Source: an uncultured Bacteroidales bacterium (GTDB lineage: Bacteria; Bacteroidota; Bacteroidia; Bacteroidales; Muribaculaceae). From it: 60,681 nucleotides of DNA. The notes under the pieces were generated by a model that was not told the DNA's origin, made no database searches, and saw only the letters and a list, made by a program, of their open reading frames with translations. The stretch is taken from the NCBI GenBank assembly GCA_947072905.1, contig CAMTKF010000008.1, positions 1 to 60,681 of the forward strand, read 5' to 3'. Below, one piece after another: positions 1 through 60,681 of this stretch. The first letter of the stretch is position 1; every line of letters begins with the position of its first letter. Position numbers and translations under genes: made by a program.

Positions 1-72
1 AAGAGCGAAGTCGAGGGTGTCTTTTGAAACATCACACCCTACGAAATGTTTGTAATTTGACAAATCTTTCAT
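1..72 (-). CDS. IS110-family transposase, N-terminal 24 codons (partial)
   Basis: Reading leftwards from the ATG at 72-70 gives MKDLSNYKHFVGCDVSKDTL followed by DFAL. This matches the start of the DEDD (RuvC-like) catalytic domain of IS110 transposases, where the Asp of the VGxDVSK motif is the first catalytic acidic residue. These enzymes are RNA-guided serine recombinases working with a bridge RNA (established for IS621). The gene runs off the left edge, so completeness and the C-terminal Tnp20 serine domain cannot be judged. Expression probably comes from the promoter at 291-298, which would read through the guide-RNA region first. Confidence 0.85.
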   Translation of the reverse strand, partial: MKDLSNYKHFVGCDVSKDTLDFAL

Positions 73-79
73 AACTTTG
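49..79 (+). promoter_or_regulatory. Perfect consensus promoter antisense to transposase start
   Basis: The plus strand has TTTG at 49-52, 19 bases, then TAACTTTG at 72-79, the full Bacteroidota consensus. It lies inside and just upstream of the transposase start and fires rightwards, so a transcript from about 85 would be antisense to the bridge RNA. CTTTGCAGACG at 75-85 is the exact reverse complement of 285-295, so both ends of the RNA region carry the same promoter-end sequence facing inward. Confidence 0.4.
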
Positions 80-85
80 CAGACG

Positions 86-286
86 TTATAATTAGACAAA
101 AATGTTGAATTCATCCATAACTTTTATTAGACATTAAGGTCTAGAAATCTAGCTTGATGTGTTCAACAAATAAGACAGAGTCGGACTTTAACCGGGTATG
201 GCCCTTTTGGCTAGCTACTAATTAAGGTCACCGCCTCTGTCTTTCTATTTAACAATTCAGAGAGCAAATGTTAACTCTGAATCTCG
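86..286 (-). ncRNA. Candidate IS110 bridge RNA (donor/target guide RNA)
   Basis: On the minus strand the region folds by eye into three parts in the order known for IS621 bridge RNA. First, a 5' stem-loop: 282-275 pairs with 262-255 (ATTCAGAG/CTCTGAAT, 8 bp). Second, a large loop closed by 242-235 with 180-173 (AGACAGAG/CTCTGTCT, 8 bp), the proposed target-binding loop. Third, a loop closed by 168-162 with 109-103 (TGTTGAA/TTCAACA, 7 bp), the proposed donor-binding loop, with an inner hairpin at 152-141. In the target loop, TAGTAGCT (220-213) equals the flanking target sequence at 308-301, and CATACCCGG (200-192) equals 394-402 of an intact repeat copy on the opposite strand, so the two guides bind opposite target strands. 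In the donor loop TAAAAG (126-121) is complementary to the element end CTTTTA (302-297). The ends of the RNA are estimated. Confidence 0.75.
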
Positions 287-290
287 TCTG

Positions 291-298
291 CAAAGGTA
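291..298 (-). promoter_or_regulatory. -7 box at the element end (junction promoter half)
   Basis: The minus strand reads TACCTTTG here, a perfect TAnnTTTG -7 box placing transcription start near 286, just before the 5' hairpin of the guide RNA. The expected -33 TTTG would lie near 318-321, outside the element, and is absent there. In a circularised element the right end would supply that position, so a complete promoter might form only at the joined ends. That last step is inference, by analogy with IS621. Confidence 0.55.
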
Positions 299-301
299 AA
301 A

Positions 302-497
302 GCTACTAGCTTGCAGGCCTCCTGCGGATGCCATATTCTTGGGAGGGACGTTCTGCAACACCCACCCACGCTACGGCTACGCCTGCGGTCGTACATACCC
401 GGCTACTAGCTTGCAGGCCTCCTGCGGATGCCATATTCCCGATTCTCGGGGTGTTACGGTATTTGCAGACATCCGGATGTCATATTCCCGAAAAAGT
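302..497. repeat. Intergenic repeat, copy A (target of the IS110 element)
   Basis: A 37-base unit beginning GCTACTAGCTTGC and ending GCCATATTC occurs at 302-338 and again exactly at 402-438. A related end, TGCAGACATCCGGATGTCATATTC in two overlapping parts, follows at 465-488. Between the direct copies lie segments (CGTACATACCCGG) shared with the copies at 10305-10570 and 51908-52175. No open reading frame is supported. The first unit is interrupted by the IS110 left end. Confidence 0.75.
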
Positions 498-506
498 CGG
501 AGGTTT

Positions 507-953
507 CTAAAACGGCAGGTCTTCTTTGTTGATGTAGCGTGAGGTTTTGTCTACGAGGTAGCGGGCGAGGGTGCGGGCCCAGGGGTGGGGGTTGGATGAG
601 CATTCGTTTTCGAGGATTGATACGGCTTGCCAGAAGCATATCACTGCGCCTGTGAATTTGAGCAGGTGTACCCACTCGCCCACCACTACGTTTTCTACCA
701 GGGCAGCGAGGGCGAGTACTGCGTAGATCTTGGTGAGTGTGCGGATTACCTTGCCGAAGCGGGCCGAGCTGAACTTCAACTGCTGACGTGCCGAGGGGAT
801 GTTGCGGCCTATGCGGCCGGCAAGTCGGCGGGCCGACCATACGTCGGCCAGAACCATGGCTGTGCAGGCCGCTGCTACCGGCAGGGCCGGGCCGAATACT
901 GTCCATGACCAGCCAGCGAGGGCCACGAATACTGATTTTGCGAAATTGTACAT
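507..953 (-). CDS. Small membrane protein, phage-holin-like
   Basis: This 148-residue protein begins MYNFAKSVFVALAGW and has a hydrophobic segment at about residues 10-38, an amphipathic basic stretch (ARRLAGRIGRN), then a second pair of hydrophobic stretches near residues 70-115. This resembles the phage-type holin family proteins found as stand-alone chromosomal genes in Bacteroidales. An upstream in-frame start at 1022 would lie before the -7 box at 974-981, so the start at 953 is preferred. No endolysin or phage genes are adjacent, so a lysis role is not supported. It is convergent with the repeat and divergent from the AraC gene. Confidence 0.6.
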   Translation of the reverse strand: MYNFAKSVFVALAGWSWTVFGPALPVAAACTAMVLADVWSARRLAGRIGRNIPSARQQLKFSSARFGKVIRTLTKIYAVLALAALVENVVVGEWVHLLKFTGAVICFWQAVSILENECSSNPHPWARTLARYLVDKTSRYINKEDLPF

Positions 954-973
954 GATTGATGTGTTTTTTAGTG

Positions 974-981
974 CAAAATTA
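974..981 (-). promoter_or_regulatory. -7 box for the holin-like gene
   Basis: The minus strand reads TAATTTTG, matching TAnnTTTG, 20 bases before the ATG at 953. No exact -33 TTTG is seen at the expected distance. Confidence 0.45.
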
Positions 982-1084
982 GATTCATATACAGGCCTTA
1001 ACTGTAAAATCGCGCTTATCATACTCTTTTTTCAAAAAATAGCTTTTTTGAGGAAGTTTTGGATAATATTCGGGGATTTTTTTG

Positions 1085-1092
1085 TACCTTTG
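1085..1092 (+). promoter_or_regulatory. -7 box for the AraC-family gene
   Basis: TACCTTTG fits TAnnTTTG and ends 19 bases before the ATG at 1112. A TTTG lies at 1058-1061, 23 bases upstream, slightly longer than the usual spacing. Confidence 0.55.
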
Positions 1093-1111
1093 TCCTACAT
1101 AAAATAGGAAA

Positions 1112-2032
1112 ATGGAAAAACTTATTGAATTCTCTAACGCAACTCATGTAAAAGACATATCCGAGTCGTACAGCCAGATAGACGATTCGTATCTTTTCTG
1201 TCATATAGTGCCCGGTGGCAGGTCGTTGTCGGAGCTTATCACCGCCGATCCGCATAAGGTCAACGGCACTATGATCATGCTGATGCGCAAGGGTTCACCC
1301 TTTGTATATGAAATCAATCAGGAGGAATTTACCATAGTCCCCAATAGTTTTGTGGTTACATTTCCGGGTTCGGTGTCGCGAGTGAAAACCGAATTGCCCG
1401 ACGATGTGGATCTGTATGCGATGTTTTTCGATTCCAAATTCCTCCAGAATCTCAATATCAATCTCAGTTCGGTGACCATGCCGGCTCTGTTGCAGAAGCC
1501 GCAGCCCTATCAGGTGCTGTCAGATGAAGAGTGCGACCTGCTGTGCCGCTACTTCGAGATTATACATATCAATACCCTCGAAGGCCCCAACATGCAGATT
1601 ACCAAGACTGTGGCGTCGAGTGTGCTGGTGAGCATGCTGTATCAGCTGGTGAAGTTCTACCACAAGCGTATGGCCGGTATGCTCGACGATACCATCACAG
1701 CGCAGAAGCCCGGCAAACGCCACGACTATGTGCGCGAGTTTGTGCGTCTGGTGCACATGCACTATCTGCGTGAGCGGTCGGTGTCGTTCTATGCCAATAA
1801 ATTGTTTATCTCGCCCAAATACCTGTCGTTGCTCGTTAAAGAAGCCACAGGGCAGTCGGCGGCCAAGTGGATTGACGATTTCGTGCTGATGGAGGCCAAG
1901 AACATGCTGCGCTTCTCGGGCAAGAATATACAGCAGGTGTCGTACGCGCTTAATTTCCCCACACAGTCGTCGTTCGGCAAATATTTCAAGCACCTCACAG
2001 GCATGTCGCCTACTGAATATCAAAAATCCTGA
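1112..2032 (+). CDS. AraC-family transcriptional regulator
   Basis: This 306-residue protein has an N-terminal cupin-like sensor region of about 200 residues and a C-terminal AraC double helix-turn-helix at about 215-305. Visible landmarks are the first helix pair around SFYANKLFISPKYLSLLVKE and the second around IQQVSYALNFPTQSSFGKYF, ending in the family's typical GMSPTEYQ. The ligand and targets are unknown. Two 17-base direct repeats 22 bp apart begin 10 bases after its stop codon and could be its binding sites, although no plus-strand gene follows them. Confidence 0.9.
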   Translation: MEKLIEFSNATHVKDISESYSQIDDSYLFCHIVPGGRSLSELITADPHKVNGTMIMLMRKGSPFVYEINQEEFTIVPNSFVVTFPGSVSRVKTELPDDVDLYAMFFDSKFLQNLNINLSSVTMPALLQKPQPYQVLSDEECDLLCRYFEIIHINTLEGPNMQITKTVASSVLVSMLYQLVKFYHKRMAGMLDDTITAQKPGKRHDYVREFVRLVHMHYLRERSVSFYANKLFISPKYLSLLVKEATGQSAAKWIDDFVLMEAKNMLRFSGKNIQQVSYALNFPTQSSFGKYFKHLTGMSPTEYQKS

Positions 2033-2041
2033 GAGTCAATA

Positions 2042-2080
2042 TGTAATAATCGTGTTACTATATTGTAATAATATTGTAAC
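2042..2080. promoter_or_regulatory. Two 17-base direct repeats, operator-like
   Basis: TGTAATAATCGTGTTAC (2042-2058) and TGTAATAATATTGTAAC (2064-2080) differ at few positions and are 22 bp apart, about two helical turns, a spacing typical of AraC-type half sites. They lie just downstream of an AraC gene. No gene start follows within 240 bases, so the target is unclear. Confidence 0.35.
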
Positions 2081-2265
2081 ATATTTTTAAATATCGTTAA
2101 AGCTTAATATTCTGTAAACATTCAGATTAGCAGGTGCGTTTAAAAGTCAGAACAAGGCAAATGTCTGCCGGGACATCGGAATTGAAATTCCAAATTTTAG
2201 TGGCTGAAAGTGCTGCAGATGGACTGAGCTGAATTGACATTTCCACATAGATAAATTACTCAGCA

Positions 2266-2301
2266 GATAGCAACCGGATATGCGCACTCCTGGTTGCTAT
2301 C
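2266..2301. terminator. Hairpin after the nuclease-like gene
   Basis: GATAGCAACC at 2266-2275 pairs perfectly with GGTTGCTATC at 2292-2301 (10 bp). It sits 20 bases past the stop of the minus-strand gene at 2322. There is no strong T-run in that direction, so termination strength is uncertain. Confidence 0.45.
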
Positions 2302-2321
2302 GCTGCATTTATACCCTACGT

Positions 2322-2897
2322 TTATATCCTTATCTTGGGGGCGCGGATAAACTGCGGGCCGGCGATAATGAGGTGGTTGAAGCCGAGGTAGTAGGCATCG
2401 TACTGCTCTATGAGGTCGAGGATGTCGGCCGGGGTGTGCATGAAGTGGGTGAAAGGCTGACGGCGGTTGTTGGACGGCGAGGAATAATTGAAGTATATGC
2501 GGTAGCGGTCGGCGTCGATCACGTTTTCGTCGACAAGTTTGCGCAGCACGCAAGCCATCTGGTGAATGGCCTTGGCCGCGTGCGACCCTATATTGCGAGC
2601 CTTGCAGTATTTAAGCTCCAGAAACAGCAGCCAGGGGCGGTCGCATGGGGTGGTACTCATGAAGAAACATTCGCAATTCTCTATGTGCTTGATGAATGAG
2701 GGGTGTTCCTCAAGGTTCACCGCCAGATAGCTCACGGGGTGTCGGCCGCTTTGCAGATGAAAGGCTTCGATGTCGTCGAAAGGCGTCTCAGACATCACCA
2801 CTCCTACCTGCGAGGCGGTGTACTCGGTATAGTCGGCCACAAAGCAGTCGTGGCGCAGGCTGCGGGCCTTGTGGAATCTACGTTTCAGGCGGTGCAT
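2322..2897 (-). CDS. Uncharacterised partner of ABC-type ATPase; possible PD-(D/E)XK nuclease
   Basis: This 191-residue soluble protein has a very basic N-terminus (MHRLKRRFHKARSLRH). Its middle shows a hydrophobic strand with E-x-K, LLFLELKY (E94, K96), preceded by CD at 85-86 and followed by a helix (HAAKAIHQMACVLRKL) and another strand (YRIYFNYS). That order resembles the core of PD-(D/E)XK nucleases. I cannot assign a family. It begins 4 bases after the ATPase stop, so the two are almost certainly co-transcribed and functionally paired. ATPase-plus-nuclease pairs are common in bacterial anti-phage systems, but no defence function is shown here. Confidence 0.5.
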   Translation of the reverse strand: MHRLKRRFHKARSLRHDCFVADYTEYTASQVGVVMSETPFDDIEAFHLQSGRHPVSYLAVNLEEHPSFIKHIENCECFFMSTTPCDRPWLLFLELKYCKARNIGSHAAKAIHQMACVLRKLVDENVIDADRYRIYFNYSSPSNNRRQPFTHFMHTPADILDLIEQYDAYYLGFNHLIIAGPQFIRAPKIRI

Positions 2898-2901
2898 AGG
2901 G

Positions 2902-4140
2902 TCAAAGGGTTACCAGTGTGTTGAAATCGCTCATAATATTGCTCATCACCCTGTCGAAGTAGTTGCCCCGTACCAGGCCGTCGGAGTCCTGTATGGTGAC
3001 GTTGCGCTCGCCGTCGTAGTTTTCAATATATCCGTCGCGCAGTTCCCATACCGACACAATGGCCGGGTTGAGCCACGATTCCTTGGAGAAATCGAGGTCG
3101 AGGGGGCCATCCTGCTCTTCCTCGCGTTCTATCTTGGCCGAGGCTGAGTAGGCCAGCATGCAGTTGTTGAGCGCGTAGAGTATGAAGGGGCTGTGGGTGG
3201 TGAGCACCAGGGTGTCGCGGCTGTGGTCTATCATGGCTATTATGTCGTACACCAGGCCGGCCTGGGTGAGGGGGAACAGATTCTGCTCAGGCTCCTCGAT
3301 AACGATGTTTGAGAATTCGGCCTTGCCCGCGCTCTTAAGGCGGTTGAGCCTGCGCAGCACCGGATTGGACATGTCGCCGCTCTCCACGGCGGCAATCAGG
3401 GCGGCTATAGACTTCTCGTCGAGCGACAGGCGGCGGCTGTTGCCCTGGCGCACCTTGTCGTATTTCTCGTATGAATAATCGTCGTCGTGGGTGTAGATCC
3501 ACTTGGTCATGTAGTTGAGCAGCACATACAGCGGAGTGGCCGACTGCAGACCGCTCGAAGCCTGGTCGAGATGTATTTCGCTGCCGTTGCTCAGGATGAG
3601 CATGTTCTCGCGGTCGCTTTCGCGGAAATAGAAGCTCACGCCCAGATTGCGCAGGTTCAGGGCCTCCTCGCGGCCAAATTTGGTGCGTATGTTCAGCCAG
3701 TCAAACAGGAAATTTCGCAGGTAGAACTGCGGCCACTGCAGGGTGGCTATTCCGGGCAGGGCTATCACATTGCGCTCGGCGGGGATATAGGTGTTCTTGG
3801 ATACGCGGGCGTTGTCAAAATCATCGGTACGCGATATCTGTACCTTGCTGTCGCTGTAGTCAAGGGTTATTGCATGGCCCTGATAGTGAATTTCGGATTT
3901 TTCTGAAAAATAGTCGGCCATGTTGTGATACTTTATAAGCACCTGCACTATAAGGCTGCGGTCTACGTGGTCAAGACCCTGGCGTATTATCAAATCCTTC
4001 TCAAGCCACTGGCAGAAACTGATTATCTTGGCAATGGTACTCTTACCGGAACTTTGGGGGCCGATAAACACGTTGATCTGATTGAGATTGATATCCACAT
4101 CCTTCAGCGGACCTATGTTTTTTATAATTAATCGCGACAT
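2902..4140 (-). CDS. ABC-type AAA ATPase (AAA_21/OLD-like, no TOPRIM)
   Basis: This 412-residue protein has all landmarks of an SMC/Rad50-like ABC ATPase: Walker A GPQSSGKST at 27-35, a signature-like ASSGLQS in the middle, Walker B IVIEEPEQNLFP, and an H-loop LVLTTHSPF. It is too short for a coiled-coil Rad50, and there is no C-terminal TOPRIM domain as in OLD nucleases. It is the first gene of a two-gene unit with the E-x-K protein at 2322-2897. The -7 box at 4155-4162 gives it a leader of only about ten bases. A role as the sensor or motor of a two-protein effector is inference. Confidence 0.8.
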   Translation of the reverse strand: MSRLIIKNIGPLKDVDINLNQINVFIGPQSSGKSTIAKIISFCQWLEKDLIIRQGLDHVDRSLIVQVLIKYHNMADYFSEKSEIHYQGHAITLDYSDSKVQISRTDDFDNARVSKNTYIPAERNVIALPGIATLQWPQFYLRNFLFDWLNIRTKFGREEALNLRNLGVSFYFRESDRENMLILSNGSEIHLDQASSGLQSATPLYVLLNYMTKWIYTHDDDYSYEKYDKVRQGNSRRLSLDEKSIAALIAAVESGDMSNPVLRRLNRLKSAGKAEFSNIVIEEPEQNLFPLTQAGLVYDIIAMIDHSRDTLVLTTHSPFILYALNNCMLAYSASAKIEREEEQDGPLDLDFSKESWLNPAIVSVWELRDGYIENYDGERNVTIQDSDGLVRGNYFDRVMSNIMSDFNTLVTL

Positions 4141-4154
4141 GGCTTTTTATTTGC

Positions 4155-4162
4155 AAATATAA
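4155..4162 (-). promoter_or_regulatory. -7 box for the ATPase/nuclease-like pair
   Basis: The minus strand reads TATATTTG, an exact TAnnTTTG, with the ATG 14 bases further on at 4140. Confidence 0.6.
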
Positions 4163-4236
4163 TGATAGCGGCGGCAAAAAACAAGCCTGTTTTAAAAAAA
4201 ATAAGTAACTTTAACCCCGTATTTACAACTTTTGCA

Positions 4237-5319
4237 ATGGAATCTACCTTTCCGCCCAAGCCAAGGCTTTACCACTTCGACATAATAAAGGGAGTGGCTA
4301 TATTTTTAGTGATTATGGGACATGTGCTCACCATGTGTGTGCGCTCGATAGACCGTGCCACGGTTTTCAAGATCATAGGCCAGATACACATGCCGCTGTT
4401 TTTCTTTATCAGCGGATGGTTTGCCTACCGTGAGGACGCGCGGGGGCTGCCCGTGCTGCCCAAGCTGCGTGGCCGTGCCTTGCAGCTGCTTGTACCTATG
4501 GTGGTTGTCAGCTCATTATGGATATATTATTTTCCGCACTCGGGGCTTGAGTCGCCGCTCGATTCCACATGGCGCGGACTGTGGAGCAACGAGTGGAAAA
4601 ACGGCTACTGGTTCACCCCGGTACTGTTTGAGATAATACTGTGCTACTGCGTGGCCGTGCATATACTGCGGCGCGTAGGCTCGGCCTTGGGCGCATGCCT
4701 GTGCGGCGCGGCGGTATGGGGAGTCATGCTCGTGCTGTCGATGTGTTGCGGCGACGTGTCGGCCGCCCTCAACGGCTGGGGCAGTTTCTCGCTTGCCACG
4801 GCTTATTTTCCGGCGTTCTATTTCGTGGCAATGGGCAGCCGCTACCGCGATGGCTTCAAGAGTGCGCTTGCATCGTCCGGTCTGATGACCGTGGCCATAA
4901 TTGTCTTTGCCGTGACACTCTACTACTGCTGCTGGCCGTGGGAACTGCCGCAGAACGCGGCCTTGAGCATTCTTGTGCCGCCCGTTATGCACATAACTCT
5001 GGCAGTGATAACCCTCAAAGTATTTGAGCAATGGAGCGCGTCAGCACTCAAGCCCGGAGCATCGGCCTTGGCTCGCGGGGCTGCCTCGTGGTGGATGTTG
5101 CTCGGGCGTGAGAGCCTTGCCATCTATCTGCTGCACTATTTCTTCCTGTTTCCGATGGGAGTTTTCAGACCGTGGCTCGAGGCCGTGAACGTAAGTTTTG
5201 TACCCTTAGCGGCCTTCTCGGCCTTGTGGGCATTGCTCATTTCGCTGTGCGTGCTGGCCGTGGTGAGGATAATATCGCTGTCGGCCCCACTGGCATTTAT
5301 GCTGACGGGCAAAAAATAA
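4237..5319 (+). CDS. Membrane acyltransferase, acyltransferase-3 family
   Basis: This 360-residue integral membrane protein opens with YHFDIIKGVAIFLVIMGHV, the first transmembrane helix of acyltransferase-3 proteins with its catalytic histidine, followed by HMPLFFFISGWF. About ten hydrophobic helices follow. Such enzymes transfer acyl groups (often O-acetyl) to cell-envelope glycans. The open frame extends to 4162, but the extra 25 residues are unlike the family, so the ATG at 4237 is preferred. It is divergent from the ATPase gene. Its substrate cannot be told from the sequence. Confidence 0.85.
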   Translation: MESTFPPKPRLYHFDIIKGVAIFLVIMGHVLTMCVRSIDRATVFKIIGQIHMPLFFFISGWFAYREDARGLPVLPKLRGRALQLLVPMVVVSSLWIYYFPHSGLESPLDSTWRGLWSNEWKNGYWFTPVLFEIILCYCVAVHILRRVGSALGACLCGAAVWGVMLVLSMCCGDVSAALNGWGSFSLATAYFPAFYFVAMGSRYRDGFKSALASSGLMTVAIIVFAVTLYYCCWPWELPQNAALSILVPPVMHITLAVITLKVFEQWSASALKPGASALARGAASWWMLLGRESLAIYLLHYFFLFPMGVFRPWLEAVNVSFVPLAAFSALWALLISLCVLAVVRIISLSAPLAFMLTGKK

Positions 5320-5355
5320 GGGGGTGAGTATGTGTGTTCTTTGGGTTAAATTGCG

Positions 5356-5363
5356 TAACTTTG
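5356..5363 (+). promoter_or_regulatory. -7 box for the rRNA methyltransferase gene
   Basis: TAACTTTG matches TAnnTTTG and lies 26 bases before the ATG at 5390, giving a leader of about 20 bases. Confidence 0.55.
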
Positions 5364-5389
5364 CATCGTAAAAGCGAAACTGCACAAGT

Positions 5390-6853
5390 ATGGAAAATAA
5401 ATTTGAAATGGTGGCCAAGACTTTTCAGGGACTTGAAGAGGTGTTGGCCGAGGAATTGCGCTCTATCGGGGCGGAAAATGTACAGCCCGGGCGGCGTATG
5501 GTAGGTTTTGAAGGCGACCTTGAGATGCTCTACAAGGCTAATCTGTCGTGCCGAACGGCGTTGAGGATCCTCAAGCCATTTTATAAGTTCCGTGCCGGCG
5601 ATGCCGACTCGCTCTACGAGCACGCCAAGGAGTTTGATTGGTCAACACTGCTGTCGCTCGACAAGACTTTCTCGATTGATACTGTGGCCAACTCCGACGA
5701 ATTCAAGCATACACGCTTTGTCACATACCGCATCAAGGATGCCATAGTCGACTGGTTCAAAGACCGCTACGGCGAGGACAAGCGCCCCGGTGTGCGCCTG
5801 CAGGATGCCGATGTGATGATCAACGTGCATATCAACGGCAAGGACGTCACCCTGTCGCTCGACTCATCGGGCGAGTCGCTGCACAAGCGCGGCTACCGTG
5901 TGGCTCAGACCGAAGCACCCATCAACGAGGTGCTCGCCGCCGGTATAATACTGCGCAGCGGCTGGAGAGGCGACTCCACATTTATCGACCCCATGTGCGG
6001 TTCGGGCACATTCCTCATCGAGGCCGCACTTATCGCCGCCAACATCAATCCCGGCATATACCGCAAGGACTTTGCCTTTGAGCGTTGGCCCGACTTTGAC
6101 CGCGACCTGTTTGATCGCCTTTACAACGACGACTCCAACGAGCGCGATGTCACCTGCAAGATTTACGGTGCCGACATCTCGCCCAAAGCCATAGAAATAG
6201 CCCGCGCAAACATTAAGAGCGCCGGCGTGGCCAAATATATAGAGCTCGAACGCCGTGCCATAGCCTCGTGGACCGAGGCTCCGAAGCCGGCCGGTGTGCT
6301 CATCACCAATCCTCCCTACGGCGAGCGTATATCAGCTCCCGATATGGATGCTCTCTACCAGACCATCGGCTCTAAGCTCAAGCACGTGTTTGTGGGTTAC
6401 CACGCATGGGTGCTCGGCTATCGCGACGAGTACTTTGCCAAGATAGGTCTGGCACCCTCTGAGAAGATAGCCATACTCAACGGCTCGCTCGAATGCTCGC
6501 TGCGCGAGTACGTGATTTTTGAAGGCGACCGCAAGGAATTTGTACGCAGCGGTGGCCGTATAGGCAAGGGTGAGGCTTCGCCCGCATCCACCCGCGGATC
6601 ACGCCCCGGCGACAAGCGCCGCCCGGGTCGTCAGGTTGCCGACCGCGATAAACGCTCCGATGGCAAATTCTCGCGCTTCGGCAATTCAGGCCCCCGCCGC
6701 GAGGCTCCGCAGCCACGCGAGCAGGAATCGGAAAATCCGCTGGCAAAGCGTCGTAATCCCGACGCCCTCAAGTCAATACAGGGCCGCAAGCCCACACTGC
6801 CGCCTATGGAAGGCCCCATCATGCGTCCACGAGGCTGGAAAAAGAAAAATTAA
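5390..6853 (+). CDS. THUMP-domain RNA methyltransferase (RlmL-type, 23S rRNA m2G)
   Basis: This 487-residue protein has an N-terminal ferredoxin-like/THUMP region (about 1-160), a methyltransferase domain with the SAM-binding motif DPMCGSGTFLIEAA near residue 200, and the catalytic NPPY motif in LITNPPYGERIS near 305. This is the RlmL/YcbY N-terminal architecture, which makes N2-methylguanosine in 23S rRNA. The last 100 residues form a low-complexity tail rich in Arg, Gly, Pro and Ser, probably disordered and RNA-binding, as in many Bacteroidota homologues. The RlmK half of enterobacterial RlmKL is absent. purD follows after 21 bases. Confidence 0.85.
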   Translation: MENKFEMVAKTFQGLEEVLAEELRSIGAENVQPGRRMVGFEGDLEMLYKANLSCRTALRILKPFYKFRAGDADSLYEHAKEFDWSTLLSLDKTFSIDTVANSDEFKHTRFVTYRIKDAIVDWFKDRYGEDKRPGVRLQDADVMINVHINGKDVTLSLDSSGESLHKRGYRVAQTEAPINEVLAAGIILRSGWRGDSTFIDPMCGSGTFLIEAALIAANINPGIYRKDFAFERWPDFDRDLFDRLYNDDSNERDVTCKIYGADISPKAIEIARANIKSAGVAKYIELERRAIASWTEAPKPAGVLITNPPYGERISAPDMDALYQTIGSKLKHVFVGYHAWVLGYRDEYFAKIGLAPSEKIAILNGSLECSLREYVIFEGDRKEFVRSGGRIGKGEASPASTRGSRPGDKRRPGRQVADRDKRSDGKFSRFGNSGPRREAPQPREQESENPLAKRRNPDALKSIQGRKPTLPPMEGPIMRPRGWKKKN

Positions 6854-6874
6854 CCACTTCATCATTCATATACA

Positions 6875-8152
6875 ATGAACATTCTCCTTCTGGGCAGTGG
6901 CGGCCGCGAATCGGCTCTGGCCCGCAAGATTTCAGAAAGCAAGCGTTGCTCACACCTTTGGATAGCTCCCGGTAACGGCGGCACTGACGCATACGGTACT
7001 AATGTGGCTCTCTCGCCCCTCGATTTCGACGGAATAAAGAATTTCGTGGCCGAAAATGCCGTTGATATGATTGTGGTGGGTAATGAAGACCCCCTGGTGG
7101 CCGGTATATACGACTATTTTGAAAATGACGGCGTGCTTGTGGTAGGCCCGTCCAAGGCAGCTGCCGCGCTCGAAGGCTCAAAAGACTTTGCAAAGGGCTT
7201 TATGAGCCGCCACGGTATACCTACAGCAGCTTACGCTACATTCACAGCCGAAACCCTTGAGCAGGGTAAGGAATTTCTTGCCACCCTCAAGGCTCCCTAC
7301 GTGCTCAAGGCCGATGGCCTTGCCGCCGGTAAGGGTGTGCTTATAATTCCCGACCTTGCCGAGGCCCAGGACGCTCTGGCCGAGATGCTTGCCGGACAAT
7401 TCGGCGAATCATCGCGCAAGGTGGTTATCGAAGAATTCCTCAGCGGCATAGAGTGCTCTGTATTCGTGCTCACCGACAGTAACGGCGGCTATCGCATACT
7501 GCCCGTTGCCAAGGACTACAAGCGCGTGGGCGAAGGCGACACCGGCCCCAATACCGGCGGTATGGGCGCGGTAAGCCCCGTGAAGTTTGCCGATGCCGAA
7601 TTCATGGATAAGGTTGAAAAGCGTATTATCATTCCTACTATCGAGGGTCTGCGCAAGGAAGGCCTCACATACCGCGGATTCATATTCCTGGGCCTGATAA
7701 ACGTAGACGGTGAGCCTAAGGTGATAGAATACAACGTGCGCATGGGCGACCCCGAGACCGAGGTGGTGATGCCGCGTCTGGCCTCTGACCTCGTGGACCT
7801 GCTCGAAGGCTGCGCCAAGGGTGACCTTGGCGAGATTCCTGCCGAGCACGACCCCCGCGCAGCCGTTACGGTAATCGCCGTGAGCGGCGGTTATCCCGGT
7901 TCGTACCCCAAGGGCAAGGAAATAACAGGCTGTCTCACACCGGCCGACTCGCTGGTGTTCCATGCCGGTACCAAAAAAGACGCCGAGGGCCGCATACTCA
8001 CCTCGGGCGGTCGTGTATTGGCAGTGACATCATACGGCGACAACCTGCAGGATGCCTTGGCCAAGAGCTACAAGAGCCTTGCCGACATACACTTCGACGG
8101 CATGGCTTATCGCCGCGACATAGGCCTTGATGTAATAAACTACAAGGGCTGA
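6875..8152 (+). CDS. purD: Phosphoribosylamine-glycine ligase
   Basis: This 425-residue ATP-grasp enzyme joins glycine to 5-phosphoribosylamine in purine synthesis. The start MNILLLGSGGRESALA is the N-terminal phosphate-binding motif. The ATP-grasp centre shows YVLKADGLAAGKGV, GPNTGGMGAVSP and FILGLINVDG-like segments, and the metal-binding part reads VIEYNVRMGDPE. Full length and uninterrupted. It is followed after 16 bases by a membrane-protein gene, a pairing also familiar from other Bacteroidota. Confidence 0.97.
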   Translation: MNILLLGSGGRESALARKISESKRCSHLWIAPGNGGTDAYGTNVALSPLDFDGIKNFVAENAVDMIVVGNEDPLVAGIYDYFENDGVLVVGPSKAAAALEGSKDFAKGFMSRHGIPTAAYATFTAETLEQGKEFLATLKAPYVLKADGLAAGKGVLIIPDLAEAQDALAEMLAGQFGESSRKVVIEEFLSGIECSVFVLTDSNGGYRILPVAKDYKRVGEGDTGPNTGGMGAVSPVKFADAEFMDKVEKRIIIPTIEGLRKEGLTYRGFIFLGLINVDGEPKVIEYNVRMGDPETEVVMPRLASDLVDLLEGCAKGDLGEIPAEHDPRAAVTVIAVSGGYPGSYPKGKEITGCLTPADSLVFHAGTKKDAEGRILTSGGRVLAVTSYGDNLQDALAKSYKSLADIHFDGMAYRRDIGLDVINYKG

Positions 8153-8168
8153 AAGGGTTGCCGAAGAA

Positions 8169-9155
8169 ATGCGTTCCGCTATCCTGAGCCAGAATTTTCA
8201 TAAGCGCAACGCCGCATTCATCATGATTGCGGTGGCTGCGTTGTATGTGGTGTTGACATCGGGGATGCCCGGATTTCTGCCTCCGCAGGGCGATCAGGGT
8301 ATATGCCTGCCCTCGCCCGGCGAGTGGAAGCTGCCAGGCTGGGTGGCAATAGGCTCTAACGTGGCCCTCAACATCGCCATAATGTCGATGATGATAATTG
8401 TGAACAAGACGTTCAACGTGCTCCGAGCCATGACGTGGCTTCACGTGGGTCTGTTTGCGATAATGCAGGCTGCGTTGCCGCGCGAGATAGTTACCCTTAA
8501 TTCAGGTACTTTGCTGGCTCTGGCCGTTATATGCTGCATCTACCTGCTGTTCTCGTGCTACGCGCAACCCGAGCGTGTGAGGCGCGTGTTCCTGGCATTC
8601 ATGGTTTTGTCGCTCGGCGCCACCACTCAGTACAGTTTTGTGGTATTCATACCGGTATTCTGGCTGATAACCGTGCAGATGCGCATATTCAACACGCGCA
8701 CCTTGCTGGCCTCTATACTCGGTTTGCTCACGCCCTGGGTAATACTCTTCGGGTTGGGTATAGTTACTCCCGACGATGTGCATACGCCCGAAATCACCAG
8801 TGTATTGGGCGACCCCTTCCTGCGGCCGGCTCTGTATGTGTTTATCATAGCGGTGCTGACGGCCTTCCTGCTGGTGATCTCCACAGTGCTCAACGTACTC
8901 AAGACCATAGCCTACAACGCGCAGGCGCGGTCGTACAACGGCGCCCTTACCATAGTTGCCTCAGTGACCATAATGGCCATGCTTGTCAACTATAACAATC
9001 TGCTGGCATACCTGCCTTTGCTCAACATGTGCGCTGCCTACCAGCTCACCCATTATTTTGTAAATCATCGTTTCGACCGGCAGTATGCGGCTGTGCTTGC
9101 CGTGTGTGCCCTGTATGTTGTATTGTATCTATGGCGAATAACTATCCAAAGGTGA
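8169..9155 (+). CDS. Polytopic membrane protein (DUF6427-like)
   Basis: This 328-residue protein has about nine to ten hydrophobic helices and few charged loops. Its position directly after purD, its length and its topology suggest the DUF6427 group known downstream of purD in Bacteroidota, but I recognise this by context more than by motif. No catalytic or binding residues stand out. Its 3' end overlaps the start of pdxB by 25 bases, which indicates translational coupling in one operon. Confidence 0.65.
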   Translation: MRSAILSQNFHKRNAAFIMIAVAALYVVLTSGMPGFLPPQGDQGICLPSPGEWKLPGWVAIGSNVALNIAIMSMMIIVNKTFNVLRAMTWLHVGLFAIMQAALPREIVTLNSGTLLALAVICCIYLLFSCYAQPERVRRVFLAFMVLSLGATTQYSFVVFIPVFWLITVQMRIFNTRTLLASILGLLTPWVILFGLGIVTPDDVHTPEITSVLGDPFLRPALYVFIIAVLTAFLLVISTVLNVLKTIAYNAQARSYNGALTIVASVTIMAMLVNYNNLLAYLPLLNMCAAYQLTHYFVNHRFDRQYAAVLAVCALYVVLYLWRITIQR

Positions 9156-10168
9156 TTATCGAGCGCAATGTGCCCTTTATGGACGCACTCGAGGCTGTGG
9201 CTGATGTAAAATATCTGCCATACGGAGAAATAACCCCCAAGGCAGTGGCCGATGCCCGCGCTCTGGTGGTGCGCACGCGCAACCGTTGCGATGCCTCGCT
9301 GCTCGAAGGCTCTGATGTGACCATAGTGGCAACCGCCACCATCGGCACCGACCATATAGACCTGCCTTGGTGTGCCGCCCACGGCATAGAGGTGGCCAAT
9401 GCTCCCGGCAGCAATGCTCCGGCTGTGGCTCAATATGTGTTCTCGTCCATCGCAAGACTCATCAACCGCCCCGTGTCAAACTATACCATAGGCATAGTGG
9501 GGGTGGGGCACGTGGGTTCTATAGTTGAGCGATGGGCCCGCAGCCTCGACATGAAAGTGATGCTCTGCGACCCTCCTCGCCAACGCGCCGAGGGCGGCGA
9601 TATGTGGCACACGCTCGCCGAGATAGCCGAGCGGGCCGATATAATCACCTTCCACACTCCGCTCACCAAGGAAGGCCCTGATGCCACATACCGGCTGGCT
9701 GACGAAAAATTCTTCAACTCCCTGCGCCGCGCCCCCATCATCATCAATACCGCCCGCGGTGCAGTGGTCGACAATGACGCATGGGTAAGAGCCATCACCG
9801 CCGGTGTGGCCGGCAAGGCCGTGGTAGACTGCTGGGAGGGCGAGCCGAATATCAACCTCGACCTGCTGCGGCTCAGTGCCATAGCCACACCGCATATAGC
9901 AGGCTACTCATTTGAGGGCAAGCAGCGGGCATCGCAGATGGCTCTCGATGCCGTATGCCGTCATCTGGGCCTGCCGTCGCTCAAAGTCAGCGGTCCCGCT
10001 CCCAAGTCAGTGGCACGCTCCATCACACTGCGTGGCGCACTCGATTCGTATAACCCGCTTGACGACACCGCCGCCCTGCGCTCGGCATCCGATCCCACCC
10101 TGGCATTCGAGGCTCTGCGCAACGGCTACAAACTGCGTCCCGAACTCGACGAGAAATTCAGCAACTGA
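9131..10168 (+). CDS. pdxB: 4-phosphoerythronate dehydrogenase (vitamin B6 synthesis)
   Basis: This 345-residue D-2-hydroxyacid dehydrogenase has the NAD-binding motif GIVGVGHVGSIVERWA, substrate-loop residues VATATIGTDHIDLPW and the PdxB-type C-terminal dimerisation region. PdxB oxidises 4-phosphoerythronate in the DXP-dependent pyridoxal phosphate pathway. The open frame begins at 9029, but the ATG at 9131 gives MANNYPKVIIERNVPF, the family start. It overlaps the preceding membrane protein gene by 25 bases. A generic hydroxyacid dehydrogenase is the alternative. Confidence 0.9.
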   Translation: MANNYPKVIIERNVPFMDALEAVADVKYLPYGEITPKAVADARALVVRTRNRCDASLLEGSDVTIVATATIGTDHIDLPWCAAHGIEVANAPGSNAPAVAQYVFSSIARLINRPVSNYTIGIVGVGHVGSIVERWARSLDMKVMLCDPPRQRAEGGDMWHTLAEIAERADIITFHTPLTKEGPDATYRLADEKFFNSLRRAPIIINTARGAVVDNDAWVRAITAGVAGKAVVDCWEGEPNINLDLLRLSAIATPHIAGYSFEGKQRASQMALDAVCRHLGLPSLKVSGPAPKSVARSITLRGALDSYNPLDDTAALRSASDPTLAFEALRNGYKLRPELDEKFSN

Positions 10169-10304
10169 ATTTTTTTAAATTTAAAATTTAGAATTATCTA
10201 TTAAGTTCTGAGATATATGCAAGCCCAAGTTCTTGAGTTATAGAGCTTGGGCTATCCTCCACCCCACTATACGCCACATCGGAAACCCTCCGCCACGCGG
10301 TATC

Positions 10305-10570
10305 GGGAATATGACATCCGGCAGGATGTCTGCCATACCGTAACCGGGCATGTACGACCGTAGGAAGGACATGCCCGGGGACAATGACCTCATAGTAGCA
10401 TCCGGAGGATGCAGTATAAGCTACCGCGATAACACGCTGTATATAAGGTGGTTTATACCGCATCCTCCGGATGCTTCTACTCCTGCACAGCCTACCGGGC
10501 ATGCCCTCCCTACTGTCGTGCATACCCGGTTAAGGTATTTGCAGACATCCTCAGCCGGATGTCATATTCT
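10305..10570. repeat. Intergenic large inverted repeat, copy B
   Basis: The left arm (about 10307-10380, starting GAATATGACATCCGGC) and right arm (about 10495-10569, ending GCCGGATGTCATATTC) are imperfect reverse complements over about 75 bases. The middle holds two self-complementary 15-mers, GCATCCGGAGGATGC (10398-10412) and GCATCCTCCGGATGC (10460-10474), which are also complementary to each other. An RNA copy would form a long hairpin. It shares arm sequence with copies A and C and contains no supported gene. It occupies most of the 580-base gap between pdxB and the GH29 gene. Confidence 0.8.
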
Positions 10571-10621
10571 TGGAAACATACGAAATATACACCAAAAAGA
10601 CATATAATTAAGTATCAGCAT

Positions 10622-10700
10622 AATATCCTGTCTATTACCTAAGCTTGATAAAAGTTATGTTAATATTGTCCTGTTTTTTATAATATATATCCTATCGTTT
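10622..10700. promoter_or_regulatory. Operator-like repeats upstream of the GH29 gene
   Basis: Three similar sites occur: AATATCCTGT near 10622, ATGTTAATATTGTCCTGTTTT at 10657-10677 (21 bases, shown in parts as ATGTTAATATT and GTCCTGTTTT), and ATATCCTATCG near 10687. Their TCCTRT cores are about 43 and 21 bp apart, multiples of two helical turns. The middle site recurs almost exactly at 13532-13552, upstream of the neighbouring AraC gene. Confidence 0.45.
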
Positions 10701-10715
10701 GAACAGCATAATTGC

Positions 10716-10723
10716 TAAATTTG
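10716..10723 (+). promoter_or_regulatory. -7 box for the GH29 gene
   Basis: TAAATTTG matches TAnnTTTG and lies 25 bases before the ATG at 10749, downstream of the operator-like repeats. Confidence 0.5.
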
Positions 10724-10748
10724 CAATTGATTTTACAATCTCTATACT

Positions 10749-12392
10749 ATGAAGAAATATATAATAAAGACTATGCTGTGGATGTTGCCGCTCTCGGCTG
10801 CGGCACAGGATGTGAATATACCGGTATCTGAGGCCAATGAGCCTATGATGCAGGGTAAGTATGACTCGACATGGGAATCGCTGTCGCAATATGAGGTGCC
10901 CGAGTGGTTTCGCGATGCCAAGTTCGGGATATGGGCACATTGGGGACCGCAGTGCGTGGAAGGCAGCGGCGACTGGATGGCCCGAAAGCTGTATATGGAG
11001 GGCTCGCGCGAGTATAAGCACCATGTTGAGAATTACGGCCATCCTTCTGAGTTCGGTTTCAAGGATATACTGCCGTTGTTCAAGGCCGAGAAGTGGGATC
11101 CCGACTATCTGGTAGGATTATATAAGAAAGCCGGTGCAAGATATTTCTTCGCATTGGGCAATCATCACGATAATTTCGATCTGTGGGACAGCAAATATCA
11201 GGAATGGAATTCAAAGGATATCGGACCTGAGAAGGATATCCTTGCAGGATGGGTCGAGGCCTGCCGCAAACATGATATGAAGTTTGGTGTGAGCCTTCAT
11301 GCCGACCATGCCTGGAGCTGGTATGAACCGGCCCGACGCTACGACCGAAATGGATCGCGTGCCGGCGTACCCTACGACGGACGCATGACCAAGGAAGACG
11401 GCAAAGGCAAGTGGTGGGAAGGTCTCGACCCCCAGAAACTCTATGCACAGAATCATCCCGAAAGCTATGGCTCGTGGAGCGATGGTATGATTCACAAGCA
11501 GTGGGCATGGGGCAATGGAGTGGCTCTGCCCTCGGCCGAGTTTGTATCAAACTTCTACGACCGTACACTCGATGTGATAAATCGTTATAATCCCGATTTG
11601 CTATATTTCGATGTTACCGGTGTGCCCTTTTATCCTGTGAGCGATGCAGGGCTTAAGATAGCCGCCCACTTCTACAACCATAACCTGGCCTCGCACAAGG
11701 GCGATTTTTCGGCTGTTATGTTTGGCAAGATTCTTACCGATACGCAAAAAGAAGCTTTGGTATGGGATGTGGAACGAGGCGCACCCAATCAGATTTACGA
11801 CAAACCCTGGCAAACCTGTACCTGCATAGGCGACTGGCACTATAACGACGGTATATATAAAAATGACCGCTACAAGTCGGCAGCCCAAGTGATAAAGATG
11901 CTGGCCGACGTGGTGAGCAAGAACGGCAATCTGTTGCTGAGTATTCCGCTGCGTGGCGACGGCACTTTCGACGATAAGGAAGAGAAGATAATAGCCGGCA
12001 TAGGAGAGTGGATGCAGGTAAACGGCGAAGCCATCTACAGCACCCGTCCCTGGCATAAGTTCGGTGAAGGTCCCATAGCCGAATCAGACATCAAAATCAA
12101 CGCGCAGGGCTTCAATGAAGGTGCATACACCAAGGCCACCTCAGAGGAAATACGCTTCACACAGACACCCAAGCACCTGTATGCCATATCGCTGGCGTGG
12201 CCCGAAGACGGCATGATAAAGGTGAAGTCGCTTGCCGACGGTTCTTCGCTGCACAAGCGCAAGATAAAGAGTGTGGAACTGCTTGGATATGGAAAAGTAA
12301 AATTCACACGCGACGGCGAGGGGCTTAAAGTAACATTACCCGATGATGCTCCTCGCTCAGTAGCCCCTGTACTGCGAATCCGCAAATTTTAA
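10749..12392 (+). CDS. Alpha-L-fucosidase, glycoside hydrolase family 29
   Basis: This 547-residue enzyme has a signal peptide (MKKYIIKTMLWMLPLSAAAQ) and a GH29 (beta/alpha)8 catalytic domain. Typical features are FGIWAHWGPQ near the start, ARYFFALGNHHDNFDLWDSK, and DLLYFDVTG, where the Asp is the family's nucleophile. A beta-domain forms the C-terminus; no T9SS sorting domain is present, so a periplasmic location is likely. It would release L-fucose from host or dietary glycans. The AraC gene at 12617 shares its upstream repeat motif and is its likely regulator. Confidence 0.93.
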   Translation: MKKYIIKTMLWMLPLSAAAQDVNIPVSEANEPMMQGKYDSTWESLSQYEVPEWFRDAKFGIWAHWGPQCVEGSGDWMARKLYMEGSREYKHHVENYGHPSEFGFKDILPLFKAEKWDPDYLVGLYKKAGARYFFALGNHHDNFDLWDSKYQEWNSKDIGPEKDILAGWVEACRKHDMKFGVSLHADHAWSWYEPARRYDRNGSRAGVPYDGRMTKEDGKGKWWEGLDPQKLYAQNHPESYGSWSDGMIHKQWAWGNGVALPSAEFVSNFYDRTLDVINRYNPDLLYFDVTGVPFYPVSDAGLKIAAHFYNHNLASHKGDFSAVMFGKILTDTQKEALVWDVERGAPNQIYDKPWQTCTCIGDWHYNDGIYKNDRYKSAAQVIKMLADVVSKNGNLLLSIPLRGDGTFDDKEEKIIAGIGEWMQVNGEAIYSTRPWHKFGEGPIAESDIKINAQGFNEGAYTKATSEEIRFTQTPKHLYAISLAWPEDGMIKVKSLADGSSLHKRKIKSVELLGYGKVKFTRDGEGLKVTLPDDAPRSVAPVLRIRKF

Positions 12393-12451
12393 AAATTTAA
12401 AGATTAGAATTCGATTACTTTTAGTCGCAAGAAAATGAGTTGAATGCGACG

Positions 12452-12499
12452 AAATAACATCCTTAAGGAGATTTTTCTCTTTAGGGATGTTATTTTTTT
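12452..12499 (+). terminator. Intrinsic terminator after the GH29 gene
   Basis: AATAACATCC pairs with GGATGTTATT around a stem of about 18 bp with a small T-rich loop, followed by a run of seven T. It lies 60 bases past the GH29 stop and is in the correct orientation for it. Confidence 0.8.
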
Positions 12500-12575
12500 G
12501 TGTAATAAAAAATTTATTGTAAATTTGTATCCGTCTCTCACACGAGAGTTTTACAATAAGTTAACTATCTCTTGA

Positions 12576-12603
12576 AGTAATCGCTCTGTTTAGAGCGATT
12601 ACT
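12576..12603. terminator. Second hairpin between convergent GH29 and AraC genes
   Basis: AGTAATCGCTC (12576-12586) pairs perfectly with GAGCGATTACT (12593-12603), 11 bp with a 6-base loop. It lies just beyond the stop of the minus-strand AraC gene. T-richness is modest on both sides. Confidence 0.55.
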
Positions 12604-12616
12604 CTTTGTTTTCAGA

Positions 12617-13489
12617 TCATTTCTGTTTTTTGCGGTATGCGGCCGGGGTGTGGCCGGTTTGCTTGCGGAACAGACGTATGAAGTAAGAATAGTCGTTGAA
12701 ACCAAGGTCGTAGGCAACGTTTTTCACCTGTTTTTCAGTAGTGAGTAGCTGCAGTTCGGCATATTCCACTTTCTTGCGCGTGATGAATTGCATAGGTGTC
12801 TGATTGAAATTCTGCTTGAAAAGCCGTATTATATGTTGCCGCGACACGCAGGCTATGTCGGCCAGTGTGTCTATACCCAACGGTTGGCTGATATTGCGGT
12901 TGATATGTCGTAGAACAGGTAGAATCCTTGGGTTTGATGTCCAGCTCTTGGGTTTTGCAGCTTCTATGAATCGGGCTATCAAAATGAGCAGGTTTCCCTT
13001 GATATGCAGACGAGTGTGTAACGGAAGTGCCTTGAATGCTCTCACATATTCGGCAAAACCACAGTTGTTGTCATAGCTCTCGGGATTGCTTTCTTTCAGA
13101 ACCCCGTCGGGATAAAGGCGACAGATGGTGTCGAACATATTTTTTTCGTATTCCGACGCTTCAAGTCCATCCAGAGGCATGTCGAGGAAGTCCTGTATAT
13201 CGTGGTAATTGTCTGATTCGTCGAAGAAGTGGATGTAGAAATGGCTGAACAGCCCGTGGCATTCGTAGCTGTGGGGTGTGTTGGCCGGTATTATGTATAA
13301 ATGGTCGGGTTGCAGTTCTACTTGCTTGTGTTTGAAATGTATACAAGCCTTGCCCTCGGTAACGTAGTACATACGGCAGAAAGGCGAGCATACCCCCTGC
13401 CAGTTCCAGTCGGCATTGTGTATGGCAAGACCGGCATTGAGTATCAGGGGATTGATAGTATTGATGTGAATGTGCATGTTGTCTGTCAT
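12617..13489 (-). CDS. AraC-family transcriptional regulator (probable GH29 regulator)
   Basis: This 290-residue protein has an N-terminal AraC-type cupin domain (about 20-150; IIPANTPHSYE is characteristic) and a C-terminal DNA-binding domain at about 195-288 with LADIACVSRQHIIRLFKQNF and the family motif DLGFNDYSYFIRLFRKQTG. It is convergent with the fucosidase gene. Its -7 box is only seven bases from the ATG, so the mRNA may be leaderless. The shared upstream motif suggests it controls itself and the fucosidase. Confidence 0.9.
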   Translation of the reverse strand: MTDNMHIHINTINPLILNAGLAIHNADWNWQGVCSPFCRMYYVTEGKACIHFKHKQVELQPDHLYIIPANTPHSYECHGLFSHFYIHFFDESDNYHDIQDFLDMPLDGLEASEYEKNMFDTICRLYPDGVLKESNPESYDNNCGFAEYVRAFKALPLHTRLHIKGNLLILIARFIEAAKPKSWTSNPRILPVLRHINRNISQPLGIDTLADIACVSRQHIIRLFKQNFNQTPMQFITRKKVEYAELQLLTTEKQVKNVAYDLGFNDYSYFIRLFRKQTGHTPAAYRKKQK

Positions 13490-13496
13490 GGTAGTG

Positions 13497-13552
13497 CAAA
13501 GTTATATATTTTTCTTTTCAGATAAACACTCATGTTAATATTATCCTATTTT
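13497..13552 (-). promoter_or_regulatory. AraC gene promoter and operator-like motif
   Basis: The minus strand reads TAACTTTG at 13504-13497 (exact TAnnTTTG), seven bases from the ATG. Farther upstream, plus-strand ATGTTAATATT followed by ATCCTATTTT (13532-13552) matches the site at 10657-10677 at 19 of 21 positions. Confidence 0.5.
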
Positions 13553-13663
13553 CCACTGCTTACTTATATTGCCGATAGCCGCGATTGTAAAATACCATAA
13601 CCGCAGGCGGGAAAAACGGGCTGTAGTTTGTTCCTTTGCATGAAGTTTTAAAATAAAGGAATC

Positions 13664-13873
13664 ATGGACACTACAATCACAATTTGGATATGTGTGGCGG
13701 CTGCTATGGCGGCAATCATCATCTACAGGATGCTGCACAGAGTTATTCACCTCAATCATGGTGCACATCATCATCGCTTGATAGAACTTGGCAGCGAGCG
13801 TGAGGAATTATGGATTCCGGGCGACATGTCAGACACTAACATAGACAGCTATGACGACGCTGAGGACTTCTGA
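13664..13873 (+). CDS. Small single-span membrane protein
   Basis: This 69-residue frame starts with a clear hydrophobic helix (ITIWICVAAAMAAIIIYRML), then a His-rich patch (HLNHGAHHHR) and an acidic tail (DTNIDSYDDAEDF). AAGGA lies 8 bases before the ATG, and TTCCTTTG, near the -7 consensus, about 25 bases upstream. Its end overlaps the ThrE gene start by 23 bases, suggesting coupling. I do not recognise the family, and the gene call rests on these features only. Confidence 0.5.
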   Translation: MDTTITIWICVAAAMAAIIIYRMLHRVIHLNHGAHHHRLIELGSEREELWIPGDMSDTNIDSYDDAEDF

Positions 13874-14645
13874 TTCATGCACCGAGGCTTCCACAGCCAC
13901 CGCCGGCTTGTTTATGGCCGACTATGCGGCCTGCCTGTTAGGGTGCGGCGCCACCTGCTCGCGCCTTGAGAAGAATGTGCAGCGTATGTCGCACCGGTGG
14001 GGAATGAACACCGAGATGACCATAATGCCCCGGCATATACATATAGCCGTAACCGATGCCGAGGGTTGCACTTCTACCTACATATCGTCTATAGGCAAAG
14101 GCGTCGTAAGCTATGAGAAGATAACCCTGCTGAGTAAACTGAGCTGGAAGGTGGCCGACCGCGGCATAGGGGTGGCCGATGCCCGCGAGATATTCGACCA
14201 TATCAAATCGGTGGCCAACGCCAACCGATGGTGGGTGCTTGTGGCTGTGTCGTGTGCCAACGCATCGTTCTGCCGCCTGTTCGGGGGCGATTTAGCGGCC
14301 ATGGCTGTGGTATTTGTCGCTACAATGGCCGGCTATTATCTGAAGCAGCTGATGCTCGGTTCGGGCTGCGATACGCGGCTCATATTTGCGGTGTGTGCGT
14401 TTGTATCATCGGTACTCGCGGCGGCCGGATTTCTGTTCCACATAGGTTCCACGCCCGATGTGGCCATTGCCACGAGTGTGCTGTATCTGGTGCCGGGTAT
14501 TGCGTTTCTGAATGCGTTCAACGACATGATCGACGGCCACTACGTATGCTTCTTCAGCCGCCTGATGGATGCCATAGTACTTACCTGCTGCCTGTCGGCC
14601 GGTCTGTGCCTGGGCATGGCAGTAATGAAGGTGGGGATGTTTTAG
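13851..14645 (+). CDS. Threonine/serine exporter, ThrE N-terminal-type subunit
   Basis: This 264-residue protein matches the first half of ThrE (DUF1212): a soluble N-terminal domain with ACLLGCGATCSRLEKNV and GIGVADAREIFD, then about five membrane helices from residue 125 onward including LVPGIAFLNAFNDMIDGHY, a signature of the family. ThrE exports threonine and serine. In many Bacteroidota the two halves are separate genes, as here with 14697-15179. An alternative start is the ATG at 13914, which would remove the overlap with the small ORF upstream. Confidence 0.87.
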   Translation: MTTLRTSDSCTEASTATAGLFMADYAACLLGCGATCSRLEKNVQRMSHRWGMNTEMTIMPRHIHIAVTDAEGCTSTYISSIGKGVVSYEKITLLSKLSWKVADRGIGVADAREIFDHIKSVANANRWWVLVAVSCANASFCRLFGGDLAAMAVVFVATMAGYYLKQLMLGSGCDTRLIFAVCAFVSSVLAAAGFLFHIGSTPDVAIATSVLYLVPGIAFLNAFNDMIDGHYVCFFSRLMDAIVLTCCLSAGLCLGMAVMKVGMF

Positions 14646-14696
14646 TGGAGAGTTTAGAGTGGAGAGTTTAACTTCAAGAGTTTAAAAACGATAGTC

Positions 14697-15179
14697 ATGA
14701 TAGAAAAATTTATTGAAGATGCATTGTTTGCGGCGATAGCAGCCATCGGATTTTCGGCTATAAGCAATCCGCCACGCAATGCGTATATATACTGTGCCTT
14801 GATAGCTGCCATAGGCCATTCCACGCGGTTCTTTCTGATGCAGCCGTCGGTGGGAGCCATGTCGATAGTACCGGCTTCAACTATAGCCGCTCTGGTGGTT
14901 GGGGTGTTGGCCGTACTGCTGTCGCCCAAAGCCAAGATTCCGGCCGAGGCCTTTCTGTTTCCGTCGCTTCTGCCCATGATTCCGGGTATATATGCCTACA
15001 AGACATTCGGAGGGCTGGTGATGTGCCTTATACATCGTTCGGAGGGTGACTTCATGCACTATTTTTATCTCTTTGCCGACAATGGCCTTACCTGCCTGTT
15101 TATCATTCTTGGTATGGTGGCCGGAGCCGTGATTCCGATTTTTTTACTCAAACACATATCATTTCGTGCCACGCGGTGA
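14697..15179 (+). CDS. Threonine/serine exporter, ThrE C-terminal-type subunit (DUF3815)
   Basis: This 160-residue protein has four to five hydrophobic helices and contains PSLLPMIPGIYAYKTFGGLV, the counterpart of the LVPGI motif in the other subunit. It follows the first subunit by 51 bases; a T-rich direct repeat (GTGGAGAGTTTA) fills the gap. Together the two proteins would form one exporter. Confidence 0.87.
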   Translation: MIEKFIEDALFAAIAAIGFSAISNPPRNAYIYCALIAAIGHSTRFFLMQPSVGAMSIVPASTIAALVVGVLAVLLSPKAKIPAEAFLFPSLLPMIPGIYAYKTFGGLVMCLIHRSEGDFMHYFYLFADNGLTCLFIILGMVAGAVIPIFLLKHISFRATR

Positions 15180-15200
15180 TGGAGAATGCCTGAAATTCAG

Positions 15201-15208
15201 TATCTTTG
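15201..15208 (+). promoter_or_regulatory. -7 box for the LysR gene
   Basis: TATCTTTG fits TAnnTTTG. An ATG inside the open frame at 15206 overlaps this box, so translation must start at 15236. Confidence 0.6.
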
Positions 15209-15235
15209 CACCGCATACCACTCACATTGCCCACG

Positions 15236-16138
15236 ATGGAACTACGACAACTCAGATATTTTATAAAAACAGCTGAAACACTGAGCTTCTCGGTTGCTGC
15301 CCGCGAGCTGTGCATAACCCAGAGCACACTGTCGCAGCAGATAAAACAGCTCGAAGGCGAATTCGGAGCACCTCTGTTTATACGCGACAGCCACAGTGTG
15401 GCTCTCACCGAGGCCGGCAAGGAGCTCGTACCCTTTGCCATTCGCACCGTGAGCAGCGCCGACGAGTGCCGTGTGCGTATGCTCGACCTGCAGAAGGTGC
15501 TTACCGGCACGCTCAACATAGGCGTTACATATTCGTTCAGTCCAATTCTCACCGAGACCATCTTCACATTCATGAAAAATTTCCCGGGTGTCAGACTCAA
15601 CGTGTTCTACAAGCCCATGGCCGAACTGATGGCCATGCTGCGCGAACGCCAGATAGACTTCGTGTTGGCCTTCAAACCCTCGCAGTCCATGCCCGGCATA
15701 GTGTCGCATACACTGTTTCAGAACTATCTGGCCGCCATTGTGAACAGCAATCATCAACTGGCCTCGAAACCCAAAGTGACCCTCGACGAACTGGCGCATC
15801 ACAGCCTTGCACTGCCCTCGCGCGGACTGCAGGCTCGCAACACTCTCGAAAAGATACTCGAGACATACCGCTGCGACCTGAATATAAAGATAGAACTCAA
15901 CGACCCCAACATTCTGCTCGAAATGGTGCGTCAGAGCCGCCTTGTGACCATACTTGCCGAAGCCTCGGTGCACAAACAGGCCGGAGTGACTGCCGTGCCA
16001 ATCGACATACCCGAGAATGAGATGACGGGATGTGTGCACACCTTGGCCGAGACGTATCACAAAAAGTCAATGCAGGAATTTGTAAGACTGCTCAGCGAAT
16101 CGCTCGCCGTGAGAGAAAGAGCCAACGCATGGCTGTAA
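15236..16138 (+). CDS. LysR-family transcriptional regulator
   Basis: This 300-residue protein begins MELRQLRYFIKTAETLSFS with the LysR winged helix-turn-helix (AARELCITQSTLSQQIKQLE) in residues 1-60 and a periplasmic-binding-protein-like effector domain thereafter. The sequence is closest in style to the CynR/CysB group by eye, but the effector cannot be named. The start was chosen because the promoter lies within the longer frame. It follows the ThrE genes by 56 bases and might regulate them. Confidence 0.92.
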   Translation: MELRQLRYFIKTAETLSFSVAARELCITQSTLSQQIKQLEGEFGAPLFIRDSHSVALTEAGKELVPFAIRTVSSADECRVRMLDLQKVLTGTLNIGVTYSFSPILTETIFTFMKNFPGVRLNVFYKPMAELMAMLRERQIDFVLAFKPSQSMPGIVSHTLFQNYLAAIVNSNHQLASKPKVTLDELAHHSLALPSRGLQARNTLEKILETYRCDLNIKIELNDPNILLEMVRQSRLVTILAEASVHKQAGVTAVPIDIPENEMTGCVHTLAETYHKKSMQEFVRLLSESLAVRERANAWL

Positions 16139-16164
16139 ATCGACTTAAACCAATCTGTTAAACT

Positions 16165-17649
16165 ATGAAAAGATATTTGTTATTCATGATGATGTTGACC
16201 GCATGCCAACTGTCGTTTTCAAAAGATTACTACGTGGCTACTGACGGCGACGACAGCAATGACGGTTCTATTGAATCACCGCTTCAAAAGCTCAGTACTG
16301 CCATAGGCAAAGCCACATCGGGCACAACGATATACTTGCGCGAGGGCTGCTATCGTCCGCAGGTATCGGATATAATGGCCGTAAAAGGCGAAAGCAATGT
16401 ATATGATTGCGTATACATGCTAAAGAAGAACGGCAACGCGGATAATCCCATAACCATCACCGGCTATCAGGACGAATCGGTAACCATTGATTTGAGTGAT
16501 ATCAAAACAGACAACCGTATAATAGGCTTCGACCTCAAAGGTAACTACTGGCATCTGAAAAACTTTGATATAGTAGGCATACAGGTCACTCAAACGGGTC
16601 ATACACAGAGCATAAATGTTGCACTCTTTGGCGGCAGCAATTGCGTGGTCGAACAGGTAAATATGCACGATGGCATGGGTATAGGCGTGTACGCTACCAG
16701 AGGCAGCAATAATCTGGTACTGAACTGTGACGCCTATAACAACTATGACCCCGTTTCGGAGAACGGCAAGGGAGGCAACTGCGACGGCTTTGGTTTTCAT
16801 TTCAATAAGTCCGAATATACGGGCAATGTGGTACGCGGATGCCGTGCCTGGCGAAATAGCGATGATGGTTTTGACCTTATCAACAATTGGGCTCCTGTGA
16901 CTATAGAGAATTGCTGGGCGTGGCAGAACGGTTATGATGCAAACATGGTATCGCGCGGCGATGGCACAGGCATCAAAAGCGGCGGCTATGGCATGTCGGC
17001 TTCGCCCAAAGTGCCCACGGTGATACCGCGCAACATAATACGCAACTGCATAGCTTGGGCCAATAAAAATCAGGGATTCTATGCCAATCATCATCTTGGA
17101 GGATTGGACTTTGTGAACAATTCGGCATATAAAAACCGCCGCAATTTCAATATGGTTAACCGCAAGTCGGCTGCTGAGGCTGTTGATGTGCCGGGCTACG
17201 AACACCGGCTTCTCAATAATGTGGCCTTCTCGCCTACTGAGAAAGGCTCAGACTGTATAAATATTAACCTCGACCTGAGCACTCTGGCTAATAATACATT
17301 TTATGGAACAATCACTGTGAGTGCCTCGGACTTTGAGAGTCTGGATACATCCGAACTACTGCTGCCCCGCCGTGCCGACGGATCGCTTCCCGAAATAAGT
17401 TTCATGAAGCTGAAAGAATCGTCAGATGCGTATAAAGCCGGCATGGGATGGCAGTTTGATGCCCCGGGCAGTGCTTCGGTAAATTCGCCGTACTGCGACC
17501 GTGAGATTGCAGCCGATGAACAGGTGACGATATACCGTACAGACGGAGTGCCCGTATACACAGGCATTTATGGAGAAGCATCGTTGCCGCACGGACTGTA
17601 TTTAATCCGTTCTCAGTCGGGCACATCATCCAAGATATTCAACAGATAA
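16165..17649 (+). CDS. Secreted PL9-like parallel beta-helix protein with T9SS sorting domain
   Basis: This 494-residue protein has a signal peptide (to about residue 19) and a right-handed beta-helix. Motifs NSDDGFDL and GTGIKSGGYG match family 9 pectate lyases, where the Asp-rich loop binds calcium and the Lys is the catalytic base. The last 65 residues (VTIYRTDGVPVYTG, LPHGLYLIRS) form a type A T9SS C-terminal sorting domain, so export by the PorK-PorT machinery and surface attachment are likely. Pectin cleavage is plausible, but the substrate is not proven. A strong hairpin terminator follows. Confidence 0.82.
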   Translation: MKRYLLFMMMLTACQLSFSKDYYVATDGDDSNDGSIESPLQKLSTAIGKATSGTTIYLREGCYRPQVSDIMAVKGESNVYDCVYMLKKNGNADNPITITGYQDESVTIDLSDIKTDNRIIGFDLKGNYWHLKNFDIVGIQVTQTGHTQSINVALFGGSNCVVEQVNMHDGMGIGVYATRGSNNLVLNCDAYNNYDPVSENGKGGNCDGFGFHFNKSEYTGNVVRGCRAWRNSDDGFDLINNWAPVTIENCWAWQNGYDANMVSRGDGTGIKSGGYGMSASPKVPTVIPRNIIRNCIAWANKNQGFYANHHLGGLDFVNNSAYKNRRNFNMVNRKSAAEAVDVPGYEHRLLNNVAFSPTEKGSDCININLDLSTLANNTFYGTITVSASDFESLDTSELLLPRRADGSLPEISFMKLKESSDAYKAGMGWQFDAPGSASVNSPYCDREIAADEQVTIYRTDGVPVYTGIYGEASLPHGLYLIRSQSGTSSKIFNR

Positions 17650-17654
17650 TAGAG

Positions 17655-17711
17655 CCTGCTCCAAGCCGCCGGCAGCCTTGACGACGGCTTGGAGCAGGAT
17701 TAAAAAAGTTT
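17655..17711 (+). terminator. Intrinsic terminator after the PL9-like gene
   Basis: CCTGCTCCAAGCCG (17655-17668) pairs perfectly with CGGCTTGGAGCAGG (17685-17698), a 14-bp stem. The following bases are A-rich rather than T-rich on the plus strand, so it may act mainly as a 3' end stabiliser. Confidence 0.65.
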
Positions 17712-17756
17712 GGGGTAGGGGTTTAGTAAAAGCGATGTCAGCTGTCTTATTAGTGT

Positions 17757-18248
17757 ATGACGAACAGAAACGACATAGAGAGGCTTTTCAAATCACATTA
17801 CCGACAGATGCACCGCATGGCTCAAGTCCTTCTGTATGATGAAGACTTGGCCCGCGACATAGTGCATGATGTATTTCTATCGCTTCTAAGCAAGGATAGT
17901 TCTGTATCAGTTACGGCCGGATATTTACTTGCGGCTGTGCGCAATCGTTGTCTGAACCATATAGCCGGCACAGCCACACGACAACGCATAGCCAACCTGT
18001 ATTTACTCGAGTCAGATGAATACGATACAGAAGTGTGGCCCGATGATAATACAATCGCATGTATATATCAGATTATAAAAAATGATCTTACACCTCAGTG
18101 CCGACGGGTGATGGAATTGCGGTTTGTCGATGGACTGACTTTCTCGAATGTTGCAAAAGAGATGGATATAAGCGAAAATGCCGTTTACAAACATGTTCGA
18201 CATGCTTTGGTAATAATCCGTAAAAAACTTAATGAGAGAAATGGATAA
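17757..18248 (+). CDS. ECF-type RNA polymerase sigma factor
   Basis: This 163-residue protein has a region 2 helix (ARDIVHDVFLSLLS) and a region 4 helix-turn-helix (VAKEMDISENAVYKHVRHAL), the size and order of Bacteroidota ECF sigma factors that control outer-membrane uptake genes. It overlaps the following gene by 17 bases. The anti-sigma and TonB receptor downstream make a classical trans-envelope signalling trio. Confidence 0.92.
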   Translation: MTNRNDIERLFKSHYRQMHRMAQVLLYDEDLARDIVHDVFLSLLSKDSSVSVTAGYLLAAVRNRCLNHIAGTATRQRIANLYLLESDEYDTEVWPDDNTIACIYQIIKNDLTPQCRRVMELRFVDGLTFSNVAKEMDISENAVYKHVRHALVIIRKKLNERNG

Positions 18249-18888
18249 ATATGGCATTGTGCTTGACTTAATAGAGCACCCCGACAAATACACACCTCAA
18301 CAAATCGAAATATTATTATCGGACTCCGAAACGAGGGCGATATACAATTTGCTGTGCAAAACTCAGTCATCGCTTAAGAGCTACGAGAATGACGTTGATG
18401 TAGATGATGAGTGGCAGTCATTTGAGCGTGAGCATATTAACCCGCGTTTACGTTTCTCGTGGCATGGCAGCCGCGCTGCATCCATATCTGCATTGATATT
18501 AACATCGGTGGCGGCAATTGCCATAGGAACAGTTATAGGCATAAGCCTTAAATCAACGAAGCAGGAATACATTGAACTTGATAAGGAAGAAACATCACAG
18601 ACGGCGGCGCCGGCCAAGCGCTCGGGTTCTTACCTCTCAGCCAATAACGATACCATACAATCAGTACTGGCTCCCATATTGTTTGAGGATGAAACTCTTG
18701 AGGCTATTCTTGATACCATAGCAGCCCTGCACAATCTTGATGTAAAGTTTAAGACTGCAGATGTAGCGCGGCTACATCTTTTTTATAAGTTTGATCCCGA
18801 AATACCTCTCGACGAAACAATCGAGCAACTTAATTCGTTTGGACAGATTAACATCAAGATAGCGGGCAACACCTTAATTGTAGACTGA
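18232..18888 (+). CDS. Anti-sigma-like membrane protein with STN/DUF4974-like C-terminus
   Basis: This 218-residue protein has a cytoplasmic N-terminus (about 80 residues), one transmembrane helix (ISALILTSVAAIAIGTVIGI) and a periplasmic domain whose last 75 residues resemble DUF4974, the C-terminal domain of FecR proteins. The long middle FecR domain found in most anti-sigmas is missing, so this is a short form. Its overlap with the sigma gene and closeness (2 bases) to the receptor gene support the anti-sigma role. Confidence 0.72.
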   Translation: MREMDKYGIVLDLIEHPDKYTPQQIEILLSDSETRAIYNLLCKTQSSLKSYENDVDVDDEWQSFEREHINPRLRFSWHGSRAASISALILTSVAAIAIGTVIGISLKSTKQEYIELDKEETSQTAAPAKRSGSYLSANNDTIQSVLAPILFEDETLEAILDTIAALHNLDVKFKTADVARLHLFYKFDPEIPLDETIEQLNSFGQINIKIAGNTLIVD

Positions 18889-18890
18889 CC

Positions 18891-21398
18891 ATGCGGCAGA
18901 TTATAGCTATCTTGATGATTGTAGCGGTTTCATTGTCGGTTATTGCCAAAAAGTACACATACACGTTTGACAACACTCCGGTATCTGAGGCTCTTGTTAA
19001 ATTGAGCCGCGATCATGCTGATATAAATATAGCTTTCATATACAAGGAGCTTGACAGCTATCGCACTTCGGCATGCGTGGATACTGACAATGCTTATGAC
19101 GCAATATGCGGGATTATAGGACGTAATCCCGTGAGTATCTTATATAAGGGAAACAGGTACTATATAGAGGCAAGGAAATATGGCAGGCATTCATGCACAG
19201 GCAAGGTATTAAATACCCTACGTGAACCGGTAGTAGCCTCTGTCCTTCTGTTTTCGGCTAAAGACTCTACTTTGGTCACATACGGAAACAGTGGTGCTGA
19301 CGGAAGCTTCTCCATACCTTATGACAGAAATGATATGTATATGAAGATCACTGCAATGGGGTACGAAGAATATGTTTCGAGTTTACCCAAAGACGGAAAA
19401 ACGGGTGCTGTAATACTTAAAGAATCGCCCATAGCATTGGCCGCGGTGACTGTGACGGCCTCGGGGGTGGTATCGCGGGCCGACAAAAGTACAATCTATG
19501 TGAGCCAAAAACAAAAAGATCGTGCAGACAATGCCCTGAACGTGATTAGCCAGGCGGCGTTCATGTGTCCGGAAATAAGAGTCAATGAGATTCTCAAGAC
19601 TGTAACGGTCAATGGACAGCAGGCTGTGATATTGGTCAATGGTGTAAGGCGCGACATATCATACCTGAATTCTATTGACCCGGACCGAATATTACGTATT
19701 GAATTTACCAACTATGCCGACATACAGTTTGGCGCACCTTACATTGACGTAAGGATAAGCGAGCCTAAGCAAGGCGCCTATCTCATTGCCGAAGGTTTTT
19801 CTGATCTGAACTCGAAACGTGAGAATCACATGCTGTCAGGTGGATTCAGATATAATGAACATGAATTCAGCGTAAAATACAACGGTACATATCGTCACAG
19901 CACTCAGGAATATACCGATACAGAAAGCAAATATATATCGCATGAAGATATAATACATCTTGTGGAAAACGGACTTCCGTCACCGGTGATTGACAATGAG
20001 CATAACATAATGCTTGGCTACACCTGCATTCCAGCCACCGGGCAGATGTTTGTGGCTTCAGCTGCCATGAAATCTCACAATTCAGAAAAACATGTGCTGA
20101 GCGATGTCTACGGAACTGACGGGGAGTACAGCCAAGACATATTCAGAGGCTACAAGTATTTGCAACCATCAGTAGACTTGTATTTTCGTGGTGAGTCAGG
20201 CCGGATGATATTTGAAATCAATACGGCTGCATCTTATCTGGGAGGTAAGTTCGACCGAAATATTTCACAAACTTGCGGATATGATGAAATGAACTCAACA
20301 AAAAACAGAGTGACTAACGTACAGGCTGAGATGGTTCTGATGAGGAAATATAATTCGCATACCATAAAGTACGGCATTAACTATGTTGTAAACCACATAA
20401 ACAACAGCTACCGGTTCACCACATCCGACAATGAAAAAAGCAGGAAAACGAGCCATACCGGCTATGCGTATGTAAATGCGTCAGGAAAGATCATCGGTAC
20501 AGGGTATTCGGCAGGTATCGGTGCCCGATATCAGAATATGACCAAAAACAAGATAGCGGTGAAGGGTGTGGCTAACATAAGCAGAAATTTTGGCAAGGGT
20601 TGGAATACAGCCTATTTGATGTCTGTAGATCCTGAAATTCCAAATCTTTCTATGCTTACCGATATAGAAACTCCTGTAAACAGCTATCTTTACCAAACAG
20701 GCAACAGCAACATGAAAAGTGCTTTGCGAGTTAATAATCGCCTGAGCTTGCGCTATACTTGCCGCAAATTATCGGTCACATCAGCCATTACATATACACA
20801 GACTCATAACCCCATATATACCGAATATTCGTTTGATTCGGCTAAGGAGGGGCTGTTTGAAGCACGACCGGCCAACGGTCGAACTTCAAGCCGTCTGGCT
20901 GCTGAACTTAGCGCAGGATTACATGATTTATTTGGTATTATGTCTGTGTCGCTCAATGGTGGATGGTGCCAACTGATGTTTGACAGGGGCACTCGGCCGG
21001 TTTTCAAAACAAGCCGATGGAATCTCGGGGTGAATGCTTCATTATGGTATCGCAACTGGTCGATTGATTTCTTTTATACACCTTTTCTTAGATACAACAT
21101 GGTGGGAAATATGCTTACTGAAGAAATCAAATTCAGTTACATTGCATTGGGTTGGAAATACCGGGGATTTGACTTTGGACTCACGGTAAGCAATCCTTTC
21201 TCAAAACACGGATTCAGCCAACGGGCATGGAATATATCAGATGTTCATCCGGAGTATACCTGCTATTATATCAAGGATCAGGCCAATCTGGTTTCGGTGA
21301 GTGTGAGATATAGTACCAACTTCGGCAATCAGCTCAAAAAAAGCCATCGTACTTTGCACGCAGGCAGCATTGACAACGGTATTGACAGCAGCTATTGA
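18891..21398 (+). CDS. TonB-dependent outer-membrane receptor with signalling domain
   Basis: This 835-residue protein has a signal peptide (to about residue 19), an STN-like domain (YTFDNTPVSEALVKLS) at 22-95, a carboxypeptidase-like regulatory domain (CTGKVLNTLREPVVASVLLF) at about 100-180, a plug-like region around 185-300 and a beta-barrel to the end. No SusD gene follows, so this is not a standard polysaccharide utilisation pair; it may be mainly a signalling or small-ligand receptor. The neighbouring sigma and anti-sigma would respond to ligand binding. Confidence 0.8.
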   Translation: MRQIIAILMIVAVSLSVIAKKYTYTFDNTPVSEALVKLSRDHADINIAFIYKELDSYRTSACVDTDNAYDAICGIIGRNPVSILYKGNRYYIEARKYGRHSCTGKVLNTLREPVVASVLLFSAKDSTLVTYGNSGADGSFSIPYDRNDMYMKITAMGYEEYVSSLPKDGKTGAVILKESPIALAAVTVTASGVVSRADKSTIYVSQKQKDRADNALNVISQAAFMCPEIRVNEILKTVTVNGQQAVILVNGVRRDISYLNSIDPDRILRIEFTNYADIQFGAPYIDVRISEPKQGAYLIAEGFSDLNSKRENHMLSGGFRYNEHEFSVKYNGTYRHSTQEYTDTESKYISHEDIIHLVENGLPSPVIDNEHNIMLGYTCIPATGQMFVASAAMKSHNSEKHVLSDVYGTDGEYSQDIFRGYKYLQPSVDLYFRGESGRMIFEINTAASYLGGKFDRNISQTCGYDEMNSTKNRVTNVQAEMVLMRKYNSHTIKYGINYVVNHINNSYRFTTSDNEKSRKTSHTGYAYVNASGKIIGTGYSAGIGARYQNMTKNKIAVKGVANISRNFGKGWNTAYLMSVDPEIPNLSMLTDIETPVNSYLYQTGNSNMKSALRVNNRLSLRYTCRKLSVTSAITYTQTHNPIYTEYSFDSAKEGLFEARPANGRTSSRLAAELSAGLHDLFGIMSVSLNGGWCQLMFDRGTRPVFKTSRWNLGVNASLWYRNWSIDFFYTPFLRYNMVGNMLTEEIKFSYIALGWKYRGFDFGLTVSNPFSKHGFSQRAWNISDVHPEYTCYYIKDQANLVSVSVRYSTNFGNQLKKSHRTLHAGSIDNGIDSSY

Positions 21399-21403
21399 CC
21401 GAC

Positions 21404-21443
21404 AAAAGCGGCACCTTACCCTGTGTGGTCCGATGCCGCTTTT
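21404..21443. terminator. Bidirectional terminator between receptor and metalloprotease genes
   Basis: AAAAGCGGCA (21404-21413) pairs with TGCCGCTTTT (21434-21443). T-runs close both orientations, fitting convergent genes that end at 21398 and 21462. Confidence 0.75.
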
Positions 21444-21461
21444 GGTTGATGATATTTGCCG

Positions 21462-22331
21462 CTACAGAGCGCTGTATGCCGGCGAGAAGGTGTCGCCCTG
21501 CATGGGATCGCCGGTGCGTATGCCCTTTGATAGCCAACGGGCGCGCTGCTCGCTGCGGCCGTGATTGAAGGCATCGGGTATCTCGTGTCCGTAGGCTTTG
21601 CGTTGCAGGTAATCGTCGCCTATCTTCGAGGCCACATTCACTGCATTCTCCACATCGCCCGGCTCTATGGAATTGAACATACGGTTGTCGCGGTTGGCCC
21701 ACACGCCGGCATAGAAGTCGGCCTGGAGTTCGAGCCTTACGCTTATCTTATTAGATTCCTTCTCAGACAGTTGGCTCATCTGCTGATGCGCCTCGTCGAG
21801 TGTGCCGAGCAGATACTGCACATGGTGGCCTACCTCGTGGGCTATGACGTGGGCGTATGCAAAATCGCCGCCACCGCCTATGCTCTGCTCCATGTCTTTG
21901 AAAAAGTCAAGGTCGATATACACCCGCTGGTCGGCCGAGCAATAAAACGGACCTGTCTGCGAGGTGGCATTGCCGCAGCCGCTCTGCACGGCTCCGTGAA
22001 AAAGCACAAGTGTGGGAGCCTCGTACTCGCCCCAGCCCTGCTCGCGGAATACTTGGGTCCATACGTCCTCGGTGCCGGCAAGCACCTTCAGTGCCAGGTC
22101 CTCAAGACGCTCATCCTCGGCATCGGCCACATACTCTGATTGCGCGCCCTGGCCAAGTCCGCCCTGACTAACTACATTGCTCACAACATCGCCCAAGTCG
22201 CCACCGCTCAAGAAGGTGACAACAGCCAAAATTACAACTCCGATTATGCCGCCCCCTATGCCGGCGGTTTTGCCTGAAATGCCGCGGCGATCTTCTACGT
22301 TATTGCTGCGACGACGTCCTGATAGTTTCAT
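21462..22331 (-). CDS. YpfJ-family neutral zinc metallopeptidase
   Basis: This 289-residue protein has a short basic N-terminus, one membrane anchor (GGGIIGVVILAVVTFLSGGD) and a catalytic domain with zinc motif HVIAHEVGHHVQ near residue 180. Downstream elements QADFYAGVWAN and FNHGRSEQRARW are typical of the family. The physiological substrate is unknown. It is convergent with the TonB receptor gene. Confidence 0.92.
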   Translation of the reverse strand: MKLSGRRRSNNVEDRRGISGKTAGIGGGIIGVVILAVVTFLSGGDLGDVVSNVVSQGGLGQGAQSEYVADAEDERLEDLALKVLAGTEDVWTQVFREQGWGEYEAPTLVLFHGAVQSGCGNATSQTGPFYCSADQRVYIDLDFFKDMEQSIGGGGDFAYAHVIAHEVGHHVQYLLGTLDEAHQQMSQLSEKESNKISVRLELQADFYAGVWANRDNRMFNSIEPGDVENAVNVASKIGDDYLQRKAYGHEIPDAFNHGRSEQRARWLSKGIRTGDPMQGDTFSPAYSAL

Positions 22332-22464
22332 TGAAAAATATTTTTGAGGTGTTTTTTAATTGCTGAATAGTTGAAAAAGTCAATTGCGAACCTCCATTTA
22401 CGAAAGAATCCGCACGGATATACAAATATAACGCATTTCAACCCTACAAAATCCAAACCCCACA

Positions 22465-22759
22465 CTAAAAAAACGTAAAAATATGAAAGCGTGAATTGCC
22501 AAGCAACAATCTGTTACCTTCCATTTGAACTGTCAAGTATTCCTTGACAGTTGAGCTTTTATCCAATTCTCCTTCTTTATATATTGGATATATGAAGACT
22601 GACATTCTGTTTCGTTACCTGAAACAATTCTACCATTTGCTGTTGGTTAAGCCACACAGTTTCCTCCTCGACTCGCACATCAAGTTTCAGTTCATCATCG
22701 GGTTGGTATATGATAATCTAATTATCGGGGAGAATGGCAGTATTATTAATCTTATCCAT
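22465..22759 (-). pseudogene. RhuM-like protein, degraded fragment
   Basis: Read leftwards from 22759, MDKINNTAILPDN meets an in-frame TAG, then continues IIIYQPDDELKLDVRVEEE, TVWLNQQQMVELFQVTKQNV and SLHISNI in the same frame to a second stop. The sequence resumes in another frame as YKEGELDKSSTVKEY and ends at 22465. The pieces together match the N-terminus of RhuM-family proteins (WL.QQQMVELF, H..N....GEL). One nonsense codon, one frameshift and loss of the C-terminus show decay. It overlaps the end of the ORF6N gene. Confidence 0.7.
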
Positions 22760-23080
22760 ATTTGTCGTTTCAAAGTGAAAAGATGGTGAACCTATGGGCA
22801 TAGATACTAACCGGTCACAATTTGTGACCAGTTCATCTTTCTCGTTATTGGACAACTGAAATCTAAAGCTTTCCGGGAAACGGTCAATATTGCGTTTGAC
22901 TTGCTCGTTTAAGCGTCTGGTATCTACGCCATAAAGTTCTGCTAAATCACGATCAACCATAACTTGAAGACCTCTGATTGTCAGAATTCGATTCTCAATA
23001 GATATTGTTGCAGGGTTGTCGCAATTTGCGACCACCTCCATGTTAGCGTCGGCCTTAATACTGCTCTTGTGTTTTTTCAT
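22718..23080 (-). CDS. ORF6N-domain DNA-binding protein, probably truncated
   Basis: This frame has an ORF6N domain (ILTIRGLQVMVDRDLAELYG, then VDTRRLNEQVKRN and RFPESFRFQLS) at about residues 30-90. Intact relatives continue with a PYAFTEQG-type segment, which is missing; the tail instead fuses to the start of the RhuM-like remnant. I use the ATG at 23080 because the TTG at 23086 lies inside the -7 box TATATTTG (23091-23084). ORF6N proteins are common phage and mobile-element genes of unclear function. Confidence 0.65.
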   Translation of the reverse strand: MKKHKSSIKADANMEVVANCDNPATISIENRILTIRGLQVMVDRDLAELYGVDTRRLNEQVKRNIDRFPESFRFQLSNNEKDELVTNCDRLVSMPIGSPSFHFETTNMDKINNTAILPDN

Positions 23081-23125
23081 GTGCAAATATAATCATTTGA
23101 AGACGGTAAGTGGAATGCACGTGGC

Positions 23126-23932
23126 TCAATCAATATCTTCCCATTCATCGGGGATTTCACACAATTCCTCATTTACGAACTCAATGTCAAACAAGCGCTC
23201 GTCAGCAAAAGCTTCCAACATATCGCGATCCTCAAATCCAAACATCTGCATCAAATCAGATATATCAGATTTATCCGGTTGTTGCGGATTCTCCTGAAAG
23301 GCGCGAATAGTGGTGTAAAGATACGGAGGATAACCATCAAATGCCTGAAGTTCACTCTTGTATTTTCGACACTCAGCAACTTCGCCATGGCGTTCAATCA
23401 CATCGCTTACCGATATGTTGAAAATCCAGTCAAGCCTGAAGTCATAGATATATACCATCTTATCACCCTTATTAGCAAGAAAGGCGGTGAGTGGAGTCTG
23501 GTCCGCATCAAATGTGCAGTCTTCCAAGCCAAACGAAAAAGGATCGGTTCTTTTAATTCCTATCGTAAGGCCACGATCATAAGGCTTTCTCCCGAATTGC
23601 CAAAGATGGCAATTATCCAATCCTGTAACAGCCTGAATGATATAATGCAATTGAGTAAAGTTGAAATCGGCCGGCACAAGCACCTCTCTCCACATAGGCG
23701 GTTTGGTTACATCGCGCAACTGAATTTTAATTTTCAAAGTTTTTTCATCAGCATCAAGCATTGGGAGGTAGTCGAATTCATGATCATCCTCCATTCCCCC
23801 GTTAAGATAATCAAGAGTTTTTTGAAAATTTCCTCCGTTTAGAAACCGGGCATACTCCTCAGCTGTTATCCCCTTGGCAGCCATGATAGCCATCAGGATT
23901 TCCTTATCATTATTCACATTAAAATCATTCAT
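23126..23932 (-). CDS. Plasmid pRiA4b ORF-3-like family protein
   Basis: This 268-residue protein contains the pRiA4b ORF-3 domain: LKIKIQLRDVTKPPMWREV, LHYIIQAVTGLDNCHLWQF and a strand MVYIYDFRLDW. The family is associated with mobile DNA and has no known activity. The start ATG at 23932 lies 3 bases after a -7 box (TAAATTTG, 23943-23936), so the mRNA would be leaderless. The gene is visibly AT-richer than the core genes around it. Confidence 0.82.
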   Translation of the reverse strand: MNDFNVNNDKEILMAIMAAKGITAEEYARFLNGGNFQKTLDYLNGGMEDDHEFDYLPMLDADEKTLKIKIQLRDVTKPPMWREVLVPADFNFTQLHYIIQAVTGLDNCHLWQFGRKPYDRGLTIGIKRTDPFSFGLEDCTFDADQTPLTAFLANKGDKMVYIYDFRLDWIFNISVSDVIERHGEVAECRKYKSELQAFDGYPPYLYTTIRAFQENPQQPDKSDISDLMQMFGFEDRDMLEAFADERLFDIEFVNEELCEIPDEWEDID

Positions 23933-24082
23933 GCACAAATTTAAGATTAATTATTGAGATATACAAGATGACATCCATGTCAAAGTCTGTTATAAGTTTT
24001 GCCGGGTTGAGTGATTACTTTTAATTGTAATTTTTAAGTCTAAAAGTACCCATCTGTCGAATTTATATTGTATCTTTGCACT

Positions 24083-25543
24083 ATGAAAAGCAAATTCTCC
24101 CAATCTACCATGACCATTATAGGCCGTGATGCTCCAATTGAAATACTTACGGAAGCTCTCGCTTCTTTACATTCCGAATTCATTGCCATATATGGCAGAC
24201 GCAGGATAGGCAAGACCTACCTCGTGAAAGAATTTATGGGAAACACTTACACATTCTCCTACACGGGTGTTGAGGATTATAACACCAAGCAGCAGTTGTC
24301 AGAATTTCACCGGACATTACTGCGCTATGGACTTCCCAAATGCGGCAAACCTCAAAACTGGTTTGATGCTTTCGATATGCTTCGAACCCTTGTTGAATCT
24401 AAAAAAGGATTCCCAAAATTAGGAGGAAAGAAGGTAATCTTTATCGACGAGCTGCCATGGATGGATGCGAGAGGTTCTGATTTTGTAAAGGCACTCGGGC
24501 ATTTTTGGAATGATTGGGCGGCATGGACTAAGGATATAGTAATGATAATCTGTGGAAGTGCCACTTCATGGATGGTAAAGAAGGTCTTCAGCAGTAAAGG
24601 AGGTTTGTATAACCGCATAACCCGCCAGATTGAGCTAACCTCTTTTACATTAAACGAATGTGAAAAATTCAGTGCCGCCCATAAATTCAATTGGTCAAGA
24701 CACCTTATTACCGAGGCATATATGATTTTCGGTGGAGTGCCGTATTATTGGACATTGATTGACCCGGCAAAAAGTTTGTCAGCAAATATAGACTTTCTTT
24801 TTTTTTCGGAAAACGCGCCCATGAAAATTGAATACCATGTGCTATTTAAGTCCATGTTCACCGCTCCGGAAAGGTATGAATCAATAGTGAAAACTCTAAT
24901 TGAAAAGAAGGGAGGAATGACGGCTAAAGAGATATCTGAAAAGTCAGGAGTCGGAATGTCGGCTAAATTTACCGAAATACTGACAAATCTCAAATTGTCC
25001 GGATTTGTTATAGAGATGCCTCAACCGACAAAAAGACAACGGGGCGTTTTATTTAAATTAGCTGACAATTTTACATTGTTTTATCATGACTTTGTTTTGA
25101 AGAAAAAAGCAAGGACTAACTATTGGGCCACACATCAGAACACTGGAACTATGAACTCATGGAGAGGTTTGGCTTTTGAGAGAGTATGCTATCGCCATAT
25201 CCATCAGATTCAAAAGGCACTTGGTGTGGGAGGTGTTTATTGCGAATATTTTGCATGGAGTGTGCCTGAGAATGAATCATATCCGGCAATGCAGATTGAC
25301 ATGATAATCGACCGCGCAGACGGCATTGTCAATATCTGCGAAATGAAATTTACCAACAGTCCCTTCTCTATTTCCCCAGTCTATCTGGCTGAAATGAATT
25401 TGCGCAGAAGCCGATACCAGCAAGAAGTCGCACCTAAGAAAGGGGTTCAACTCACAATGGTTGCCTCTTCTGGGCTGGTTAAGAATCCCCAGGCATCGGA
25501 AATCAACTCTGTCATAACCTTAGACGATTTATTCCAACCATAG
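24083..25543 (+). CDS. AAA ATPase of the archaeal-ATPase/DUF234 type
   Basis: This 486-residue protein has Walker A YGRRRIGKTYLVKEF near residue 40, Walker B VIFIDELPWMD near 120 with sensor CGSATSWMV, a winged-helix part around 275-330 (MTAKEISEKSGVGMSAKF), and a C-terminal DUF234-like nuclease-fold region (QIDMIIDRADGIVNICEMKF). The D...E-x-K in this last segment fits a PD-(D/E)XK core. Function is unknown; such genes are scattered on mobile DNA. The -7 box TATCTTTG (24071-24078) leaves only 4 bases to the ATG at 24083. The next ATG at 24110 is possible. Confidence 0.82.
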   Translation: MKSKFSQSTMTIIGRDAPIEILTEALASLHSEFIAIYGRRRIGKTYLVKEFMGNTYTFSYTGVEDYNTKQQLSEFHRTLLRYGLPKCGKPQNWFDAFDMLRTLVESKKGFPKLGGKKVIFIDELPWMDARGSDFVKALGHFWNDWAAWTKDIVMIICGSATSWMVKKVFSSKGGLYNRITRQIELTSFTLNECEKFSAAHKFNWSRHLITEAYMIFGGVPYYWTLIDPAKSLSANIDFLFFSENAPMKIEYHVLFKSMFTAPERYESIVKTLIEKKGGMTAKEISEKSGVGMSAKFTEILTNLKLSGFVIEMPQPTKRQRGVLFKLADNFTLFYHDFVLKKKARTNYWATHQNTGTMNSWRGLAFERVCYRHIHQIQKALGVGGVYCEYFAWSVPENESYPAMQIDMIIDRADGIVNICEMKFTNSPFSISPVYLAEMNLRRSRYQQEVAPKKGVQLTMVASSGLVKNPQASEINSVITLDDLFQP

Positions 25544-25554
25544 CCATTACAAGT

Positions 25555-25770
25555 ATGCATCTACCCAAACGCAACCATACGGTTGTGGTCCCTAATTTCT
25601 TTGGAGAAGGAAAAAACCTTGAGGCATGGCAACTCGGATGGCAGCAAGATGAAAAGGTAGAAGCCAAATCGTCAGTTTCAAAAAAGATCTTAGATTGGAG
25701 ATATGGGATAATCTTCTTCCTCAAGGATTATAGTGCCAATTCTATACCTCAGGAGGATTTCGGAGGATAA
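25555..25770 (+). other. Weak open frame in a 447-base gap, possible gene remnant
   Basis: The gap 25544-25990 has no convincing gene. This 71-codon frame contains HTVVVPNFFGEGKNLEAW, loosely like the C-terminal strand and helix of HicA toxins, but the rest does not fit and no start signals are seen. It may be a decayed fragment or chance. Confidence 0.2.
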
Positions 25771-25914
25771 AATCAGGGGCATATTTCAGTATTCACGAGG
25801 ATGGAAATAGAGCATGTATTTTAGCCAAACAAACCCCCATTTTAAGAAATAGACCATATTACAACAATATCTATTTCAGCGCGTTAGGATGTTTGCATTT
25901 GTTTGGCCAAAACA

Positions 25915-25962
25915 CAAAAAATCAATCGGACAAACAAGCTCAGAGTTGTTTATCCGATTGAT
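25915..25962 (-). terminator. Intrinsic terminator after the DUF2795 gene
   Basis: ATCAATCGGA (25921-25930) pairs with TCCGATTGAT (25953-25962), extended by AAAC/GTTT. Reading leftwards the stem is followed by TTTTTT, so it terminates the minus-strand gene that stops at 25991. Confidence 0.8.
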
Positions 25963-25990
25963 TGTCTTTTATTTACAAACTGTCAGTGGC

Positions 25991-26212
25991 TTAGTATTCC
26001 TCTTCGTTGAACAGGAAGTCTTCTTTTGAGGGGTAGTCGGGCCAGATGTCTTCGATTGATTCGTAGGTGTCGCCTTCATCTTCTATTTCCTGGAGGTTTT
26101 CGATTACCTCGAGGGGTGCGCCGGAGCGCATTGCATAGTCGATGAGTTCGTCTTTGGTTGCGGGCCAGGGTGCATCTTCGAGTTTTGATGCTAATTCAAG
26201 TGTCCAGTACAT
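25991..26212 (-). CDS. DUF2795 family protein
   Basis: This 73-residue acidic protein contains WPATKDELIDYAMRSGAP followed by VIENLQEIEDEGDTYES, matching the small DUF2795 proteins conserved across Bacteroidota. No function is established. It has its own terminator and sits alone between two unrelated transcription units. Confidence 0.85.
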   Translation of the reverse strand: MYWTLELASKLEDAPWPATKDELIDYAMRSGAPLEVIENLQEIEDEGDTYESIEDIWPDYPSKEDFLFNEEEY

Positions 26213-26280
26213 GATGTATGTTGATGTTTTTTAGTTACTTTCGTATAATGCGCGCAAAGGTACGAAATTTCTTTATACTG

Positions 26281-26832
26281 TCAATGTTTTTGCCAAAAAA
26301 TTTCGCTTTGTCGGCTGTTGATATTTATTTCTCTTGCCAGTGCAAACAGGTAGTCGCTCAGGCGGTTGATGTATCGGGTTATGTCGGGGTCTACTTTAAC
26401 GTGACGGCTCAGGGCTATTATGCGGCGTTCGGCGCGTCGGGCCACGGTGCGGGCAATGTTGGCGCGGGCTGCGTCGGGGTGTCCGCCCGGCAGTATGAAT
26501 TGTCGCAGTGCGGGCAGGTTTGCGTCTATTTCGTCAATGGCTTTTTCGAGTCGTTCCACGGTCGCGGCGCCAAGTGGTGCGGGTTGCCATTGCGATTCGG
26601 GTTCGGTGGCGAGAGCGGCACCGATGTCAAACAGTGTGTTCTGAATGTCGAGCAACTGACTGCGTCGCACGTCGGATATTACTTCGGATGCGGCCAATAG
26701 TCCGAGCCACGAATTTAGCTCGTCGGTGGTGCCGTAGGCTTCGAGTCGGAACGAGTCTTTGGGTGCTCTCGTACCTCCTACGAGCGATGTGGTGCCATCG
26801 TCACCGGTTCGGGTATATAATCGTGATTTCAT
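26281..26832 (-). CDS. Cob(I)yrinic acid a,c-diamide adenosyltransferase, PduO type
   Basis: This 183-residue enzyme has RLYTRTGDDGTTSLVGG at its N-terminus (ATP site), YGTTDELNSWLG, and the C-terminal signature ARTVARRAERRII followed by RYINRLSDYLFALAR. It transfers the adenosyl group from ATP to cob(I)alamin to make coenzyme B12. The ATG at 26832 is chosen over 26865, which adds 11 poorly fitting residues. No cobalamin riboswitch is visible upstream. Confidence 0.92.
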   Translation of the reverse strand: MKSRLYTRTGDDGTTSLVGGTRAPKDSFRLEAYGTTDELNSWLGLLAASEVISDVRRSQLLDIQNTLFDIGAALATEPESQWQPAPLGAATVERLEKAIDEIDANLPALRQFILPGGHPDAARANIARTVARRAERRIIALSRHVKVDPDITRYINRLSDYLFALAREININSRQSEIFWQKH

Positions 26833-26917
26833 AGTTATGTGCTTTTTTTTATAGTAAACGCACATCAGGGCGTTTTGGTGTGATGAAGTGCAATTATTTT
26901 TGACTTCAGGCTGTTTT

Positions 26918-27724
26918 TTAGGGTTTCACGAGGCTTTTTATAAGTCTGCTCAGTATGAAGACGGCGGCATTTATCAGCACTATGAATGCCGAGCAAGGCA
27001 CGTCGGCCACGGCGCTAAGGGCCAGTCCGGCCAGCGAGCACACCACCGATATCGCTATAGCCAGCAGCATCATGGGTGTGAAGCGGCGGGTGAATACCTC
27101 GGCTGTCATTATGGGCATCGACATCATGGCCATCAGCAGCATCACTCCCACCAGCCGGATTGTGAGCACTATGCATATTGCCACCAGCACAGTCATGGTG
27201 TAGGTGATAAAGCGTGTGGGCAGACCTATGACGCGGGCAAAATCGCGGTCGAAGGCGCAGGCCACTATCCACCGGTATTTCCATGCGAAGAATGCTATGA
27301 GCAGGGCGGTGAATATACCGAATGCCCACAGGTCGGCCGGCGATATGGTGAGCACGTTGCCGAAAAGGAATGAGTTGAGTTCGGGCACGAAGCCCGGGGT
27401 GAGGAATACAAACAGCACGCCTATGGCCATACCCACGGCCCATATCACGGCTATGGTGGAGTCTTCGCGCAGCTTGAAGCGAGATGAAGCCCATTCCACA
27501 CCCAGCGATGAGGCTATGGCAAACACTGCGGCCATTGCAATAGGGTTGATGCCCAGATAGCAGCCCAGGCCCAGTCCGCCGAAGCATGCGTGGGTTACGC
27601 CGCCCGATATGGCTACCAGGCGCCGGGTTATGATGTAGCTTCCGATTATGGCGGCACTGATGCTTATAAGTATCACGCCTATCACGGCGTATCTGAAAAA
27701 GGTATATTCAAATATCTCAAGCAT
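26918..27724 (-). CDS. Metal ABC transporter permease (ZnuB/MntB-type, ABC-3 family)
   Basis: This 268-residue protein has about eight membrane helices. The motif RRLVAISGGVTHACFGGLGLG is the family's coupling and signature region, and VGVMLLMAMMSMPIMTA a conserved later helix. Family members import Zn2+, Mn2+ or Fe2+. The ATPase and binding-protein genes are not adjacent. Its start overlaps the preceding gene by 8 bases, so it is translated from the aroA-containing run. Confidence 0.9.
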   Translation of the reverse strand: MLEIFEYTFFRYAVIGVILISISAAIIGSYIITRRLVAISGGVTHACFGGLGLGCYLGINPIAMAAVFAIASSLGVEWASSRFKLREDSTIAVIWAVGMAIGVLFVFLTPGFVPELNSFLFGNVLTISPADLWAFGIFTALLIAFFAWKYRWIVACAFDRDFARVIGLPTRFITYTMTVLVAICIVLTIRLVGVMLLMAMMSMPIMTAEVFTRRFTPMMLLAIAISVVCSLAGLALSAVADVPCSAFIVLINAAVFILSRLIKSLVKP

Positions 27725-28154
27725 AGTCGGGGTTATTTCTCTTGGCCCTTTCCTCGGCCACGATCATCAGCAGTTCTTCTTTTACCTCGGCGGGCAGTTC
27801 TATGCCTCGCAGCTGTATTGACCGTGCCCAGGGGGCAATGTCGTGTGGCAGCAGGGTGAGCAGTACGTCGCGAAACTGTTCTATCTCGCTGTCTGAGTAT
27901 GCGTCGGCGGGGCGACCGGCGTATTGGTCGAGTTCCTCGTCGTCAAAGTAAACAATATCGTCTGACAAGGCGGCAAGCAGTGAGTCGCGCTCGCAAGTTA
28001 TGTGCATGCCGCAGCATTCATCGCTGTCTTGGGTTTGTGGCGCCGGCTCATCGGTAGCGGGTGGCCCGTCATGGCCGTGGCGCAAGCGTTCGTGGGCGTA
28101 GAGTATCAGCCCTACGCCCACAATCGCTATGAGTATGTATAGCGCCACTATCAT
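27717..28154 (-). CDS. Membrane-anchored protein with CCGMHxxC motif
   Basis: This 145-residue protein has one N-terminal helix (IVALYILIAIVGVGLILYA), a His-rich short stretch (HERLRHGHDG), the striking motif ECCGMHITCERD at about 47-58, and an acidic soluble C-terminus. The Cys/His motif could bind a metal, which would fit the metal permease that it overlaps by 8 bases. It overlaps the aroA end by 4 bases. I do not know a characterised homologue. Confidence 0.7.
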   Translation of the reverse strand: MIVALYILIAIVGVGLILYAHERLRHGHDGPPATDEPAPQTQDSDECCGMHITCERDSLLAALSDDIVYFDDEELDQYAGRPADAYSDSEIEQFRDVLLTLLPHDIAPWARSIQLRGIELPAEVKEELLMIVAEERAKRNNPDYA

Positions 28155-29416
28155 TCTTCGTGAACGGGATTTGGCAGCGGTGCATCGGCGTCGACAATGG
28201 TGAAGCCGGCCTGTCGCAGATCTTCAAAGAAGTCGGGGTATGACTTGTTCACCACTTCGCAGTCGAGCAGAATGATCCCTGGAACGAACAGTGCAGCGGC
28301 TGCAAAAGCCATGGTGATGCGGTGGTCGCCGCAAGGGTCTATCTCGGGCATGCGCACTATTGGTTCGCGCTCGCCCTCCCAGCCCATGCTGTCGCGGTCG
28401 GTTTCAATCACAAATCCGAGTTTGCGCAGGTTGGAGCCGAGTGCGTCAATGCGGTCGCTCTCTTTTATGCGCAGGTTGGCCACGCCGGTAAAGTGGAATG
28501 GCATGCCCACCAGGCAGGCGGTGACGGCCAATGCGGGTACGAGGTCGGGATGGTCTGACACATCGAGGTCAAGGCGCGAGTACATGTCGGGAGTGGCCGA
28601 CAGCTCGGCGTTGTCGTCTTCAAAGTTTGTAAGCACACCTATGCGCTCGCCTATGCGGGCAAGTATGCTGTCGCCCTGCAGGCCCGGATATTTCATACCC
28701 GGCAGGGTGATCCATCCGGCCGATACGGCAGCCATCTCATACCAGTACGATGCCGCGGTCCAGTCGGGTTCTACTTCGGCTTCCACGGGCTTGTACGCCC
28801 CTTGTGGTACAACCATTGTGTAGCCCTCGATGTGAGCGTCGATGCCGCGTGCCTGCATCATGGCCAAAGTCATCTTCAGGTAAGGCATCGACGGTATCTG
28901 TCCGCCGAGGTTCACACGCAGGCCGCCGGGCAGGCCGGGGGCAATCATGGCCAGAGCCGAGGCAAACTGGCTGCTGGCCGAGGCATCAAGGTCTATCTCG
29001 CCACCGGTGAGTCGGCCTCCGCGTATGTGCAGCGGTGCGAAGCCCTCCCGGGCGGCATATTCTATGTCGGCGCCAAGGCCGCGCAGGCTGTTGACCAGCG
29101 CGCCCACGGGACGGTTGCAAAGCCTTGCCGAGCCGGTGAGGGTGACCTCCGCGCCTTCCTTGGCTGCAAAATATGCTATGAGGAAGCGCAGGGCTGTGGC
29201 GCTGTCGTGCGCTGTCACCTCGCCCTTGCTTTGCTTCAGCGCCTTGCTCAGCACCTTAATGTCGTCGCAGTCGGCCAGCTGCGAAGGCTCAGGTTCGGCA
29301 GCCCCCTCGGTGAGCGCTCCCAGCAGCAGCACGCGTGCGCTGACACTCTTGCTGAGCGGGAGGTGGCTTACCGTGGTTTCTAATATCTCGTCGGAGGGAA
29401 AAATGCGTATGTTCAT
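28151..29416 (-). CDS. aroA: 3-phosphoshikimate 1-carboxyvinyltransferase (EPSP synthase)
   Basis: This 421-residue protein matches the two-domain EPSP synthase fold: LPLSKSVSARVLLLGAL (phosphate-binding Lys), DSATALRF where most enzymes have NAGTAMR, CNRPVGALVNSLRGLGADIE, LKESDR-like LRIKESDRIDALG and DPCGDHRITMAFA. It makes EPSP in the shikimate pathway. The NAGT-to-DSAT difference is typical of divergent Bacteroidota forms. It overlaps its neighbours on both sides by 4 bases. Confidence 0.95.
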   Translation of the reverse strand: MNIRIFPSDEILETTVSHLPLSKSVSARVLLLGALTEGAAEPEPSQLADCDDIKVLSKALKQSKGEVTAHDSATALRFLIAYFAAKEGAEVTLTGSARLCNRPVGALVNSLRGLGADIEYAAREGFAPLHIRGGRLTGGEIDLDASASSQFASALAMIAPGLPGGLRVNLGGQIPSMPYLKMTLAMMQARGIDAHIEGYTMVVPQGAYKPVEAEVEPDWTAASYWYEMAAVSAGWITLPGMKYPGLQGDSILARIGERIGVLTNFEDDNAELSATPDMYSRLDLDVSDHPDLVPALAVTACLVGMPFHFTGVANLRIKESDRIDALGSNLRKLGFVIETDRDSMGWEGEREPIVRMPEIDPCGDHRITMAFAAAALFVPGIILLDCEVVNKSYPDFFEDLRQAGFTIVDADAPLPNPVHEE

Positions 29417-30600
29417 GCCTTGACTATGGTTTCAACAGCTGCGGCAATGTGGTCGAGCGCGTCCTTCAATACACTGCGTGGAGTGCCCACGTTGAGTCGC
29501 ATGAAGCCTACACCCTGACGGCCAAACATAGAGCCATCGTTCAAGGCCACATGAGCTTCGTTGAGCAAGAGGTCCATGAGTTCTTTCTGTTCCAGACCCA
29601 GGGCTGTGAAGTCGAGCCATACAAGGAACGAGGCCTCGGGCTTCACCACCTTAACGTTGGGAATATTGCAGCTCACGTAGTCGCCTACGAAGTCGATGTT
29701 ATCCTGCACGTAGGCCAGCATTTCGTCGAGCCATTCCTCGCCGTGGCTGTAGGCGGCTTCGGCACCGATTGCCGACACCAGCACGGGGGCATTGAACTCG
29801 TTGACTTCGAGCCAGTGATAGAAACCCTTGCGCAGCTCGGGGTCTTTCACCACCATCCACGAGCTTACCAGACCGGGGATGTTGAATGTCTTTGAGGGAG
29901 CGCCCAGAGTTACGGCAACAGCACGCGAGTCCTCTGAAGATTCGGCAAAGGGTATGTGCTTGCGACCCTGCAGCATGAGGTCGCCGTGGATTTCGTCGCT
30001 CACCACTACCATTCCGGCGCGGCGGCACAGACGGCCTACCTCGGCCAGGGTTTCCTTGTCCCACTGCAGGCCTATGGGGTTGTGAGGATTGCAAAGAATC
30101 ATCATGGTGGGCTTCTCGCGCTCTATGATTTCGGCAAGACCTTCGAGGTCCATACGGTAGTTTTCACCGTCAAAAATCAGGGGATTTTCGGCCACGATTC
30201 GTTCATTACCCTCGATAACCATGCGGAAGGGGTGGTACACCGGGGGCTGAATAACTATTTTGTCGCCTTTGGACGAAAAGTAGTTGATGGCAAGGCCTAT
30301 GCCCTTCACCACACCGGGTATGAAGCATATTTCATCGCGCTCGATATCAAAGCCATGACGCTTGCGCTGCCAGTTGATGATAGAGTTCCAGTATGAATCG
30401 GGTGCAGCCGAGTAGCCCAGCACGGGGTGATCAAGGCGGTGGCGCAGAGCGGCTGTGATGTCGGGACATACGGCAAAGTCGAGGTCGGCGATCCACAGCG
30501 GGGTAACATCGTTGCGACCGAACATTTGGACGAGTCCGTCATATTTTGTGGCATAAGTACCGTGGCGGTCGATGATTCTGTCAAAATCGTATTTACTCAT
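29413..30600 (-). CDS. MalY/PatB-type PLP-dependent cystathionine beta-lyase
   Basis: This 395-residue fold-type I aminotransferase-like enzyme has the PLP lysine in GAPSKTFNIPGL, preceded by VVSDEIHGDLM. MalY/PatB proteins cleave cystathionine to homocysteine and may also act as aminotransferases. The start RHGTYATKYD is typical of the family. It heads the run with aroA, overlapping it by 4 bases, and has a -7 box upstream. Confidence 0.9.
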   Translation of the reverse strand: MSKYDFDRIIDRHGTYATKYDGLVQMFGRNDVTPLWIADLDFAVCPDITAALRHRLDHPVLGYSAAPDSYWNSIINWQRKRHGFDIERDEICFIPGVVKGIGLAINYFSSKGDKIVIQPPVYHPFRMVIEGNERIVAENPLIFDGENYRMDLEGLAEIIEREKPTMMILCNPHNPIGLQWDKETLAEVGRLCRRAGMVVVSDEIHGDLMLQGRKHIPFAESSEDSRAVAVTLGAPSKTFNIPGLVSSWMVVKDPELRKGFYHWLEVNEFNAPVLVSAIGAEAAYSHGEEWLDEMLAYVQDNIDFVGDYVSCNIPNVKVVKPEASFLVWLDFTALGLEQKELMDLLLNEAHVALNDGSMFGRQGVGFMRLNVGTPRSVLKDALDHIAAAVETIVKA

Positions 30601-30647
30601 GGTCTGAAGCTTTTTGGGTGTCTGTATTGAACGACTGTAATAATACG

Positions 30648-30655
30648 CAAACTTA
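30648..30655 (-). promoter_or_regulatory. -7 box for the MalY-aroA run
   Basis: The minus strand reads TAAGTTTG (TAnnTTTG), 47 bases before the ATG at 30600. Confidence 0.45.
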
Positions 30656-30680
30656 CATATAATTTGCTAAACAAGCAAAT

Positions 30681-32792
30681 TTAGTGCACCGATACTTTCT
30701 CGCTGTGTCCGTCGGGGTATTCCACGATGTACACACCGGGTTCGAGCTGCGACAGTGCAGAAGTGGCTGCATCTTCGGTTTTAAGTACGAGTTGACCTGC
30801 TATTGTGTAAACAGTGAGGATGCCCGAGGCATTGTCGGCTTTTACATCGTTGATACCAAGAGTCTTCACATAGTCGGGCAGGTAGTATCCGAGGTGAGGG
30901 GGCTGGTTGTAAGCCACGTTCTGCCAGCAGATAGCCATGCGGTATGTATGATCCTGCATAAGGCAGGGCACGCGGTGTTCTGAAGCCTTGGTAGTGGTGT
31001 TGATGTATATGTTGGCGGGGTTCTTGTCGTCCCAGAGTATCACTTCTTCGCGCCAGTCGCCCAGTATGTCGGCCGACAGGCAAGGTGTAGCCTTGGTGCT
31101 GTTGCACGACGCGCCCTTAAGGTTGGCCAAGGCGTTCATGAAGCGGTTTTTATATTTTGTGATGCTGGTTTTGTCAAGCAGTTCGTCCTGCAGGTCGCCG
31201 TCCCAATAAACACGGAAGTTCATTGAGGGCGAAGCGTTGTTGACCACTTCGCCGGTCACGGCGCTGCGGGGTTTGGCATCATAAGATGCCCACATTTCGT
31301 AGCCCTCGCTGTCGGGGTCAATGTCGGCGGCGCATCCTCGGCCGGTATCTTTGGTGGCTTCGGCGCTGAAGATTATTTCGCCGGTGGCGGCATCGTGGAG
31401 GTCCCAACCGTAGGGGGCCGATTCGTGTACGTCGTATACCTGCAGACCTTCGCGGTTGGGAATCATCTTGCCAAGATGAATGGTATCGCCGTGGCCATAA
31501 CCTGTGGCGTAGAGCAGCTTGCCGTCATCGTCTATAGCGCAAGCACCCCATATAATTTCGTCTTTACCATCGCCGTCAACATCGCCCACGGTGAGGTTGT
31601 GGTTGCCGTTGCCGTATGCGGTGGCGCTGCCGCTGCCACGTGTGGCCGGGCCGGGAGTGTAGGTCTCAGTGTTGCCGTCGCGGTCGGTCACGGTGTATTT
31701 GGTTGTCGAGCGCGATGAGTGCAGCCATCTGGTGGTGAGCTTCTCTCCGTCAAAGTCAACCGCCCACAAGAATGAGTAGGTGTAGTATCCGCGGCACATC
31801 ACTGCGCTGGGCAGGGCATCGAGGCCGTCGAGGTGAGCCACACAGGCCAGATAGCGTTCGCCGCGGTTGCCATAGGTTCCCTTATCGGTCTTGCCGCTGC
31901 GGTCGTCCCAGTTGAAGGTGCCGGCAGCCTCACCGCCCAACTTGGTATTGCGGTTGGGATTGTAGAATATGGTGTGTACGGCCTTGCCGCTCTCACCGTC
32001 AAACACGGTGAGCCATTCCTGACCGCCGTTGATACGTCCGGCGCTTGTACGCCAGTCCTTCTCGTTGTCGGCGGCTTTAATCTCATCGTCGGTGGCAACG
32101 GCGTTTACATACGCGCCGGTGCCGTCCTTTGAGCCGGGAGCGGTCTTGCATATCATCTCGGCACGGCCATCGCCGTCAAAGTCATACACCATGAACTGTG
32201 TGTAGTGAGCGCCCGAGCGTATGTTAATGCCCAGGTCAACGCGCCACTTCATAGTGCCGTCGAGTTTGTAGCAGTCAATAATAGTATTGCCGGTATAGCC
32301 GCCATTAGAGTTGTCCTGAGCGTTGGAGGGATACCATTTGACGAATAATTCATATTCGCCGTCACCATCTACATCGCCTACCGAGCAGTCGTTGGGTGTG
32401 TATGTATAAGTGGTGTTATCGGGAACCACGCCACCCTCGGGTCGATTCAGTGTGATTTGTTGGGAAGATGCCCACTGCATGGGCGAGAATTCCTCAACCA
32501 CGCGGTTGTCCTGCATGGCTTTTATGACATAATATTTGCTGACATCACCTACACTATCGAGGTAGTCGGTAGTAGCGGTGATGGGTGCGGCATTTATTTT
32601 TTCGCCATCGCGGTATATGTCGAAGTACATATCGGAGCTGTCGGTGGTGAAGCTGCGCCACGACAGGTAGGCTTTTTTGCCTGACTTCATTACAATGGCA
32701 CCTCGGTTAAGAGTCTCGGTATATTGGATTGCGTCTGCCGCCGGCGCAGCCATCAGCGCGGCAAGTCCGGCTATCAGTAATTTGCTTTTCAT
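30681..32792 (-). CDS. Rhamnogalacturonan lyase, PL11, with T9SS sorting domain
   Basis: This 703-residue protein has a signal peptide (to about 21), the PL11 beta-propeller with several DxDGDG calcium motifs (VGDVDGDGEYELF, VYDFDGDGRAEM, VGDVDGDGKDEI), and a WQNVAYNQPPHLGYYL segment typical of the family. It would cleave the rhamnogalacturonan I backbone of pectin. The final 65 residues (ILTVYTIAGQLVLKT, LEPGVYIVEYPDG) form a T9SS type A sorting domain, implying surface export. Confidence 0.93.
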   Translation of the reverse strand: MKSKLLIAGLAALMAAPAADAIQYTETLNRGAIVMKSGKKAYLSWRSFTTDSSDMYFDIYRDGEKINAAPITATTDYLDSVGDVSKYYVIKAMQDNRVVEEFSPMQWASSQQITLNRPEGGVVPDNTTYTYTPNDCSVGDVDGDGEYELFVKWYPSNAQDNSNGGYTGNTIIDCYKLDGTMKWRVDLGINIRSGAHYTQFMVYDFDGDGRAEMICKTAPGSKDGTGAYVNAVATDDEIKAADNEKDWRTSAGRINGGQEWLTVFDGESGKAVHTIFYNPNRNTKLGGEAAGTFNWDDRSGKTDKGTYGNRGERYLACVAHLDGLDALPSAVMCRGYYTYSFLWAVDFDGEKLTTRWLHSSRSTTKYTVTDRDGNTETYTPGPATRGSGSATAYGNGNHNLTVGDVDGDGKDEIIWGACAIDDDGKLLYATGYGHGDTIHLGKMIPNREGLQVYDVHESAPYGWDLHDAATGEIIFSAEATKDTGRGCAADIDPDSEGYEMWASYDAKPRSAVTGEVVNNASPSMNFRVYWDGDLQDELLDKTSITKYKNRFMNALANLKGASCNSTKATPCLSADILGDWREEVILWDDKNPANIYINTTTKASEHRVPCLMQDHTYRMAICWQNVAYNQPPHLGYYLPDYVKTLGINDVKADNASGILTVYTIAGQLVLKTEDAATSALSQLEPGVYIVEYPDGHSEKVSVH

Positions 32793-32828
32793 AAAGAAAA
32801 AAATGGTATAGATTTGATTTATATGTTA

Positions 32829-32836
32829 CAAAGGTA
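32829..32836 (-). promoter_or_regulatory. -7 box for the PL11 gene
   Basis: The minus strand reads TACCTTTG, 36 bases before the ATG at 32792. Confidence 0.55.
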
Positions 32837-32877
32837 CAATTTTTTTAATAAGTAAGGCAAAAACAATGCAGATATGG

Positions 32878-32969
32878 CTTTCAGGGGCTGAATCCTGTGG
32901 TGGAATCAGCCCCTGAAAGCGGTGGAGAGTTTTTCAGCTCTTAAATATTAAAGCAGGTTTAATATTTAA
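32878..32969. terminator. Two perfect hairpins after the cupin gene
   Basis: CTTTCAGGGGCTGA pairs with TCAGCCCCTGAAAG (32878-32919, 14 bp). A second AT-rich perfect hairpin, TTAAATATTAAA with TTTAATATTTAA (32941-32969), overlaps the cupin stop codon, and its right arm plus GCAGG looks like a local duplication. No T-run follows, so function as a terminator is likely but not certain. Confidence 0.55.
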
Positions 32970-33375
32970 GCAGGTTTTCGCGTTCGGTGATTTCTGCGTC
33001 GGTCATGGTGAAGTTGCCCAGAGAGCCTTCCTTGGCCTGGATGCAGATGTAGGTCATGGGTTGGGTTGAGGTGCACTTGATATTACGGTCGCAATTGGTG
33101 GCCACGCGTATCACCGAGCCTTCGGCTATGTCGAACACATCATCGTCTACCTGAAACTTACCGCTTCCACTCAGTATTATGTAGTTTTCTTCATTATCCT
33201 TATGGCTGTGGAAGAAGGGGACAGTGGCTCCTGATGGCAGAGTGCCGAATGAAATCTCGCAAGAGGTTGCGCCTATGGCATCCTTTACAAACAGCTTGCC
33301 TTCAATGTTCTGCAATGAGCCTGCCGAGGCATGGGCATACTTGGCTCCGGTGTTCAATACTTTTACTTCGCTCAT
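32959..33375 (-). CDS. Cupin-domain protein
   Basis: This 138-residue single-domain cupin has motif 1-like VPFFHSHKDNEENYIILSG and motif 2-like GSVIRVATNCDRNIK. Such proteins are small enzymes or sensors with a bound metal; the substrate cannot be named. It is divergent from an HxlR regulator, a common arrangement in which the regulator controls the cupin gene. Confidence 0.85.
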   Translation of the reverse strand: MSEVKVLNTGAKYAHASAGSLQNIEGKLFVKDAIGATSCEISFGTLPSGATVPFFHSHKDNEENYIILSGSGKFQVDDDVFDIAEGSVIRVATNCDRNIKCTSTQPMTYICIQAKEGSLGNFTMTDAEITERENLLKY

Positions 33376-33400
33376 ATTTGGGTGGTTGATTATAAATTAG

Positions 33401-33446
33401 TAACTTTGCGGCGGTAAGCCGCTTTTATTTTGATAGCGCAAAGTTA
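33401..33446. promoter_or_regulatory. Facing -7 boxes with hairpin between cupin and HxlR genes
   Basis: TAACTTTGCG at 33401-33410 (plus) and its exact reverse complement CGCAAAGTTA at 33437-33446 place two -7 boxes face to face. Between them, GCGGCGGTAAGCCGC (33409-33423 region) forms a small hairpin followed on the plus strand by TTTTATTTT. The minus-strand box would drive the cupin gene; the plus-strand box would drive HxlR through the hairpin. Confidence 0.5.
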
Positions 33447-33483
33447 ATGCAAAACCCGTTATAAAACAAGAAGTTACGAAGAT

Positions 33484-33496
33484 GTAAGATACTTAC
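33484..33496. promoter_or_regulatory. Palindrome GTAAGATACTTAC, possible HxlR operator
   Basis: A near-perfect palindrome lies 17 bases before the HxlR start. HxlR-type regulators bind short inverted repeats in divergent promoters. This is position-based inference. Confidence 0.35.
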
Positions 33497-33512
33497 CTCA
33501 AAGTACGCATTT

Positions 33513-33875
33513 TTGAAAATGAGACCGTTGGAACTACAAGAAAATTTAAAAAAATATACTTGCATAGACAAATGCCCCATCCGAAACGTTATATCTAAGT
33601 TCTCAGGTAAGTGGCACATGCTCATACTGTGTGTTCTTGCAGAGAATGAGGCAACACGGTTCAACGCCATAGGAAAGGCTATACCGGATATCTCGCCGAA
33701 GGTATTGACTGATACTCTTAAAAGTCTCGAACGTGATAATCTGATATGCCGCAAGACCTATATGGAAATTCCTCCTCGGGTTGAGTATTCTCTCACCGAG
33801 CTTGGCAAAAGTCTTATGCCTGTATTAGGTAGCCTGGTTGATTGGGCCATAGAAAATTCAGATAAAATAAATTAA
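33513..33875 (+). CDS. HxlR-family winged-helix regulator
   Basis: This 120-residue protein has CIDKCPIRNVISKFSGKWHM with the redox-type Cys pair of the family at the N-terminus, the recognition helix in ISPKVLTDTLKSLERDNLI, and the wing YMEIPPRVEYSLTELG. HxlR proteins respond to reactive electrophiles or oxidants. ATGs at 33513 and 33519 are both possible starts. The Ca2+ ATPase gene begins 16 bases after its stop, so they are probably co-transcribed. Confidence 0.9.
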   Translation: MKMRPLELQENLKKYTCIDKCPIRNVISKFSGKWHMLILCVLAENEATRFNAIGKAIPDISPKVLTDTLKSLERDNLICRKTYMEIPPRVEYSLTELGKSLMPVLGSLVDWAIENSDKIN

Positions 33876-33891
33876 GCAGAAACAACTAAGC

Positions 33892-36543
33892 ATGTCGCAG
33901 AAACAACACTATAAAGGACTGTCTGATGCCGAAGTGTCGGAGAGCCGCGTTAAAAACGGAGTAAATATCCTAACCCCGCCCGAAAAAGAACCGCTGTGGA
34001 AGCGCTTTCTTGACAAATTCGGCGACCCCCTCATCATAATCCTGATGATAGCCGGAGTGCTGTCGATTTTTATCTCGTGCTACGAGTACTGGGGTCTTGA
34101 GCAGGGTGCCACTGTGTTCTTCGAGCCTATAGGTATCTTTATTGCCATACTACTGGCCACCGGCCTGGCTTTCTTCTTCGAGATGAAGGCCGACAAGGAA
34201 TTTGAACTGCTCAATCAGGTGAATGATGATGAACCCGTTCAGGTGATACGCAACGGCAATGCCATGCAGATTCCGAAGAAAGATGTGGTGGTGGGCGATA
34301 TTGTGATACTCAATACCGGCGAGGAAATTCCGGCTGACGGACGCCTGCTCGAAGCCGTTTCGCTCAGCATCGACGAGTCTACGCTCACCGGCGAGCCTAT
34401 ATGCCACAAGACGACCGACAGGGTCGAGTTTGACCCCGATGCCACCTTCCCCTCCGACCACGTGATGCGAGGCACCAAGGTGATGGAAGGCCATGGCGTG
34501 ATGGAGGTAGTGGCCGTGGGCGACAATACCGAGAACGGCCGGGTATTTGAGGCCGCTCAGATCGACGACAGTGTAAAGACCCCGCTCAATGAGCAGCTCG
34601 ATGGCCTGGGACGTCTGATTACCAAAATATCATACGGATTTGCCATTGCCATAATCGCCGGGCGCATACTGATGTATATCATCAATGTAGCCGATTTCAA
34701 CTGGGTGGCATTCCTTGCTTTCTTGCTTCAGACATTGATGGTGGCGGTTACACTTGTGGTAGTTGCCGTACCCGAGGGCCTGCCCATGGCCGTAACCTTG
34801 TCGCTGGCCTACTCGATGCGACGCATGCTCAAGACCAACAATCTTGTGCGCAAGATGCATGCCTGCGAGACAATGGGCGCCACTACTGTAATCTGCACCG
34901 ACAAGACCGGCACCCTCACACAGAACCGTATGCAGGTGTACAAGGCTGACTTCTTCGGCAATCCATCTGACGAGGTGCTGTATGAGGGCATAGCCGTAAA
35001 CTCTACCGCACAGCTTGACCTCTCAGACGATAAGGTGCAGGTGCTGGGCAATCCTACCGAGGGAGCGCTGCTGCTGTGGTTGCGCGACCGCGGAGCCGAT
35101 TACGCAGCCCTGCGCGATAATGTAAGCCGCATAGAGGAGCTGCCATTCACCACCGAGCGCAAGTACATGGCCACTGTGGTACGCTCGGCCAACGGCAAGA
35201 AAATAATGTATGTGAAAGGCGCGCCCGAGATAGTATATGGCATGTGCCGCAATACAAGCGGCGTATCCAAGGCCGAGATTGATGCCCGGTTGCTCGAATA
35301 CCAGAATCAGGCCATGCGCACCCTGGGGTTTGCATATCAGGAACTCAACGATGGCGACAAAACCATAGAAAACAACAGGGTGGTTGCCGACAATCTTACC
35401 TTCCTCGGCATAGTCGCTATCTCAGATCCCGTGCGTGCCGATGTGCCCGATGCGGTGAGCGAAGTGCTCAATGCCGGCATCAAAGTGAAGATTGTGACCG
35501 GCGACACTCCCGGCACAGCCAAGGAAATAGGACGTCAGATAGGCTTGTGGAATGATAAGGCCGACTCTGACCGCAATATAATCACCGGTGTGGAATTTGC
35601 CGAGCTGTCAGACAGCCAACTGCGCGAGCGTGTGGGCGACCTCAAGATCATAGCCCGCGCACGCCCTATGGACAAGAAACGACTGGTAGAGGCTCTCCAA
35701 GCCAATAACGAAGTGGTGGCAGTGACCGGCGACGGCACCAATGATGCCCCGGCACTCAAAGCCGCGCATGTGGGATTGTCGATGGGCGACGGCACATCCG
35801 TGGCCAAGGACGCCTCCGATATAACTATCATCGACAATTCATTCTCATCTATCGGGCGCGCCGTGATGTGGGGACGATCGCTATACCGGAATATACAGCG
35901 CTTTATACTTTTCCAGATGACCGTTAATGTGGCTGCCTGCTTAATTGTGCTTTTCGGAGCATTTATGGGTATGGAATCTCCACTCACCGTCACACAGATG
36001 CTTTGGGTAAATCTCATAATGGATACTTTTGCAGCAATGGCACTTGCATCGCTGCCGCCATCTAAGTCGGTGATGAAAGACAAGCCGCGTGCACGCGAGG
36101 CGTTCATCATCAACCCGTCGATGTGGAAACTGATTATAGGAGTGGGAGGTGTGTTCTTCCTCTTCCTGCTCGGGCTGCTATACTATTTTGAACATACCGA
36201 TATCACCTGCCTTACCCAGATAGGTACAGCCGAGATGGGTGCTGATACAGGACTCAGCAGATACGAGTTGTCGTTGTTCTTCACTATATTCGTGTTCCTG
36301 CAGTTCTGGAATATGTTCAATGCCCGCGCGTTTGAAACAGGGCGATCGGCATTCCACTTCAAGGGCTGCAAAGGCTTCATAATGATAGCACTTTCAATTC
36401 TTCTTGGGCAGATAGCAATTGTGACCATAGGTGGTGAATTCTTCTCAGTGGTACCCCTCAAACTCATAGACTGGGTAATCATTATAGGCGGAACATCACT
36501 CGTGCTGTGGATAGGCGAATTCCTGCGCCTGTTCAAGAAGTAA
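33892..36543 (+). CDS. Calcium-translocating P-type ATPase (PMCA type)
   Basis: This 883-residue P-type pump has the M4 motif VAVPEGLPMAVTLS, phosphorylation motif CTDKTGTLTQNR, actuator TLTGEP, KGAPE nucleotide-binding motif and hinge GDGTNDAPALKAA. Ten membrane helices fit the PMCA/IIB class. It would extrude Ca2+ (or a related cation) at the cost of ATP. The actuator motif reads TGEP where TGES is usual, a variant seen in this class. It follows the HxlR gene. Confidence 0.93.
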   Translation: MSQKQHYKGLSDAEVSESRVKNGVNILTPPEKEPLWKRFLDKFGDPLIIILMIAGVLSIFISCYEYWGLEQGATVFFEPIGIFIAILLATGLAFFFEMKADKEFELLNQVNDDEPVQVIRNGNAMQIPKKDVVVGDIVILNTGEEIPADGRLLEAVSLSIDESTLTGEPICHKTTDRVEFDPDATFPSDHVMRGTKVMEGHGVMEVVAVGDNTENGRVFEAAQIDDSVKTPLNEQLDGLGRLITKISYGFAIAIIAGRILMYIINVADFNWVAFLAFLLQTLMVAVTLVVVAVPEGLPMAVTLSLAYSMRRMLKTNNLVRKMHACETMGATTVICTDKTGTLTQNRMQVYKADFFGNPSDEVLYEGIAVNSTAQLDLSDDKVQVLGNPTEGALLLWLRDRGADYAALRDNVSRIEELPFTTERKYMATVVRSANGKKIMYVKGAPEIVYGMCRNTSGVSKAEIDARLLEYQNQAMRTLGFAYQELNDGDKTIENNRVVADNLTFLGIVAISDPVRADVPDAVSEVLNAGIKVKIVTGDTPGTAKEIGRQIGLWNDKADSDRNIITGVEFAELSDSQLRERVGDLKIIARARPMDKKRLVEALQANNEVVAVTGDGTNDAPALKAAHVGLSMGDGTSVAKDASDITIIDNSFSSIGRAVMWGRSLYRNIQRFILFQMTVNVAACLIVLFGAFMGMESPLTVTQMLWVNLIMDTFAAMALASLPPSKSVMKDKPRAREAFIINPSMWKLIIGVGGVFFLFLLGLLYYFEHTDITCLTQIGTAEMGADTGLSRYELSLFFTIFVFLQFWNMFNARAFETGRSAFHFKGCKGFIMIALSILLGQIAIVTIGGEFFSVVPLKLIDWVIIIGGTSLVLWIGEFLRLFKK

Positions 36544-36560
36544 GAATTAGTCTGAATATG

Positions 36561-36621
36561 CCAACACCCGCGTGAGAGCTTGCCATGAAACAAACACATG
36601 GTGCTCCCGCGCGGGTGTTGG
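36561..36621. terminator. Hairpin after the Ca2+ ATPase gene
   Basis: CCAACACCCGCG (36561-36572) pairs with CGCGGGTGTTGG (36610-36621), 12 bp, with an additional inner pairing of GAGAGC/GCTC. It lies between convergent genes. There is no T-run. Confidence 0.6.
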
Positions 36622-36687
36622 TATATAAGTGTGTTACATCGTGGGAATCAGCTACTATACAGGCTGTATTCCCCCTCTGTTTCGATG

Positions 36688-38184
36688 CTATTTCTTTTGT
36701 ACGAAGGTGTGGAATGAATGGGGTGGCAGGGTGGTATTGAGGTATTTGTTGCCTACCATCACGCTGATTTGCTTTGCTTCGTCGCTGAAGTTACCGGCTA
36801 CCACCACATATTTTCCGTCGGGATTCTGAGCTACCAGAACCGGAGTCTTTTCTTCGCCTGTGGGCTTGAAGCCTACTATCTTGGATCCGTCGCCAATAAA
36901 GTTGCTGTAATGGCGGTAGGCAAACCATTCGGGCACATACTCGTAAGTACGGTCTTTGGAATTTACGCGTACAAGAGCATTCTGCTTCCATCCCCAGCGG
37001 CTTTCGCCACGGTCGGGCAGTATGAGATTCCAGTTGTTGTATTCCGAACAGCCGTTGCCTATATAGTGGTTGATGAGGTGGAATGTATGTTCGCCGGCTT
37101 TCCAGTCCATCGAGCCGTTGCCACACTCGCTCTCGGTGCTGATATATCTGTAATCGGGATACTCGCTGCGTATGCGTGGCAGTATCTGGCCGCCTTCCCA
37201 TTGGAAGCCCACGCCCTTGATATTATCTTTCATGCGGGGATCGGAAAGCAGTTCCTTCACATGGTCGTAGCGGTTGGTGTTGAATGTACCCAGGCACAGT
37301 TCCACACCCGGATTCTTCTGCTTTAGCGTAGGCGCGAGATATTCGATATTGAAGCGGATTATATCGTCGCTTACCCACGGACATCCGGGATAGGGCGTGT
37401 AGCTGTAGGCTTCGTTCTGATACATCACCATGTTGATGTTGACTCCCTGCTCGCGGTAGAGGTCGACAAATTTGCTGAACATATCGGCATAGCATTGCAA
37501 GTATCGTGGATCCTGGATGAAGTAGCTCTGCACGGCCATGCGACGCGGGAACAGATGTTTGTCTGGATTAACCTGCTCGTTGTCAGAGCGGTCGTTGTCG
37601 CCAAACAGCAGATGGTCGAGCCGAGGGTCCATATCGTTGTAGCGGTTGCTCTGCACGGCATAGTGATGATTGGCCTTCATCCATGCCGGAGGGCTCCAGG
37701 GCGACATCCAGAAACTCATGTCGGGACAATATTTCTGCGCAGCGCGTATATAGGGGATGATGGTGAGCTTGTCGCGCTCGATGTTGAAGTGCCTGAGGTC
37801 GAAATCGCCATCGACATCGCTGCACGAATACCAGTCGAGTGCATAGTCGTTGGCATTCATTGAAATACGGCCCATTGAGAAGCGCAGCTCGCTGTTATCG
37901 CCAAACGTACGGCTAAGTATCTCGTCCTGCTCATCGCGCGCGAGCATGCCGAGAGCCTTCCAATCCTGCTCGTTGAAAGTTGTACCCCAGCGTCGGAAGG
38001 TGGTTATGGGCGACGAGTTATCGCTTTTTACAACAACAGGGTCTGTAGCGTCTTTAGAAGCCTTTATGGTGCCTCCGGCTGTCCACCGGTCTGTGTCAGT
38101 TGACTGATAATGTTCAAAGGTCTGAGCCGCAGTATAGTTGGCAACAAGCAATGCCGCAGCCACGGTTAGCAGAAGTTTATTCAT
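36688..38184 (-). CDS. Glycoside hydrolase family 30 enzyme
   Basis: This 498-residue protein has a signal peptide (to about residue 21) and a GH30 barrel with SFWMSPWSPPAWMKA, acid/base MYQNEAY and nucleophile region YISTESECGNG. A C-terminal beta-domain (VVVAGNFSDEAKQISVMVG) completes the typical GH30 fold; no T9SS domain is present. GH30 members include beta-glucosylceramidases and beta-1,6-glucanases; the exact activity cannot be assigned. Confidence 0.92.
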   Translation of the reverse strand: MNKLLLTVAAALLVANYTAAQTFEHYQSTDTDRWTAGGTIKASKDATDPVVVKSDNSSPITTFRRWGTTFNEQDWKALGMLARDEQDEILSRTFGDNSELRFSMGRISMNANDYALDWYSCSDVDGDFDLRHFNIERDKLTIIPYIRAAQKYCPDMSFWMSPWSPPAWMKANHHYAVQSNRYNDMDPRLDHLLFGDNDRSDNEQVNPDKHLFPRRMAVQSYFIQDPRYLQCYADMFSKFVDLYREQGVNINMVMYQNEAYSYTPYPGCPWVSDDIIRFNIEYLAPTLKQKNPGVELCLGTFNTNRYDHVKELLSDPRMKDNIKGVGFQWEGGQILPRIRSEYPDYRYISTESECGNGSMDWKAGEHTFHLINHYIGNGCSEYNNWNLILPDRGESRWGWKQNALVRVNSKDRTYEYVPEWFAYRHYSNFIGDGSKIVGFKPTGEEKTPVLVAQNPDGKYVVVAGNFSDEAKQISVMVGNKYLNTTLPPHSFHTFVQKK

Positions 38185-38225
38185 GATTAGATTGGTATAT
38201 CCTGATAAATAATAATCTTGAAGCG

Positions 38226-38233
38226 CAAAGTTA
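38226..38233 (-). promoter_or_regulatory. -7 box for the GH30 gene
   Basis: The minus strand reads TAACTTTG, 41 bases before the ATG at 38184. Confidence 0.5.
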
Positions 38234-38292
38234 TAAAAAATATCCGAAAACCACTGGCTGACAAGTTATTTTAGAGAACGAATAATTTTTAT

Positions 38293-38300
38293 TATCTTTG
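38293..38300 (+). promoter_or_regulatory. -7 box, leaderless DUF1016 gene
   Basis: TATCTTTG is followed after 4 bases (CAAG) by the ATG at 38305, so the mRNA would start at or next to the start codon. Confidence 0.55.
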
Positions 38301-38304
38301 CAAG

Positions 38305-39342
38305 ATGAATTCATCGGACATACTTCCACACATATCTTCCAATGACGACTCTGCATTTGAGAGCCTTGTAGAGCGTATCGTTTCTTTGGTTTCCGAGGCC
38401 AAAGGTAAAATCATGCAACAAATAGACGATACACTTGTAACTACGAATTGGCACATAGGGGAATACATAGTTGAATTTGAACAGAATGGTCAGGCGAGAG
38501 CTTCCTATGGAGAAGGCCTGATGCGTAATTTGTCAAAGCGACTGACATTAAGGCTTGGAAAAGGATATAGTCTGTCTAATCTTCATAATATGAGGCGACT
38601 CTATTTGTTTTACCCAAAATTCCAGACAGTGTCTGGAAAATTGAGTTGGTCTCATTGGTGCGAGTTGTTAGAACTTGATGACAACTTGGAACGACAATTC
38701 TATGAAAATGAGTGCATATCTCAGCGATGGGGAGTTCGTACTCTTCGCCGTCAAATAGACTCTGGCCTTTTCTTGCGACTCGCTCAAAGTCAAGACAAGA
38801 AAGGTATTCTTGAACTGGCTGCGAAAGGACATGTAATTCGACATCCTCAAGATGCAGTAAAAGATACGTTTGTATTAGAATTCTTAGGAATACCGGAAGA
38901 AAGGCAATATTCAGAATCCAGTCTTGAAAAGGCATTGATTGATAATATGCAGAAATTCTTGCTTGAATTGGGGAAGGGATTTGCATTCATAGGCGAACAA
39001 TATCCCATTCAAATAGGAAACAGGCATTATCATGTGGATTTGGTTTTCTATCATGCGATACTTAAATGCTATGTTTTAATTGATCTGAAGCGTTCGGGAG
39101 TAAAACATTATGACATTGGTCAGATGAATATGTATTTGGGATATTTTGCAAATGAAGTATCTCAGCCCGATGACAACAAGCCAATAGGCATAGTGTTGGG
39201 GCATTCAAAAAACGAACTTGTTGTTGAATATGCCACCTACGGCATGGATAGTAATATATTTGTATCCAAATATCAGCTATATCTTCCAAATCGAGATGAA
39301 TTGAGGCGCTTGGTTCAAGGAATTATAGAGAGGGAAGAATAA
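38305..39342 (+). CDS. DUF1016/YhcG-family PDDEXK nuclease-domain protein
   Basis: This 345-residue protein has the N-terminal DUF1016 region (WHIGEYIVEFEQNGQARA, YGEGLMRNLSKRL) and a C-terminal nuclease fold with FIGEQYPIQIGNRHYHVDLV followed by FYHAILKCYVLIDLKR, giving D and D-x-K of a PDDEXK site. Relatives often sit inside type I restriction loci. Here it stands alone between GH30 and the T9SS operon, is visibly AT-rich, and is probably horizontally acquired. Confidence 0.9.
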   Translation: MNSSDILPHISSNDDSAFESLVERIVSLVSEAKGKIMQQIDDTLVTTNWHIGEYIVEFEQNGQARASYGEGLMRNLSKRLTLRLGKGYSLSNLHNMRRLYLFYPKFQTVSGKLSWSHWCELLELDDNLERQFYENECISQRWGVRTLRRQIDSGLFLRLAQSQDKKGILELAAKGHVIRHPQDAVKDTFVLEFLGIPEERQYSESSLEKALIDNMQKFLLELGKGFAFIGEQYPIQIGNRHYHVDLVFYHAILKCYVLIDLKRSGVKHYDIGQMNMYLGYFANEVSQPDDNKPIGIVLGHSKNELVVEYATYGMDSNIFVSKYQLYLPNRDELRRLVQGIIEREE

Positions 39343-39643
39343 AAATCCCTGTTTGATAATCATGTAAAATATGACAGATTAAATGATAGATTAAATTTAT
39401 CATTGCAAGCCATAGCACATGACATTTTTATGTCGGCATAACAGATTCATTTTTAACATTAGCCCAAAAATCATGGATCAGCTCAATGCAGCCATTTCTG
39501 AAAATTTCCATTGCCGAATTCCCTATCCGCCAACAAGCATTCTATACTTCTGACGCCGAGCAACGAGACAACACGCTACATGTAACAGACAGAGGCCGAA
39601 CCATTATAATGGCGCGGCCTCTGCGGGTTTTATCATAGGTAGA
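39343..39643. other. Non-coding gap before the T9SS operon end
   Basis: Three hundred bases without a convincing gene. A 51-codon frame from 39485 runs across the terminator hairpin and is not believed. The left part is AT-rich; the only clear structure is the hairpin at 39591-39622. Confidence 0.5.
39591..39622 (-). terminator. Terminator hairpin of the T9SS operon
   Basis: AGAGGCCG (39591-39598) pairs with CGGCCTCT (39615-39622); the loop contains the palindrome CCATTATAATGG. It lies 22 bases past the PorN stop. Confidence 0.6.
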
Positions 39644-40810
39644 TTATTTGCGTCTGCGGACTGAGCGCACCGCCGATGATGAGCGGGATGCTGATGATTC
39701 CTTTATCTGTTTAGGTTTCTTTTTCTTGGTTGAGGTCTTGGTAGAGCGTTTGTTGGTCGCTTTTTCAGCACGTGACGAGCGGGTGGCTCGTGATGAGCGT
39801 ACCGAGCTTGCTGCCGGCTCGTCGAGCGAAAGGGTATCGGCTGCCGCGGCGGCTATTGAATCGCGGCGCTCCTGCTCGGCCTGAAGTTCCTCGCGGGTGG
39901 GAGTCCAAAGGCGTTTTTCGAAAGTGTCGAGACGGTTCTGTATGGAATCCTGGGCGCGCTGGCGGTCTTCGGCATCGGGATAGAGCTGTGCCATCGACTG
40001 ATTGCGCAGGTTGCGGGTCTTGTATATGTCGCCGCTGTAGCGGGTCATGGTGAAGTAGTCGTCGTATGACGAGGTGGGCAGATTGTTGTCGTCAGAGGTG
40101 AATATGGCCTGCTGTGTGAGGTAGGGGCGTATGTCGGAGTACTTGATCCAGAACATGGGATAGCGCACGGCATCGCCGCCGAAGTCGCCTGCACGGTGAA
40201 GCACAGGGCATATTGCCTCTACGGTGGGGCGCAGACGGTTGTGGCGGGTGTCGAATGTCCAGCGTTCTATGATGTAGTAGGTGAGGACTTCGTTGGTGGG
40301 TACGTCGGCTTCGTCTATCTGGAATTTGGGGTTCTTCTCAGTGGAGCCTTTGGCCTCGGTGTAAGGTATATAGAAGCGGTCGAGCACATCTTTCACCTTC
40401 ACCTGATACTGCGGGGTGAACACCTCGCGTCCGTCAAGATATTCGTATGCGGGCAGACTGCCGTCTACGAGCAGTTTCATGATGATGCGGAACAGGTTTT
40501 CAGAGCCGTCGATTGGCTGCTCGGGAAAGTAGAGCGGAGCATTGGCATCTTTGGTGAGGTCGAGCTGACGGTAGATGATGCGCAGATACTGCAGGTCGGC
40601 TTCAGACAGCCCTGAGGTGAGAGGGTCGGAGGTCGAGAACTGATTCTGCATGCGCTGCGATATGGCATTGTCGGTCTGCTGACGCGCATTGCGGTCGGTG
40701 GCACGTCGGCGCACCGGAGCCGAAGCGCTCGATGAAGCGTCTTGGGCTGAGGCGGCCAGGGTGGATATGATAATCGCTGCTATAGCGAGGATGTGACGGA
40801 GATGATTCAT
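39644..40810 (-). CDS. porN: Type IX secretion system ring protein PorN/GldN
   Basis: This 388-residue protein has a signal peptide (to about 22) and the GldN domain with LTKDANAPLYFPEQP, YEYLDGREVF and YYIIERWTFDTRHNRL. PorN binds PorK to form the large periplasmic ring of the T9SS. The last 65 residues are an unusual basic, Ser/Arg/Lys-rich tail (SSRATRSSRAEKATNKR and following) absent from well-studied PorN proteins. It is the last gene of the operon. Confidence 0.95.
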   Translation of the reverse strand: MNHLRHILAIAAIIISTLAASAQDASSSASAPVRRRATDRNARQQTDNAISQRMQNQFSTSDPLTSGLSEADLQYLRIIYRQLDLTKDANAPLYFPEQPIDGSENLFRIIMKLLVDGSLPAYEYLDGREVFTPQYQVKVKDVLDRFYIPYTEAKGSTEKNPKFQIDEADVPTNEVLTYYIIERWTFDTRHNRLRPTVEAICPVLHRAGDFGGDAVRYPMFWIKYSDIRPYLTQQAIFTSDDNNLPTSSYDDYFTMTRYSGDIYKTRNLRNQSMAQLYPDAEDRQRAQDSIQNRLDTFEKRLWTPTREELQAEQERRDSIAAAAADTLSLDEPAASSVRSSRATRSSRAEKATNKRSTKTSTKKKKPKQIKESSASRSSSAVRSVRRRK

Positions 40811-40846
40811 ATATAAGTATGTTATGAGTCTGTCGTAGAGTGTGTC

Positions 40847-42415
40847 TTAGTTGATTATAACTTCCATAGGGGCGAGGGTGCGGGTGGTGCCGTCGGGTCC
40901 CACGGCCTTGATGCGTGTTATATAGAACCGCTTGCCGCGTTGCAGGCGCTGTATGGCCTGGCGCTGGCGGGGGGTGAATTCCGAGCCGCTTGAGGTTTCG
41001 GGCATGGCGTTGCCCATAGAGTCGAAGAATACTGTTTCAAACGACTGCACCTTAAACGGTGTGTTGAGCAGCCCGTCGTCGATGGCAGCTTGTATGCCGC
41101 TTGACTTCAGTATAAGAGCCTTGGCCACGGGGCGCGAGCCTTTGTATGAGTCGGTGCCGCCGTCGGCTGTGGCAATGGTGATGTACGGTGTGGGATCGGG
41201 CAGCTTGCGCACTCGGAAGGGTATTGCTGCAACCTGTACCTGACGGCCGTCGAGATTGGCGGTGACGTTGATGGTGGCTTCCTGACCCGGAGCGCCGGGG
41301 CGAGCTATCCATGTGTCGCCCGAACGTACGAGCGACCCTCCGCCGGTGATGCTTGCGTTGATTGATGAATTGGGCACACCGGGCACCGATATGGAGATGG
41401 GATTGTCGATACCGGCATAGAGCACGTTCATCATTGTGGCCGATACGGTGGCTGTGGGTTCGATGACGGTGTACTCCGACTTGAACGGGTGGCGTGTTAC
41501 GGTGCCGTCGTCGTGCGGAACCGACAGGAAGCCTTCGTAGGTGAATGTTCCGGTGGCGTTAGGGGTGAATTCGTATGTGTTCTCGCCTGCCGGAAGTTCT
41601 TTGCCGCCGATGGTGATTGATGGGCGGGCGGTGGTGTCGACCGCGGCCAACAGTATGGTAGCCGAGTAGGGTGTGCCGCGCATTATGGTACGCGACTGGG
41701 GCAATACATGAGCTGCGAGCGAGTTAACGCGGGTGTCGCCGGCGTCAATCTGGTTGTACAGAGTGTTGAGAGCCTCGCCTTCGGCATAGAGTATGTCGTT
41801 TTGCAGCTTGGAAAGCAGGGTGACTGCGGCCACAACGGGCTGCTGGTCAAACTTACTCTCTTCCCAGGTCTGGGGAGTGAGGTTGCCCTTTCTCAGTATT
41901 GCTGTGGTATTCAGTATATCGTTGATATTGGAGCGCTTCACCGAGTCGGGTATGAATGTGGTGATGTATTCTCTGAAATTGTCAACCGACAGGCGCAGCT
42001 GTTTTCCAAGCGGATTGGCGGGATTGAGCATTACCACGGCTGCGGCTTCGAGGTCGTCGCGGCTTATGATATTGTCGGGGTCGGCATCGTCGCCGTCGGC
42101 CTTGCGCACAATCTTGTATTTGAGCGAGTCGATGAGCGAGTTAAGCGAGTCGGTGGCCTGTCTTACCTGCACGGCTTTCTCATACCACGAGCGTCCCTTG
42201 TCGGGATTCTGGTTGGCAAAAGCCTCTATGTGTGCGAATATGGCTGAATTGCGGGTAGCGACATTCTGGTTCGAACGGTTCAGGCCCTGGTGTACCTGGG
42301 TGAATCCGTCGAGCACATCGCTTGACACGTTGAGAGCGAGCATGGCAGTGAGGACGATATACATGAGGTTTATCATCTTCTGACGAGGGGAGAGCCGGGC
42401 TGAATTTGCTGCCAT
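40847..42415 (-). CDS. porM: Type IX secretion motor protein PorM/GldM
   Basis: This 522-residue protein starts with the GldM N-terminal helix (LSPRQKMINLMYIVLTAMLA LNVSS in two parts), which sits in the inner membrane and couples to PorL, followed by four periplasmic domains, including the long helical D1 region (50-220) and beta-rich domains. PorLM forms the proton-driven rotary motor of the T9SS. It lies 36 bases upstream of porN. Confidence 0.96.
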   Translation of the reverse strand: MAANSARLSPRQKMINLMYIVLTAMLALNVSSDVLDGFTQVHQGLNRSNQNVATRNSAIFAHIEAFANQNPDKGRSWYEKAVQVRQATDSLNSLIDSLKYKIVRKADGDDADPDNIISRDDLEAAAVVMLNPANPLGKQLRLSVDNFREYITTFIPDSVKRSNINDILNTTAILRKGNLTPQTWEESKFDQQPVVAAVTLLSKLQNDILYAEGEALNTLYNQIDAGDTRVNSLAAHVLPQSRTIMRGTPYSATILLAAVDTTARPSITIGGKELPAGENTYEFTPNATGTFTYEGFLSVPHDDGTVTRHPFKSEYTVIEPTATVSATMMNVLYAGIDNPISISVPGVPNSSINASITGGGSLVRSGDTWIARPGAPGQEATINVTANLDGRQVQVAAIPFRVRKLPDPTPYITIATADGGTDSYKGSRPVAKALILKSSGIQAAIDDGLLNTPFKVQSFETVFFDSMGNAMPETSSGSEFTPRQRQAIQRLQRGKRFYITRIKAVGPDGTTRTLAPMEVIIN

Positions 42416-42459
42416 ATTTATTTATGAGTTGTTTAGTAACAAATGTTAACGCTTATCTA

Positions 42460-43287
42460 TCAAACTGCGGGCTGAGCCGAGGGGTCGGGTTGAGCAGGAG
42501 CCTGTGCAGGAGCTGCAAAGGGCTGTTGGGGCATCATGGCCGTGAGCATGCGCGAGTATATGGCGTTGAGCTGTGCTATGTTGTGAGCCATCTTCTCGGT
42601 TTCCTGGCTGCATGCGAGCGACTGTGCCGCGGTGCGGGCATACGAATCGCTTATCGTGGCTATGCCCTGCGCGGCATTGTCGAGGTTGTGGAGCTGACTT
42701 GTGATAGAGCGCAGCTGCAGGTCGTAGAGTGTGTTGAGCGAGGTGATGTTGCGGTTGAGTGTGGAGCTGACTTCGTTGAGGGCCAAGGTGGTTTCGTGCA
42801 GAGCCTGCATGTCCTGAGCCAGGGTGGACAGATGCTCGGTGAGAGCCTGCGAGGCCTCCTGAGCGCCACCCATGTCTACCGGCGCACCCTGTACCTGAGC
42901 CGGCTGTGCTGCGCCGCCGTACACCACGCTGCCTTGGGCGTCGTATACCGGATTGCCCTCTGCATCAACAAGTATGGTCTGAGTGCCGCCGGCACCGCCT
43001 ATACCACCCTCGATGGGCTGGCCTTCGCCTTTGAGAGCCGGGAAGACCTGTTCCCACTGGTATTCGCGCGGGGGACGGTCAAATGCGGTGAGCACAAACA
43101 TCAGTACCTCCGTACCCATACCTATTGACAGCAGGGCATTGCCGCCGGGCAGGTGAAGAATCTTGAACAATGCGCCCCAGATTACGATGGCCGCACCGAT
43201 TGAATAGGCGAAGTTGAAGAAACGTTGTCCGTTCTCGCTTGATATGAAGGCGCCGATACCACGGCGATATTTTTGGACTTTTCCCAT
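42460..43287 (-). CDS. porL: Type IX secretion motor protein PorL/GldL
   Basis: This 275-residue protein has two membrane helices in its first 80 residues (FNFAYSIGAAIVIWGALFKI and LLSIGMGTEVLMFVLTAF), where the glutamate in the second helix is the conserved proton-path residue. A helical cytoplasmic part with a Gln/Pro/Ala-rich end follows. It forms the stator with PorM. The gap to porM is 44 bases. Confidence 0.95.
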   Translation of the reverse strand: MGKVQKYRRGIGAFISSENGQRFFNFAYSIGAAIVIWGALFKILHLPGGNALLSIGMGTEVLMFVLTAFDRPPREYQWEQVFPALKGEGQPIEGGIGGAGGTQTILVDAEGNPVYDAQGSVVYGGAAQPAQVQGAPVDMGGAQEASQALTEHLSTLAQDMQALHETTLALNEVSSTLNRNITSLNTLYDLQLRSITSQLHNLDNAAQGIATISDSYARTAAQSLACSQETEKMAHNIAQLNAIYSRMLTAMMPQQPFAAPAQAPAQPDPSAQPAV

Positions 43288-43302
43288 AGTAGTGTACAGG
43301 GG

Positions 43303-44766
43303 TTATTTTTTGTTGGTCTTAAGTTTGTTGCCACGGGCAAAGCCGATCTGCGAGCGCACGCAGCGGAAGCCTATGTATGAGCGCTGTTCGTTCTGATACT
43401 CCCACATGCGCAGGTCTGAGCGTATGTTGTGGGCCACGTCTTTCCACGAACCGCCGCGCACTATCTTGCGCTTGAGCTTGTAGGGGTCGGTGGGAGCGGC
43501 GTCGTAGCGGTATTCGGGGTTGAGGTCTGAGGTCAGACGGTTGATGCTCTCGGTGTAGGCAGTAGAGGTCCACTCGCTCACGTTGCCGGCCATGTCATAC
43601 AGGCCGAAGTCGTTGGGCGCGTAGGTGCCTACGCGCGATGTTATTATGTGGCCGTCGCGCACGAAGTTGCCTTCGCCGGGCTTGAAGTTGGCATAGAAGC
43701 AACCCTTGTCTTCGCTCAGAGCCAGGTCGCCGTCCCAGGGGTACATATTCTCGTCAACGCCGGCGCGGGCGGCAAATTCCCATTCGGCCTCGGTGGGCAG
43801 ACGGTAGGGTTCGATGTACACACCGTCGCGGCCAAGAGAGCGGCGCAGGAAGTCGGTGCGCCAGTTGGCGTATGCGTTGGCCTGCTCCCAGCTCACACCT
43901 ACCACGGGGTAGTCGGTGTAGCCGCCGTGCGAGAAGTACATTCTCACGTACGGCTCGTTGTAAGCGTTCTCAAAGTCGTTGACCCATGCGGTGGTGTCGG
44001 GGTAAACGTTCACTATGTAAGTGTTGAGGAAGTCGTATTCGCCGCTCAGGGGGCGGGTTATTACGTCGCGTATGATGCGGCCGTCGTCGTTGATGTATGC
44101 GGTGTCCTTGGATATGGTGGGCATATCGGTGGCCACGGGGCGGTCGGTGTTGAGGTCGCGGCGCGAGGGGTCGAGGCGGTTGCGTCGGCGGGCGGCTTCG
44201 GTGTGGTTGTACACCTCGTAGCGGTAGTTGAGCTGAGTGCCGTCGAGTTCCTTTATGCCGGTGATGGGGTTGGTGCGGTATACGCTCTGTATGGCGCGTT
44301 CCTCGTCTTCGTTGGGATTGCGCCATGGTATGGGCTTGTTCCAGTTAAGGCGTGGAGTGATGGGATTGCCGTCGCGGTCTTCCTCGATTTTGAATTCTTC
44401 ATTACCGCCGTAGGCAGGGTCGGCCAGGCGTTCGCGGATGATGGAGTCGCGCACCCAGAACACAAATTGTTTGTATTTGCCGTTGGTGGTTTCGGTCTCA
44501 TCCATCCAGAAACCGTCGACGCTGATGCCACGTGCGTCGGCTTCGAGATTCCATGCCGAATCGGGTTTGTTTACACCTACTTTCATGGAGCCGCGGTCTA
44601 CGAGCACCATGCCGTAGGGAGTGGGTTCGGTGAAAGAAGTGCCACCGACACCTGTAACTTCGCCACCGGTGGCCGAGCGTGAACCGGAAGCACAGGATGC
44701 GAGCGCCATCAGCAGCATGGAAGCGACGATAAGCGCCAGGGGAGATATTTTGTGGCTGTAAGTCAT
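43303..44766 (-). CDS. porK: Type IX secretion ring lipoprotein PorK/GldK
   Basis: This 487-residue lipoprotein has a lipobox LMALASC near residue 26 and a formylglycine-generating-enzyme-like fold (YRLPTEAEWEFAARAG, YDMAGNVSEWTS, RKIVRGGSWKD). PorK is anchored in the outer membrane and forms the T9SS ring with PorN; the FGE fold is structural here. It begins 39 bases after porP. Confidence 0.96.
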   Translation of the reverse strand: MTYSHKISPLALIVASMLLMALASCASGSRSATGGEVTGVGGTSFTEPTPYGMVLVDRGSMKVGVNKPDSAWNLEADARGISVDGFWMDETETTNGKYKQFVFWVRDSIIRERLADPAYGGNEEFKIEEDRDGNPITPRLNWNKPIPWRNPNEDEERAIQSVYRTNPITGIKELDGTQLNYRYEVYNHTEAARRRNRLDPSRRDLNTDRPVATDMPTISKDTAYINDDGRIIRDVITRPLSGEYDFLNTYIVNVYPDTTAWVNDFENAYNEPYVRMYFSHGGYTDYPVVGVSWEQANAYANWRTDFLRRSLGRDGVYIEPYRLPTEAEWEFAARAGVDENMYPWDGDLALSEDKGCFYANFKPGEGNFVRDGHIITSRVGTYAPNDFGLYDMAGNVSEWTSTAYTESINRLTSDLNPEYRYDAAPTDPYKLKRKIVRGGSWKDVAHNIRSDLRMWEYQNEQRSYIGFRCVRSQIGFARGNKLKTNKK

Positions 44767-44805
44767 AGCAAATGATTGGTATGAAGAGGATTGTGTGATA
44801 TAGAA

Positions 44806-45822
44806 CTACATGATGCGGATGCTGCGGTGGCGATTGCGGTTTTTCTCGCCGAGATTCAGCTTGTATGAGTACCCTACTACAATCTCATGGCTCCCCGATG
44901 ATGCGGAGTGGATTGATGATGTGGCGTAGTCGAAACTGTAGCCTATGAAGAAATTCTTGATTTCGGCGGCTATAGTGGCTACTACGGCATCGTCCCATCT
45001 GTATCCAATGCCAAAGGAGATGAACTTGTTGTATCGGGCGCGGGCTGTGATTTCGGCTGTGGTATTTGTGAAATCGGTCTTTGCCAGCATCGACGGCATC
45101 AATTCAAATAACGTGTTTTTCAGCGGAATATTGCATCCGGCCGTAAAATAAAGTGTGCGCGGAGCCTTAAATTCGTAGATATTTTGCTGTGAGCCTTGTG
45201 TGGAGCCGTCGTTCTCGCCTCCCATCTTGATTGTGGGCGACGACAGGTGAGTCATGGAGATACCCGCATACCACTTGGGGGCGTTGAAATACAGGCCGGC
45301 GCCCAGGTCGAGGGCCGAGCCGTGGATGTCGGTGGTGGGTATGGCATCGTCGGTGCCCTGGTGGAAGTCGTCCTGGTCGGGGATGTAGACGTCCGAGCCG
45401 TTGAAGCGTTGGTCATACAGGCCAAACTGGATTGCGCCGGTGAATTCGCCGCCGAATTTCTTGAATTTGAAGCCCAACTGTGCCGCAAAGTTCAGCGACT
45501 TGTACAGGCCTATCGACTCCTGTTGTACCACAATACCGGCACCGAATCGCTTGTTGAAGAGCTTGAACGGCATGTTGGCCGTGCCAAGGAAGGTTTTGGG
45601 AGCGCCGTCTATGCCTACCCACTGCAGGCGTCCGGCGGCGCGTATCGAGATGAAGTCGCCGGCCGAGCCTACAGCCGCGGGGTTGTAGAGCGTGGGCACC
45701 TGATAGTACTGGGTGAGCTGCGCGTCGGTCTGGGCAGAGAGTCCCTGCGGACACACGGCGGCCATGGCTCCGAGCACTGTCAGAATCAAAAGGCGGAATA
45801 TGCTGTGGTTGTGGCGGTTCAT
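44806..45822 (-). CDS. porP: Type IX secretion membrane protein PorP/SprF
   Basis: This 338-residue beta-barrel protein has a signal peptide (to about 30) and the PorP/SprF start (DAQLTQYYQVPTLYNPAAVG SAGD in two parts), found just after cleavage in the family. In T9SS, PorP associates with the core and with some cargo at the outer membrane. It lies 4 bases after porT and 39 bases before porK. Confidence 0.94.
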   Translation of the reverse strand: MNRHNHSIFRLLILTVLGAMAAVCPQGLSAQTDAQLTQYYQVPTLYNPAAVGSAGDFISIRAAGRLQWVGIDGAPKTFLGTANMPFKLFNKRFGAGIVVQQESIGLYKSLNFAAQLGFKFKKFGGEFTGAIQFGLYDQRFNGSDVYIPDQDDFHQGTDDAIPTTDIHGSALDLGAGLYFNAPKWYAGISMTHLSSPTIKMGGENDGSTQGSQQNIYEFKAPRTLYFTAGCNIPLKNTLFELMPSMLAKTDFTNTTAEITARARYNKFISFGIGYRWDDAVVATIAAEIKNFFIGYSFDYATSSIHSASSGSHEIVVGYSYKLNLGEKNRNRHRSIRIM

Positions 45823-45826
45823 GATT

Positions 45827-46588
45827 CTATTCGAAGTAGAATGTTAGGCAAATCATCTTTGAAGTGGCTTTGGCTATGGATTGTGTGTACTTGTAGCGCG
45901 AGGGGTCGTCGGCCAGCTCGGGGCGGTCGTGCACCAGTACATCGCGCAGCCCGAAGCAGAACTTCAGCTCGGGGATGAGTTTGAAATAGGGCAGATAGAA
46001 GTCGCAGCCGAAGCCTACGGTGATAAACATGTCGGATGACGACAGCTTGAGCAGGTCGTTGCGCTTCTTGGACACGTCGAATGCCGGCATCACACCACCC
46101 ACCAGATACGGGCGGGCGTTGCGTACGCGCTGGGCGGCAAACTTAAGGTCGATGGGCAGGGTGACGTAGGTCGACTTTATGTTCTGGCGTTCCTCGGTGC
46201 CGTTGTTTATGTCGAGGAAACGTATGTCGCGGCTGCCAAACATCATTCCGGGTGCAAACCTCAGCGAGAAGTATGTGTTAAGGCGCAGCGATATAAGGCC
46301 GCTCACCGAGAATCCGGGCTGATAGTTCACCTGCTCGGCGCGCCACTGCTGGCCGTCGTCGGTTATGAAGCCGTTGTGGGCAAACCTCAGTCCCTGGGTA
46401 TGGGCGCCTATCGAGAAGCCCAGATGCCAACGACGCAGGTCGGCGTAGGGGCGGTTCTCTATTTTGTCGTTAAGCCGCGCGGCCGAGGCTGCTGCGGGTG
46501 TGAGGACGGCAAACAGTACGGCGACTGCCATAATGAAGCCGCTTACCCACATTGGGCGTATGTGATGACGGGCAGTAGTGTGATTCAT
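45827..46588 (-). CDS. porT: PorT-family outer-membrane protein of the type IX system
   Basis: This 253-residue protein has a signal peptide (residues about 13-40) and an eight-strand beta-barrel pattern with RRWHLGFSIGAHTQGLRFAH and NVKS-type PIDLKFAAQRVRNARPYLVG. It ends in a hydrophobic strand and aromatic residue (MICLTFYFE), as barrel proteins do. The open frame begins at 46789, but the ATG at 46588 overlaps the previous stop (ATGA) and is directly followed by the signal peptide. PorT is needed for assembly of T9SS in Porphyromonas. Confidence 0.85.
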   Translation of the reverse strand: MNHTTARHHIRPMWVSGFIMAVAVLFAVLTPAAASAARLNDKIENRPYADLRRWHLGFSIGAHTQGLRFAHNGFITDDGQQWRAEQVNYQPGFSVSGLISLRLNTYFSLRFAPGMMFGSRDIRFLDINNGTEERQNIKSTYVTLPIDLKFAAQRVRNARPYLVGGVMPAFDVSKKRNDLLKLSSSDMFITVGFGCDFYLPYFKLIPELKFCFGLRDVLVHDRPELADDPSRYKYTQSIAKATSKMICLTFYFE

Positions 46589-47997
46589 TGTTGCAGGTCG
46601 GGATTGAATACGTAGGCTCCGAGATCGGGCGCGGCACCGCGCGGCAGGCCGTAGCGGTCTGATGCTGATTGCGGGGCTGTAAGGGCGGGATTGGCGGCGC
46701 CTATGGCCGCTGATTCGGGTTGTATACGGTAGTCGAAGAAGTAGTCCTGACGCACGGTGTAGAACATCGGGTCGGTGTCCCACAGGCATTCGATGAAATT
46801 ATCATCGTCGTCGCCGGCACTCTTCAGCAGGCACGAGCGCAGATATATGTCGGTGCCGGTGAGGTCGCCGTGCGATATGTCGCGCCCCAGGCCGTAGATT
46901 ATGGTGTTGGATATCTCGGCGGCCGGAGTGGGAGTTTCGTTTTCGTCCTCGGCAAATTGCAGTATGGGGCCTTGAAGTGCCGAAAACAGATAGTAATTGG
47001 TGAGCGTGCAGTGGTTGATGATGTGGCTGCCGCCGTCGAGCAGCAGTGCGCCCGAGGCTGCCTCGGCTATCTCTGTTCCGTATGCGCGCAGGTTGGCGTT
47101 GTGCACCTCAAGGGCGTAGTTGCCCGAGTTGCGCAGACGCGAGTTTATAAGCAGCAGCGTGTAATCAGCCTCAGATAAGTCCGACTCTTCCGGGCCTGTG
47201 ACGGTTACACCGTTGGTGGTGTTGCACAGATGCACGTAGCTCAGCTCGTTGGCTGTGGATGAGGGCGTGAAATGCAGGCCGTCCCATTGGCGCGACATTA
47301 TGTCAAACGATATGTCGGCGGCCACGTTGCCGGTGCGGTCGCCGCTCATGGTAATTTCGCGGCCACACTCACCGCGGGCTATCAGCGATCCGTATACTAT
47401 CATCGAGGCCTTGTCGTGGAAAAACAGCTCCGCACCGGCCGGAATGGTGAGCACGGCACCGGGAGCCACTACAAGCGAGTCGAAAATCTGATATGGCTTG
47501 TCGGCACTCAGTGTTGTGGATTCTGTCACGGTGTGAGCATACAGGCGGGTGACATCGCGGCCGCTGGCGGCGATGATCACCGACCGGCTAACACCGTTGG
47601 TCAGGAAGTCGAGCGAGGCATCTATCTGCACGGGCAGGTTGCTGCCGTTGGCGGGCAGTGTAGTCTCCACAAACACTATGATGGAGTCGTTGGCACGGAT
47701 TTCGACATTGTCAAAACTCTTGCCGCTGAATCCGTCGACATTCAGCCTGAAATACCCGGCATTTTGTCCCGAAAGAGATATGTGCGAGATATTCAGCGAC
47801 TTATCGGCACGGTTATACACCGTAAAGCGGTGGGTGGTAGAAGCTTGTTCGGTGAATATGACACCCATGTCGAGGGTGTCGGTTGAGAAAACGGGCTGGT
47901 CGGACGGGGATGTGGTGAAGCCGTCCTCGATGCAAGAGCCCAAGGCAAAGACAAATAAAATTGCAGAAAAGAGAAAAGAGAGATAATTGCGTTTCAT
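46585..47997 (-). CDS. Surface lipoprotein with parallel beta-helix, first gene of the T9SS operon
   Basis: This 470-residue protein has a lipobox (FALGSC, Cys at about 22), an Ig-like domain (residues about 35-150) and a beta-helix-like repeat region (about 180-400; ISNTIIYGLGRDI, INHCTLTNYY). The final part reads GLPRGAAPDLGAYVF, a typical end of beta-helix lipoproteins. It overlaps porT by 4 bases, so it is part of the operon, but I know of no defined T9SS role for it. It might be a cell-surface accessory or cargo. Confidence 0.8.
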   Translation of the reverse strand: MKRNYLSFLFSAILFVFALGSCIEDGFTTSPSDQPVFSTDTLDMGVIFTEQASTTHRFTVYNRADKSLNISHISLSGQNAGYFRLNVDGFSGKSFDNVEIRANDSIIVFVETTLPANGSNLPVQIDASLDFLTNGVSRSVIIAASGRDVTRLYAHTVTESTTLSADKPYQIFDSLVVAPGAVLTIPAGAELFFHDKASMIVYGSLIARGECGREITMSGDRTGNVAADISFDIMSRQWDGLHFTPSSTANELSYVHLCNTTNGVTVTGPEESDLSEADYTLLLINSRLRNSGNYALEVHNANLRAYGTEIAEAASGALLLDGGSHIINHCTLTNYYLFSALQGPILQFAEDENETPTPAAEISNTIIYGLGRDISHGDLTGTDIYLRSCLLKSAGDDDDNFIECLWDTDPMFYTVRQDYFFDYRIQPESAAIGAANPALTAPQSASDRYGLPRGAAPDLGAYVFNPDLQQ

Positions 47998-48152
47998 TAT
48001 ACATTATAACGCAATACGTGCCAAAATATTGTGTCAACACTCTCGTGATGGAAGCTTAAGCCTGAGGATTGCGGTAAAAGAAGTATAACGACAAGATACA
48101 CCGCCACCCGATTCACCGAAGCCATACCAAGCTAATAACTCACGTAACAGAT

Positions 48153-48194
48153 ATAACAGACAGGCTGCACCAATCGGCGCAGCCTGTCTGTTAT
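48153..48194. terminator. Perfect hairpin after the leucine-rich-repeat gene
   Basis: ATAACAGACAGGCTGC (48153-48168) pairs with GCAGCCTGTCTGTTAT (48179-48194), 16 bp without mismatch. It touches the last base of the stop codon at 48194. No T-run follows leftwards, so it may stabilise the mRNA end or terminate weakly. Confidence 0.6.
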
Positions 48195-51100
48195 CATCTG
48201 ATTACGATTCTCTTTGTGATGCGGTTTTCGGCCGAGGTGGCGCTTACCACATAGAGTCCCGGAGCAAGGCTTTCGGCGTCGTAGTCTGTGCTGACAAAGG
48301 TGCCCGCAGGTACCACGAAGCTTTCCACAACCATACCCGCCATGTTGGCTATATCAACACGTGTATCAGATGTGGCATCTATGGTGATATTTACGCCGCC
48401 CGCTTTGGGTGTTATCCGGTTACCGGGCTGACCGACTTCCTCATCTGCGATACCCATTGCAGGGATAATGGTAATCTCGCACGATGCGCTGACTCCGCTC
48501 CAAGCAGTGGCCGTGACGGTGGCATACCCTTCAGCAATACCCTTAACCATGCCGTTGGCATCCACGGTGGCAACGGCTTCGTTGCTCGAATCCCATACCA
48601 CGCCCTTGTCATAGGCATCCTCAGGCATTACGGTAGCAACCAACTGAATGCTTTCACCCACCTTGACATCAGCCTTATCACGGTCAAGAGTTACATTCTC
48701 AACCGACACAATAGGATTGATAGTGCTGAATTTTTTCCAAACTTCAGCAGCCTTATAATCCTCCAAAGATTCTTTTGGAACGTTCAGTGGAATATTATAA
48801 TTATCTAAAATGCCAAGTTTTCCAACTGTTGGTGGAATTATTGCATAACAATTAATACTATCAAAATTAGGACCGTCACAAAACGCATCATTTTCAATAG
48901 TGGATACACTATTAGATATGATCAACAATCCCGATAAACCGGAGCAAGCTGAGAATGCATGGCTTCCAATAGAAATAACAGAGTTGGGAATTATCAAAGA
49001 CCCGGTGAAACCTGAACAGCCACAGAAAGCTTGTTGACCTATCGAAGTCACAGAATTGGGAATTTTCAATAATCCGGTGAAACCAGAACAACCAAAGAAT
49101 GCTGACGATTCAATTGAAGTCACAGAATTTGGGATTATCAAAGATCCCGTGAAACCGGTGCAGCGATAAAATACATTATAACCTATCGAAGTCATAGAAT
49201 TTGGGATTATCAAAGATCCAGTGAAGCCTGAACAGCAATGGAATGCATTATAACCTATCGAAGTCACAGAATTGGGAATGTTTAACGACCCGGAAAACCC
49301 TGAACAGTAAGAAAATGCACCTCTACCGATAGAAGTTAACGACTTGGAGAGAGTCAATGAGCCGGTGAAACCATAACAACCATTGAAAGCATCCTCTCCA
49401 ATATTTGTCACGGAATTTGGAATGATTAACGATCCGGAAAAACCATAACAGTTAGTGAATGCATCATTTCCAATATTTGTCACCGAGTTGGGTATGGTTA
49501 ACGTTCCGGTAAAACCCGAGCAGTTATGAAAGACCATGCTTTCAATCGTTGTTAAGGAATTAGAGATATTCAAAGCACCGGTAAAGCCTTTACAGTTATA
49601 AAATGCAGACTTCCCAATATAATTGACAGAATTAGGAATAGTCAACGATCCTTTAAGTCCTGAACAATTATAAAATGCGTTAGACCCAATAGTCGTTAAC
49701 GAATTAGGCAAGACTAAACTTTTACAATCTGTTCTATCATAAAAAGCATTATCCTTTATTGATTTGACTATGTAATCAAAGCCCTCACATGTAACTTTTT
49801 CGGGGATTACAATATTAATTGCAGTTCCGCCTGTTACTTCTGCTGTTTTGTCTATTTCATTTAAGGTGTAGTTTATCCCATTTTCGCTATAATCTATAGT
49901 TGCCAAAATATGCTTGATAGTTTGGAAATTATTCCAAACAAAAGCATTTTTATAATCTGCCAAAGATTCCCGCGGAACATTAAGAGATACATTATAATTG
50001 CTAAAAGCATTAGTGTTTTCAACCGTTGGAGGTACGACTGCATAACAATTCACATTATCAAATCCCGAACATCCATTGAATGTATTAATTCCAGTTATTT
50101 TAGTCACTGATTTAGGAATAGTCAATGAGCCTTTGAAACCAGAGCAACCTGTGAACGCCGCACTTCCGATAGAAGTTACAGAGCCGGGTATGGTTAATGA
50201 TCCGGTAAAGCCGGAACAGTCACCAAACACAAGTTCTTCAATTGAAGTCAATGAATTAGAGAGTATTAATGATCCGGTGAATCTCGAACAGCCATAGAAT
50301 GCCGCTTTTCCAATATAAGTCACGGAGTTGGGAACAATCAATGAGCCTGTGAGACCGGAACAATTAAAGAAAGCGTTCTGTCCGATTGAAGTCAACGAAT
50401 TGGATAGAGTTAGAGAACCGTTGAAACCCATGCAGCCATTAAATACGTTATCTTCAATAGAAGTCACTGAATCTGGTATTGTTAACGAGCCTGTAAAACC
50501 TGAACAGTTTTGGAATACGCCTTTATTAATATTATGTAATGAATTTGAGAGAGTCAAAGAGCCTGTAAAACCTGTACAGTCCCTAAATGCATTATCTCTG
50601 ATTCCCATTACCGAGTTAGGAATAATCAATGATCCCGTAAAGCCGGAACAGCCATCAAATGCTTGTGATTCAATGGATGTTACTGATTCAGGTATTGTCA
50701 ATGATCCTGTAAGGCCTGAACAACCTTTAAATGTATTGTTAGATATAGTTTTCACTGAATTAGAAATAGTCAGTGAGCCGGTGAAACCGGAACAACCTTC
50801 AAATGCATGGTGTCCAATAGACGTAACTGAATTAGGAATAATCAACGACCCTGTGAGTCCTGAACATTTTTGAAATGCGCCATATCCAATAGAAATCACC
50901 GAATTTGGTATTGTCAACGAGCCTGTAAATCCGGAACAATCCAAAAAGGCTTGATTTCCAATAGACGTAACTGAATTAGGAATAATCAATGACCCGGTAA
51001 GTCCTAAACAGTTATAGAATGCGCCATCTCCAATAGATGTCAGTGAATTGGATAGAGTCAGTGAACCGGTAAAGCCAGAACAGCCATAAAATGCGGAATT

Positions 51101-51757
51101 CCCAATAAAAGTGACTGAATTAGGAATGGTCAATGGCCCTGTAAAACCTGTACAGTTATAGAATGCGCTATTTCCAATAGAAGTCACTGAATCGGGTAGA
51201 GTCAGTGAACCGGTAAAGTCAGAACAGCCGTTAAATGCGGAATTCCCAATAAAAGTGACTGAATTAGGAATAGTCAAAGGCCCTGTAAAACCTGTACAAT
51301 ATCTGAATGCATGCTCTCCAATAGTGGTTACTGAATTAGGGATATTCAACGAGCCTGTTAATCCTCTGCAATTACTGAAAGCATAATTTCCTATCGAAGT
51401 TACTGAATTTGGAAGGTTTAAATGACTTGTTATTCTTCTACAATGGTAGAAAGCATAATCTCCTATAACTGTCAATGAATTTGGCAATACCAAGCTTTTA
51501 CAATCGGTTCTATCTATAAAAGCTTTCGCCCCTATTGATTTGACAATATAATCGTTGCCTTCGTAGGTAACTTTTTCGGGGATTATGATGTCGATTGCAG
51601 TTCCACCTGTTACCTCTGCTGTCTTGTCTGTCTCATTTAATGCGTAGTTTATGCCGTTTTCGCTATAGTCTATGGCGAAGACTCGTGGAGTGGCAATAAG
51701 CACCATTAGGATGGCAATAAACCATCCGCACGGTGATTTACTTGTTTTTTCTTTCAT
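48194..51757 (-). CDS. BspA-like leucine-rich-repeat surface protein with T9SS sorting domain
   Basis: This 1187-residue protein has a signal peptide (to about 28) and about forty repeats of the LRR_5/BspA type, 24 residues (72 bases) each, with core SLTIPNSVTSIGNSAF. The array is in two halves, each introduced by IDYSENGINY and closed by CYA-PPTV and a DYK segment, so the gene arose by internal duplication. A Big_2 domain (about 1010-1095) and a T9SS sorting domain (SLAPGLYVVSATSAENRITK) follow. BspA relatives mediate adhesion. The repeat region is AT-richer than the ends. Confidence 0.92.
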   Translation of the reverse strand: MKEKTSKSPCGWFIAILMVLIATPRVFAIDYSENGINYALNETDKTAEVTGGTAIDIIIPEKVTYEGNDYIVKSIGAKAFIDRTDCKSLVLPNSLTVIGDYAFYHCRRITSHLNLPNSVTSIGNYAFSNCRGLTGSLNIPNSVTTIGEHAFRYCTGFTGPLTIPNSVTFIGNSAFNGCSDFTGSLTLPDSVTSIGNSAFYNCTGFTGPLTIPNSVTFIGNSAFYGCSGFTGSLTLSNSLTSIGDGAFYNCLGLTGSLIIPNSVTSIGNQAFLDCSGFTGSLTIPNSVISIGYGAFQKCSGLTGSLIIPNSVTSIGHHAFEGCSGFTGSLTISNSVKTISNNTFKGCSGLTGSLTIPESVTSIESQAFDGCSGFTGSLIIPNSVMGIRDNAFRDCTGFTGSLTLSNSLHNINKGVFQNCSGFTGSLTIPDSVTSIEDNVFNGCMGFNGSLTLSNSLTSIGQNAFFNCSGLTGSLIVPNSVTYIGKAAFYGCSRFTGSLILSNSLTSIEELVFGDCSGFTGSLTIPGSVTSIGSAAFTGCSGFKGSLTIPKSVTKITGINTFNGCSGFDNVNCYAVVPPTVENTNAFSNYNVSLNVPRESLADYKNAFVWNNFQTIKHILATIDYSENGINYTLNEIDKTAEVTGGTAINIVIPEKVTCEGFDYIVKSIKDNAFYDRTDCKSLVLPNSLTTIGSNAFYNCSGLKGSLTIPNSVNYIGKSAFYNCKGFTGALNISNSLTTIESMVFHNCSGFTGTLTIPNSVTNIGNDAFTNCYGFSGSLIIPNSVTNIGEDAFNGCYGFTGSLTLSKSLTSIGRGAFSYCSGFSGSLNIPNSVTSIGYNAFHCCSGFTGSLIIPNSMTSIGYNVFYRCTGFTGSLIIPNSVTSIESSAFFGCSGFTGLLKIPNSVTSIGQQAFCGCSGFTGSLIIPNSVISIGSHAFSACSGLSGLLIISNSVSTIENDAFCDGPNFDSINCYAIIPPTVGKLGILDNYNIPLNVPKESLEDYKAAEVWKKFSTINPIVSVENVTLDRDKADVKVGESIQLVATVMPEDAYDKGVVWDSSNEAVATVDANGMVKGIAEGYATVTATAWSGVSASCEITIIPAMGIADEEVGQPGNRITPKAGGVNITIDATSDTRVDIANMAGMVVESFVVPAGTFVSTDYDAESLAPGLYVVSATSAENRITKRIVIR

Positions 51758-51816
51758 GATTTATGTGATTCTGATTGTGAGCGGGCATTAACAGTTTTTG
51801 CAACTGTCATATTTGA

Positions 51817-51824
51817 CAAAAGTA
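51817..51824 (-). promoter_or_regulatory. -7 box for the leucine-rich-repeat gene
   Basis: The minus strand reads TACTTTTG (TAnnTTTG), 59 bases before the ATG at 51757. Confidence 0.45.
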
Positions 51825-51907
51825 ACAACTATTTTTATTATTTACAATGATTTATGCGAAAAAAATAGGAACTTTTTGATTTATGTGGGGATGTATGCTG
51901 TTGTATC

Positions 51908-52175
51908 GGGAATATGGCATCCGCAGGAGGCCTGTTACACCGTAACCCGGTATGCACGACCGCAGGGAGGGCATGCCGGGTAGGCAGTCCGTCAGGTGGT
52001 GGCATCCGGCAGAATGCGGCATATAAGTCCGGATATATATGGTGACGCCGTTGCCTATGCTGCATCCTTGACGGATGCCATCGCTTATGGATGCCTGTCC
52101 GGGCATGCCCTGCGCTGCGCGCGTGCATACCGCGGTTACGGTATTTGCAGACATCCTCAGCCGGATGTCATATTC
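51908..52175. repeat. Intergenic large inverted repeat, copy C
   Basis: The left arm (from 51908, GGGAATATGGCATCCGCAGG) and right arm (to 52175, GCCGGATGTCATATTC) are imperfect reverse complements, with matched inner segments GGTATGCACGACCGCAGGG and GGGCATGCCC. The centre has ATCC/GGAT-rich palindromic pieces. Its left edge equals the reverse complement of the unit in copy A (GAATATGGCATCCGCAGGAG). It lies in the 609-base gap between the leucine-rich-repeat and thioredoxin genes. No gene is supported. Confidence 0.8.
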
Positions 52176-52302
52176 CTTAAGATTGCGAAAAAATCTATAA
52201 AGATACTACACTCACACCCCCAAATGCAAATATTTTAGTTCGGAAATAGTGCGGGTATTCAAAAACCGCACTGTTTTCGAACTTTTTGATGCGAATATAC
52301 CT

Positions 52303-52342
52303 GTAAAAAACGAGACCGCATTCACAATTGAACGCGGTCTCG
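52303..52342 (-). terminator. Intrinsic terminator of the thioredoxin gene
   Basis: CGAGACCGC (52311-52319) pairs with GCGGTCTCG (52334-52342). Reading leftwards the stem is followed by TTTTTT, a classic terminator, 25 bases past the thioredoxin stop. Confidence 0.85.
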
Positions 52343-52366
52343 GGGATAATATAAATTAAAGATATA

Positions 52367-52672
52367 TTATTCTTTCTTGATAGCTTCGTTGATTTTAGAT
52401 TCGAGCACGTCGGCCTGCTGTACGCCTACTGCGCGCCAATAGGCTTCGCCGCCCTGGAAGAGGATGAGGGTGGGGACGCTTTGCACGCGATACTGGGCTG
52501 CGAGCTGCTGATTTTTGTCGATATCTATTTTGAGCACGGTGGCTTTGTCGCCAACGCGGTTCTTAACTTCCTCAAGGATGGGCGACTGCATGCGGCAGGG
52601 TCCACACCATGTGGCGAAGAAGTCTACAAGGGTAGGTTTGGATGAAGCTATGATTTCGCTGAATTCACTCAT
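52367..52672 (-). CDS. trxA: Thioredoxin
   Basis: This 101-residue protein has the active site FFATWCGPCRMQSP and the cis-Pro segment VQSVPTLILF, the standard thioredoxin fold. It is a general cytoplasmic disulfide reductant. It lies 60 bases downstream of the transporter gene. Confidence 0.95.
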   Translation of the reverse strand: MSEFSEIIASSKPTLVDFFATWCGPCRMQSPILEEVKNRVGDKATVLKIDIDKNQQLAAQYRVQSVPTLILFQGGEAYWRAVGVQQADVLESKINEAIKKE

Positions 52673-52732
52673 TGTTATTTCGTTTTAAAGGGTTATTTTA
52701 CTATCTCTATAACAAAATAGGGAGTGTTTGGT

Positions 52733-54394
52733 TCAGGCGAATATCAGCACCAGAGCCTGTGCGGCCACCACTCGCAGGAACATCGTGAGCGGGTATACCG
52801 TAGAGTATGCCACGGCCGGAGCGTCGTTGGCTGTTGAGTTGTTGGCGTATGCAAGGGCCGGTGGGTCGGTGTACGAACCCGAGATAAGACCCATGATAGA
52901 GAGGAAATTGATGCGGTTTTTGCCGCGTGCTATAAGGCCAACCACGATAAGGGGAACAACGGTGATGATGAAGCCCCAGATTACCCACCACATACCGGTT
53001 TCGTTGAATACGGCTGAGGCAAAGTCTTTACCGGCCGCGATGCCGACTGATGCAAGGAACAGGCATATACCCAACTCGCGCAGCAGCAGCGATGCCGACG
53101 ATGATGTGTAGGTAACGAGCTTGAATTTGTAGCCGAAGCGGCTAAGCAGGATAGCTACAACCAGCGGGCCACCGGCCAGACCGAGTTTCATGCCGAAGCC
53201 GAGGTTGATTGAACCAAGGATGATACCGAATATGATACCGACAAAGATGGTGATGAGGTTGGGCTGGTTGAGACGCTTCATGGAGTTACCGAGGCGTGAT
53301 GCCAGGCGGTCGATATCCTCTATATTACCCACAACGGTGATACGGTCGCCCATCTGCAGGCGCAGCGAGGGCGAAGCCAGCAGGTCGACACCGGCGCGGT
53401 TGACGCGGGTGGCGTTGAGCTTATAGCCGTTGTGCAGGCGCAGCGAGCCGAGGGCCACACCGTTGAACTGTGAGTTGGTGACGAGTATGCGGCGTGAATA
53501 TACGGGCAGCGGGGTGGTTTCCCAGTCCATCTCGCAGTCGGGACCGAGTACCGAGTGGAAACGTTCGGAATCCTGTGCCGAGCATACTATGTGGAGTATG
53601 TCGCCGTCGCTGATAGTGGTAGACGACTTGGGGATGATGATCTGATTGTCTTTGGTCATGATGCGCGATACCACGAAGTTGCAGGTGATAACGTCGTGCA
53701 GTTCGAGCAGGGTTTTGCCCTCGATGAGCTTGTTGGTCACGCGGATGTCGAGGATATCGGGCTTGAGCTGCGATGAGTCGTGCTCTTCTTCGAGCTGTTT
53801 GATTTCATCGTCGACATTTATGCGGAAAACGGCCTTCACCACAAACATTGAGAGGATAATACCTATAACACCCAACGGATATGCGGCTGCATAACCCTGA
53901 GCCATGAGATTGGCCTGCTCGGGCGAGTTGGTAATCTGCGACACGGCCTGCTGGGCTGCCGCAAGGCCGGGAGTATTGGTTACGGCTCCGCTCATCACGC
54001 CTACCAAGGCGCTGATATCGTGTACATTGCCAAATAAGTAGATACATACCACAATCACAACGTTGAGCGATATGCCAAGCACTGCGAGCAGATTGAGTGT
54101 GACACCTCCCTTCTTGAACGACGAGAAGAAGCCGGGTCCAACCTGGATACCTATGGCAAATATAAACAGAATCAGTCCGAATTCGCGGACAAATTTCAGA
54201 ATGTTAGAGTCGACCGTGTAGCCGAAATGTCCCATAAGAATGCCTACAAACAGGACGAAAGTCACCCCGAGCGATACGCCGGCAATTCGCACCTTACCGA
54301 TATAGATACCGGCGGCTATTACAAACGAATACAGCACCAAGGTGCTGGCAATCGAAGTATTACCCGGGAAAATAAGATCTGTTATCCAATCCAT
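52733..54394 (-). CDS. AspT/YidE-family transporter with two TrkA-C domains
   Basis: This 553-residue protein has five to six membrane helices, a central soluble part with two TrkA-C (RCK_C) domains (LEGKTLLELHDVITCNFVV-like and LRLQMGDRITVVGN segments at about 205-375) and a second set of helices that repeats the first, the AspT/YidE duplication. Characterised members exchange aspartate for alanine; this homologue's substrate is unknown. GSYTDPPALAYANN near the end is the conserved second-half motif. Confidence 0.9.
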   Translation of the reverse strand: MDWITDLIFPGNTSIASTLVLYSFVIAAGIYIGKVRIAGVSLGVTFVLFVGILMGHFGYTVDSNILKFVREFGLILFIFAIGIQVGPGFFSSFKKGGVTLNLLAVLGISLNVVIVVCIYLFGNVHDISALVGVMSGAVTNTPGLAAAQQAVSQITNSPEQANLMAQGYAAAYPLGVIGIILSMFVVKAVFRINVDDEIKQLEEEHDSSQLKPDILDIRVTNKLIEGKTLLELHDVITCNFVVSRIMTKDNQIIIPKSSTTISDGDILHIVCSAQDSERFHSVLGPDCEMDWETTPLPVYSRRILVTNSQFNGVALGSLRLHNGYKLNATRVNRAGVDLLASPSLRLQMGDRITVVGNIEDIDRLASRLGNSMKRLNQPNLITIFVGIIFGIILGSINLGFGMKLGLAGGPLVVAILLSRFGYKFKLVTYTSSSASLLLRELGICLFLASVGIAAGKDFASAVFNETGMWWVIWGFIITVVPLIVVGLIARGKNRINFLSIMGLISGSYTDPPALAYANNSTANDAPAVAYSTVYPLTMFLRVVAAQALVLIFA

Positions 54395-54453
54395 AATAGT
54401 TTAGAAATGTGAATGATGCCAAGGCACAGCATGTACCCTATACAAAAGTTCGA

Positions 54454-54461
54454 CAAAGGTA
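54454..54461 (-). promoter_or_regulatory. -7 box for the transporter gene
   Basis: The minus strand reads TACCTTTG, 59 bases before the ATG at 54394. Confidence 0.5.
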
Positions 54462-54471
54462 CAAAAAAATG

Positions 54472-54550
54472 TTAAGAGTGCGTTTGAATTTAACACACAA
54501 AAATGATTATATTGTGAAATTGAAGATAAAATGATTCAAACACACTCTAA
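54472..54550. promoter_or_regulatory. Operator-like sequence, copy 1, with inverted partner
   Basis: GTGCGTTTGAATTTAACACAC (21 bases at 54478-54498, arms GTGCGTT and AACACAC) matches the palindrome upstream of the glycosyltransferase except at one base. A reverse-complement copy of its left part, ATTCAAACACACTCTAA, stands at 54534-54550, 25 bases past the end of pyrC. Confidence 0.45.
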
Positions 54551-54575
54551 GACGGCAAAAAAAATCAGCTCTTTT

Positions 54576-55877
54576 TCAGGCCTTGAATTGCAGCGCGCGG
54601 GGGCCGAGGCCGCCGTTGACCCATGTGCGTACCACGCGGTGACCGGTGGGTGTGCCGGCGAGCGGGGTCCAGCCACAGGTGCTTATTACGTCAGAGTCGC
54701 TGATTGTGTGCGGTGTATCAAGGCGTTCTACGAGCACGAGGTCGGCATAATTGCCCGGAGCAAGGGTGCCGCGGCCGCTGATGCCGAAGAGTGCTGCCGG
54801 AGCCTCTGACATGCGCCTTACTACAGTGGCGGGGTCAAAGAGGTCGAGCATCTTTACTAACGAGAACTGAATCATGGGCGCTCCCGACATGGCGTGGAAT
54901 ACGTCGCCGGCCTTCTCGCTGAGCAGGTGTGGAGCATGGTCGGTAGCAATGATGTCAAGCCGTCCTTCAGTCAGGGCGCGGCGCAGCGCAGCGCGGTCGG
55001 CTTGCGATTTTACGGCCGGATTCATCTTGATGCGCGAACCCAGGCGTGGATAGTCGTCGAGGGTGAAGAGCAGATGGTGGGGCGATACCTCGGCTGTGAA
55101 TTGTTTTCCTGCGGGCAGCGAAGCGGCGTCAAACAGAGCGGTCTCCTCGGCAGTGGTGACGTGGGCCACATGCAGACGAGCGCCATAGCGCGATGCCAGT
55201 TCAAGGGCACGCTCGGTGGCGCGTATACAGGCTTCGTTTGAGCGCAGGCGTGTGTGCCACAGCATGTTGTCGGGGTCGGGCAGGGGCGAGAAACGGGCAA
55301 TGTTGCTGTCGATTACCGCCTGGTCTTCGGCATGCACTACTATGCGCCCTGCCTGATCGGCAAAAACAGCGCGCAGCGATGAGTCGTTGTCGAGCAGCAT
55401 ATTGCCGGTAGACGAACCCATAAACACCTTGACTGCGGCAATGCGGGTGAAGTCGGCCTTTTGCAGCTCGGTCAGATTGTCGGCTGCGGCTCCTATCATG
55501 AATGAGTAGTTGGCGGCTGATGACATGGCGGCGCGTTGCATCTTGTCTTCCCACGCGGCAATTGTGGTGGTCACGGGCTTGGTGTTGGGCATCTCAATGT
55601 ATGATGTCACACCTCCGGCCAGGGCGGCTTTGCTTTCAGAGGCAATGGTAGCTTTGTGGGTTAGACCCGGCTCGCGGAAATGCACGTGGCAGTCTATGGC
55701 TCCGGGGAGCAGGTAAGCGCCGCCGGCATCAATGGTTTCGCCGGCATTTCCGAGTGTGGCTGCATCGGGCTGTCCGGCACCCATGGCAGTGATTCTGTCG
55801 TCGGTGAATGTGAGCCATCCTGTAAAGGGAGCGGTGGCGCCGTCGGCCGCTATCAGGGCATTATGGATTAGTGTCAT
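54576..55877 (-). CDS. pyrC: Dihydroorotase
   Basis: This 433-residue amidohydrolase has the metal motif DCHVHFREPGLTHKA, GVTSYIEMPNTKP and ATDHAPHLLSEK with the catalytic Asp, the class I dihydroorotase pattern. It closes N-carbamoyl-aspartate to dihydroorotate in pyrimidine synthesis. Its start overlaps the glycosyltransferase gene by 17 bases. Position 54576 is its stop. Confidence 0.95.
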   Translation of the reverse strand: MTLIHNALIAADGATAPFTGWLTFTDDRITAMGAGQPDAATLGNAGETIDAGGAYLLPGAIDCHVHFREPGLTHKATIASESKAALAGGVTSYIEMPNTKPVTTTIAAWEDKMQRAAMSSAANYSFMIGAAADNLTELQKADFTRIAAVKVFMGSSTGNMLLDNDSSLRAVFADQAGRIVVHAEDQAVIDSNIARFSPLPDPDNMLWHTRLRSNEACIRATERALELASRYGARLHVAHVTTAEETALFDAASLPAGKQFTAEVSPHHLLFTLDDYPRLGSRIKMNPAVKSQADRAALRRALTEGRLDIIATDHAPHLLSEKAGDVFHAMSGAPMIQFSLVKMLDLFDPATVVRRMSEAPAALFGISGRGTLAPGNYADLVLVERLDTPHTISDSDVISTCGWTPLAGTPTGHRVVRTWVNGGLGPRALQFKA

Positions 55878-56631
55878 GGGGCGCGGGGAATTTCTTGAAC
55901 AATGAATTCCATTTCAGGCGTATTACGCCGAACACGGCTTCGCCGAATATGCTTGAGTTCATCTTGGAAGTTCCGAGAACGCGGTTGACAAATATGATAG
56001 GCACTTCCTTAATGGTGAATCCGCACTTGTGGGCGGTGAATTTCATCTCAATCTGGAATGCGTAGCCCTTGAACTTCACCTTGTCGAGGTCGATGGTGCG
56101 GAGCACGCGGGCCGAGTAGCATACGAATCCGGCAGTGGTGTCCTGCACGGGAATTCGTGTGACCAGACGCACGTATTTAGATGCGAAGTATGACATGAGC
56201 ACACGCCCCATGGGCCAGTTGACAACATTCACACCGGTGACGTATCGCGAGCCTACGGCCACATCGGCGCCCTCGTTTCTGACGGCGTTGTAGAGCTTGG
56301 GCAGGTCGTCGGGATTGTGCGAAAAGTCGGCATCCATCTCGCAGATTATGTCGTAGCCCTGTTGCAGAGCCCATTTGAATCCGGCGATGTATGCAGTGCC
56401 GAGACCGAGCTTGCCGCGGCGCTCGATGATGTGTACACGGCCCGGGTATTGGCGAATCTTGTCTTTGACTATTGCGGCAGTTCCGTCGGGTGAGTTATCA
56501 TCAATCACAAGGATGTCGAAAGGCGTCTTAAGTCCTATTACGGCATCTATGATAGCTGCGGCGTTCTCACGCTCGTTGTACATTGGAATTATTACCACAG
56601 CATCGCTGCGGGTGGAGGTGTTGTCAGTCAT
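55861..56631 (-). CDS. Polyprenol-phosphate mannosyltransferase-like glycosyltransferase (GT2)
   Basis: This 256-residue enzyme has the GT2 start VVIIPMYNERENA, metal motif EMDADFSHNPDDLPKL and a downstream QIEMKFTAHKCGF, the DPM1-like pattern. It would transfer a sugar from a nucleotide donor to a polyprenol phosphate for envelope glycans. The longer frame from 56682 would start inside the -7 box at 56680-56687, so the ATG at 56631 is chosen. It is followed by pyrC with overlap. Confidence 0.9.
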   Translation of the reverse strand: MTDNTSTRSDAVVIIPMYNERENAAAIIDAVIGLKTPFDILVIDDNSPDGTAAIVKDKIRQYPGRVHIIERRGKLGLGTAYIAGFKWALQQGYDIICEMDADFSHNPDDLPKLYNAVRNEGADVAVGSRYVTGVNVVNWPMGRVLMSYFASKYVRLVTRIPVQDTTAGFVCYSARVLRTIDLDKVKFKGYAFQIEMKFTAHKCGFTIKEVPIIFVNRVLGTSKMNSSIFGEAVFGVIRLKWNSLFKKFPAPHDTNP

Positions 56632-56637
56632 TGTGCC

Positions 56638-56663
56638 TAAGAGTGTGTTTGAATTTAACACAC
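56638..56663. promoter_or_regulatory. Palindromic operator-like sequence, copy 2
   Basis: GTGTGTTTGAATTTAACACAC (56643-56663 region) has perfect 7-bp arms GTGTGTT and AACACAC around 7 bases. It lies between the -7 box and the glycosyltransferase ATG, where a bound protein would block transcription. Confidence 0.5.
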
Positions 56664-56679
56664 GATTTAAATTTGAATG

Positions 56680-56687
56680 CAAAAATA
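56680..56687 (-). promoter_or_regulatory. -7 box for the glycosyltransferase-pyrC unit
   Basis: The minus strand reads TATTTTTG (TAnnTTTG). It overlaps the upstream in-frame ATG at 56682, ruling that start out. Confidence 0.5.
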
Positions 56688-56715
56688 GTGAAAATCTTGT
56701 AAAAAGTGAAGGATG

Positions 56716-57615
56716 TTACAAGTTTTCATAATTTTTTAAGCTTTCGCGCAGCGATGTTTCCATCATGGCGCGCAATTCAGGCGGTTCGAGCACAGTGATT
56801 TCGGGTCCGTGGCTCAGCAGCTCGGAGATGAAGTCGTCGGTAAGGCGCATCCGGTATGTGAACAGCGAGAACGAGTCGCTGATAGTTTCCTGCTGCGAGT
56901 GGTGCAAGGGCAGCGCACGCAGGTATTTGGCCTGGCGGGGCGTGGTCCTGAGTACAATCTTGCGTGGATCGTTGTGAGTGACCACAATGCCGTATGAATC
57001 GGTGAAGTAGTTCTCCATGTCAAACGATTCGTCAAACTCGAAGCTTTCGCCGGTGAGTTTTACCGATTTCATGCGGTCAAGGGCGTATGTCTTTATGCGG
57101 TCTTCCTCCACGTTGCGGCTCACCAGATACCAGCGTTGCTTGAAGAGCCTCAGGAAGTAAGGCTCCACAACAACGCCGGTGGTGGGTCGTGAGCGTGTAT
57201 AGGGATGATAGTCAAACTTCAATCGCTGCGAGGTCTTCAGGGCCTGTATGGTGTCGCCGAGGTACTCGCGTGCCGAGGGTACGTTCTCTACAAATATGCG
57301 GTTGGTGATGTCGCGGGCACCGATAAGCACATCGTTAAGGCTCACCGAGTTGAGCAACCAGTCGGTCACGCTCTCGCTGGCGGTTGAGTCTTGTTCTATG
57401 TAGTATTCGAAGCTCTTCGGGTCGCAGATTATGTTGAGATGAAACAGCTCTTCGGCAGCCAGACGGTGGTTGCAGAAGGTGCGGCGCGTAAGTGGCTTGC
57501 CTTCGCTGTGGGGCGAGCGCAGCCATGCCTCCTGCAGCTGACGGCGAGTGATACGCCCGTAGCGACGGATTGTGTCGACGAGCCATACACAGCGGTTGAC
57601 GGTGGTTGACGACAT
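56716..57615 (-). CDS. WYL-domain transcriptional regulator
   Basis: This 299-residue protein has an N-terminal helix-turn-helix (YGRITRRQLQEAWLRS) and a WYL domain at about 120-225 (LRLFKQRWYLVSRNVEEDRI), followed by the C-terminal WCX part. WYL proteins sense ligands such as nucleic acids or nucleotides. It overlaps the symporter stop by one base (TGATG), so it is translated from the NamZ-symporter mRNA. Confidence 0.92.
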   Translation of the reverse strand: MSSTTVNRCVWLVDTIRRYGRITRRQLQEAWLRSPHSEGKPLTRRTFCNHRLAAEELFHLNIICDPKSFEYYIEQDSTASESVTDWLLNSVSLNDVLIGARDITNRIFVENVPSAREYLGDTIQALKTSQRLKFDYHPYTRSRPTTGVVVEPYFLRLFKQRWYLVSRNVEEDRIKTYALDRMKSVKLTGESFEFDESFDMENYFTDSYGIVVTHNDPRKIVLRTTPRQAKYLRALPLHHSQQETISDSFSLFTYRMRLTDDFISELLSHGPEITVLEPPELRAMMETSLRESLKNYENL

Positions 57616-59096
57616 CAGGCAGATACTTTGGCGGCGGTTGTGTCGTTATGTTTGCCTATGCAGAGCAGCCACAGGCCTATGTAGGTGATGGCAGCGTTGA
57701 TGAGCAGCAGCTCAAATCCGGTTTCGTAGCCGAACAGGCGGTGCAGCCCCCATTGCAGAACCCACGACAGGCCGGGAGCCAGCACGCATACCAGGGGTAC
57801 GAGGCGGTCGTGCACCGGACGCTTGTGGGCCATGCCGAACACAAACAGGCCGAGAATCGGGCCGTAGGTATATGATGCCAGAGTATAGACGGCCGAGATG
57901 GCGTCTTCCTCGCTCAGATAGTAGAACGCTATGATCACCAGACCCATGATTACCGACATGGCCAGGTGCACGCCCTTGCGGGTGCGTGTGAGGGCATCGC
58001 CTTCCTTGGTCTTGTGAGCCTGGAGGATGTCGACGGTGTAGGATGTGGTGAGTGAGGTGAGAGCCGAGCCGGCAGCCGAGTAGGCCGCTGCCACAAGGCC
58101 GAGAACAAACAGTATTCCGACAATCACGGGCATCGATGGGTGGAAGGCTACCAGGCCGAAGGTCTCATCGCTCTTGGCGGGCATGGGGGTGCCGGTGCGG
58201 TCGAGGAAAATGACGAGCATGGTACCAAGCAGCAGGAACAATGCAATGACAAAGAACTGGAGTATGCCGCTCACAATCATGTTTTTCTGCGACTTGCGCG
58301 AGTCGGAGCAGGCGAGGTTGCGCTGCATCATGTCCTGGTCGAGACCGTTGATGGCTATGGCCATGAATACACCGGCCAGGAATTGTTTCCAGAAGTATGT
58401 GGCCGCCTTGGGGTCATCGAAGAAGAACATCTGCGATGTGGGGTGCGACGCTATGGCAGTTGTAAGGTCGGAGAACGAGAATTCAAGATTCTGTGATATG
58501 AAATATATGCACAGAATCACCGACATGATCAGGCAGAAGCTCTTGAGGGTGTCGGTCCATATCACGGTCTTCACACCGCCCTGCACGGTGTAGAGCCATA
58601 TCAGGGCAATGGTGACTATGACGTTGAATGTGAAGGGTATGTGCAGGGGATCGAACACAAGCAGCTGCAGCACGGCGCATACCACGAAGAAGCGTACGGC
58701 CGAACCCAGCATCTTTGATACGAAGAACAGCCATGCACCCGAGCGGTAGGACGAGGTGCCGAAGCGTTGTTCAAGATAGCCGTAGATGGAGATGAGATTG
58801 CGGCGGTAGAACATGGGCACCAGCACAAATGCTATGGCGAAGTAGCCCACGATGAAACCGAGCACCATCTGCAGGTATGAATAGCCCTTGGCTGCAACCA
58901 TGCCCGGCACGGAGATAAACGTTACGCCCGATATGGCCGCTCCTATCATGGCAAATGCCACGATGGGCCACGGCGCACGGCGGTTGCCGGTGAAGAATGT
59001 TGAGTTGTCGCTGCCGCGCGATGCGAAGTACGACACTATCATGAGCAGCACAAAGTATGCCGCTATGGTGATGATGACAATGACCGGTTGTGACAT
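57615..59096 (-). CDS. Sodium:solute symporter (SSS family)
   Basis: This 493-residue protein has about thirteen membrane helices. The motifs GAAISGVTFISVPG (Na+ site), GFIVGYFAIAFVLVPMFYRR and GLVAAAYSAAGSALTSLTTS are SSS landmarks. Its close linkage to NamZ (2 bases apart) suggests import of a peptidoglycan sugar such as MurNAc, as proposed for the MurT transporter in Tannerella. No MurNAc kinase or etherase gene is in the window. Confidence 0.92.
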   Translation of the reverse strand: MSQPVIVIITIAAYFVLLMIVSYFASRGSDNSTFFTGNRRAPWPIVAFAMIGAAISGVTFISVPGMVAAKGYSYLQMVLGFIVGYFAIAFVLVPMFYRRNLISIYGYLEQRFGTSSYRSGAWLFFVSKMLGSAVRFFVVCAVLQLLVFDPLHIPFTFNVIVTIALIWLYTVQGGVKTVIWTDTLKSFCLIMSVILCIYFISQNLEFSFSDLTTAIASHPTSQMFFFDDPKAATYFWKQFLAGVFMAIAINGLDQDMMQRNLACSDSRKSQKNMIVSGILQFFVIALFLLLGTMLVIFLDRTGTPMPAKSDETFGLVAFHPSMPVIVGILFVLGLVAAAYSAAGSALTSLTTSYTVDILQAHKTKEGDALTRTRKGVHLAMSVIMGLVIIAFYYLSEEDAISAVYTLASYTYGPILGLFVFGMAHKRPVHDRLVPLVCVLAPGLSWVLQWGLHRLFGYETGFELLLINAAITYIGLWLLCIGKHNDTTAAKVSA

Positions 59097-59098
59097 GG

Positions 59099-60277
59099 TT
59101 ATTCTGCGTAAAGAAGGTAAGGGGCACGTTGTTTGCGGAATGACTTTACATCATCGGCCCAGGTGGCCTTGATTTCATCGGCCGAGCGGCCTTCCATGAT
59201 CATGCCGCGAATGTCGCCGCGACCTACAAGAAGCTCGAAGAATTTGGTGAAGAACTTGTCGCCAAGACCGGTGCGGTTGTAGGCGTCGATCACATACGAG
59301 AGGTCTACGCCCTTGGCAATGATGTCTTCGTCAGAAAGGCCGCGCAGGTCTACGCCATAGCACAGCTGATCCTTCAGCGGCGGATTCTTGGCACCGGGCA
59401 CACTGCGGGGAGTGAAGCTGAAGTCGCTGCCCTTGTAGTCGGGATGTCCGTAGATTTCAAAGGGGGCATCGGTGCCGCGGCCCAGGCTCACGGGAGTGCC
59501 TTCAAAGTAGCAGGTGGCCGGGTAGAGATATATAGAGTGCATGGTGCGCAGATTGGGCGAGGGAGCCACGGGCAGCTCATAGCGGGTGGCATGGGTGTAG
59601 TTTAGGCAGGGAACCACATACAGGGTAAGGCCTTTCTCGTTGTCCTTGAGCCAGCCTTCACCTACAATCATCTTGGCGAGTTCGCCCAGAGTCATGCCGT
59701 GTACGATAGGAATGGGCAGGCGACCCACACCGCTGCTGTACTTCATGTCGAGGATGGGGCCGTCGACATACATGCCGTTGGGGTTGGGGCGGTCGAGCAC
59801 CAGAAATTCCTTGCCGTGCTGCGATGCACTGTTCATCAGCTCGAGCATAGTACAATAATATGTATAATAACGCAGACCTACGTCCTGTATATCGCATACG
59901 ATGATGTCGATACTGTCGATAACCTCAGGAGCCGGGCCGCGACGTTTGCCGTCGTAGAGCGATGCGATAGGAATGCCGGTGGCAGCATCCACGCTGCTGT
60001 TTACATGTTCGCCGGCATCGGCAGTGCCGCGGAAACCGTGTTCGGGCGAGAAAAGAGTGGTTACATTCACGCCGTTTTCGAGCATGAGGTCAAGAATGTG
60101 TTTGTCGCCTACGGTACCGGTATGGTTAGACAGTAGAGCTACACGCTTGCCTTTGAGTATGGGCAGATATTGGTCGGGACGGGCAGCGCCAACGACAACG
60201 TCGCCGGAAGCCTGAGCCGGGACTGCGAATAACAAAAGAAGCAGGCTTAAAAATGCGATTTTAAGTATTCGATTCAT
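59099..60277 (-). CDS. namZ: NamZ-type exo-beta-N-acetylmuramidase (DUF1343)
   Basis: This 392-residue protein has a signal peptide (to about residue 24) and the DUF1343 pattern: GKRVALLSNHTG, TLFSPEHGFRG with the catalytic-type Glu, DIQDVGLRYYTYYCTM, DRPNPNG and TDAPFEIYGHP. NamZ enzymes release terminal MurNAc from peptidoglycan fragments. The ATG at 60277 is used; nine residues upstream add no family match. It heads the NamZ-symporter-WYL run. Confidence 0.92.
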   Translation of the reverse strand: MNRILKIAFLSLLLLLFAVPAQASGDVVVGAARPDQYLPILKGKRVALLSNHTGTVGDKHILDLMLENGVNVTTLFSPEHGFRGTADAGEHVNSSVDAATGIPIASLYDGKRRGPAPEVIDSIDIIVCDIQDVGLRYYTYYCTMLELMNSASQHGKEFLVLDRPNPNGMYVDGPILDMKYSSGVGRLPIPIVHGMTLGELAKMIVGEGWLKDNEKGLTLYVVPCLNYTHATRYELPVAPSPNLRTMHSIYLYPATCYFEGTPVSLGRGTDAPFEIYGHPDYKGSDFSFTPRSVPGAKNPPLKDQLCYGVDLRGLSDEDIIAKGVDLSYVIDAYNRTGLGDKFFTKFFELLVGRGDIRGMIMEGRSADEIKATWADDVKSFRKQRAPYLLYAE

Positions 60278-60306
60278 GGTTAAAGTACAAGAAAATAATA
60301 ACATTA

Positions 60307-60314
60307 CAAAGGTA
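60307..60314 (-). promoter_or_regulatory. -7 box for the NamZ operon
   Basis: The minus strand reads TACCTTTG, 29 bases before the ATG at 60277. Confidence 0.55.
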
Positions 60315-60385
60315 CTAAAAAAAGCGGGTATGAAATTAAAAAAAATGAGAATAAAACATAATGAATATTAAATAAGCAAAATCAG

Positions 60386-60416
60386 TTTGAAAAATGAAAA
60401 AATAGCCTTACCTTTG
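60386..60416 (+). promoter_or_regulatory. Full consensus promoter of tRNA-Ala
   Basis: TTTG at 60386-60389, 19 bases, then TACCTTTG at 60409-60416, and the tRNA begins at 60434. This is the clearest complete Bacteroidota promoter in the window. Confidence 0.75.
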
Positions 60417-60433
60417 CAGTGCAAAACCCAAAT

Positions 60434-60507
60434 GGGGTATTAGCTCATCTGGCTAGAGCGCGACACTGGCAGTGTCGAGGTGAGCGGTTCGAGTCCGCTA
60501 TACTCCA
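60434..60507 (+). tRNA. tRNA-Ala (anticodon GGC)
   Basis: The 74 bases form a full cloverleaf: acceptor GGGGTAT with ATACTCC, D-stem GCTC/GAGC, anticodon stem CGACA/TGTCG with loop CTGGCAG (anticodon GGC), T-arm AGCGG/CCGCT with TTCGAGT. The G3-U70 pair, the alanine identity element, is present. The 3' CCA is not encoded. Confidence 0.96.
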
Positions 60508-60520
60508 CTAAATTAGATTT

Positions 60521-60558
60521 AAGTGCTTGATAATCATCCGATTGCCAAGCACTTTTTT
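60521..60558 (+). terminator. Intrinsic terminator after tRNA-Ala
   Basis: AAGTGCTTG (60521-60529) pairs with CAAGCACTT (60546-60554), followed by a T-run. Confidence 0.85.
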
Positions 60559-60645
60559 CGATTATTCGGGCCTTTCTCAAGCTTCCGAGAAACAAAAAAA
60601 AGAATGGCGCATGGTAAAAATCCTGTGTAAGATTATAAAAGTTTG

Positions 60646-60653
60646 TACCTTTG
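60646..60653 (+). promoter_or_regulatory. -7 box for the gene at the right edge
   Basis: TACCTTTG fits TAnnTTTG and lies 18 bases before the ATG at 60672. Confidence 0.5.
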
Positions 60654-60671
60654 CAAAAATAAATAAAAGCA

Positions 60672-60681
60672 ATGGAAAAGA
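60672..60681 (+). CDS. Start of an unidentified gene (cut by window edge)
   Basis: ATG GAA AAG and one more base are visible after a good -7 box. Three codons do not allow identification. Confidence 0.4.

Follow-up and report, generated by a model that had tools for sequence, protein, structure and literature searches.

Results

An IS110-group element is cut by the contig edge

The window, by which we mean the whole stretch of 60,681 nucleotides analysed from an uncultured Bacteroidales genome (G000:C8), begins at a contig edge inside an IS110 element. Along the minus strand, a repeat flank down to position 303 is followed by a shared C, the element from its first base at 301, an RNA region, the recombinase start at 72 and the edge at position 1 (Table 1). 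We read positions 1-301 of the minus strand as the left end of an IS110-group element truncated by that edge. The first catalytic aspartate (motif GCDVS) was placed within the gene fragment by alignment with relatives (A1). The rest of the element, from this or another copy, lies on contig C9 of the same genome, beyond a short unsequenced gap: the recombinase continues at 2-922 (P0001), and the right end extends to base 1141, followed by CGGGTATG. Non-coding DNA amounts to 229 bases on the left (301 - 72) and about 219 on the right (C9 923-1141). The long non-coding left end with an RNA upstream of the gene places the element in the IS110 group rather than IS1111, and matches of our RNA model in the elements sit upstream of the recombinase gene.

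Table 1. Features of the element and its target in the window
Feature	Position	Strand	Basis or remark
Recombinase gene, 5' end	1..72	-	24 codons, MKDLSNYKHFVGCDVSKDTLDFAL; cut by contig edge; alignment with relatives (A1)
Predicted bridge RNA	103..283	-	5' hairpin 283-254, target-binding loop 243-172, donor-binding loop 168-103; fold, covariance model matches, pair counts
Right donor guide (RDG)	119..126	-	TAAAAG 126-121, then UU 120-119 fitting target, not donor
Left donor guide (LDG)	144..152	-	CTAGATTTC (152-144); identical to the element's right end CCTAGATTTC on C9
Right target guide	190..200	-	CATACCCGG 200-192, then UU 191-190 fitting target bases next to the shared C
Left target guide	214..220	-	TAGTAGC
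Left tip of element	291..301	-	TTTTACCTTTG
Shared donor/target base C at crossover	302	-	junctions, intact sites
Left target half in flanking repeat	303..308	-	TAGTAG
Intact target site	394..408	-	TAGTAGCCGGGTATG; in neighbouring repeat copy (about 365-443)

A pattern search of this genome found six such left ends and six such right ends. Every one of their contigs breaks off within the element, as the contigs of a collapsed repeat would; the two ends of one copy never share a contig. We put the copy number at about six. On one contig (L040, G000:C49, 189-300) two left ends lie head to head, forming a short palindrome flanked by two target-like sequences, with neither gene nor right end; it is either a mini-derivative or what an aberrant recombination left behind. 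In truncated elements of a relative (L127, G080:C5, about 1500-1600; L162, G080:C21), the far junction falls at a TAAAAG-type string inside the element, which there adjoins a second flank resembling the target. The reverse complement of this string, CTTTTA, resembles the element's own tip, and it may be that the RDG gene serves there as a cryptic element end.

A preliminary description of the locus had expected an IS110 catalytic domain beyond the left edge, and the recombinase continuing on C9 indeed scores over the cut-offs of Pfam PF01548 and PF02371 as well as NCBIfam IS110 model NF033542. Its nearest solved relatives are the transposases of IS621 (E 4.4e-33) and ISCro4 (1e-31). P0001 residues E41, D81, D84 and S223 are invariant in alignment A1 and align to the IS621 catalytic residues; by its predicted DEDD RuvC-like domain and conserved serine, the protein is a member of the IS110 family. 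Searched with P0001 alone, the genome contig and viral contig collections gave no confirmed relative; searched with A1, the former gave four loci and the latter zero. In the plasmid collection 544 records match P0001, every one at less than 60% identity. Relatives in named records come from Barnesiella sp., Duncaniella sp. and Bacteroidales MAGs.

The left end is predicted to encode a bridge RNA

Unconstrained folding of 286-90 gave -49.6 kcal/mol (z -2.95), with 1 of 200 shuffles equally good, and recovered the order of 5' hairpin, target loop and donor loop proposed in the preliminary description. Two outer stems also formed when six relatives' RNAs (G618, G654, G317, G353, G053 and the second G289 element) were folded alone, with z-scores from -2.18 to -5.68. 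In an alignment of 11 sequences (A5), 97.2% of 318 cells are paired and 22 of 29 pairs are changed on both sides, compared with 5.6 for shuffled and no more than 8 for slid versions, although these counts lean towards structure because A5 was fitted to an RNA model that 5 of its 11 rows had built. A5 omits G080 and G237 (damaged or cut) and three distant elements (G235, G175, G356). Five elements went into the RNA model, which matched 13 of the 397 genomes in a family sample and 3 of the 393 in an order sample, G000 being among both; an Rfam covariance search with E up to 10 returned nothing relevant. The modelled architecture, a 5' stem-loop and two hairpins with internal loops, is that of an IS110-type bridge RNA.

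The guides match junctions and intact target sites

The preliminary description's reading of CATACCCGG and of a 15-base site in the intact repeat holds, the site reading TAGTAGCCGGGTATG from 408 to 394. It had also equated TAGTAGCT (220-213) with the flank at 308-301. The identity stands for TAGTAGC (220-214 and 308-302); the final T (RNA position 213, DNA position 301) does not belong to the target, because 301 is the element's first base and intact sites carry C there. In the donor loop, TAAAAG is reverse-complementary to the C|TTTTA of the left end, as proposed, though donor and target share one C and not the CT core that had been assumed. The left donor guide, whose partner lies outside the window, had gone unrecognised; CCTAGATTTC occurs in all 19 right ends kept from a pattern collection of ends (2 of 21 matches were set aside as not being element ends).

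The six left ends of G000 read [CT]T[AC]GTARC before TTTTACC. All six right ends read CCGGGTAWG after GATTT (W being T in five and A in one), which bears out the predicted other half of the repeat, CGGGTATG, in the right flank. The genome holds 19 exact TAGTARNNGGGTAWG sites, all with CC at the free positions (about 0.3 expected by arithmetic with equal base use). At up to 2 mismatches the pattern total of 151 falls below that of a backward-read control (262), so the signal is confined to the exact sites. These results confirm the earlier observation and support its interpretation as a putative bridge RNA whose guides match the insertion site.

The target lies in a many-copy repeat

Window positions 1-600 gave 63 matches in the genome, element ends included, and the flank is therefore a many-copy repeat. 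More copies of the repeat arm, in opposite orientations as in REP mosaics, lie at 10302-10364, 10529-10569, 51905-51966 and 52135-52176. Genes for Y1/IS200-like transposases lie near targeted repeats (L033, G000:C9, 1491-1913; L093, G266:C13, 1496-1936); those near the G000 C9 repeat and the G266 element exceed the cut-offs of PF01797 and NF033573 and score 27.4 and 30.3 bits with the REP-specific NF047646 (cut-off 80). The idea that each target forms the base of a perfect hairpin did not hold up: at 4 of 13 right flanks at most 35 of 1000 shuffles did as well, and at the other nine at least 100. One right end (L132, G080:C52) apparently lies in a reading frame that by eye resembles another transposase, an insertion outside the repeat.

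Target guides of relatives vary with their flanks

Left and right ends were gathered by pattern from ten genomes, and 11 guides were compared with the flanks at 7 positions on the left, not counting the constant C, and at 6 on the right, using 10 elements on the left and 9 on the right and means over distinct flanks. Cognate matches averaged 6.23 of 7 on the left and 4.89 of 6 on the right, against 3.16 and 2.17 for non-cognate pairs. None of 200,000 permutations did as well on either side, a count that overstates the case since related elements are not independent. The cognate guide ranked first for 10/10 left and 8/9 right flanks (G007 came second behind G000); without position 8 it ranked first for 8/10 on the left (G000 and G080 second).

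All guides were read from a single structural place, chosen after the first matches were known. Set aside were the G000 C49 fold-back (two left ends), G080 C1 and C21 (degenerate), G174 C91 (guide off the contig) and the left end of G266, whose 5 flank bases all match its guide; on the right, the G174 C3 and G317 C58 matches are not element ends. Of the two G289 elements, element a was given the sole right end once its match was known; for the G080 C49 flank the guide of C69 was used; and G618 and G654, found after the permutation test, are not part of it. The distant G235, G175 and G356 elements stand outside all counts; G235 fits in part, judged by eye, and G356 does not fit.

Individual elements illustrate the pattern. 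G053 has guide GTACGGAC and three flanks reading GTACGGAC, and its right guide and flank both read GTGCCTT. In G353 guide GTAGGGAC faces five left flanks reading GTAGGGAC; these have little in common outside the target motif, implying separate insertions. The two G289 elements carry differing guides, one being TGAGTAAC with flanks TGGGTAAC (twice) and TCAGAAAC, the other TTGTTAGC with flank TTGTTAGC. Matches are poor on the left for G007 C39 (4/7), G080 C49 (4/7) and G289 C10 (5/7), and on the right for G266, G353 and G080 C52 (4/6 each). The G174 guides have no site with fewer than 2 mismatches in that genome (56% complete); the predicted site has 8 pattern matches, of which 3 carry 2 mismatches and 5 carry 3 (control, 3 matches), and none of the 5 match contexts inspected shows a flank-like repeat.

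Donor guides CTAGATTTC and TAAAAG are unchanged in nine elements with an intact donor loop, G000 included. In G618 the donor guide differs along with the ends: its LDG and right end both hold TTAGAAT, that end having been located through the guide match (the last 470 bases hold C-GGAAC at 2 places, once preceded by TTAGAAT). The preliminary description had counted homologues that keep their loops at unrelated sites as evidence against itself; what we find are target loops that vary with the flanks. Fixed donor guides and target guides varying with flanks are the covariation of an IS110-type bridge RNA, as far as sequence can tell.

Donor and target share a single C

At left junctions the target runs up to the C and is followed by element bases; at right junctions element TTTC is followed by target. 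Crossover at or beside one shared C follows from left junctions continuing as element and right junctions as target. The target base after the C is free (the G000 target reads RCC), and in the G654 left end C, not T, follows the shared C. With only the C in common, donor and target appear to lack the CT core of IS621-like elements.

In IS621, according to the available text of PMC11208158, the loop bases adjoining the core are paired to the other DNA once strands have been exchanged. We scored two such bases in each loop against one hand-entered flank per element (the commoner flank for G007), as raw counts without a shuffle comparison. The two donor-loop bases beside the C-pairing base fit the target in 11/11 and 10/11 elements and the donor in 0/8 and 1/8; for the two bases of the target loop the figures are 11/11 and 11/11 against the target and 0/8 and 1/8 against the donor. 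The dinucleotide is the same in both loops of 10/11 elements: UU for A-R targets, UC for G-A (G053, G353) and CA for T-G (G618). Independent changes among these dinucleotides are few, and the UC of G053 and G353 may represent one event. A donor loop that tracks the target agrees with the covariation described for IS621 (PMC11208158, in part); a target loop that does so too is unlike IS621 and a feature of the Bacteroidales element.

A promoter is predicted at the circle junction

TACCTTTG at 298-291 corresponds to the -7 half of a Bacteroidota-type promoter, and in the predicted circle the right end supplies the other half. In Bacteroides, according to the accessible portion of PMC7366714, promoters carry TAnnTTTG at about -7 and, at about -33, a TTTG that has not been observed in Flavobacterium. 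A TTG-N20-TAnnTTTG geometry was present in 10/10 predicted circle junctions tried, a raw count without a chance control; in 9/10 the -33 half is just TTG, 3 of the 4 TTTG bases. For IS621 a sigma-70-like promoter is described at the joined ends (PMC11208160, partial text). By analogy, the junction promoter would be the same device in the host's promoter language.

Discussion

The anatomy, both flanks, the guide-flank covariation, the RNA structure and the promoter geometry are all read from the sequences. As a whole they are best explained by an IS110-group insertion sequence with a bridge RNA specifying both its target and its own ends, which we hold to be very probably correct. For transcription, expression, circle excision, catalysis, integration and the order of strand exchange, we infer the following course. 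The recombinase would excise the element as a circle, and joining of the ends would create the promoter (TTG-N20-TACCTTTG), from which the bridge RNA would be transcribed from the left end. The donor loop would pair with the circle junction (CTAGATTTC/TTTTA); the target loop would bind the edge of the many-copy REP-like repeat, pairing there with TAGTARC/CGGGTATG. Strands would be exchanged beside the single shared C, and the donor-loop UU, fitting the target bases beside the C, would hold the target strand after exchange. Relatives would reach other sites through re-coded target loops with unchanged donor guides.

The matches could instead be a by-product of a left end that captured pieces of the repeat, with the recombinase finding its site by protein-DNA contacts alone. 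Capture is conceivable for a many-copy flank, and certain copies match their guides poorly, yet such an origin is highly improbable given two guide pieces on opposite strands on either side of one loop, relatives' guides that vary with their own flanks while nearly all else is constant, and the same arrangement of the donor loop with the element's own ends. It is hardly more credible that the region is a leader RNA regulating recombinase translation rather than a guide. It does lie directly upstream of the recombinase start codon, and ISPpu9, an insertion sequence of REP sequences, is reported as small-RNA regulated (PMC8450116, partial text), but a leader leaves the guide-flank covariation and the fixed donor guides unexplained; the two roles could coexist.

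A one-base core in this Bacteroidales branch is put forward less surely than the other steps. The available text on IS621 describes a CT core with an almost invariant T (PMC11208158), and cleavage after that T. Our elements might use CT in the IS621 register (C8-T9), the one-base appearance arising from mismatch repair after the exchange: the donor reads C-T in 10/10 predicted circle junctions, and the handshake bases directly adjoin the base pairing with the shared C, like C8 in IS621. Against this, all 19 intact G000 sites read CC, G654 departs from T after the shared C, and repair would have to favour opposite senses at the two ends, since left junctions always run on with donor bases and right ones with target. 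We thus regard the CT register as unlikely, and less likely than a one-base core.

The fuller proposal, to which we give an even chance, is that this branch combines one-base recombination with a donor-loop copy of the target loop's two target-reading bases, the target strand being passed from loop to loop. If so, natural retargeting would need matched changes in both loops, which would not be independent modules; the handshake model of strand exchange could be tested cheaply on the matched dinucleotides. Were a single C enough as core, the CT constraint on IS621 sites would be loosened in this branch. Should the mechanism merely be that of IS621, the element would still be an ordinary, well-documented new member, and the relatives form a natural series of re-coded bridge RNAs, their donor parts nearly constant, in gut Bacteroidales.

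The preliminary description had called element, target and guides new. The element is new, as are the host group (as far as the literature found goes), the one-base core reading and the predicted junction promoter; REP targeting and the guided mechanism are known, the latter published in 2024 (PMC11208160, PMC11208158, PMC11187229; partial texts). Our search for bridge RNA or IS110 in Bacteroid- taxa, with most subscription papers outside it, returned only one review. IS110 elements that insert at a set place in many-copy palindromic repeats, namely ISPa11, ISPpu9, ISPpu10 and ISRm19, have long been known (PMC1525189, in the part available), so the kind of target is not new. They resemble the Bacteroidales element in repeat targeting; by their descriptions, proteobacterial hosts and other repeats set them apart. 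The seekRNAs of ISEc11 and ISXne4 (IS1111 group) show natural redirection among relatives through changed guide bases, the likeness to our series being retargeting by such changes; they differ in belonging to the IS1111 group, with subterminal inverted repeats and a guide order reversed relative to IS110 (PMC11187229, available sections).

The closest parallel is IS621 of Escherichia coli, described in the accessible text as having a DEDD and serine recombinase, an RNA in the left end, a REP target and a promoter at the joined ends (PMC11208160, PMC11208158). Recombinase type, left-end RNA, the order of 5' hairpin, target loop and donor loop, the placing of each loop's two guides on opposite strands and a REP-like target are held in common. 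The Bacteroidales element differs in its one shared C instead of CT, its predicted promoter of Bacteroidota type instead of sigma-70-like, its other target and its distant recombinase. From its sequence, it appears to represent a well-supported variant branch of the RNA-guided recombination known from IS621.
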